Positions 1 to 64,000 of a DNA stretch of 64,000 nucleotides are shown in pieces. Position numbers and translations under genes: made by a program. The notes under the pieces were generated by a model that was not told the DNA's origin, searched no databases, and saw nothing but the letters and a program-made list of their open reading frames with translations. Positions within the stretch are counted from its first letter, which is position 1, and every line of letters begins with the position of its first letter. The stretch is taken from assembly GCF_002234675.1 (NCBI RefSeq), contig NC_019862.2, forward strand, positions 17,693,514-17,757,513. Direction: 5' to 3'. The stretch comes from Oryzias latipes (Eukaryota > Chordata > Actinopteri > Beloniformes > Adrianichthyidae).

Positions 1-2525
1 TTTTATGTTTTTTAACACTTTATTCAAAGATTTTCAATTTTTTTATACAATCACACATTCAAACAAAAAGCGACTTTAGAACTATTCAATTACAAAGGAA
101 AGAAAGAAAAAATAAAATGAAATAAAACCTGCCAACCAGTGGCATGTAAAACAAAATTTGCGTACACAATTTTCTAAGCAAATATTTATAAAAGAGACAA
201 CAAAAAGACAAATAACAGTCAATTAAAAATAGACCAAAAATGTATATCAATGTTGTAACATATACTTTTTTTATGTTTTAAATAAATAGAAGGATGCAAG
301 AAGGGTCGTCTGTCCTCCATCATACAGTGGATGTTTGGTAGCTATGGAAACGAAGGGAGCTATTAGATCACAGCATGTCCAAAAGGACACAGAGGCAGGC
401 TTTAACCTGCAGTGAGTCACCGTCAAGTCATAGGACGGCAGTTGAAGACAAAAACAAATTACAGCCATGCTTCCACCACAAGTGTTTTTCTTAGTCGAGA
501 CGAAAGTCTGGAAGTTAAACAGACTTTTGGCCATGTGGCGCTGAAGCTGCTCACTGACAGCAGCAAGCCAACACTAACAGAGACGACGACTCCAAAACGG
601 TCTCTAAATGTGTGGAAGGAAAACTGAAAAAAGACTCAGTGCATGACTGAGGGTTTTGGGGTATATTATTATTTAGTATGAATACAGCAGTGAGACAATG
701 TTGATTTGTAGAGTCAATTCCACACTCACAGTCTGACCAAAAACATTCATGTATCACTTACCAATACAAGACTGATCCACAGATAAACACAGCTGTGTGA
801 GGTAATCAAACCCAACAGTCCAGCGCATCCAGTTGTTAATACATAATAGCAGTTAAAAATTAGATTCTAGTCTGGTGGTGTAAGCTAAAATGATTTTTTG
901 TAGCACCTTGATTATTTTTTCTACTGATGAAAAAAGGGTCCAAAAGAGGCTAGTTTTACTAACATTCATAAGATGAACAAAAAGTCAAAGATAGTATGAA
1001 GGGACTTCTACTATAAGATGAATCAATCTGCAATAGTTGGAACTATTGAAAAAAGGGGAAAAACTCAAGGCCAAAACTACAAAATAAAATAGGAAGTTGC
1101 CCCAAATCTTGCTCGAGGCTTTTCCATTACAGCTCTATTCATTTTTAATTTCTCCTCTATGATCAATTTTCAAACGGTTAGTACTTCAGTGAAGTAAAAG
1201 GGACAACATCCAGTCTTCACTACCAAATCTAAGTCCCTGATTGGTCAGAGTTCGACCTGGCTTAACTTTCAACGTTTTGTACGTAGAGTCGGAAAATGGT
1301 CGTAAAAACTTGGGTAGCGATGCATGAGCACCAGAGTTTTGAAAGCCCGAAACGCACAAGCATTTGCAGACTTTTAACTGAAAGTTGTTACTTGAACGTG
1401 TGTTGCAGAGGGCCCTGTGAACATAATTTAATTCCTGCAAAGGGCTTTAACTATCTTTTACTTTACCAACATAATAAAATTCACATGTGAAGTTGCCCTG
1501 AAGAACAGTACCCTGAGGTAGCACGAGCTGCATGACTGAGAATCTTCACAAACATGTTCTTATGTTTATCTTAACTTGCTGGCACATTTTTTTTTGAGTG
1601 TTTTCTTTTTTTTCTTTTTACGTTTCCGTGTGTGATATTTGTAAGCATCGAGGTAACATCCTGTTCAGAACTGCTTCAAGGGAGTTGTCTTCCATTCCTT
1701 ACTGAATGCTCTCACTGGATGACTACTCGGGAAAAGAAAGTAAAAAGACTTTTAATGAAGGTCCCCTTGCCTCTGCTGTCATTAGCTGTCCCTTAATAAA
1801 ATTCTGTGTAGGATGAGAAGAACCTGAGGTGCCCTCTCCATTCAGAACTTCTCCCACAGGCTCGACTGGGCTCATCATTATTGGCTCTAAAAACTCTAAT
1901 TGGAATGATAAGTGAGTCACAACACTAACAAAATCTCCAAAGATATCTTAATAAGAACACAACCCCCTCCCTTAAGAAGAGCAAAAAAAGGGAGTTAAAA
2001 AAAGAAAAATCTTCAAACTAAGGCTGCTGTGATCATTTTTCTTTTAAGACATGCTCCTTTGTTCAGCTCTGCTTTCTTTCTCCTCTCATCCTTGTTTTGG
2101 CATTATATCCGCGGCACAGGAGACAGGCAAGAATGATAATTAATGAATGGCATGCATTTCTCTCTTCAGACAAAAGACTAAACACAGAGGTAGCAAGACT
2201 AAACACCTTCAAAAGACAACAACAGCTCATTGTCTGCTTTTTTTTTTATCCAAAAAGATCACACGCCGTGTAGAAGGGATTTTACTTTGACTTTTAATTA
2301 GTTGCAAGCTACAACAAATCAGACCATGGCCTCTCTGTGTGGTTCAGCATGTATGAAACCAAAAATAGTTGAGTAGCTGTTTCTTTTGACACTACGGGGA
2401 CTGCACAAGTTGCATTAATGAGCATGAGAAATCACATTCATAAATTATTACACGTGTGCTTGGAAACTGTGGAAGAAAGCTGAGCTGGCATTCCCTAATT
2501 AAAATGAGATAAATGGATCAAACAC
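1..2525. other. Non-coding stretch at left edge
   Basis: I see no convincing exon, RNA gene or bounded repeat here. Short open frames on both strands lack codon bias and splice context. A minus-strand AATAAA lies at 20-25, so the far left could be the 3' untranslated end of a minus-strand transcript, perhaps the glypican, but no in-phase last exon was found. Repeat masking could reveal more. Confidence 0.4.
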
Positions 2526-2528
2526 TAA

Positions 2529-3569
2529 GGGTGTATTCACTCTGGAAAAATCATTTGGTCCGGTCTGAGTCTACTTAATTTGGTCCAGGTCGAGTCCTGA
2601 ACCTCATGTTTGGTCTGTATTCAGACTGCCGTCAAGCAGACTTTCCTATTTCGAACTTAAGCTTGTAAACAAAACCATGTGACTAAAGATATCGTCAATC
2701 ATTGGCCAGGAATCACGAGGGCAGGGCAAAACAACTAAAGACAGAAATTATGGAAATCTTGCACTTTGCAATCGTAGCTCACTAATTCAAACCATATAAT
2801 TCGCTGACCAACTTTAAACGCACGTATCAACGTCAAGTACAACACTTTTTACAGCTATTTTGGTCTTGTGGAGGCATGCTGCAAGGTGGCTGTCAAGGAG
2901 ATGTCAGCTAAGAAAGTACACTGATAAGCGTTTATGACAGATTGTCGGGGAAGCAGTGAGAAGCAATGTGTATGACGTTAAAGATTGATTTAATTTGCCT
3001 GCATTCATCTAATCACATCTTCAATGAGTTGCTGTGTCTCATCGTTGTGGTGTTTTGACATTTTTTAAAAGAGAATTCAGTTAAGGAACTACAAGGTAGC
3101 TTTTATGATGACGTCAAAGCAGCGCCGGGCGCATAACAAAATACAGAAAAGCATGTAAGAAGTGTTTTTAGCTGTGTTCTAACATGTAAAGAGTTGGACC
3201 CTTTTTCCTCTTTGATAACATGACAATCGTTGCTTTACATTATTCCGCAGCGCATCTGTTGCAACTTTCCTAATCTGTTTACATCACGTGGCCACTAGCT
3301 ACGGTGACTGTTTTGGTCTAGGTGTTCTGCTCCGGGCATGGACCATATTCAGACTGAGGAATCTCAGAGCGAACCGAAGCTCAGTTGAATTGGAAACGAA
3401 CCGAGACCACCTCAAAAATTGGGTTAGAGAGCGCTCCCTGGTCCTGGACCAGGGTCCACTTGGGTGTACTCAGATTGAAAATTGGTCCTGCATTATTGTA
3501 AATGATAAATGGTAAATGAACTCTGATTCACTTCAAGCAAACTAAATGTGTCCAGTCTGAATACACTCC
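2529..3569. mobile_element. Non-autonomous PIF/Harbinger-like DNA transposon
   Basis: A 1041-bp element has imperfect terminal inverted repeats: left end GGGTGTATTCACTCTGG, right end (reverse complement) GGAGTGTATTCAGACTGGAC. It is flanked by the 3-bp direct repeat TAA at 2526-2528 and 3570-3572, the size expected for PIF/Harbinger. GGTCC and CAGACTG-type motifs recur near both ends. No transposase frame is visible. The assignment rests on the TIR and TSD only. Confidence 0.65.
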
Positions 3570-4013
3570 TAAATTCAACCAACACAGAAAGATAGCTTTA
3601 AAAAAACTGAAGAAACTTCAAATATAGAAAATAAATCCTGATTTCCTCATTCTTTTAGATTAAATACACTAAATAAATCAAGGAATAGGCAAAATACTGA
3701 GTTTATTACTAATTTATGTTATCTATACTATTTGATTAATTGTATACACCTCAACATGAATCCCATGACCACACAGGGATTAGCATGCAGTTATTTCACA
3801 CGTGCACCAAAAAACTTGAATTTACACACAGCTTTTCCAACATCATCTCTGCTATTTCATAACAAATCAATGTATGAAATCTATACACAATATCAAAGTT
3901 AAACTTTAACCTTAAAATAAATATTTCTTAATGAGTTTGACCTAAGTAGTTAGGAATTACAGCAAACCCATTCAAAACCAAGGATAGGCTGACTCTGGAA
4001 TAAGGCTCTAAAG

Positions 4014-5150
4014 CAGGGGTCGGGAACCTTTTTGGCCGAGAGAGCCATAAACGCCACATATTTTTAAATGTAATTTCGAAAGAGCCATACAATAATGTAG
4101 CATCCCTTTCCCACACTGAGGCACGGAGACTTAACCTCTTTTAAGGTTCTTTATTCTGGTTACTGTAGACCGCAACAAACGCCGAACAATTAATTCAGCA
4201 GCTCCTGAATCTCTCCCGCCGAGACGAGAGCGCTTCTCCCAACTTTATATCCCCCTGCTCCTGCTCCAGCCCTCCCCTTTCCCTTATTTGGCCCATAGCT
4301 GAACCCCATTGGTCCAAACTACCTAACAACAGGCTGAGCGACAGAACTGAGGGCCAATCAGATCTCTGCTTGATCGATGCGTTCCATGAACTCCAGAACT
4401 TTTAACGCGGCCCGACAGTCGTCCAACTCAGTCCGCGACAATATGTTTAAAACTAAAATATAAGTGAATGTGTGCATTTGATGTAATTTCAACATTTTTA
4501 AAGTACAATAAGTCTGTGGATTATTTTTAATAACATTGTTATGCTGTTGCTTATAAATGATGAGTATTTCTCGTGGTAGTTCTGCTGATGGTCTAGTCTG
4601 GTTGATACGTGGTGAGTTTCTGCTTCATGCAGGCGTTGAGACTTTAAACGTGATTGTAGGTCTGAATGTTTTGTAGATGTGAGACAGACTGCTCACATGC
4701 AGACCTGCTGGAGTCAAACACACACTCACACGCTGCAGTGAGTGACAGGCAGCGGGTTTTACGTTTTTACAATCCCTGCGCGATTCACCTGCTGCCTGTC
4801 CCCACAACACCTCACCCCCACCCTCTGCTTTCTCCCTCACACATCCCGTCCCCGCATCTGCGCGCTCTTTCTCAGAGACGGGAGCGCGCAGTTTTAGGCA
4901 CGGCAATTCACAGGTTTCCGGGTGGTACAAACTCTGTGAATTAATAGACAATTTTAAACTTATACTAGTGCTGGCGCAGATTTGTCTCTCTAAGCACCGC
5001 TACTACTGCGCGCCTCTGGCATCGCATCGCGCACGAGAAGGACTGGTCTAATGGGAAAAAAAAAATTAGAATTAAAGATTTGTCTGCGAGCCTCATGTGA
5101 CCATCAAAAGAGCCATATATGGCTCGCGAGCCATAGGTTCCCGACCCCTG
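4014..5150. mobile_element. Non-autonomous hAT transposon with perfect 8-bp TSD
   Basis: A 1137-bp element begins CAGGGGTCGGGAACC and ends with the exact reverse complement GGTTCCCGACCCCTG. It is flanked by the perfect 8-bp duplication CTCTAAAG at 4006-4013 and 5151-5158. This is the hAT signature, and the ends are of Charlie/Tip100 type. AGAGCCATA-type subterminal repeats occur inside both ends. The interior has no transposase. It lies downstream of the last glypican exon found. Confidence 0.92.
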
Positions 5151-5304
5151 CTCTAAAGTAAAAACATCCCTGAAGGGGAAGAGCCATATAATAACTTGAT
5201 GTTTTCTTCCAAACTGCCAATGTTACTGCATGATAACACAATTTGTTTTCAGATGCACTTTTACACTATAATGCAACCACAAGGGGGCATAATGCAGTGC
5301 TTTC

Positions 5305-5745
5305 ATGTGCCGGTTCCAAGCCCAAGTAACTATAAAGGGTTGCATCAGGAAAGCCATCCGACGTAAAGTCAGAATCAATTATGCAAATCAAAAAACTTTA
5401 CCAATAATCACCACTGGTGGTGTTGACCTACATTTTGCCTGGGGAAAAGGAAAATGTGTTTGTAGGCAGAAAGAGAAAAATAGGAAAAGGTGTAGGACTT
5501 AGAGTAGGAACTTTGAATGTAGGGACTTTAACAAGATGATAAATTTGGAAAATGTTTGAGACCACACAGTAGAAGAGATGGCTTTTGTGGAGCAGGAAGT
5601 AGCAAAGATCAGTAAGGGTGAGGAAGACATTGAAGAGGATGAAGAGTTGAAAGGTAGTTGTTCCTCACAACACTCCAGTGGAGGTGCTGTGGTGTTTAAG
5701 AGAGGCTGCAGCAGAGTTCTTGGAGAGGGCGATGATAACTGAAAA
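5305..5745 (+). mobile_element. Decayed RTE/Rex-type LINE fragment, 5' part
   Basis: The stretch contains a degraded motif seen in the 5' region of fish RTE-like LINEs (GGTTGCATCAGGAAAGCCATCC). Further on, a short reading of type RVGTLNVGTL at about 5490-5530 resembles the start of an apurinic-like endonuclease domain. The remainder is broken by stops. Family recognition is from memory of these consensus motifs, so the exact family is uncertain. Confidence 0.45.
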
Positions 5746-6657
5746 ATGCTCTGGTGCCTGTTTTTAACCGCTTGACACCTATTGATGCAAAGATGCATCA
5801 AACCACTTCTGCACCTAAATTACCTTAGTTTAGCATCTACATGAAAGCAAAAACATACAGTGCATGAACGTTTTTCATCGACGGGAACAAATTCAGGCAT
5901 CAAGGGGAGTGAGTGAGGTGGAGGCAGAGAATAGGCTTAGAGCTCTATTCTTGTTTAAATATTTTCTTCAATGTCCTGCTTCAATGTCCCGATTCCAGTG
6001 GTGAAAGCTTATCTTATTTTTTGTCAGACTTAATGTCAGACTTGTCACTGCATTTCTAAATTTCTAAATTGACACACTGTTAGTTTACTAACAGACAGTA
6101 AGATACATTTCCAACAGTAGTCTCCTTTTCTTTCTTATTTATTAAAATAACCGGTTATTTCCACTTTAATTCATGGCTTTTGTGGGTTACAACACAAAAA
6201 TGTGTTTAATTTCGAACAAATAATATTTTTGACCTAATGCTTTTCATATAAATTTGTCATCAGCAAAATTAATGAACAATAAGCTTTACTTGGGATGTGT
6301 AGCAATTAGGTATTGGTTCATAAAATTATATTAATCCTCTGTAATCCAATTACTAAATTGTAAAGGCTTTTAAAAGGCTGCAGAAATTTGTACTTATTGT
6401 GGGGTTGCTTATATTACTATCACACAATATTGCGTACATTTTTTTAAAGCTCTGACATTTGTGGTTATTTAATGAGCATACTTAGACAGAAAAAATGATG
6501 AACATGAGGGTTATGTTTCAGCCACACACGAGTTTACAGCACAGAGAAAATTTGAATTATTGAATGCTTGAAACTTGCTTTTTTCACTGGATATTCTTAC
6601 TTTGAGTCAGTAATTGTCACAGCAGCCTTCTGATCTTTATTTACTATACACACTACA
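5746..6657. other. AT-rich non-coding stretch
   Basis: No exon, RNA gene or bounded repeat was recognised in this interval. Confidence 0.4.
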
Positions 6658-6668
6658 CAGTATGTAGT

Positions 6669-6950
6669 CCGGCCGTGGTGCAGCGGTAGGGCGGTCGACC
6701 CATGATCATAAGATTGCAGGTTCGATTCCCGCCTTGCACGCCCATGTGTCGAAGTGTCCTTGGGCAAGACACTGAACCCCACCTTGCCTCTGGTGGGAGG
6801 TTGGCGCCAGTGTTCGGCAGTGGAGCCGCCATCAGTGTGTGAATGTGTGTGTGACTGTGTGTGTGCATGGGTGAATGGGACTGTGACTGTAAAGCGCTTT
6901 GGGCCTTCGTAAGAAGGTAGAAAAGCGCTATATAAGTATATGCCATTTAC
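6669..6950 (+). mobile_element. tRNA-derived SINE with 11-bp target duplication
   Basis: The head is tRNA-like, with an A-box-like GTGGTGCAGCGGTAG and a B box GGTTCGATTCC near 6719. A conserved central part (GTCCTTGGGCAAGACACTGA) follows, then a tail with AAAGCGCTTTGGG and AAAAGCGCTATATAAGT. The tail resembles the 3' end of L2-type LINEs, which would supply the reverse transcriptase. The insertion is flanked by the perfect repeat CAGTATGTAGT at 6658-6668 and 6951-6961. A short GT-rich run lies inside. It probably sits in the last intron of the glypican. Confidence 0.9.
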
Positions 6951-7276
6951 CAGTATGTAGTGTGAGCTTCTTATTTCAGATCTTTCAGATTTGGTTTTTT
7001 TTTAACAGTGTCCAAAATTATGTATTTAGTAGCATTTCAGTCCTTTTTCCAATAATCACTATTTCTTTTTCTTTTTTTTTAACTTTTATCCTTTAGTACA
7101 TAAAATACCCCAAAGTAATGTTATGCTATGTCTGAATGCAAACAAATAAAGATATTGTTTTCAGAAATATAAAGCAAACAATCCCATTTTTAACTGCCGG
7201 TACTTTGTTTTTCTTAAGAAAACGATCTTTGCACCTGCTAAATTATATCTAAAATGAACATAAAATCCAATGTTAC

Positions 7277-27812
<20,536 letters not shown>

Positions 27813-28359
27813 ATGTCAATCGGACGATGGTCGAGCGCGGTGCGGATGAATTCCCTGAGAGTCCCGCCGCGAGCGTTTGGAGAGTTTCATGTGCAGCGCG
27901 CGCCCCTTCTCCTCTTCGTCACCCCCACTCCTCCCCCCTCACTGCGCCTCAATTAGGCAACTTGATTAATATGTGAACTTGGACAACTTGAACTCATGTT
28001 AAACAGTTGTTAGCACTTATCAGTGGTGTATGGATGGATCATGGCAAAATAGTTTGGAAAAACGTTCAGACATGATTAAACAAAGTTGCTGACCTGTTAA
28101 TTATGCTGTTCATATGTTGACGTAATTTCAACAAATGTTTGGAATTTTTTTAAAGAAAATGTTGAAATACAAAATATCCTTTTCACCATAACACATATAA
28201 CACCTCACTCAGGAAAGAACTTTTGCAAATCTCTTCTACTCAGCTATTAGACATACAACGCCTCATACATTTTGGACAGTATTTATTGTTAATAATTTTT
28301 TGTATTGTATTTTTAGTGCTGTTTTATCAAATATCATCTGTTGTTTTTTAATAGCTAAC

Positions 28360-28412
28360 AAGGTAATTTCCCTTTGTGGGATCAGTTAAGGTTTATTCTA
28401 TTATATTCTAAA
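28360..28412 (+). mobile_element. LINE 3' tail fragment
   Basis: GGTAATTTCCCTTTGTGGGATC followed by a TTTATTCTATTATATTCT-type tail resembles the ends of fish L2/CR1-like LINEs. It lies upstream of the glypican promoter region. Confidence 0.5.
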
Positions 28413-29189
28413 TCAAAACATATGAGAACAATGGTGGCAGAATGCTGTTTCTGTTGTTTTGTTTTTTAAATAAAATATAAAGCTAAACTTTTGCTCCATA
28501 AGTCCATTACTACTGTTTTTGATATTTTTCTTATCATGTAAAATAGTTGGCAGAAACTGGTCATTTATGTACGGCCCTTCATATGCCTCATTGCAGTCAG
28601 TGTTATCATCCAATACCCTCTAGTGGTCAATGTTGTGAACTGCAAGTTGAATTCATTGAGATGGTTGTTGCCTCTTTGCAACAGGAACATTATCCAGAAT
28701 TAATACAAATTACAGTTCAAACATTTTAAATACATATCTCTTTTCCCATTTAAGTTGATTAAATGTAAAGACGCAAAAAATTATAGTTTTTGACTGTTGC
28801 TGCAAAGCCCACAGCAGTGAGGGAGGAGGAAAAGGGTTTCAAATGAAAGCTTGACAAAAGAAGTGATAAAAAAAATTGAGAAACAGCATAAAAAGTCTTC
28901 ATAGTTTGTAGCAATACAGTTCTAAAGTTTCTCAAAAACCTTCAGCTGAACCTATAAATGATGAGGAGGTTCTGTCCTCTTTGGTGAACACATCTGTCTG
29001 GTTTACAGAGTGAGCTTTGCAGCTGCAGCTTTGTTTTGTTAAACGAATGTAGTTGCAACTAATCTGCAATAGTATTTAATGACCTATCTTTATATTTATT
29101 TATTTTTGTATGCTAGAATTCTAAACTGTATTTAGCTTCCCTGTTGCTAAAAATTGTTACAGATGTTTGATTTTACAGCCTTTGTGTTG

Positions 29190-29270
29190 CTGTCGTGGAG
29201 CAAAAGTCGACCTCTGACGTTGGATTCGGTTCCCGCTCTTGGACAAGACACTTAACCCTCACTGCTTGCT
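29190..29270 (+). mobile_element. Decayed tRNA-SINE fragment
   Basis: TTGGATTCGGTTCCCGCTC followed by CTTGGACAAGACACTTAACC resembles the B-box and central part of the SINE at 6669-6950, but without its tail or a target duplication. Confidence 0.45.
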
Positions 29271-29654
29271 GTTGATTACCAGGATCAGGTGTTTATTTAG
29301 AACACAGAAACACCTGGGGCCTGTTTCAGAAAGGAGGTTAAGTGTAAACTCTGAGTGCGTTAACCCTGGAATCAGGGAAACCCTGGGTTTTCCGTTTCAG
29401 AATGGGAGGTTTGTTAAACCAGAGAAAGCAGAGTAAGTCAAACCCGTTCCTGAAAGAGAGGTAACTTATACTCGGAGTCAGTGTCCATGGTTACTTATGC
29501 TGTGAACCTAACCTGGTCGGGAGCAGGTTTTATTCTCCAAACTCAAGGTTTCTGCCAGTCCCCTCCCCTTTTTAAAGACGAAGCGGTATTTTTCGCTTTA
29601 ACCTTCATTGCCCAAATTTCCGTCACACAGACAGAGACAGTCTAAGTGACAAGA

Positions 29655-29831
29655 ATGGCTTGTTCTTTTTTGGAGGACCCAATAGACGAGGAGGCTGCAT
29701 TAATTCATAGAGAATTATATTTACCTCGTACGAGGATTTTGAGACCTAGACTCGATTTTTTGTCATTTCCCCATACGTTTTTGTTTGAGCGTTACCGTTT
29801 TTCGTTGCAGTCAATTACATATACAAAATGA
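29655..29831 (+). pseudogene. HARBI1-like Harbinger nuclease, N-terminal remnant
   Basis: The frame reads MACSFLEDPIDEEAALIHRE, then RPRLDFLSFPHTFLFERYRF. I recognise this as the N-terminus of Harbinger transposase-derived nuclease (family pattern RPR-D-L-YERYRFS). It stops after about 58 residues at 29829-29831, where the protein should run on for some 300 more with its DDE catalytic core. The gene is therefore truncated and inactive. Confidence 0.75.
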
Positions 29832-30729
29832 AAACAACATTAGGTCTTGCTATGTAAATGTTTCATATGTCAAATATTGTCAACAAAGCCTACATCCATG
29901 ACATGCTCATATTTGACCTGATTGAATTATGTTTTTATACTTCATTTTAGCTGCTGCCATGTTCTTTTAATTCCTGCAGGATTGCATCTACATGAAAATG
30001 AAATCAGGGACATTGAATTAGATTAATGTAACAATTAATTTTTGGAAACACAATTTGCTTGCACTGCTTACTTTCTTAATCCCATATAAACCTTTTCCAC
30101 TCGATCAATACAAGGGTAGTGTTGCAGTGTGTGTGTGCTGAGCGGGGTGCGAGTGCAGGTGCAGATGGGGGGGGTGTGAGCACGGAGCGGAGGTGTGTGC
30201 GTGGAATATATTGTGTTCGGAGGACGGAGCACTTAGTTAAATAAAGAGAAGGTGTCATTCCCAGAATAACTGTTTTGGAGTCATTCTTAATCCGCTCTGG
30301 AGGTTGAGGGTTTCGAACGGGAAGTGAACCCCGAAGGAGAATTCCCTTCGGCCCTGAAGGAAATCTCCCCTGCGCTTCTGACCACGGTCGGTCGGAAAGA
30401 CGAGAGAAAAGAAAGGAGAAGTCTTCGCGCAGCGAAAGGTTCAACAGTAGACAAAAGTTCACTTTTAAAAACACAATTGCATGTATTAATATTAAACTGA
30501 CCAACGTTTGCAAGAGGGGGAGGTTAACAAAAAAGTCCTCTAAACATTATCAACATTAAATGCATTTTCCCCCAGATTGGTTCTGTACACTATGCAGCAT
30601 TTCATGCATTTACACCAGGAATAACACTTCAAAAGTACACCTAAATATCTCCATTTTTATTTCACTCCTTACGCTATTTAAAAAGTTATTACAGTCAATA
30701 TTTTATAACAATGATTTAAATGCAAACTT

Positions 30730-30920
30730 GCGCATTAACTTGAGCAGCTATGTTTTCCACGCTAACTGTCTCTGTTTTGCAGATGCAGCGGTGTTGCTTT
30801 TCTTCTGGAATATGTGCTCATATTCACTGTAACTCTGCAGCAGCACGTCAAGTTCAGCTGGCGAAAAATACGCAGACCTCTTTTTTTCACGGTTGCCATG
30901 GTGACTCGTGATATCTGCGC
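30730..30920 (-). pseudogene. Harbinger Myb/SANT-like DNA-binding protein remnant
   Basis: The minus-strand frame contains KKRSAYFSPAELDVLLQSY followed by EYEHIFQKKSNTAASAKQRQ and LAWK, the trihelix/Myb-like domain of the Harbinger accessory protein. Just after LAWK the frame hits a stop, but the +1-shifted reading resumes as NIAAQVNA, the expected end of helix 3. A small frameshift has therefore disabled it. Confidence 0.72.
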
Positions 30921-31245
30921 TCCATTGATAATGGCTTCTTATAGTCGCGGTGCGCACGCTTAACTCCGAATCAGTCCACTCAGAGTTGATTGACCTAACT
31001 CCGATCAGCTTCTCTGAAACAGAAAACTCAGAGTTGTTAATCTCCCGATTGACCAACTCAGAGTTCAAGTTAAACCTCAGAGTTGGTTGAACCTCCTTTC
31101 TGAAACAGGCCCCTGCTGTAGTTGATCGGCAGGAAGAGCTAAAAAAACAGGCTGAGTGGCAGCCCTGCTGTAGAATGTTTCCATGCCGATGTACCTTGGG
31201 TCCCAATTTGATTGCTGTTATCGATATATATTGTTACCATTTCAG

Positions 31246-31348
31246 GATTTCTCTCTGGTAACCATCCGGGGCTATGACACCAAGTGTGCAACCAGGAACA
31301 TTTTTGTGCACATTTGCAGACAACTGAAAGAAATCCTTTTACCGCATG
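31246..31348 (+). CDS. Orphan exon-like block of unknown origin
   Basis: A 103-bp open block is flanked by a canonical acceptor (TTACCATTTCAG, ending at 31245) and donor (GTAAAT from 31349). It reads FSLVTIRGYDTKCATRNIF then HICRQLKEILLPHG, protein-like in composition. I do not recognise the family. No neighbouring exon with matching phase was found on the plus strand, so it may be a duplicated exon fragment, a relic of a lost gene, or chance. It lies between the Harbinger element and an inverted piece of the transposase-like gene. Confidence 0.35.
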
Positions 31349-31489
31349 GTAAATGTATTGCTGCTGCTTTTTTTTTTTTTTTTTTTAGCTTGTTTTGTTG
31401 GAACAGCCTGAGGTGATGACAACACAGAAGCTTTGATTAGAGGAGGCATGACTGCATCTATAGACATGTTTAAACAAGAAGGAACTAAA

Positions 31490-31640
31490 ATCTGTGAATT
31501 GGTTCACTGTTGGCACAATGAAGGGTGTAGAGTTCAATGCAGGTGGCAAGTCTGGCTTTTGGGGTGCTAGTGTCTGCCGCTGTGACTTTTGCTTTGAGTT
31601 TTGCCTCCCCTGCACAACCATAAAGCAGGAGGAGGCATAA
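31490..31640 (-). pseudogene. Inverted, decayed fragment of the transposase-like gene's last exon
   Basis: On the minus strand the frame around 31500-31615 reads LAPQKPDLPPALNSTPFIVP, matching QAPQKLDLPASLSSTAFIVP encoded near 38880-38940 on the plus strand. The upstream GGGGAGGCAAA block is also shared. Only about 150 bp aligns by eye. It lies in inverse orientation about 7 kb from the main gene. Confidence 0.75.
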
Positions 31641-31979
31641 CATGGTGTGTCACTGTGGTTTCGGGGGTTTCACTGTGGCTGCAAGATGTGCCAGAAAAAG
31701 CTCCCTGCTTTCCCTTTCCCTCCTGGAAGATTGAGTCTAATCATATTATAGGCTGAGAAAAAAATGATGAAGTACAACTCTCTGCTAATGCCTCTTTGTA
31801 CTACTGCTCTCTGACGAAGGCCTTACTTGATTTGTCTCAGTGCCTCTTTATGAAATTTTACTGATTTTATATTCTTTGTTGGGATGGCTTGAGTCAAATT
31901 CAGAATCTGGCTGATTTTTCTTATATTCCTTCATACTTTGACAATAACGCTTAGTTGATGTGATGCTAGAGGAAATGGA

Positions 31980-32130
31980 TCCGTGAAGAATTAAATGTCA
32001 CTTTTTCAAATCCTTTTAATTTTTTGAATAGACACTGTCTTGGCGTTCAGTCATGTTTGTGAGAAGCATCTGCATTTAAGCCATTTTAAACTTTTTAATG
32101 TGTATTTTTTTGTTTTCTCTATAACAGAAA
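31980..32130 (+). repeat. Weak copy of the 3' flank of the transposase-like gene
   Basis: TAGACACTGTCTTGG, GTGAGAAGCATCTGCATTTAA and the surrounding T-rich sequence resemble 39560-39640 and 41530-41610. The similarity is patchy and judged by eye. If real, it marks a further upstream relic of the same duplicated unit. Confidence 0.35.
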
Positions 32131-33109
32131 TTTCTGCTAAAAGTGATCCGCTTTTAAACCAACACTCGTACTCAAGTTGTGAGTGTATACAAAAGAAGTA
32201 GCACAGTTGTTTACGACATTAATCTATATATTTCAACTGTAAGTCAAACATAAATCACTTACAGTTGTTTTGATCTAGTACATTTTAAATTGTTAACTTA
32301 ACTTAATTTTAAATGGTTTACAGTTCAGTTTTTCTCTCATGCTATTTTACATGCTTTGCCCATTCTTGCATATATGTTTCTAGTGGTATACACTAATTAC
32401 TAAAAACAAATTCATATCATTTTTCTCCAGTGTAAATTCTTTGGACGTGACGACTTGAATTAACATTCTGGTCACAGCTCCACAAGGAAAAGGAGTCCAA
32501 CTGCAGTCCCATGTATGGTCAATGGGGACCATAGAAAAAACAAGTTCTATATAAAACGGTGACAACACATTTTTATATTAAAGGCATTCAAAGATGCACT
32601 TTCAGTTTGTAAAACAATCAAAAATAGGACCTACTATTTTATATTGTTTAAAAATTTGGTTTTAAAGAAAAGTTGAAAATTACTTTAGCAAGAGATAAAA
32701 GGAAACAGCCGCTGATGTAAGCCCAAGTGGCTGCCCAGGCCGCTTGTTAGTCAAGCTCAATACTATAACATGGCATCTTATTTTGTTTCATTAATTATGA
32801 TAATAAATGTCGTCTCAACTTTATTTAATAAATCTCCTGATTTTATTATCAAGTATTAAATTCACAAAACTAAATTAAGTAATAAAGGTCCCAAGTTTTT
32901 TTGATTTATTGGCCCAAATTAGATTTTACTCACATTCCATTTCCCCAAGTACAAACAAATAATAAATAAACACATGTCCTTTTGCTCTGCTTTATAATTT
33001 TATTTTTGTGTATGTATCCCCCCTGGCGTTTACTTTGAACAATTGATGTACAGTTTAAAGTTCTTTGTTATTTACTGTATTTTGAATTAACAAAATGTTA
33101 GTCAATCCT

Positions 33110-33342
33110 GGTAATTCTTGGTCGTGATTTGGTCCTCCAATCAGCTTTCTTCTTTCTTCCAAAATCCCGCCCAAGAGTAACCAAGAATTACCCAATCAAA
33201 TGCCAGGATGGACCACCGGAGCGGAAAGGATTGACCAATGAGATCCCAGAAAGAAGAGCACTTCATTTACATCTGCAAACATCGCTAAAACTATATCGGA
33301 GTTAGAGTTGGTCCAATTTTCAACGTTAATCACGACTTTTCA
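33110..33342 (+). promoter_or_regulatory. CCAAT-rich putative promoter and untranslated first exon
   Basis: At least four CCAAT/CCAATC/ATTGG-type motifs (33138, 33193, 33235 and nearby) and a CCCGCCC box cluster here. A strong donor GTAAGT follows at 33343. The segment could be the promoter and non-coding exon 1 of the downstream transposase-like gene. This is inference, with no transcript support. Confidence 0.35.
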
Positions 33343-33411
33343 CAGTAAGTACGGTCTTGTCATTGTGGAATTTATCTTTAAATGTTGTATCGTAATAACA
33401 CGTTTTTGCTG

Positions 33412-33645
33412 AAGGTGTTACCTGTTGTACTCCGATAGATAGAAAGGTTGTTTTCCTTTGGTCATTTTTAGTAGTCCTCCATTGTTGTTCAACCATGCGG
33501 TGTTTTTCCACTAGGAAGTTAGGAACCGTGTAGTAAAACAAGTACATCCTCTTTACTCGAATATGAAAGCTAGGCTAACTGAAATATTAAATGAGCCGAG
33601 CTTTTACCATTGGAGTGTTTTCCACCTATATTTACTAAACGTCAG
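33412..33645 (+). repeat. Flank repeat P, upstream copy
   Basis: The segment from GGTGTTACCTGTTGTACTCC through GTTGTTTTCCTTTGGTCATT to TTTTCCACCTATAT recurs at 39986-40132 and continues at 41417-41470, where it is split by a transposon. Orientation is the same. It lies 5' of the transposase-like gene. Confidence 0.8.
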
Positions 33646-34198
33646 ACCAAAAATAAATTTAGGGGATCAGCTAGCTCAAACAATGACTAACCTGACCTAG
33701 TTTTTACGTGTCGATTACTGCGTCTTTGTGTTTGTTCTTTGCCTTAACCCACGTGTTTTAGCGAGTACTCAGTAACTCACACACGCATGGAGATCACATC
33801 CAAAAATACCTTTAAGTTTTTTTTGTTTTTTTTTATTATTATTTAACGTTTATCTTTTTTTCGGGAATAAATCACACATTGGATCACTTTTTGTTGTCCT
33901 CGAGCTTATGTATTAGGATAATAGTAATTAAAAATAATTTAAACAAATAACATTCACCAAAAAACAAGCAATTGGTATTTATGAACACACACAAAAAAAT
34001 CAAATTAATACAAGTAACTATCCAATCAAATAAAGCCGTATTAAAGCTTTCTTGTAGCATTTTATTTTCTCATCTTGTGTTTGCACAGCTCAGTTTATGA
34101 TTTACAATCTTTACAATCCTCATTGGATTCATTGAGCTTTTATGATGGAACCCAGATTCAGAAGACTTGCAAATGGGATTCTGAATTTGTCAGACTGA

Positions 34199-34879
34199 AG
34201 GCCCGTACACACCGGGACGAATATTCGCCAGGCGTTATTCGCCAGCGTTTTTCGCCACGTCTTTTGTGTTCACACCTAGACGATTTTCGCTGACGATGAG
34301 CCGAGCGAACATGCAATTTCTTTCCCTGACATTAGATGGCGCTTAATGTAAACAGAAATACTCCTGTACACAAGGTGGCGCTGCACAACTTTACGATTCT
34401 TAAAGTCGCTTTTCACTCAGAAGAAGAGAGCAAGTATTTACGCGCTTGTCAGAATCATACAAAGAAAACATGAATATTTCGAGCATCAGTAGCTCCAACT
34501 GGTACTTGGTAAGGGGATATTTAAGAATGTCCGTCATTATTTCTTCGCGGCAGTGTAGACGCTACTTGGCGTCTATCTTCTTCGCTGGTATATGTGCTCA
34601 GCAAGGCAGTTTTGTGTTTGAGCGCCCCCAAGTTGTGTTTTACTGTAACTTCAGAAGCTCCAGACACGTGTGCAAAAGCGCCATTCTCATTGGTCGAATA
34701 GATTTGGACGCGACGCGTCGAGAAAAAAAAAACGAACCCGAGGCGTTTTTTTTTTTTTTTGGCGCTTGGCGTTTTTTCGCCTCGGTGTGCACACTCTCAT
34801 TGGTGCCCTTTGTTTAGTCACGAGGCGTTAAACGTCGGCGAAAATTGCCGGCGAAATTCGTCCCGGTGTGAACAGGCCT
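34199..34879. mobile_element. Non-autonomous DNA transposon with CACACCGGGACGAA ends
   Basis: The left end AGGCCCGTACACACCGGGAC and the right end, reverse-complemented, AGGCCTGTTCACACCGGGAC form imperfect terminal repeats about 680 bp apart, with TTCGCC-rich subterminal repeats. The flanks CTGAAG and TTGAAG may be a degraded target duplication. It carries no transposase. It splits a coding-like block; see the entry at 34914. Confidence 0.7.
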
Positions 34880-34913
34880 TGAAGCGTATTCCTTTAAAAG
34901 GGCTAAACCGTGG

Positions 34914-35128
34914 ATGAGGCCCTTGTCCCCGGAAGCAGTCTTGGAAAAGGCCGCAAATAACTTGTTGGATCATCAGGGAGATCTCTCTAACAAAAAGCAT
35001 CTTTTTGGCTTCTTTGAAATCCAGTTTGGTATTTTCCAGGGCCAAACATTCAAATAGCTTCTGGAAAATGTTTTGAGTTATGCTTCCTGCCTTGTTGCTG
35101 CTAAGAAGAAAGATCCAAAAGGAGGAAG
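34914..35128 (+). pseudogene. Broken upstream coding block of the transposase-like gene
   Basis: One frame reads MRPLSPEAVLEKAANNLLD, HLFGFFEIQFGIFQGQTFK, a TAG stop at 35055-35057, then LLENVLSYASCLVAAKKKD and PKGG. Apart from the one stop, the frame is open and protein-like for about 70 codons. It lies directly upstream of the exon starting MASSSSQTP, and a transposon lies immediately before it. I infer a decayed N-terminal exon of the same gene. The alternative is a fragment of another copy. The family function of this part is unknown. Confidence 0.5.
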
Positions 35129-35130
35129 TA

Positions 35131-35240
35131 GGGCTGTACGATATGAGGAAAACTTGCGATATTAGTGATTAATATTGCGATAACGATATAATTTGCGGTA
35201 TATAAATAGCAAAACAGCCAAAAACATCATTCCCATTCAC
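35131..35240. mobile_element. MITE-like fragment with GGGCTGTACGATATG end
   Basis: The sequence GGGCTGTACGATATGAGGAA followed by alternating GCGATAT/ATTGCGATAACGATAT resembles a common fish non-autonomous repeat. The right end was not located. Confidence 0.4.
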
Positions 35241-35373
35241 TGCAACAGTTTAAAAATTATACTCCCGATGACCCTCGAAATAAAAGAGTACATGGAAATG
35301 CTTGCCTCTGCCAAAACTGCAGTGGCAATGAAACAGGAGCAGATGTCCCGAGAGAAGACACAACGAAGCCCAT

Positions 35374-35425
35374 CGAGACGACTGTTGTGAATTTGAGCTA
35401 TACAAATAAAATTGAATTGAACTTA
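35374..35425 (+). mobile_element. L2-like LINE 3' tail
   Basis: CGAGACGACTGTTGTGAATT followed by CTATACAAATAAAATTGAATTG is the typical terminal sequence of fish L2-like LINEs. It lies just before the splice acceptor of the first coding exon of the transposase-like gene. Confidence 0.6.
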
Positions 35426-35451
35426 TTTTATCCAGCCACCCAGGACCATTA

Positions 35452-38400
35452 ATGGCATCCTCTTCTTCTCAGACTCCATCAACGTCTAATCCTTCTGCTG
35501 CAAGACCTCCCAGTTCACCACCACATCCCAAAACTCCTCAGCCCATCTCCACCTTGTCTCTCTCTTCCCTTTTGGTTGGAAATTTGGCAAAGGATGAAAA
35601 CATAGACGAAGCTGTAGAAAAGCTCGCATCTCCATTTAAACTCAGACCCTGTATGAAAAAAAATCTATTTTTTTTCTAAACCCCAAATCCCATTGAATCT
35701 TATTGGTAGTGTATGTTTATGCTGTGTTGTTGTTGTTTTTCAGCTTTGATACATTCACGACCGCGTTCCACATCCACAACTTTAAACCAGCCAGCTGGAT
35801 CCCTTTTTTCCTCACCTGCGTTTGTAGGATCCCCCCTTCACCCTCCAAGTGTCAGAAGCCTCCTCCTCTCTCCCAGTAGCAGGACCCTCTTCTCCACACC
35901 CAACTGTGGAAACCTCCATCAATCCTCACAGACACCAACAGCCTTTGGCCCCAAAGCCAGTGAGCAGTTCTCCACCACTGCAGGTCCAAAAACTCTGTCT
36001 TTTCCACCCGTGTCAAGTGAAGTTAACGACAACATGCTCCTGTCAGAAGCGATCAGATGGGACAAATCTCACTCAGCAAGTATGTACATTTTATATCTCA
36101 TTTTTATGCCTTTACTCAAGCATGTACATTTGCTCTTACTGAAAGGGGTTCAAGTGTTCCCGTAAATTATATCTATGCACAATTTCTATTAATAGACTTT
36201 TCCTTGTTTTGTTTTTTTTTCTTCCTCTCAGCACAAAGAGTGTGTCTTCCAGCCGGTTGGCTCCACACACTGCCTGAGGTGGACCAGAGATGGATGTCCA
36301 AAGCTCTTTTCAAATGGACAGCGCAAGGACATCCTGACCTGGACTTCAGCAAGGTGGACAGACTGTGGTGGTATCCTCCGCAAGTCCCCTTGCGCATAAC
36401 AAATGTCCCTCAGCCCGAAGACTATTTTGGCAGTCCCCTCCTTCTTTGGATCCCCCAAAAACTCTGGCAAGTCAAGCTGACATGTCCTCATTCAGATTGC
36501 CATGAAGAGCTTCTGACCTCAGCTGGTCTGCATGAGAAGGTCAGACAAGTTATTTCTCTGGACATAACTTACTTTGTGGCATCTGAGTATTTATTTTGCA
36601 AACGATGCAAAAGAAAGGTCATCAGCTGGAGCCATGCCATCGTCTCCCAGCTGGATGTGGGGCACAGGGGGCAGTTTCCCTGCATCCTCACATCCAAGCT
36701 TGCCTGTGACCTGAGGGTGGTCACTTTGATGCGCCAGAGGGGTCTGGGAAACAGCAGCAGCCAGATTAGGAAGAAGGTGCAGGAGAGTCATTCAGAAGTG
36801 TGGCTGAAGAAGACTGTCCAGTACCTGCAGGACTGCAAACATATCAAAGGGGCTGTTGAAAAGGGTCTGATAAGCCCGGTTACGTTTTCACCTCCCCTTC
36901 CAATGCCTACGGTTCCGGACCACAGGTGGCTGATGCAAGTCTACGCCCAAGATGTTCTCCAGAGGCTGACTGAGGTCAAGGCCTCAGTAACATCAACTTA
37001 TGGACGCATCTTGAAGCTTGCCTCCACCAAGAAAGTGGCTCAGAAAATGGCTGGAAGGGGTTTTGGAACAGCGACCTGGGCAACAAATGTTGGCAATGAG
37101 CACGGCCAAATAATCACGTCTGTGCTCACTGCTAGCGAAGGTTTTGGCTTGGGGCCAATGATAGAAGGGCTAATAAGGAGATATGCAGTGGCTGGGGTAC
37201 CTCCCCCTGAAGTGCTTTACGTCGACAGAGACTGCTGTGGAAACACGCTTCTTCGACGAATGTTCCAGAATTGGAAAGACCTTAACATCCGCCTGGACAT
37301 ATGGCACTTCATGAGAAGGTTTTCGGTGGGCTGCACCACTGATTCACACCAGCTGTATGCATCCTTCATGAGGCGCCTCAGCCACTGTCTCTTTATGTGG
37401 GATGAGGAAGATCTGACAGCCCTCAAGATCGCTAAACGCTCCGAACTGTCTGCCAGGCTCACCAATCCCTCAGAAGCTGATGTGCTGAGGTCCATTAGCC
37501 GCAGTGAGTTAGCCCTGCACTGCAGGAGAACGACACGTGGCTCTCAGGAGACTCTGGCTCTCATCAAAAGCCTCATCCAAGCTTTTGACGGGGACAATGG
37601 CTGCGACACTCTGGGGGTTCCTCTGATCAACTCGGAACGCATGGCTGACATTTTAGCTGCTCAGGCAAAACATGTGGCCTGCATCCAGGATCCCCCAGGC
37701 ATCCAGCTGTACACCAGGATGGGAACAATCCTGAAAGGAGGACATCGTTTGCCCACATACTGCTGTGCCAGAGGTTTAGCATCCCTTAAATCTTTTCATC
37801 TTCACCTAAATAGGTTCATCCCTGGTAAGTTGTTCTATTAGCTTTCCTTAAAACACAAAAATCCTAAAATATTGTAAATATTGAAAGCCATATGTATTTA
37901 TGCATGGAAACATGTGTTTTGTTTTTTCCATGGATATTACAGGCACCCTGGCAAGTGATGTCTTCTTCCAGGCCTACCTGTTAGATGGGCTGGCCAGGTG
38001 GAATGAAGACCGCGCTGTAGCCGCCACATCAGACAAGCAGCAGCCATGCTCCTACGACCATCTCCTGCGGCATGCTGCTAACAGTTTGTCTGAGGAGGTC
38101 CTTGGCCAGGAAATTGTTCCCTATACTGGGCCAAGGAAATACACAGGTGTGAATACTTTTTTTGAAAAGAACTTCAAAACCTTTATTCTTCTTCTAATGA
38201 GTGCTTTGCCTTTTACAGGTGAACTTCTGTGGGTGGAGTACCTTTACCAGCAAACTGGTAAAGTTCTCCAAGATAACCGACAGGCTGTTGAAGAGTCTGA
38301 GACAATGGACATGGAGATTGAAGACAGCTTCAATGAACCCGAAGAGTTTGAAGACTTCACTGTGTCCACTTTGGAGCCAGTGAGGACCTTCACAGTCTCT

Positions 38401-39309
38401 TCAAAGTCGTCCATCAGCAGTCTGTCAGCTCCAGACCCTCAGCCTGGCCCCTCTTGGTCTCCTCCTCCTGCTGAGGGTCCTTTAACGAGCGTGACACACT
38501 CAGCGCCTGGACCTACATCACCATCTCCCTCTTCATCACCTTCCACCACCACCACCTCCGTGCCCCCTTGTGTCTTATCCCCCATTGAACAGAGCAGTGA
38601 GTTTTGTCAAACTTTTCAATTGGAAAAAAATAGAAACAAAAAAGGACCTAGTATGAGTATTTTTATTTTAATTAATTTGTTTTTACAAACTGGGGAGAAA
38701 AAAAACGTCTCGGAGTGTTTTCATTATAACGATGTATCATGTTACCATTTTATTAAGAGATTTCATTTTTCTTTTACAGCTACCAAAAAAGGGACCTTGG
38801 CTGAGCCTCACTTTTTTGTGCCACCACCTAACACTGCTGGGGAGGCAAAGGTCAAACTGGAGCCACAGCTACAGACACAAGCACCCCAAAAGCTGGACTT
38901 GCCCGCTTCATTGAGCTCTACAGCCTTCATTGTGCCATCAGGGTCCACTTCACTGGTTTTGGTTCCACCCATTTTAAACGTCCCCTTCAGTGTCGTCATG
39001 CCTCCTCCTGCTGTGCCGATCAAAGTCTCTTTGCTGCCGTCACCTCAGGCTGCTTCAAACACACCGTACACAACACAACAATACAGAAAGAGGAAAATGG
39101 AAGCAGAAAAAATGGGTGTGGTGAAAAGGAAATACATTAAAAAAACAGATGCCATGACGTGCAGCAAATGTGGTGGAAACAGGCAGCCAACATCCCACCG
39201 TCAGTACTTTGGGAACTGGTTCTGTGAAGCCACTGAGACTCAGTCGTATGACAATTGGAGGGCTGAACTAGAGAAGCGTGGATATGGGAAAAAAAAAGAG
39301 GGAAAATGA
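35452..39309 (+). CDS. Intron-containing transposase-like gene with DUF6729-like zinc ribbon
   Basis: I predict six exons: 35452-35650, 35744-36079, 36232-37824, 37943-38146, 38219-38596, 38780-39309. All are GT-AG with matching phases; the sum is 3240 nt, 1079 aa plus stop. Residues 1-180 and about 780-930 are Ser/Pro/Thr-rich and probably disordered. Residues about 225-380 (WWYPPQVP, LTCPHSDC, FCKRCKRK) resemble the zinc-ribbon DUF6729 family as I remember it. YVDRDCCG (Asp near 510) and LDIWHFMRR (Asp near 534) recall the paired acidic motifs of an RNase-H-like DDE/MULE-type transposase. An acidic stretch follows, then a C-terminal CSKCGG-(x)n-H-(x)n-FC zinc-knuckle-like motif near 1028-1055. 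The ATG at 35452 is in-frame open to an acceptor-like site at 35438, so a further 5' exon is possible. Whether it still moves, is domesticated or is dead cannot be told. Introns 4 (72 bp) and 5 (183 bp) are multiples of three and stop-free, so retention would not break the frame. Confidence 0.72.
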
Positions 39310-39499
39310 CCACCACCACTATAAACAACATGCAGTCCATGCAATATTTTCCAAAGCACCGTTTGTTTTATATTTAATCATTTCTATATAGAGTTTGGTT
39401 TTTGGAAAGAAATTTTTTTTTACTTTTTATTGTCTATAATATTTTAGTGTTTTCTGTAAGAATTACGTTTTTTAAGCTTTTAGTAAGCTTTCTCCTCAA

Positions 39500-39970
39500 A
39501 ATTTGCAATTTCAATACTTAAGGATTTGATTCAAATATAATTATTGAATTTTTAGATAGACAAAGTGATATAGTTACCATTTAGAATGTTTCTTGTCATG
39601 TCTGTTAGAAATATCTGCATTAAAGAAGTTTTACATGAACACTTGAGTATTTTAATTTTATTTCTAATTCTAGAAAAAAGTTTTGTCATGTGTTCATCTT
39701 TTTAATCAGCACTGACATATTTGAATATTTTCAATACATTATATCTAGTTTTTTTTTACATAAATAATGTTTTTTTGTTATTCTGCTGTAGTAAACTAAA
39801 TAGACCAAATTAATTTTGATGCCATTAGGGGCAAAATGTCTTAATTTAAATGTAGTTTTATAGTTGCATTATTAACAAATTTCATGCTATAAGGCCTTCA
39901 CATTTCACACATGGCAGAAGAGATTATGGAAGCCACAAGGCCATGGAAGCTCCTAAATCGTACACATTAA
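39500..39970 (+). repeat. Flank repeat X, first copy
   Basis: From GCAATTTCAATACTTAAGGA through ACACTTGAGTATTTTAATTT to GAAGCTCCTAAATCGTACAC, about 470 bp recur at 41480-41910 in the same orientation. Differences are mainly small indels. The copy follows directly downstream of the transposase-like gene. Confidence 0.88.
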
Positions 39971-39985
39971 ACGCGTGGCTCGGTG

Positions 39986-40132
39986 TTACCTGTCATACTC
40001 CGATAGGTTGTTTTCCTTTGGTCATTTACACTAGTGGTCCTCCATTGTTGTTCAACCTGCAGTATTTTCCACCGTGTAATAAAAAAATTAAATCTTTGAA
40101 CAGAAAAAAGCAAGGCTAACTGGAATATTGAA
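39986..40132 (+). repeat. Flank repeat P, downstream copy, first part
   Basis: GGTGTTACCTGTCATACTCC to GGCTAACTGGAATATTGAA matches 33412-33590. The match breaks at the transposon starting 40133 and resumes at 41417, so P was intact before that insertion. Confidence 0.85.
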
Positions 40133-41416
40133 CAGTGATGAAAGTCTTCCGGGAATTCCCGGAAATCCGGGTTTTTGAGCAAACCGAACGTACTTTCCGG
40201 GAAATAAAGACCTGATCTCTACGGACAAATCGCTTTCCGGATTAAAAAATGGTCTGAAATCAGCTAATTTTAGCTTTATTTTCTATATTTCTCCGCAGAT
40301 CGCTTCCTCTATGGTCGTGGCCATCTCTCGTCTTCCCGGCCTAATTGACCAATGACGGGACGTTTTAGTTGCTTTCGGATGCGTCGACGGGTCTGATTGG
40401 CTCTGTCTGCACCACGTGGTCAGCGTGACTTGCTTCCCTAGAGACCAAAACTGGCGGACCCACGCTAAACTTTCACAAACACATCTGAAGAGTTTGCGAT
40501 CAAATTTGTGTTAAAATAATGGCAGGCATCGTCATTATTGAGCGTGGTCACGACCTCAGTTGTGAGAAGACGATAAAAAACAAATTGAAGTGGTCTTGGC
40601 TGGAAAAAAAAGATTTTTAAGGTAGTGTAGGTCAAATACTTTTTTGTGTAAAATAATCTCAAAACCACATTTTGAAATAATTTCAATTTTAGTTTTGAGT
40701 TTCAGTTTTTATTTTGAATACATTTCTTTATCTAATTTATTTGTATTTCCTAATTACCATGATTTAGTTCAGTATAGTTGACATTAATTATAAGTATTTG
40801 ATGGTTTGGACCCGCACTCCCTTAAAAAATAATGTTTACAATGTTTAGTTTAGTTTGTATGTTTATTTTGATATTTCCCAGATTACTTAGTATTGGTGTT
40901 AAAGAATTGATGTATTATGTTATAGAATTATAGTTTAAAGCAGATCCCATATTTTGATGTAATTATAGTTTGAGAAAACAGTGCAAGTGGATGTTGTACA
41001 TCAGTCATTTCTAAAGCAGAAATAATGTATAAATAACTGAGGTACTTTCATAGAATATCATAGTTACTGGTGTTCTTTTTGCCATTTGGGGCTTTGATGT
41101 TACTATATTTTAGCAATTGTATGTTTTGCAGCTTTGAGGAAAAGCGTAGATTGTAGGATTGTGTTACTTTGAGCAATTTTCCAAATTCTTTTTTAGCACC
41201 AGCAAGTCCTTAATGGAGAGTCAAACTAGGGGTTTGAATGACAAATCATGATGCTCCAATTAGTCTTAGTTTCTTGATAAAGAAGTGAATAACTAGCTGC
41301 CAGAATGCACCAGAATGCATCTAAGACCACGTATTTTTCCAAAATTTTGCTCTGTGCCCGCCATATCGCTCAAAGAAAAGTTCAGGGATTTTTTCCTTGC
41401 CTGACTTTCATCACTG
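40133..41416 (+). mobile_element. 1.28-kb non-autonomous DNA transposon, copy A
   Basis: The ends are CAGTGATGAAAGTC and its reverse complement GACTTTCATCACTG. It is flanked by ATTGAA at 40127-40132 and 41417-41422; the paralogous uninterrupted sequence at 33575-33595 confirms the empty site. The termini look hAT-like, but the duplication reads as 6 bp, not 8. An almost identical copy in reverse orientation lies at 62077-63277. A 73-codon open frame at 40465-40686 (minus) is identical in both copies, but it has no recognisable domain and is likely incidental. Confidence 0.88.
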
Positions 41417-41910
41417 ATTGAATGAACCTAACTTTTACCACAGCAAGCAGGAGTTTTTTTCCACCTATATCATTTAAAATGTGCAATTTCAATACTTAAG
41501 GAAAAAATAATTTTTTTATATAAGAATTTTTAGCTAGACACTGTCTTATGGTTGCCATTTAGAATGTGTTTTGTCACGTCTGTGAGAAATCTCTTTGCAT
41601 TAAAGATCTTTTACATGAGCACTTGAGTATTTTAATTTTATTTCTAATTTAAAAAAAGTTGTTTGTCATATGTGTTCACCTTTTTTATCAGTATTGACAT
41701 ATTTGAATATTGTCAATACATTACATCTGTAGGTTTTTTACAAGAATATTTTTTTAATGTATTTCTTTCTTATTTTTTTATTATTCTACTGTCATATGCA
41801 ACATTTCTTAATTTAGTTTATATTTCTTTCATTAACAAATCTCATGCTATAAGGTCTGCATATTTCACACATTGCAGAAGAGATCATGGAAGCTCCTAAA
41901 TCGTACACGT
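41417..41910 (+). repeat. Rest of flank repeat P joined directly to second copy of flank repeat X
   Basis: 41417-41472 continues P (compare 33590-33645, TTTTCCACCTATAT). From about 41480, X begins again (GCAATTTCAATACTTAAGG) and ends with GAAGCTCCTAAATCGTACAC near 41910. The coding body that lies between P and X in the main copy is missing here. Confidence 0.8.
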
Positions 41911-41945
41911 TTAATGCGGGGCTCGAACTCGCGGCTTGTAGGTAT
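41908..41945 (-). pseudogene. tRNA T-arm-like remnant
   Basis: On the minus strand GCCGCGAGTTCGAGCCCCGC has the TTCGA loop and a flanking stem of a tRNA 3' half. The 5' half is not recognisable. It abuts the end of repeat X. Confidence 0.3.
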
Positions 41946-42130
41946 GTTTTAGCAAAGTTGGAAACTTTACATCGACTTATGGGCGCTTATCTTTTCTGTT
42001 TGTATTTGCATTTGACCACCCAGCTAAAATTGGTCTTAACAAGTTTGCTTTGATTTAATGAATTTATATACTCACTAACTGGCGAATAAAAGTAACACTG
42101 AACCGTATTAAATAAAAAAGCGAAAAAAAT

Positions 42131-42201
42131 CGAGCCAGCCAGGAATCGAACCCAGAATCTACTGGTCCGTAGTCAGACGCGTTACCCGCTGTGACAAAAG
42201 T
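42131..42201 (-). pseudogene. Decayed tRNA-Arg(ACG) copy
   Basis: The minus-strand reading keeps the anticodon arm (CTGACTACGGACCAG) and T arm (GGGTTCGATTCCTGGCTGGC) of the adjacent functional tRNA-Arg. The acceptor 5' strand and D arm are lost (CTTTTGTCACAGCGGG in place of GGGCCAGTGGCGCAATGG). It is a tandem duplicate that has decayed. Confidence 0.8.
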
Positions 42202-42274
42202 CGAGCCAGCCAGGAGTCGAACCTAGAATCTTCTGATCCGTAGTCAGACGCGTTATCCATTGCGCCACTGGCCC
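42202..42274 (-). tRNA. tRNA-Arg (anticodon ACG)
   Basis: The 73-nt reading begins GGGCCAGTGGCGCAATGGAT, has the loop CTACGGA (anticodon ACG, read as ICG) between TCTGA and TCAGA, a T arm with GGTTCGACTCC, and ends TGGCTGGCTCG. It matches the vertebrate tRNA-Arg-ACG pattern almost base for base. An internal A box and B box are present. A TTTT run lies just downstream on the minus strand. Confidence 0.95.
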
Positions 42275-42449
42275 GGTGAGGACACCACAGAACACAGCTA
42301 CCGCTAAATTCACACCACTGGCTCTATCTATATGTATATTTATTATTATACATCAATATATCTATAAATATATATTTGTGTGTGTTCAGTATAGTAAAAG
42401 CTGATAAGTTATGTATAAACGAGACCACAAAGGGCTAAATAAAAAGATC

Positions 42450-42516
42450 TCTCTGTCTGAGGATCGAACTCACAACTTTCCGCATATCAGCCTGAAAACA
42501 TATTGCATGACAAGTA
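42450..42516 (-). pseudogene. Degenerate tRNA-like sequence
   Basis: The minus strand contains GTTGTGAGTTCGATCCTCAG, a good T-arm and B-box, but the upstream part does not fold into a convincing D or anticodon arm. It is probably a tRNA or SINE relic within the tRNA cluster. Confidence 0.35.
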
Positions 42517-42649
42517 CCTTGTCATTTACCTCTCAATGTTTATTATTATCGTTACATGCTAAATTACAATAAAAATGTATTATGTAGTAGATTTATATTT
42601 ACACTGAAAAATATAAATACTACGACTAAAAAAACTAAATGAAAAGTCA

Positions 42650-42722
42650 TGCCCCGTGTGAGGCTCGAACTCACGACCTTCAGATTATGAGACTGACGCG
42701 CTGCCAACTGCGCCAACGAGGC
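42650..42722 (-). tRNA. tRNA-Met, elongator (anticodon CAT)
   Basis: The 73-nt reading starts GCCTCGTTGGCGCAGTTGGC, has the loop CTCATAA with anticodon CAT between TCAGT and TCTGA-type pairing, a T arm GTGAGTTCGAGCCTCAC, and ends GGGGCA. It closely matches vertebrate elongator tRNA-Met. Internal promoter boxes are intact, and TTTT follows on the minus strand. Confidence 0.95.
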
Positions 42723-43140
42723 TGCGGAGTCGCGGCGTCGGTACTACGTACCAAAAACGGGGGCACGTCTTTTGGCTATTAACTGTTTACTATTGATGGT
42801 ATAGGATGGTAATATGTATTTTAATATAGTCATTAAGCTTACACAATTTCATTTAATCTTTTGTTGATTGTGTACTTTTCATATTTTACTTTTCGCAAAA
42901 TGATTTTGCACAGGAACTGCTTCATCAGTAAGGATAAATAAAAACATAAATGCAAACTTTTTTTAACAACGTGCATGATACTTATCAGATGTTTTCATTG
43001 ACCCTGTGAAACCGGTTATGTTTCACCCTTATGCCGTTCAGTTTTGCTTGAGACCGTAAACGCAACATTCGGTTGCGACCCCTTTAACGCCAATCTCCCG
43101 CGTTCCAACTTAAGCGGAAATAGAGAGCCCTTTTTCCCTC

Positions 43141-43148
43141 TATTTAAA
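43141..43148 (+). promoter_or_regulatory. TATA-like box upstream of NASP
   Basis: TATTTAAA lies about 127 bp before the NASP start codon, in a region with GC-rich segments and an inverted CCAAT (ATTCAACG context). It could set transcription start near 43170-43180. This is only a motif call. Confidence 0.35.
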
Positions 43149-43274
43149 CGCGCCAACAAAGACCATTCAACGAGCGCTGTCGGTAAATCTCTCACTGTAG
43201 AGTAGACTCTTGTTTTGGTTTTTGTCTTCATCTTTTATTATTATTATTACGTTCTCTATTGTATTCCTGTCTAA

Positions 43275-45680
43275 ATGCCTGAGGAAACGTCCACTGCGTC
43301 GAGCTCGTCGAGGTAAAAAAGCAGCTTGTTATTTGGTATTCTCTGGTATATCTGTGCACACAGGGAACACGGCTAGCCACGTAACGCTCGGTGACCTAGT
43401 TTATCGGCTGTAAAACAGCAGTTTAGCTTGCACACACACAAACGCACAGCTGTTGTGGTTGACTGGTGTAGTTGTGTCGGGGGTGGTAGTTGGTGGGCTT
43501 TGAAGAGGTCTCCGTGTGACAGTCCTCTGCTGGGAGCTAGCTGGCTAACAGCGACATGCTAACAACAATAAGGCGTCGCCAGTTTCTCCGGCAGCTGCAG
43601 CAGAAACTAGGCCAGCCAGCGATCGCTAACATGTTTGTTCTGCTTTTTTTTTTTTTTTTTTTTTTGCAGTACGGAGGAGAAGCCGTGCTCGTCGTCTGCA
43701 GCTACAGCAGCAGAGAGGCAAGAAGTGTCTGCATTGTTAAAGTTAGCTTAACTTGCACGAGCGCTCACTTGTTTTCGTCTGTTTCATGCAGTTCGGTTGA
43801 CGTGATGGAGGAGGCAAAAAAATTAATCGGAACGGGGAAAAGGCATCTCGTAATGGGGGATGTCGTCTCGGCTGTCAATGTCTTCCAAGATGCCTGCAGC
43901 ATTCTGTGAGTCCTGGTAGATGATCCTGGAGAGGGCGCTCCCCTCCTTTCCCTCAAAAGTGGTTTATTCCTAAACTGTGTAATTTCGTGTTTTTCAATTT
44001 CCCATCTGTGTTCCTGCAGAGCATCGAAGTACGGGGACACTGCAGATGAGTGCGGAGAGGCTGTCTTCCTGTATGGAAAGTCTCTTTTGGAGCTTGCCAG
44101 GTGGGTCTGCCAAAAATCATGACAAATTGTATTTCTACAGTTCAGCTTCCTGTCCCCAACAAGAAATTACTTTTAAAATACTGCAACAACAAAGTTGGTA
44201 TGTTTTTAAAAGTTAAAATCTGTCAGCATTTCATAAAGCAGTAGTGTATTTCTGTCAAATGTTGGCGGCAATAGTCTCTCCACAGATCTATAGATACTCT
44301 CATAGGAATATTTGCATCTTGTATTCATTTACATTGCTGAAAAAATGTTTTTGGTGCTTTTAGCATGCTGTTGTGGTTTTATGATTTATGGAGGACAAAT
44401 GTAAAGAAAATTGGAGCTTAATATTGCATTTCTTTGTTCAAATCATTGTGAATCAGGATTAGCTGCAAAAAGGCTGTTGGAAAAAGCTTGTAAGTAGTAT
44501 AACGGGGCTGTAAGATAGCGGGAAAGCTCCTAAACGATAGATGATGGGAAGGGGAGGACGTCCTTTACGCCAACAGCCTGTCTCACAACTCTGCTGCAAA
44601 TTTCCAAAGAGCTCCTGCCGCTCTGCAAAAACTGTCCAAGAAAATGTTTTATTTTTATTTTTTTAACCTAAAAAGGGCACAATCATATTTAAAAGACCAC
44701 TGAGGAAGTCTTTTAAAATGGCTCAAAAATGATTGAAGTGGGACAGCATTTCATAAAGCACCAGTGTATTTCTGTCAAATATTTGGAGCAATAGTTTCTC
44801 ACTATATTTTCCAAACATCTACATCAAAACTTCATTCCTCTCTTTAAGGATGGAGAACGGCGTTCTTGGTAATGCCCTGGAAGGAGTTCCAGAAGAATCA
44901 GAGGAAGAGGAGCAGCCGAGCAACTCAAACATTGAGAGCGCTGACAATCTTGATGGTCTGTAGGAGCTTTGCTGCTTGTTCCTCAGTTTAAATGTCCTGC
45001 AAGTCAATAATTGGGTTCATTTGATGTTGGCATGAATTTAATATTGATTTGTTGCCTTAAAAAAAACTACGTTTTTGAACCTCAGTAGTACCAAACAGAT
45101 GTTCAGATAGTTGTGAGCAAATGTTTGAATGTCTGAACAATGTTTAAAGAGGTGGCATGCCGCTGTGGTGCAGAGAAAACCCGAGATGAGCTGCGAAAGC
45201 AGGTGTGTGATGCAATGGCAGAGGAAGCCAGGTCTGAAGAAAAGCTGTTGTCTGAGGACGGTCACGACATCACCCAGGTGAAGAAAGAAGTTGAAGCAGA
45301 AGCTGTAGTGAAAGCTGGTGAGAGCTTACCAGAGGAGGAGGAGGAGTCAAATTCACCTCTGGCTCAAGAAAAGGTGATCCGAAATCAGACTGTCCAGGAT
45401 GCAGATGAAGAAGAGAAGGATAAAGAGCCAGATGATGGAAAAAAGGAGGAGTCTGATCTAGAGGAAGAACGGGACAAAGATGAACCGGAGGGTAGTAGAT
45501 CTCTGAGTCCAGGTCACTGGTGTTGGTGGTTTGGTCTCTAGAGCACCTCAGCAGCATGTGTCACAGGGTGGTCTGGGAGAAAAGCTGCAGGGTTTTTTTT
45601 CTTTTCTTCATTTTCTTATTAGTATTATCTTGTGTAAACTGTTTCCATGTTCTGTCCTAGATGACGAGGATGATGACGAC

Positions 45681-45711
<31 letters not shown>

Positions 45712-47741
45712 AGAAAAACGGACAGGAGAATGTGCGATTCTTTCCTGGAATGTCTGTCAGTTTTTAAGGTGCTACTATAATTAACGCTCCGCTTCAATTT
45801 TTCAGGAGGATGATGTTGGGAATTTACAGTTGGCGTGGGAGATGCTGGAGGTCGCCAAACTGATCTATAAAAGGTAAATTGATGGTTTAAAAAATGAGCA
45901 TTTTTCTGTCAACAAATGAGCCTGAAATCATCTTTGTAACATTCAGAAAAGAAGGAAAAGAGGAGCAGCTGATGGCAGCTCAGGCTCATCTGAAGCTGGG
46001 AGAAGTTGGTGCTGAAACAGGTGAGCTGCACAAAGCTCGACTTTACGCTTGACTTTTTCAAATATTCACATTTGACCTTTTTTTGGGGGTGTTTCTTTTG
46101 TTTTAGGGAACTATCCCCAGGCTCTGGAAGACTTCCAGGAATGTTTGGCCATCCAGCTGCAGCACTTGCCTCCTCACAGTCGTCTACTTGCTGAGACTCA
46201 CTACCATGTCGCTACAACACTCTGCTACATGGATGAGTACAGACAGGCCATCCAGCACTACAACAGTTCCATAGAAGTCATCGAAAACCGCCTGTGTGAG
46301 ACATTAGTTTGTTTTTATGCTTTGTCTCAGAGCTTCGTGCTGTTGATGTGTTTAATCTGTGACCGTTGTGATGAGCAGCCGTGCTACAGAAGGCGATCGA
46401 CGCAGCAGAAGGAGACGGCGGTGCAGCAGAGGAGAAGAGCGAGATGGAAGAGCTCAAACAACTTTTGCCGGAAATCAGAGAAAAGGTGGAAGACGCCAAA
46501 GAGAGCCTGAGGACAGCCAGCGCCGCGTCGCAGGCCATCCAGCAGACGCTCGTGAGTATGGACAGAGTGGTGTGTAGAGGCTGTTTGCGTGGATCTAAAG
46601 TAAAAAAACAAAAATGTCATGCAGGGTGGAACCTCGTCTTCATCAGCATTCCTCCGTGAAAACGGCGGGCCTTCGTCTTCAACGGCAGCTTTTGCAGAAA
46701 GTAGCCAGGTGAGGTCGCCTGCTGTTTGTGGTGGATTTGTAGTAAAACTAACATTAAGTTTTATCGTAGCTTAAAAAATTGTATTCCTTTTTTTGTTTTT
46801 AGGATCCAGGGAAATGTGACAGCAGCTCCTCTTCCAAAGCGGCGTCGGACATCTCTCATCTCGTCAGGAAAAAGGTGAAGACCCACCAGGCTGCAGTCGT
46901 GTGTACAATTTGTTGCTTTTCTTAAATGCTAAACATTTCTTCATTGTTCAGCTCCTCCACCTCTGATTCAGCGTCTTATTGCTGCAGGGTAGTGTGGGTT
47001 TATTTATGTTCCAGGTTTTGCTTTCAATCATTATGGCTTTTGTCTTCAGCCTGTTATGCCTTGTGTGATCGCTGCAGTGTCATGTGCTGGTTTTTGTGAC
47101 TTTGTTTGGAGGCCGAGTCTCTACTGTTATATATTTTTCTTTATTATAATGGCTCTGAGGTTGCCATATAAAAATGAATTCCAGTAGCCTTCAGTCTTCC
47201 ATTCCTGCCTTGTTTCCACACAGAGGAAACCAGAAGAAGAGAAGCCAGTAAAGGACGCAGATGCTAAGCAAGCAAAACAGGAAGTCTCAGTAAATTGCAG
47301 CGATGATTCTAGTGCCAGCAATGGAGTCCAGGAGGAGAAATCACAGGAGGCGAGTGATAGGCCTTTTTCTTTGACTGTTGCTGTGAAACTATGAAGCTAT
47401 GAGTAACTGCTTGTCTGAGGCGGGACGGCCCCAGTTGATGACTGCATGTAGTTCCCAGTGGACTTTCTGCATTTTGGCCGCTTTTTTTCTCTTCAGGACA
47501 GTCTCTGACTCCGTGGTGATCATGGAAGTAATAATTGGTGGTTTTAAGTTCTAAACCTGTGGTTTTCATTTTATTTATTTTTGAACAGTGATCCGCAAAT
47601 CATTTGAGGGTTTTTTTTGTCTTTAAGACTAAGTTTGATTCCTTTTTCTCTCCTACATAAAGTGGTCTCTCCATTAAACTGGATGGTGTCTTCCTTCTGC
47701 AGGCTCCCACCCAGTCGGCCTCTGTGGAGTCTTCAGCGTGA
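43275..47741 (+). CDS. nasp: Nuclear autoantigenic sperm protein (NASP), H3-H4 histone chaperone
   Basis: NASP stores H3-H4 and linker histones and escorts them to chromatin assembly in the nucleus. Fifteen coding exons: 43275-43312, 43670-43717, 43792-43905, 44020-44100, 44849-44955, 45174-45491, 45661-45731, 45806-45873, 45947-46020, 46107-46295, 46379-46551, 46625-46708, 46803-46874, 47224-47349, 47703-47741. All phases match; 1602 nt, 533 aa. Family signatures: [18 protein letters not shown] and [20 protein letters not shown] (first TPR, exons 3-5), a long Glu/Asp-rich insert (exons 5-7) ending in poly-Asp from GAT repeats, [19 protein letters not shown] and the following TPRs (exons 8-10), a coiled-coil [19 protein letters not shown] (exon 11), and [17 protein letters not shown] with the nuclear signal (exons 13-14). 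Length lies between mammalian somatic (about 450) and testis (about 790) forms. Introns 2 and 14 appear to use GC donors. Exon 7's donor (GTGCGA) is weak. Confidence 0.95.
44610..44745. mobile_element. MITE fragment, inverted copy of the TTAA family
   Basis: Reverse-complemented, 44690-44743 begins GTCCCACTTCAATCATTTTT, then GAGCCATTTTAAAAGAC, matching the left end of the copy at 10728. It lies in a NASP intron. The other end is decayed. Confidence 0.6.
45670..45712 (+). repeat. GAT trinucleotide repeat in NASP coding exon
   Basis: A run of GAC/GAT codons in exon 7 encodes poly-Asp inside the acidic histone-binding insert, with the last eight or so codons identical GAT. Such a run is likely to vary in length between individuals. 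Confidence 0.9.
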
Positions 47742-47875
47742 AAGTCCTGATCTGCCTCCTGACTTCTGAAACCAGCACAGCTCCGACTGTCTAGCCCTCT
47801 CCTCCAAACTGATTTTTCTGTAAATATCCATTTTCACAGAATTGTCTGTCAGGTTTTGTATACTTGTAGTAAAAT

Positions 47876-47881
47876 AATAAA
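47876..47881 (+). terminator. NASP polyadenylation signal
   Basis: AATAAA lies 135 bp after the NASP stop codon, followed about 20-30 bp later by a GTGTTC/TGTGAT GT-rich element, the usual arrangement for a cleavage site. Confidence 0.75.
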
Positions 47882-47916
47882 CATTTGCAGATGTAATATT
47901 GTGTTCAAAGCTCGTG

Positions 47917-47921
<5 letters not shown>

Positions 47922-47984
<63 letters not shown>
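47922..47984. repeat. Poly-T tract, about 62 bp
   Basis: An uninterrupted T run lies about 40 bp beyond the NASP polyadenylation signal. It may be the A-tail of a minus-strand retro-insertion or plain simple sequence. No element body was recognised beside it. Confidence 0.9.
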
Positions 47985-47989
<5 letters not shown>

Positions 47990-47999
47990 CTCTAAATTC

Positions 48000-49610
48000 T
48001 TAAGCATTTTTCCCTATCAAAAGCCATACTTATTTAAAACAAAAAAGCCAGGATGTTTCTGGGGACTTTTGTGAAACTTTACTGAAGATCTAAGTTAACT
48101 TTTTCTATCCAGATTCAATAGACATTAAAGATAATTATCTAGTTTTTCTGAGCCAGTATTTAGTTAAATTTATATCTGGGGTTGAGTGGCTCAGAGCCAG
48201 TACATGTGCTGCCCTCTAGCACCCTCTAGTGGCTATAGTGTAACATGTGGGTAAAAATGTGTTGGAGGACAAATTCCTTAGCGTTGCATTCAAATATAAC
48301 CACACTTCTTGATCTTTACTGGGGTTATAGTTCGCTTTGTGGCATTTATGCTGAAAAACATTTAGATTTTGTGAAGTTACTTTGTCCCTCTAATGTATTT
48401 TTCCCAAATGTATCACTTGCACAGTAATGTCTATGATCACAATTGTAATGACTTGGAGAGAAATTGATCCTAAACATCCTATTTTTCAATCATCCTGTTG
48501 GATACTTAAGCTGCTTCGTTAAGTTCATAAACGGTAAGCTTTATTTTGAAAGTTAGGAATCCAGGAAGTTGGGGGGGGGGGGGGGGGGGGGTCTAATTTT
48601 AGTTTTTTTTTCCCCCCAGTAAATTTGCACTCTCTTTAGATCATAGATTTCTCAATGCTATGACATCAAAGCAATGCCACAGATTTTAAAGGAAATCTTC
48701 ATCCACTTCAGTGATAAACTTGACTAAGGCACAAGCAGCCTTTGCATTTGGGGGGTTTTGTTGTCGTATATGGTGGACTGATAAAAGCTTGATGAAACCA
48801 CCAGGATTTGAGCCTGATGCAGATATCTTGTCAAATAATCAGCTTTTATTCTTTTGGGTGAGATTTGCTCAAGTGAAGATGAACCTGAGCCAAAAGGCTA
48901 AGTTTTTGACCTGGAGCATGGATGGTGGTGGAGGATGAGTTCATTCATTCTCCCCGAATAACCAGAGAGAAAACTGGAATTGTTCCTGGGTCTGTTCTGA
49001 GTAAAACATGTGAAATGTGTCTGAGTCAGTGAAGCAAACAAACTCAAGATGACAGCATCTGTGCTGCACATACTTCGGTAAACTCATCCAGCGACTGACA
49101 AAAATGTATGCAAGCTTCTTTTGGAGGATTTTCTTTTAACGTAGTCAGGTTTTTATTTTCGTATTATGGGATTTTTACCTGTCAACTCAGAAATGCTAAA
49201 ACAAAGTGAGGTAATCTGTAGGGTAAAGATCGATTTTAGACATCTGCTCTGGAAAGTGGATAAACACAGCATTTTTTTATATGCCTAGACTGTGTTTGTC
49301 TTTTTTTTTTCTTTACAGGAATTTTGCATGGAAAAGATGATTGACACCTACTACCGTACAGTCTGTATCATATACATCTAATTTACTCCCTGTTTAACAA
49401 AGAAAAAATAATCTGTTTTTGCTCTTTTTATGTTGATATATTTCACATTACGATTATTGGTGGAGATTAAGATAGATGGTGTTGTTAGAAAATACATCTA
49501 AATGGAATGGAATCTAAATTCATAATTCATATGGAATCTGTTTTCCCATGAGGATCCAAAACCATTTTACCCAGTCACTGCGAAATTTTAATGTAAATTT
49601 GAAATTCCAA
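48000..49610. other. Intergenic stretch downstream of NASP
   Basis: Apart from a G homopolymer of about 21 at 48571-48591, I recognise no gene or bounded repeat. Open frames here lack splice context or known motifs. Confidence 0.4.
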
Positions 49611-49619
49611 TTCAAAATA

Positions 49620-49960
49620 AAACTCCATTTATAGAGCACGTTTCCTGCTACAGAACACCTCAAAGCACATTGAGGTGCTAAAATATGAGAAAATATAAAA
49701 ACCGAAAAACTAAAGCTATGGAGTTTTTTCTTAAAACTCTCCACAGTAGATGAAGCCCTCACATCCTCTGGCAGGCTGTTCAACAGACAAGGCCCCTCAG
49801 TGTTGGAATGTGGCCTCGCCGTGGGCAAAACTGTTCTGATGAAAAATTCCTATAAAACCTTTAAAGAGTAATTAAAGAATCTTAAAATTGATCCTAAAGC
49901 TGACTGGGAGCCAGTGCAAAGATTTCAAATGTACATTAATGGCTGCACCAAAAAAAGTTT
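49620..49960 (-). mobile_element. L2-like LINE fragment, end of reverse transcriptase and 3' tail
   Basis: The minus strand carries LLNSLPEDVRASSTVESFKK followed by KLHSFSF, the typical end of the L2/CR1 reverse-transcriptase protein (pattern WNSLPxxVRxxxSxxxFKxxLKTxLF). It is 5'-truncated, and the frame reading into it is broken. Confidence 0.65.
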
Positions 49961-50111
49961 ATGCAAAGAAGGCCATTAGTGAGATTGAATGTCAAATTGA
50001 AATGTAAGAGAAAACACAGTAAACATTTGAACAGCTGTTTTGTTTTTAATGGAAACAAATTCAATATTTCCAAATTTAACCCAAATCAACTTTGTCAGGT
50101 CCTATGCAAAT

Positions 50112-50122
50112 TTTATTTTATT
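50112..50122 (-). terminator. Polyadenylation signals of minus-strand gene
   Basis: Two overlapping AATAAA motifs on the minus strand lie about 145 bp past the stop codon at 50264-50266 and probably end that transcript. Confidence 0.55.
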
Positions 50123-50263
50123 CTTAAAGCTTTGTATTTTCAGTTGCATTAATAATTTGTAGCACAAAAAAACAAGAGAACAAAAGAATCCTTGTCTGCC
50201 AGATCAGAAGCTACAGAATTGCAAATACAGACAAATCTAAACAGGAATGTTTAATCTTCTGTG

Positions 50264-50629
50264 TCAGAGTCGGAGGTTAGAGGAGCAATCCCTCCTCCCA
50301 GTCTGAAGCAGCTTGTCTGCTGTCCTGCCTCTCTGCAGCTCCAGCTGCAGGTTGGGACTATGTGTCAGATCCAGCTGGCGCTCGTGGATCGTCGCCAATC
50401 CTCTCATCTCCTCCAGTGGTGACCCTGCTGATGTCTTGTCTCTTCAAAAACATAGTTATTTAACACATTATTTTGAGCAGCGCTGTGTTACTTATGAAGC
50501 AAATCATTTCTTTTACGCCTGTCAAGAGTACCTGTCTTGACCCAGATTCCCCTGCGACTCAGTGCCACCAAATATTTAATTGCTGAATGCATTATTGACG
50601 AGCTCCAACCAGCATCAATGTTTGAGTCC
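50264..50629 (-). CDS. Last two exons of an unidentified minus-strand gene
   Basis: The final exon is 50264-50439 (176 bp), ending with TGA. The preceding exon has its donor at 50532 (GTACTC) and begins at either 50582 or 50629, depending on acceptor. The phase-1 junction joins GIWVKT with DKTSAGSPLEEMRGLATIHE, then RQLDLTHSPNLQLELQRGRT and ADKLLQTGRRDCSSNLRL. The joined reading is hydrophilic, with heptad-like leucines, and looks like a true C-terminus. I do not recognise the protein. It is convergent with NASP, with about 2.3 kb between the ends. Upstream exons should lie at higher coordinates, but I could not place them. The acceptor of the last exon has a poor pyrimidine tract, which lowers confidence. 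Confidence 0.5.
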
Positions 50630-50859
50630 CTAAAAAGCCCATTTAGATGATAATAACCAAATGAGGAATAATTCATGTCTTACATTTAAAATGAAAGTTA
50701 ACATTTATTGATAAAATGTAGCATATGAGCTACGTGTTCCTTTTTTTAGTTAATATCATTTATCATGTATGTGCTTCTGTTGTCAAGGACCGAACTCTGC
50801 TTTTGTTTTATAAGAGAAGACCTGCTTTGTCTTCTCAGAGGATTCAAACCAAAAGGAGT

Positions 50860-51268
50860 TCATTGGAAATTTGCCCCTGAATTGTGGGCGGGATCATTTA
50901 AGCCTATCCTCACTTCCCATCATCCTTTTGTCTACAGTCTCTCCTGCTAGCCTACAGCCCTTCAAACGGCGCAACAGAAATGACGAGCAATTTTGGAGCT
51001 ATCCAGTTGTACAGTTGTGAGCCAGATGCCAGCTTGGATAAGGAAAATTAAGATGTACATTGATCCAGTCGTCTGATGCATCAGTATTGAGCGGAGCAGG
51101 GAGCTTGTGGCTTGTTGTAGTAGCTCATAAGTCACACTTATGAGCTTTTTCTCAAAAATGCAATTTTAACCTCAATGCTCTATATATTTGCCCTTTATCA
51201 TCAGAAAATTACCATAAGAAGGTGTTAAAACACCAAAAACACAACATTTTAATTGGAATGGGTGATAC
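50860..51268. mobile_element. Copy of the dispersed TTAA MITE family
   Basis: It shares GAATTGTGGGCGGGA, GCAGGGAGCTTGTGG, AAATGCAATTTTAA and ACACCAAAAACACAACATTT, and ends in AATTGGAATGGGT, a decayed form of the family's ATTGGAGTGGGT end. Confidence 0.65.
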
Positions 51269-51269
51269 A

Positions 51270-53480
51270 TTTCATGCTGAGTCACTGTTTTTCGTTTTTT
51301 TAAACCCTATTTCAAACATCTTACTTGTTCATCTCAAGTGTGGCGCTATACTAAATCACAAGTGATAATCTCCAAAATTAGTCTGGAGCAAGCTGAGGGT
51401 GCTGTAATCTTCCAGTTCCTTATTTTCAGATATATGTTTACTTACATCCCTTTATTTGCTTATTTTTTTTTAATGAATATTCCCAATGCGGTTGTGTTTC
51501 TCGCTGGCCTGGGAGAACGTTTCATGTAGGAGTGAGTCCTCTGAGTGGTTGATTGCAACTGTGCAGAGGAAGTGTGGGTCCAGCAGCATCAACAGTAAAG
51601 ATCTGGATGTCCAGTGAGAACATTCACCCTGACAACTCTCCGTAAAGTGTAGAGATTAACCTCAGTGTGATCAAAAAGTGGGAGAGCGGGGAAAGAAATG
51701 CCTGCAGGTCCATTTTTCCAATCTTAAAGGTTCTGGATATAGGATATAGGGATTTTCAATTGAATTTGCAAGTTCAAGTGACGAACAACTAGTATTAAAT
51801 GAAATACCATTGAGGGTTATATGATCTCCATTTGTTGTCACAGTTCTGCCTCTGATTGAACGGAGGAAAAGGAAAATATGGATTTTAAGATAGTCAGCGG
51901 TCTCAAATCAAGTAACCTTCTCTAAAACAATATATGCAAAAAAAAAGAGTGATTACACCAAAATTAATAAAAAACTTTAATAAAAGTAGGACATTTTCTC
52001 AATCATTTTGAAAACCTAATGAGTTTAGCACTTACACTCTTTGCACCATTTGGTGCACTTTTGCCTCAAATACCAGAAGACAATTCTCTGAAAGGAAAGA
52101 TTGACTTTTCAAAGAACGTTCCAGCAAAACTGGTGTACTTGGCCTTTTGTAGCAGCTCAGTGTTCGTGACAAAGTAACATCCGGAGATCGAAGGCAACAA
52201 CAACAACAACTACAAAACCCTGATGAACTGAGTGCTGTTAGCAGTAAATAACCTTTCTACTTTGGTCACATGAAAAACCAGTTAAAGCAGGAGCTCAGTT
52301 CCCTCTGATCCTTGAGTGTCTGTCGCTCAATACCCTTTGGTGGTTTAGAAGACCATGGTGCCACTTGAATCAGACAGTTACTATTCTGAAGATTAGACTG
52401 AGCTAAACTGACTATCACTCATTATCTCTGAATCACCAATAAGAAGCACTGAAGGGGGGAATAGTTATTTATTTGTTGGTGCAAAACATCAGTCTTTTGT
52501 ACTTTATTCTGCTGCATATGTTATTGTTATTGATTATTTCTATAGTTCTGTAAGGTCTGTCATATCAAAAAATGACTTAATTCAGGCCTAACTTGGACTT
52601 CAACACTTGCAAACTTAGGAGGCAATTTCAAAAGTTTAGCAGAGCAGTTGACCTCAGGAAGAACTGAAAAGCATAAACAGAAAAACACTGAGTATAATTA
52701 GCTTAAATCAAAACAGCTGGGGATGATCATCAACTTCAACCTGGTGAAACTGTTAGGGGAAAACTCTAAACAAGAAACAAATTAAAGCCTAAGTCACATG
52801 CACCCATATTGGGATTAAACCATATGGATCCTGAAAGTTTTTGAAATGTCTGGCCCTGTGGAGGGTCGCAGACAGGGAGGACTCCATCTGTAGAGGAGCC
52901 CAGGTGTGTCTTGCAGTTTCCTTGAGGCTCGTACTGCCACCTTAATCATACCGTCAGGAAAATGGGACGTATAAGTGAACCTGCATGTGGTAAGTGTATC
53001 TATCTTGAAGTATTTGTACGGATAATGTAAATTTCAAGCACTTAGGACCTATGGGTGCCCTTTATGCAGCACTCCAGTTGTTGGTTGGGTGCAAGCGCTG
53101 GCACCTTACTGACCGCACGCACGTGATGTGCAGGTGATGCCCATAGGATGGTACAAACTACAATGACTAATTTTGTAATTTCTGTGCGCAAGGAGTGCAC
53201 ACCTTTTACTTGAAAAACACAAACAGGCTCATTGTGCAGGTTTCAGGGGATTTGAAACAAATGAAAAATTTGTATGGCATGCCTGCATCTCACCTCCTTC
53301 ATCCTTACTTACCCTTACATGTTGCTAAAGTGTTCCCTACAACCTGTTTGCAATAAATTTGCTACAAAGAAAAATAAATAAATTTGTTGAATATTGTTCT
53401 TTCTTATAGACTTTGACACAAACCCCTCACAGTTGCCTGTAAATTTTAAGTGTCAAAGCTTTCCTTTCATATGTAAAAGC
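51270..53480. other. Stretch without recognised genes
   Basis: Exons of the unidentified minus-strand gene might lie here, for instance an open block on the minus strand at about 52840-52950, but I could not link any by splice sites and phase. Confidence 0.35.
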
Positions 53481-53484
53481 GTTC

Positions 53485-53660
53485 TCAGTGGTCTGTTAAT
53501 TATGATTATTACGTTTTTAGACAAAATTAAAAAATAATGTCATTCTATAGGACATAGTTTCTGCAGAGCGGCAGGAGTTCATTTGAAATTCACCTCTGAG
53601 TTGTGGGCGGGACAGCTGGGGCAGAGTAAGCCTGCAGTGGGTCTCTAAGGATGTTTTCCT
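53485..53660. mobile_element. Fragment of the dispersed TTAA MITE family
   Basis: GGACATAGTTTCTGCAGAGC, GGCAGGAGTTCATTTGAAAT and TCACCTCTGAGTTGTGGGCG match the copies at 8961 and 10728. Both ends are lost. Confidence 0.65.
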
Positions 53661-54159
53661 GCCTTTCGTTTACTAAAAACATTCTTAAAACTCCTCCAAA
53701 ACCCATTTTTTTCCTTTTCAATTGTTCTTTAGTAGGCAAACCTGAATTTAGCTGTCCATATACAATGAAAAGGCAGCAAATTAATGCCTACATTTCTTAG
53801 ATAACGATGGTAAGGCTAAATTAGAAGCAACTAAAAAAACAAATAATGCTGAATTTCATTAGATGGTTCTTAAGGTTTCTTGAAAGTACTCCTGAGTTGT
53901 ATGTGATTCATTTACACAAATACTCCAGATGCAGTGAAGCAGCAGCAGCCTCGCTGATGCTGAGATGGACTGCTGCTGCTGTTGCTGCTGCTCAGAGCTG
54001 AAATATTCAGCATCTTTCCACACCTCTGACAGACAGAAAAAAAGAGCAAGTTGAGGACTTGAACTCCTTTCTCCCTCCCATTCTGCTCCTCCTGTTCTGC
54101 AACACTCATGCCAGGGTGTTGCTAAGCAACTGTAAAATAAAGCAGTAGGCTCTGAAGTC

Positions 54160-54571
54160 GGAGTGAGAGGAACAGAGTTCTCGAGTACTGCAATCCACTA
54201 CAGTTTGTTTGGCTCTTTACGTGATCCCACCACAGCTCTCAGTGCCCATCTGTGGATCTGCAAGGACTTGTGGTTCTCCGTCCTCCGACCAATCAGGGCA
54301 GGCTGTGAGGCGGGCTCAGCAGTTCTAGGCTTCCTGCGTGATTGACATTCAGCCTCCTGAAGCGCAGCGAACGGTGGTGCTCCACTGATGCTCCTGCTCC
54401 CCTCGAGAGAGAGCGGAGAAAATCTGCGAGAGAAGACAAGAGCAAGTGGAATGCTAAAACCTTAAAGTCCTTTCCTGCTATCTATAATGGAAAGATGAGA
54501 GGTGGGACACAGGAGAAAGCCAGCTAAAGGGGGAGGACAGGAAGGTTTTCCAAAGAGGAGAGATTTGTAGG
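54160..54571 (+). promoter_or_regulatory. Putative promoter and 5' untranslated exon of a plus-strand gene
   Basis: GACCAATCAG near 54289 (CCAAT box) and GAGGCGGGC near 54309 (GC box) precede a GA-rich, stop-containing stretch. It ends at a good donor, GTAAGA, at 54572. This looks like a TATA-less promoter with a non-coding first exon whose coding exons lie further right or outside the window. No downstream exon was found. Confidence 0.35.
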
Positions 54572-54574
54572 TAA

Positions 54575-56660
54575 GAGAAGCCCCTCATCACTTCTGTCTG
54601 TCTGTCATGGCTTTACGAGTCACCTGTCCTGTCACTGTGAATAATAAGACATCAGGTTATCACCGGCTCTCTGTGTTCTCTGTGTGGGCACGACTGACAG
54701 GCAGATTTTCTGTGTGCTGCGTGCTGGAGGAGAAGATTTGATGTTTCAGTTTGGGACTTGGATCACATGTTAAAGCTGGGTTCACAGTCTCAGTTGAGCT
54801 CAGTGCTTTAGCTGACTCAGAAGTTGCCTCTCTTTGTGAGGATATAGGAGCCAAAGGGATTTATATGGACTCTTAACAGTCATTGCAGGGTTACAGTTAC
54901 AGCTGAGGCCAGGATTTCTAGGCTTGCCCACTGTATCTGCATAAGAGGAGGAGTATTAATTACATAACACTTCATCTATACTCCTGTGCAGAATAACCAT
55001 GTCCCACAAGTCTAGAAAGTCTAGAAAAGCTGCACCGCTGTCTTTTTTTTTCATGCTGCAACCTAGAAACAAATTCTTAAACGATGACTATCAAAGTTGA
55101 GAGAACAGACTTCTTAGCGGTTGCAGTTAGAAAGTGCAAAGGTTTAAGGTTTGAGCTGCTTTAGGCGCCTGGCATGTGTTACAACAGGACTCCTTGAATC
55201 CTTCCATTAGTTACCTCGGGTCAGGCAACAGCCGGCCACTCTTTGCCCTGAGGACTCTGCTCGGCACCATCGTGGGTTTTTATTTTGCTCTGCCGCTCTC
55301 ACACCAAGCATCCTCTGACTGTTTCTTACCACCTGAGGACGCCTGAGAAAATTCAGATCAAGTGTGAAAACAGTTTTTCAAAAGTGTCCCTGCAAAAACA
55401 CAAATAAACAGTTTGTTACAGTTCTGTTCCAGATGTTAGGCATCTTAGAGAAGATAGCTTTTTTGACAACTTTGTATTTCAGATATCTGTTATTTATTAA
55501 CCCACGATTTGTTTATTGAAAACACAGTGGTGTCATTAATGATACCCAAGCCTGCCATTTTACCATTTTGACCATGAACTAAATGTCCGCTTTCCAGCAT
55601 GTGCTCCAAGTAAAGGCTTTGTGCTGGCTATCAGTAAGAAATAATCAGATTCACAATGGCATTACAGGCCCCACAGTTGGAGGTGTTTGGGTCTTTTGAG
55701 CTACAGCTTGTCTGCCTGCCTGCGTAGGAGGAAGCATCTCATCTTTACAGCTCTGTCTACTGCAGATGCAAAGCTCTTGGATTTGTTTCTGCTTCATTAG
55801 CCTATATGTGCGGTGGGCAGGGAGGAAGACAGTGATGGAAACGGCAGATGAGACAGACCAGGTTCCTGGTTTGAGCCCACTTCATTGCAAGAACACGATT
55901 TCACCTGAGCCCACAGATTTTGCTGGGATGCCCTTAAGCTCAGAGATGCAGTAACTCTGGTATATTTTCTGACCATGAAGTGGGCTGGAATGAGTCATGT
56001 TTTATCAGGTTTGTTGAATCAGGCAATGACAGAGTGTTGGTGACTGTGTGGTAACAGGAAGTCCACATGCCAGTATATCATTAAAACCCCTGTGTGGCCT
56101 GTCTGACCATTAAATAGGGAACAGTTCTCATTTGCATTTGTGCATTTATAACCAGTCTGTAGAAGATTTCTGAACTTTTGCAAAACCTCTCGTAGAAAAA
56201 GTGCACAATCAGATACTGGTATTGACTACAAATGTTTGGTTAGCGCTAATAGATTATTACTTGCCTATAGGTGTATACCTGTCTTTGGTAAAATTTTGGA
56301 CACCCATCGCACATGCTTTGATTATACTTGTACACGTACAAGTACAAGTACAAAGCCAGAATGACATAAAGATTTTAGCTGAAACTCTAATATCTGACCT
56401 TCCTAATCAAACGGATGTGTCAAACATTGAAAACAAGTTTGGTAGATCGCGTGTGGGAGCTTTAGCTTTAATTATGAAAGAAGTGTGGAAAAATTAACAT
56501 GTGATTACACAATTGGTCATTAAACAGGTGAAAAAACATGGCTATTACATTCCTAAACAATATGATGAAATACATTTTTAAAGGTAAGTATGTGTAGGTT
56601 TTCAAGAAGAAACCCAATTAAGTTCAAATCAGTCCAAATCTTGGATGGATGAGTCCATAG
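54575..56660. other. Stretch without recognised genes
   Basis: Possibly intron of a gene starting at about 54.4 kb. The open frames at 55766-55954 and 56201-56497 carry no motif I recognise and no clear splice junctions. Confidence 0.35.
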
Positions 56661-56668
56661 ATTATAGG

Positions 56669-57250
56669 GGTGTAACAATCAATGTCAACAAGCTGATTCA
56701 CATCATAATTAGGGGTCGCCGATACGATTCATAGTCAACATTAGTTCCTTTTAAACAGTTTTATTTGATGTGATTCACTGACCTAAAATTGATCCAGGAT
56801 ATATTTGGCCAAAAATTCCAACAGTGTGACTCAGAGATAAATACCTGGGTACTGAACAATGCAGGTGAGGTTTTCCAGATTACTTCCATTTCTTGCAAGA
56901 TACTGTGTAAAATTAACATGTGTACAAACAAACAAGTAAACAAGAATCAATTGAAAATCTATTTACATTTTTGTTTCCTACAGTTCAGCTGTTGTTTTTT
57001 CTATATCATTTAAAACAAACAGAACGTTATTAAAAACATTCTAGCAATATGGTCACATGAGTTTGCAAAATTTAAAGTGTTTCCACACATTGGACTGTAA
57101 TGATGGATTGATCATTTTTTGCTGCCATGACATGCATGTTTTCTGGTGTGGCGGCACTTGGATGTTTTTAAGGCATAGTTAAATAAATCAACTATAACTT
57201 CATATAAAAAGTATTTTCAAATATCGATTATAATCGATGTGTTTCATTTT
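56669..57250. mobile_element. Decayed GGGGTGTAACAATCAA-type DNA transposon fragment
   Basis: It begins GGGGTGTAACAATCAATGTC and contains GGGGTCGCCGATACGATTC; toward the right comes AATATCGATTATAATCGATG. These AT-rich GATA/ATCGAT motifs are common in a fish hAT-type MITE. The block at 57044-57127 recurs inside the neighbouring hAT element. Confidence 0.4.
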
Positions 57251-57262
57251 GAGACACTAATA

Positions 57263-59376
57263 CAGGGCATGCGGCTCTCGGCCAATAAGCATACGGCTCT
57301 TTTTATCTCATTATATTGTGGCGACATGGGGGTTAGCCCCGCCTTCAGTACCCAAGACTTATGGGATGTGGGGAATCTTGGGTGTAAAGTTCCTCACCAT
57401 GAGTGAGGGGGCTGTGAGCAGAATTGAAGTCCATGTCGTTTGGCTGTTTGAGGTGTGCACTTAAAATGGGCGTAGATCCTGGAGAGGAGAATATGCTATT
57501 TGCTCCTCTGTTAACGCCTTCCTGTTTGAGATTGTTCGCAGTTTTGCTGTGTATGGGGCACGGACAGTTCTCCAATGCAGCCAATGAAGTAGCAGCTCGG
57601 GTCGTTACTATTTTTTTCTATATTGTGCTTCATTTCATAGTTATTTCCCTCTTTAACCACACTCAAAGCCATCAGAGGGTATTAAAAATAAATAATAAAC
57701 AATAATTAAAGTAATTTGGTAGTGTGTGTTTTGATGCTGCTCCCGACACATCGGTGACCGCCAATCATTATAAACACTTTTTAAATAAACATTTCATGTG
57801 CGTGCAGACTGTTACCCTCATGGTCAAAATGGCTTATTTCAGAGAATAAAGATAAACACAGGACCTTTCTGGAAGAATGGGAAGATTCTTACTTTTAGCA
57901 ATATGGTCACATGAATTTGCAAAATTGAAAGTGTTTCCACACATTGGACTGTAAAGATGGATTGATCATTTTTTGCTGCCATACTGAACTGAATGGCAAG
58001 TCACTTCCTGATCTGACACACATTGTCTCCCTTATCAATAAGTTGAAGCTTTTCAAAGTGCACATTCAAAACGGCAATCTGTCCCACTTTCCTTCTTTGG
58101 GGAGCTCACAGCAGAAGGCTGCAATCCAAGTGAATAAAGCCAAGAACGTGACACAGCTTGCGCAACTGGACAGAAACTTTACTAAACGGTTTGAGGACCT
58201 GCAGCAGAAACAACTGCAGATCACTTTTCTCATTAATCCTTCTAATGCAGAGACTGACTGCCTGAGATCCCTGCTTGTCACTGATGAGGCTGCGAGCGAA
58301 CTGGAGATGATTGAGCTGAAATCTCTTTTGAAAGAAGGTCCTGTTACGTTTTGGAGAACGGAGAAATACCCGTGTGTAAAAGAGCTGCTCTCAAGCTGCC
58401 GTAGGTGTTCTCCTCAATAAATGTCTGCCAGTCCCTATTTATTACCTTAAAACATGTGAAATCAAAGCATCGGTCCATTCTGACTGACGCACGTGAAGGA
58501 ATTGCTCAGAGAGGCTAAAACTGAATTTAAACCTGATCAGCAGAGGATTACTAGAAACAAAATATGCCAGAAATCCCACTGAGATCATCATCGCAACACT
58601 GCAGCAAAGTAAGAAATTCTGAGATGTAGTCTGGAAAACACACCTGACTGAGCATGGCAATATTTTAATATTCCATCAATTATCAGTTTTTCATGCAAAA
58701 GTCAATCATTAGTTTTTAAATGAAAAAGAAAAAGAAAAGTTATAAAAGTAAAACATTTTTACTGAAGGTCAAAATTTAATTTATGCTACACACAACTGAA
58801 ATGTAATGTAATTCATGTGTTTGTGAATATGAATGACTTAGACACCAGAAGGATGCTCTGTCCAGATGTTTGAGTATTTGTTGGTGTAAGGGTCATTGAA
58901 AGAGGAATTTTGAGATACAAGGAATTGGCAGTTAAATGCTGTTGGATGAATGGTGTAATATTCAGTTTTATAACTGTAAATCTGACTTGAGAGGAGTCAG
59001 TGCCTCATCAGCCATTGACCTCACTGCCTGTCACTGAGTAGTTGTGTGTCAGAGAGAGGCAAAGAAAATAGTGAGATAGAGAGATACTGTGTGTGTGGAG
59101 GGGCTATCTGACCGCCAGGGTAGTTGCTGTGTTAACTCTGGCTAAGCTGCATTTGATGTGTGTATTGATGGTGGACACTTTCCTTGAAATAAACACAATT
59201 GCAATACTTGCTGTTGTGTTGTAGGGAGAGGAGTGTGTTATGGAAAATAATATGGCTTTAATTGCGTGTTTGTGTGTGCATCTTGGCAGGTCAGTGTGTG
59301 GTGTGGCTCTTTGACTCTCTTGACTCTCACAGTTAAAAATTTCGGCTCTTGGTGTCAAACTTGTTTGCCACGCCTG
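57263..59376 (+). mobile_element. hAT transposon with 8-bp TSD and broken transposase
   Basis: The ends are CAGGGCATG on the left and, reverse-complemented, CAGGCGTGGC on the right. The flanking 8-bp duplication CACTAATA is at 57255-57262 and 59377-59384. It contains pieces of a GTF2IRD2-like hAT transposase and a foreign fragment at 57314-57747 that resembles an LTR (starts TGTGGCGAC, ends CCCGACACA), part of which recurs at 61382. Confidence 0.75.
57830..58655 (+). pseudogene. hAT transposase remnant (GTF2IRD2/Charlie-like)
   Basis: An N-terminal piece, MAYFRE then DKHRTFLEEWEDSYF, lies at 57830-57893. An 88-bp non-coding segment follows. Then comes ELNGKSLPDLTHIVSLINKL, the HFPSL region and TDEAASELEMIELKSLL to 58420. 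Beyond a frameshift, VKSKHRSILTDA and KELLREAKTEFKPDQQRI are parts of the C-terminal dimerisation region. The RNase-H-like catalytic core is deleted and at least two frameshifts occur, so the protein is dead. Confidence 0.75.
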
Positions 59377-59384
59377 CACTAATA

Positions 59385-60297
59385 CAAGGGTGATTCAATT
59401 AACAACTTGCCTCAGACAGATCGATCTGGTTGGATTGTAGGAATATAAATTGATTTATCGATTAAAAATTGCTTAAGATCAGTTATCTTTTTTTAACTTA
59501 CTTTATTTGCTATCAAAGTTAGACTTTTCCACATTATGTCCTCTATTTCCGGATTAGACTGCAAAACATATGAAGTGTTTTTGCTCAGCACTATCAGCAG
59601 ATTCCAGATGATAAACTGCGGTGATAAACTGCTGTTTGTGAAATGTTTTTCTTAAATGTCTAGATTGTCCATCACTGCATCAGCCTTTAACATTAAATTA
59701 TGCTGACAGTTTATCATCAACAAAGAAATAAGAGCATCTAGAATAAAAGGGACATGATAAAATCTCACACAGGTAAAAATTAATCTTAGCTATACCATTG
59801 AAAATGTGGAAAATTGCTTTTATTTCGAGGACTGTCAGGTTTAGAATTTCATACAATAACCTGTGGTAAGGGTTTAGTGATTTAAAGGAGATAAGAGAAG
59901 CATTGGGTATGACTCATACGTGAGGGACAACTTGACAACATTTCTATGCTTTAATAGCTCTGCATGTGTTTGTTCACTGATCAGAGCTTTTCTCAGAGGT
60001 TCAGTGTGTATAGACTGTTTGAAAATATGTGACAGTTGTTGATTCACTTCCTGTATACTCCTGTAAATCAAAATTCTGCAACCTTGTTGAGCTGACTCTT
60101 ATCTTAAATGTATTATAAAAGTTTTGTAAAAAAATCATTTCCAGGAAAAAATTTTGGATGGCAAATCTACATGAAGATGTTCAAAAAGGTTTTGAAATTA
60201 GACTGTAAATGTATTTAGTTCTGTCAGACTGTTTCATGTAAGAGTGAATGTGGTGAATATATGTGTGTGTCACCTGGTGAACTGACCTGCCCCTAAT
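59385..60297. other. Stretch without recognised features
   Basis: No exon or bounded repeat was recognised between the hAT element and the Pogo-like element. Confidence 0.4.
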
Positions 60298-60617
60298 TAC
60301 CGTAATTTCCGGATTGTAAGCCGCTACTTTTTTCCTGCGCTTACAGCCGTGCGGCTTATTCAGTGAAGCGGCTAATTTATGGATTTTATTGGCGGCAGCC
60401 GTGTAGGAATTTTCGGACACGGCGAATGGTTTGAATTCTCTAACACCAAATGCAAGTCATTTATTTTTCAACACACCTCCAAGCAGCCAAACAGCATGGA
60501 CCTCACTTCAGGTCTTAGACACTTCAGTCATGGTTCAACAAAACGAAGCACGCATGCCCGGCCGCATCCCAGAATCCTTTGGTGCCATTAGACCCAACGT
60601 GCACGTGATCGCCGCTA

Positions 60618-60740
60618 CAATATGATGAAGCTTTCAAGTTAAAAGCAATCGTTAAAAGCAGCGTGAAAAAATCCACCATCACCAACGGGTTTGGAAAAGC
60701 CGGTCAGCTGCGTGACGGAGAGAACAGCGCATGTGGGAAT
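60618..60740 (+). pseudogene. Fused N- and C-terminal bits of a Pogo-like transposase
   Basis: One frame reads YDEAFKLKAI, which resembles the start of the helix-turn-helix domain, then passes directly into VKKSTITNGFGKAGQL, which resembles the far C-terminus after the DDE core. The roughly 400-residue middle is missing. The identification of both halves is from memory of pogo/Tigger-type proteins. Confidence 0.5.
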
Positions 60741-61473
60741 GACATCAGCCTTTATTTTGTCGGGACACGACTGGAAACACAAATTGACGTGATCGTTTTA
60801 ACGGTTATTAAGGACTGAGCGGAGTTTTGCATTGAAACGCTCACAGCCTCCGTGTGAGCTGGAGACTGCGTGTCGTGTGAGCTGCGGGGCCGATGGCAGT
60901 CTGAAGGCTCCCACACGTAACAACGCATCCGCCCTTCATACACAAAACGTACAGTATTAAGTCCGATTGCTCTGCACAGACACGATTTGCTCCGTCCACC
61001 GGCGCAATGGGGATGAAGCGCTCCTCCTTGAAGCCGCCATGGCCAGAGCTGTCGGAGTAGATAGGAAGGGGAGACAAGGAGCGCGCGGGAGCGCGGAGGC
61101 GTCGAGCCATTCTGCAGGCTGCAGCCAGGGCTTACTCGAGGCGTCCCCGGAACAACAGTGTTTGTTGTGGAAGGAAACTTCTGACCCACGCGCCGCGAGG
61201 AGGCGCGCGTATCGCGCTGAGGCACGCGCTTTTCAGTCGCCGCTGCTTTATTTTACTAGCGTGTTTTTAACCAGCCCTGTTACTCCCATAACGCTGCCGC
61301 GACACAAGCGGAAGGAGAGCTTTTCCCGTTCGCCCCTCCATCTACTGCTGCTACTTGCTCATTCTTAAACACGTACAACAGTGTGGCGAGCCGGGCGTTG
61401 GCCCCGCCTTTAGCCCCTAAGACTCATGGGAAATGGGGGATCGCGGATGTTAATTTCCTCATCATAACTGAGG

Positions 61474-61564
61474 GATGTAATGTTGATTATATGGTTACTG
61501 TTTGTAATTTTATGTATGATACCTAGATTGTCAATAAGTAAAAAAATAAAAATAAATAAAAAAC
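61474..61564 (+). mobile_element. Small retro-insertion with 11-bp TSD
   Basis: A 91-bp insert ends in an A-rich AAATAAAAATAAATAAAAAA tail and is flanked by the perfect repeat CATAACTGAGG at 61463-61473 and 61565-61575. It splits the LTR-like fragment, whose sequence resumes after it (compare 57396-57460). Confidence 0.7.
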
Positions 61565-61928
61565 CATAACTGAGGAATTTGTGAACAGAATACAGGTTCA
61601 TACTGTTTGGCAGATGCAGCTATACTCAATTACATGATCCTGAGACAAAACTGACTCCACCCACTGTGTGCTAATGAATCACACTTACTCTGTGAGTCAG
61701 GACGTGATCCGTCATGATGACAATGTTGCCTAATTCATGCGGCTTGTACTCCGACGCGGCTTGTGTATGTATAAAATTAGTTAAACACGTGAAAATAAGT
61801 GGGTGCGGCTTGTAATCGGGTGCGCTTTGTAGTCCGGAATTTACGGTACTTTAATTTTTTTAATGTACTTCACATTGGAAGTACAATGTTCTCTATTTCT
61901 ATGTTACGTTTCATTAGGGATGGGAATC

Positions 61929-61958
61929 GAAGCCCCATGAAGCTCTCATGGGGCTTCG
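61929..61958. repeat. Short perfect inverted repeat
   Basis: GAAGCCCCATGA and TCATGGGGCTTC are exact complements around a 5-base loop, and GGGGCTTCG recurs at about 61992. It is probably part of a decayed fish repeat. Confidence 0.7.
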
Positions 61959-62076
61959 TGTAAATGTGCCAGAAAAATGAATGAAGCATTTGGGGCTTCG
62001 AAACCACACAGAACAGTGGCATCTGGTGGCAGACAGGACATATATCATCTACTCCACTAAGTTCCTTGCCCTTGTA

Positions 62077-63277
62077 CAGTGATGAAAGTCAGGCAAGGAA
62101 AAAATCCCTGAACTTTTCTTTGAGCGATATGGCGGGCACAGAGCGAAATTTTGGAAAAATACGTGGTCTTAGATGCATTCTGGTGCATTCTGGCAACTAG
62201 TTATTCACTTCTTTATCAAGAAACTAAGACTAATTGGAGCATCATGATTTGTCATTCAAACCCCTAGTTTGACTCTCCATTAAGGACTTGCTGGTCCTAA
62301 AAAAGAATTTGGAAAATTGCTCAAAGTAACACAATCCTACAATCTACGCTTTTCCTTAAAGCTGCAAAACATACAATTGCTAAAATATAGTAACATCAAA
62401 GCCCCAAATGGCAAAAAGAACACCAGTAACTATGATATTCTATGAAAATACCTCAGTTATTTATACATTATTTCTGCTTTAGAAATGACTGATGTACAAC
62501 ATCCACTTGCACTGTTTTCTCAAACTATAATTACATCAAAATATGGGATCTGCTTTAAACTATAATTCTATAACATAATACATCAATTCTTTAACACCAA
62601 TACTAAGTAATCTGGGAAATATCAAAACAAACATACAAACTAAACTAAACATTGTAAACATTATTTTTTAAGGGAGTGCGGGTCCAAACCATCAAATACT
62701 TATAATTAATGTCAACTATACTGAACTAAATCATGGTAATTAGGAAATACAAATAAATTAGAGAAATGTATTCAAAATAAAAACTGAAACTCAAAACTAA
62801 AATTGAAATTATTTCAAAATGTGGTTTTGAGATTATTTTACACAAAAAAGTATTTGACCTACACTACCTTAAAAATCTTTTTTTTCCAGCCAAGACCACT
62901 TCAATTTGTTTTTTATCGTCTTCTCACAACTGAGGTCGTGACCACGCTCAATAATGACGATGCCTGCCATTATTTTAACACAAATTTGATCGCAAACTCT
63001 TCAGATGTGTTTGTGAAAGTTTAGCGTGGGTCCGCCAGTTTTGGTCTCTAGGGAAGCGAGTCACGCTAACCACGTGGTGCAGACAGAGCCAATCAGACCC
63101 GTCGACGCATCCGAAAGCAACTAAAACGTCCCGTCATTGGTCAATTACGCCGGGAAGACGAGAGATGGCCACGACCATAGAGGAAGCGATCTGCGGAGAA
63201 ATATAGAAAATAAAGCTAAAATTTGCTGATTTCAGACCATTTTTTAATCCGGAAAGCGATTTGTCCGTAGAGATCAG
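62077..63277 (-). mobile_element. 1.28-kb DNA transposon, copy B (reverse orientation), split
   Basis: It starts CAGTGATGAAAGTCAGGCAA, the right end of copy A, and is nearly identical to copy A in reverse, including the same 73-codon open frame (62803-63024). It stops at GAGATCAG, where a Harbinger element begins. The missing outer end is found inverted at 63647-63724. Confidence 0.88.
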
Positions 63278-63646
63278 GGGCCTCATTTATAAAACTTTGC
63301 GAAGGATTTGCGTCAGAAATGGCGTACGGATGAAACATAGGACGTGCGTACGCAAAGAAATATTCGGATTTATAAAACCGTGCGCACGCACATCCTGCCC
63401 ATCTTTCCCTTAATAAATCACAACCGATTCTAAATGCAGCGCAGCTTTTTGCGGCTTCATGACACGCCCATATTTGTCCATAAATAGTCCGTGAAACGCC
63501 CACAAATGAATATTCATTGATTGCGGAACCATGGCAATCACAGAGAGGAAATGAAAAAAACGTAACTTCACTCAATGTGAAGTAGAAGTTATCGTTGGCG
63601 AGGTGGAAAAGAGGAGAAAAGTGTTGTTTGGAGGGCACTTCGCAGA
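63278..63646 (+). mobile_element. PIF/Harbinger element, left part with Myb-like gene start
   Basis: It begins GGGCCTCATTTATAAA, directly after CAG. It contains ATG at 63531, then MAITERK, a stop, KKRNFTQCEVEVIVGEVEKR and RKVLFGGH, the Myb/SANT-like accessory protein of Harbinger with one internal stop. It ends abruptly at 63646. Confidence 0.72.
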
Positions 63647-63724
63647 GATGAAAGTCTTCCGGGAATTCCCGGAAATCCGGGTTTTTGAGCTAACCGAACG
63701 TACTTTCCGGGAAATAAAGACCTG
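63647..63724 (+). mobile_element. Inverted outer end of transposon copy B
   Basis: GATGAAAGTCTTCCGGGAAT to AAATAAAGACCTG is identical (one or two changes) to the left end of copy A at 40137-40213, but lies in the opposite orientation to the rest of copy B. Confidence 0.85.
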
Positions 63725-64000
63725 GGGCCTCATTCATAAACGTTGCGTACGCACAAAAGAAGGCGTACGCCACTCTCTACGCAATAGTTGAGATTTATAA
63801 AAAGCAAACTTGACGGGAAAATGTGCGGTCCTTCACGCAAGCTCTGACCCAGGCGTACGCACAAAAACGGGTGAAATGAGAAACGGCGACACCGTCGGCA
63901 GATGGAAGAAACACCTGAAAGTGAAAATGACAATACTGCCTCTCATAAATAACATGAAGACTTCACAAAGCAAGTCTTACAATTAACAGCCTACACGAAC
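63725..64000 (-). mobile_element. PIF/Harbinger element, other part, running off the window
   Basis: It begins GGGCCTCATTCATAAA directly after CTG, the complement of the CAG before 63278. It is followed by the same kind of GCGTACGC-rich subterminal sequence as the left part. The interior continues beyond the right edge. Confidence 0.65.

Follow-up and report, generated by a model that had tools for sequence, protein, structure and literature searches.

Structure of the gene and its product

The DNA analyzed here, a stretch of 64,000 nucleotides from medaka (Oryzias latipes) that we refer to as the window, contains a gene at positions 35452 to 39309 of the forward strand. It comprises six exons and five introns, each intron bounded by GT-AG and in phase 1, and its spliced product is a single open frame of 1,079 amino acids (aa) followed by a stop codon. 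The six phase-matched exons and the 1079-residue frame given in a preliminary description of this DNA were thus confirmed. The boundaries of exons 1 to 5 are the same in three sister copies from elsewhere in the genome (C6a, C6b, and C10), and the exon 6 acceptor occupies the same place in the alignment. The exon 6 region is ~1.1 to 1.2 kb longer in these three copies than in the window copy (1,067 to 1,188 gap columns).

There was no stop and no uncompensated frameshift over the 1,079 codons. The frame is open, yet on comparison with its relatives it is not pristine, and the earlier statement that it is intact needs to be qualified. In exon 2, an extra C in a run of C and a missing base further on (Table 1) leave ~30 codons out of frame, as judged against C6a, C6b, C10, C7, and C18; C6c, the remaining copy in this comparison, has a frameshift of its own there. 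In addition, alanine stands at residue 442 and lysine at residue 698, as described below.

Exon 3 matches the Pfam family DUF6729 (PF20499) with an E value of 1.5e-88 over the full profile (positions 1 to 229 of 229; residues about 188 to 421). This match directly precedes the catalytic core and contains a CCCC ribbon (C263, C268, C301, and C304), and a CCHC knuckle (C1031, C1034, H1043, and C1052) lies near the C terminus; both the DUF6729-like ribbon and the C-terminal knuckle had been noted before. The Pfam entry gives no function for DUF6729, and nothing was found under that name in the literature searched. The Pfam scan covered two long frames, one made up of exon 3 and the other of exons 4 to 6 read through their introns, and DUF6729 was the sole family above the cutoff in them. 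KDZ/Zisupton, MULE, and Kolobok were set aside on these grounds, and the MULE and KDZ/Zisupton profiles suggested for comparison in the preliminary description found no counterpart there. The only other match listed up to an E value of 10 was a subthreshold LANA1 domain. A search of PDB sequences with the window protein gave no match at an E value of ≤1, and a search of viral contigs with exon 3 peptide patterns gave no match either.

Two of the three residues that we assign to the catalytic triad are replaced in the window copy. Codon 442 specifies alanine where the sister copies have an aspartate, which by position and conservation is the putative first catalytic residue. Aspartate was present in 21 of the 27 compared rows with a residue at this position, and the six other rows (L005, L008, L016, L019, L053, and L055) all have stops in their matched pieces. 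At codon 698, lysine takes the place of a glutamate found in 16 of 17 compared rows and also in an aligned Dada-tV-like copy. For both positions, 12 loci duplicating places already represented were dropped from the counts, and some near-identical rows stay in them (L009 to L011, L019/L020, and L034/L035). C6a, C6b, and C10 carry the full set of D442, D510, and E698, and conservation and spacing suggest that E698 is the third catalytic residue of the element family. Our first guess had been E647, but this was dropped because the position is Leu in L013, L014, L019, and L020 and Ala in C10, whereas E698 is kept throughout all but one of the rows. The motifs VDRDCCG and LDIWHF, previously described as two Asp motifs, are both present but had been misassigned, as they correspond to the second catalytic Asp (D510) and to the DxxH motif (D534 and H537).

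Relatives in the medaka genome

A DUF6729 profile search of the genome (734 Mb, 25 contigs) returned 69 matched stretches, 34 of them with in-frame stops. Four of the 69, the window copy included, run the full length of the profile free of stops. The window gene is not unique; it is one member of a repeat family. Three of its sister copies, a pair from C6 and a single one from C10, have more than 7 kb in common with one another at ~98% identity and start alike, with TGGCGC followed by CCCCGGCCGC. On C6, TGGCGC separates copies that are arranged in tandem. The C10 sister element is 7,901 bp long and has TTGGCGC on both sides; no terminal inverted repeats above the level of shuffled sequence were seen when its ends of 40, 100, and 250 bp were compared in inverted orientation. 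When joined, its flanks fold as a tRNA and align to two intact tRNA-Leu(TAA) genes taken from an array on C10; relative to these genes, the anticodon arm is broken up and part of it has been replaced. Sister copies are damaged as well: C6a has a stop in the core, C6b has a changed donor dinucleotide after exon 3, and C6c is frameshifted in exon 2.

In a further DUF6729 family, on C13, the two copies examined are 99.7% identical over 6.7 kb. By eye, one end of one copy adjoins half of a tRNA-Gly-GCC gene, and one end of the other adjoins a tRNA-Val-like half. Medaka Dada-tV is known from five full-length copies, in tRNA-Val, tRNA-Gly, and a hAT element (PMC8869645). The tRNA-Gly and tRNA-Val junctions of the C13 copies fit Dada-tV_OL, which ties DUF6729 to the Dada superfamily of DNA transposons. 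By this context, DUF6729 forms the N-terminal portion of Dada transposase and holds its ribbon, which gives this hitherto unexplained Pfam domain a function.

The element around the gene

The gene sits in a larger element whose recognizable ends lie at 32728 and 41986 (Table 1), in the interval that a glypican gene and a SHNi-TPR gene delimit. The alignment that defines the 5' terminus scored 38, compared with a maximum of 22 in 300 shuffles, and was the best match in the whole window. The two target copies differ (TGGCTG versus TGGGCGC), and by eye the flanks form no recognizable tRNA gene. A tRNA-Arg gene and a tRNA-Met gene lie within 1 kb of the element. What remains at this locus is an array of Dada copies that has decayed and has tRNA genes next to it.

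Table 1. Features of the Dada locus in the window, with positions numbered from the first letter of the window
Feature	Position	Strand	Basis or remark
Exon 6 debris of another Dada copy	31396..31614	-	Alignment
Dada 5' terminus: decayed target copy TGGCTG, then CCCAGGCCGC	32728..32761	+	Local alignment to C10 5' end
5' noncoding part of element	33133..34196	+	72.5% to C10 element positions 92-1236
683-bp inverted-repeat (MITE-like) insert in Dada 5' region, foreign to Dada	34198..34880	.	Inverted arms at both ends; breaks sister alignment
Exon 1	35452..35650	+	Boundaries common to sister copies
Exon 2	35744..36079	+	Holds +1/-1 pair (C run 35831-35836; near 35925)
Mosaic center	36184..38583 (approximate)	+	0-10% from C10 per 150-bp step, ~4% overall; ~9-27% per step outside
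Exon 3	36232..37824	+	DUF6729, CCCC ribbon, core positions 442 (A), 510 (D), 534/537 (DxxH), 698 (K)
Codon 442, Ala; putative first catalytic Asp in sister copies (D442A)	37020..37022	+	Alignment
Codon 510, putative second catalytic Asp (VDRDCCG), retained	37224..37226	+	68 residues after 442
DxxH motif (D534-I-W-H537), retained	37296..37307	+	Sequence
Codon 698, Lys for Glu (E698K); putative third catalytic residue	37788..37790	+	Alignment
Exon 4	37943..38146	+	Splicing, sister alignment
Exon 5	38219..38596	+	Splicing, sister alignment
Exon 6	38780..39309	+	CCHC knuckle at 39160-39225 and stop codon
3' UTR and 3' region of gene-bearing copy, stopping short of element end	39310..39982	+	Discontinuous match, 68-77% to C10 element, reaching element position 7783
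Remnant of second tandem Dada copy (element positions 419-581)	39982..40126	+	74.2%
3' end of second tandem copy, ending TGGGCGC	41476..41986	+	Alignment; recognizable terminus 41915-41986
tRNA-Arg(ACG) gene near element, TGGCGC after its first stem	42200..42275	-	tRNA gene call
tRNA-Met gene	42650..42722	-	tRNA gene call

The 5' region of the element is also interrupted by a MITE-like insert. Among the best 40 of 2,470 candidates, 39 other places in the genome match this insert at 97 to 98% identity. As these are the best-scoring copies, dating by the insert yields only a recent minimum age.

A mosaic center

The divergence of the window copy from C10 varies along the element, with break points near 36.1 to 36.2 kb and 38.58 to 38.6 kb. 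It is 18.6% in the 5' part and 12.1% in exons 1 and 2, falls to 4.2% in the center, and rises to 20.2% in exon 6 and the 3' UTR. The corresponding values for C18 versus C10 are 10.0%, 6.3%, and 9.6% (exon 6 and the 3' UTR are absent in C18), so relative to C10 the window copy falls outside C18 in the 5' part, whereas in the center it falls inside.

Exchange between copies accounts for this pattern better than coding constraint does. Constraint draws some support from exon 4, which is identical to C10 at all 204 aligned positions (with one 3-bp gap); exon 3 differs by 4.6%. However, low divergence is not confined to coding sequence: introns 3 and 4, inside the center, differ from C10 at 10 of 190 positions, compared with 75 of 405 for introns 1, 2, and 5 outside it (p=7.6e-6). 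Nor does coding sequence as such stay close to C10, as exon 6 differs by 17%. The rank of C18 also changes: of the two copies it is the nearer to C10 over the 5' end and exons 1 and 2, and the further from it over the center. This is likewise hard to reconcile with constraint, and we regard that explanation as improbable. The central exons of the window copy were thus probably exchanged with the C6/C10 lineage.

Selection on the window copy

We compared the window copy with six others (C6a, C6b, C6c, C10, C7, and C18) over 718 codons of exons 3 to 5 and assigned differences in the center to branches; the comparison excluded codons gapped in the window copy and codons for which the C6/C10 majority shows a gap or a stop. 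Of 92 differences, 56 fell on the branch of the window copy (38 replacement, 18 silent), 15 on the branch of the sister clade (3 replacement and 12 silent), and 21 were ambiguous (8 replacement and 13 silent). The neutral expectation for the window branch, with fractions taken from C10 exon 3 only, is ~39 replacement, 14 silent, and 2 stop changes, and the observed counts do not differ significantly from it (p=0.37). Under a stricter rule, by which a change had to be absent from every other copy, the ratio was 40:11 (p=0.43). The window and sister-clade branches do differ from each other (p=0.0012). The changes on the window branch fit a copy released from selection. The probability that 56 neutral changes in this tract would produce no stop is 0.11. 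This figure would drop further had exons 1, 2, and 6 undergone their older changes neutrally too.

Other measures hint weakly at constraint. Pairwise dN/dS between the window copy and C10 was 0.055/0.13-0.15 for the whole frame, about 0.12/0.43-0.46 for exon 6, and 0.03/0.09-0.10 for exon 3. The pairwise path between these two copies also spans time spent as an active transposon. The 36 exon 3 differences from C10, which are unpolarized, lean toward weakly conserved sites (27 of 36, compared with 293 of 520 sites; p=0.023), although fully conserved sites showed no significant deficit (2 of 62 changed, compared with 34 of 458; p=0.29). Finally, with 36 of 718 tract codons changed, the post hoc chance that two of the three catalytic residues would be replaced is 0.7%, and the double replacement could point to selected loss of catalysis. 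Because changes that predate the death of the copy would have been constrained too, these hints fall short of showing domestication.

Fate of the copy: relic, host gene, or active element

It is very probable, from the structure of the gene and of its relatives, that this is the transposase gene of a Dada superfamily DNA transposon, preserved in a defective copy that is most likely a relic. The transposon origin proposed in the preliminary description was correct in this respect. Its suggestion of an autonomous element of a little-described superfamily holds only in part: publications of 2013 and 2022 describe the superfamily, which is Dada, and two of the three assigned catalytic residues are lost. 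What is new here is the individual copy and the link between DUF6729 and Dada; the kind itself, a transposon already known to target genes for small RNAs, is ordinary.

An active Dada transposase, as published, is a DDE enzyme that directs insertion of the element into particular small RNA genes, with target copies of 6 to 7 bp as the result. The zinc-binding N-terminal part may help the enzyme bind DNA. Since two of the three assigned catalytic residues are lost, the window copy should not be autonomous. An intact autonomous element that is mobile now might be read from the open frame, the preserved gene structure, and the two recognizable ends, but D442A and E698K would refute it if both residues are catalytic. 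The ends are moreover decayed, the 3' side is rearranged with a second copy, and the 5' region carries the MITE-like insert. We consider present mobility hardly conceivable, and if the catalytic residues are correctly assigned, this copy is not an active autonomous element.

The other alternative is that the host kept the DNA-binding function of a Dada protein after its catalysis had been lost, as in dDada, the domesticated Dada-U6 of Cyprinoidei, for which transcripts are known from six fish families and the locus was confirmed in three species (PMC8869645). The 1,079-codon open frame agrees with this, as do the intact zinc ligands and splice sites, which along with the second Asp and the DxxH motif count against a relic. 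The low post hoc chance of a double catalytic replacement, the lean of differences toward weakly conserved sites, and a pairwise dN/dS below 1 point the same way, and dDada too has mutated catalytic residues (PMC8869645). On the other hand, replacement and silent changes on the window branch are near neutral proportions whereas the sister-clade branch was strongly constrained (3:12), exon 2 has a compensated frameshift, and tandem remnants and element ends still surround the gene. The pattern of catalytic loss also differs from that of dDada, in which the two D are often mutated and the motif reads DxxQ; in the window copy, replacement affects one D and the E, and the DxxH motif survives. On balance, we find domestication unlikely, and the recent domestication that had been suggested is not supported, given neutral-looking change on the window branch and the frameshift pair in exon 2.

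If the gene were domesticated all the same, it would add a second host gene of Dada origin. The fullest form of this idea, in which medaka independently domesticated a dead Dada transposase that still recognizes a tRNA gene sequence and that arose by exchange between two Dada lineages, as a second case beside dDada, strikes us as improbable. The relic reading holds instead that the frame would be open mainly as no stop has struck it yet, and that the protein, if still expressed, would at most be a catalytically dead DNA-binding protein. An open and correctly spliced transposon gene is thus no evidence of activity or of domestication, as in this copy two catalytic residues appear to be gone and the recent changes look neutral.

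Comparison with known Dada elements

Dada transposases were described by Kojima and Jurka (2013; PMC3706591) as having a CCCC finger, a DDE triad with a DxxH motif, and a CCHC finger, and their genes as having introns in all but Perkinsus. According to the same source, insertions produce 6- to 7-bp target copies inside small RNA genes, the elements have no terminal inverted repeats, and tandem copies have target sequence between them. Kojima (2022; PMC8869645) distinguished 12 target groups, with replacement of target copies, and several Dada lineages have been published from medaka (PMC8869645).

The window gene has the CCCC finger, the DxxH motif after the second Asp, the CCHC finger, and the introns. 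A complete DDE triad appears in its sisters C6a, C6b, and C10, whereas the window copy has A442 and K698 and keeps D510. Insertion into a small RNA gene with target copies is seen for the C10 sister, and the C6 tandems are separated by TGGCGC. The likeness to the published descriptions extends to spacing. Compared with Dada-U6_DR (PMC3706591), the distance from residue 442 to D510 is 68 residues, the same as from D567 to D635. The distance from D510 to residue 698 is 188 residues, versus 176. The ribbon cysteines (C263/C268/C301/C304 here; C389, C394, C429, and C432 in Dada-U6_DR) follow C-x4-C ... C-x2-C in both, and the spacing from the second C to the H of the CCHC finger is one residue shorter here.

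By target, the family resembles Dada-tR and Dada-tN, whose published target TGGCGC is carried at the sister ends. It also resembles Dada-tL, for which insertion into the tRNA-Leu anticodon arm has been published, as seen for the C10 sister, in the opposite orientation. For Adrianichthyidae, Table 1 of Kojima 2022 (PMC8869645) marks tR, and tL and tN are not marked. We therefore file the element family as Dada and regard the window copy as its probable defective descendant, and not as a working Dada transposase: it departs from Dada in having Ala and Lys where two catalytic residues are expected, an exon 2 segment that is out of frame, a mosaic center, and decayed ends. With dDada it shares an open frame of Dada origin in which catalytic residues are replaced, known here from sequence and in dDada from transcripts.

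Neighborhood of the Dada locus

The Dada transposase gene lies between exons of two host genes, encoding a glypican and an SHNi-TPR protein that we take to be NASP-like, and these exons are usable as synteny markers for the locus. Several other repeats and remnants occur nearby. A frame with a Myb/SANT-like domain is perhaps a Harbinger remnant. The peptide LKNPDFREFPEDFH is common to two reverse-strand frames, and thus a repeat of a different family lies across the second Dada remnant. The MITE-like element, which is 97 to 98% identical to sequences at the 39 best-scoring other places (of 2,470 candidates), is part of a recent MITE burst. We also observed a partial duplicate of the adjoining tRNA-Arg gene; by eye, it stops near tRNA position 14, close to the insertion point of several Dada lineages.

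Features surrounding the Dada transposase gene
Feature	Position	Strand	Detail
Glypican exons	21506-22105	-	
Myb/SANT-like open frame	30751-31233	-	PF13873, E=4e-6
MITE-like element	34198-34880		683 bp, inverted ends
Frame with LKNPDFREFPEDFH	39967-40218	-	
Partial tRNA-Arg duplicate	42122-42192		
SHNi-TPR gene exons	46076-46507	+	
Frame with LKNPDFREFPEDFH	63219-63689	-	

Related copies and insertion in tRNA-Leu

In alignment, the three sister copies (L031, L032, and L033) carry about 1.1 to 1.2 kb in the exon-6 region that the window copy lacks. Two Dada-tV-like copies on contig C13 of the same genome (L034 and L035) are 99.7% identical across 6.7 kb and were therefore recently mobile, and the profile search of the genome returned further DUF6729 matches of equal or nearly equal score on C13, C14, and C24.

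On contig C10 (loci L033 and L036, about 27.700-27.708 Mb), the anticodon arm of a tRNA-Leu(TAA) gene is interrupted by a Dada copy of the window copy's family, which runs opposite to the tRNA gene and is flanked by TTGGCGC at either end; the anticodon segment of the gene has been replaced. The same contig holds a tandem array of tRNA-Leu genes (C10:27197687-27228304) that repeats roughly every 410 bp; the two stretches read contained the anticodons CAA and TAA. In Table 1 of the survey of Dada target groups by Kojima 2022 (PMC8869645), tRNA-Leu-targeting Dada is unmarked for Adrianichthyidae, the family to which the present genome belongs.
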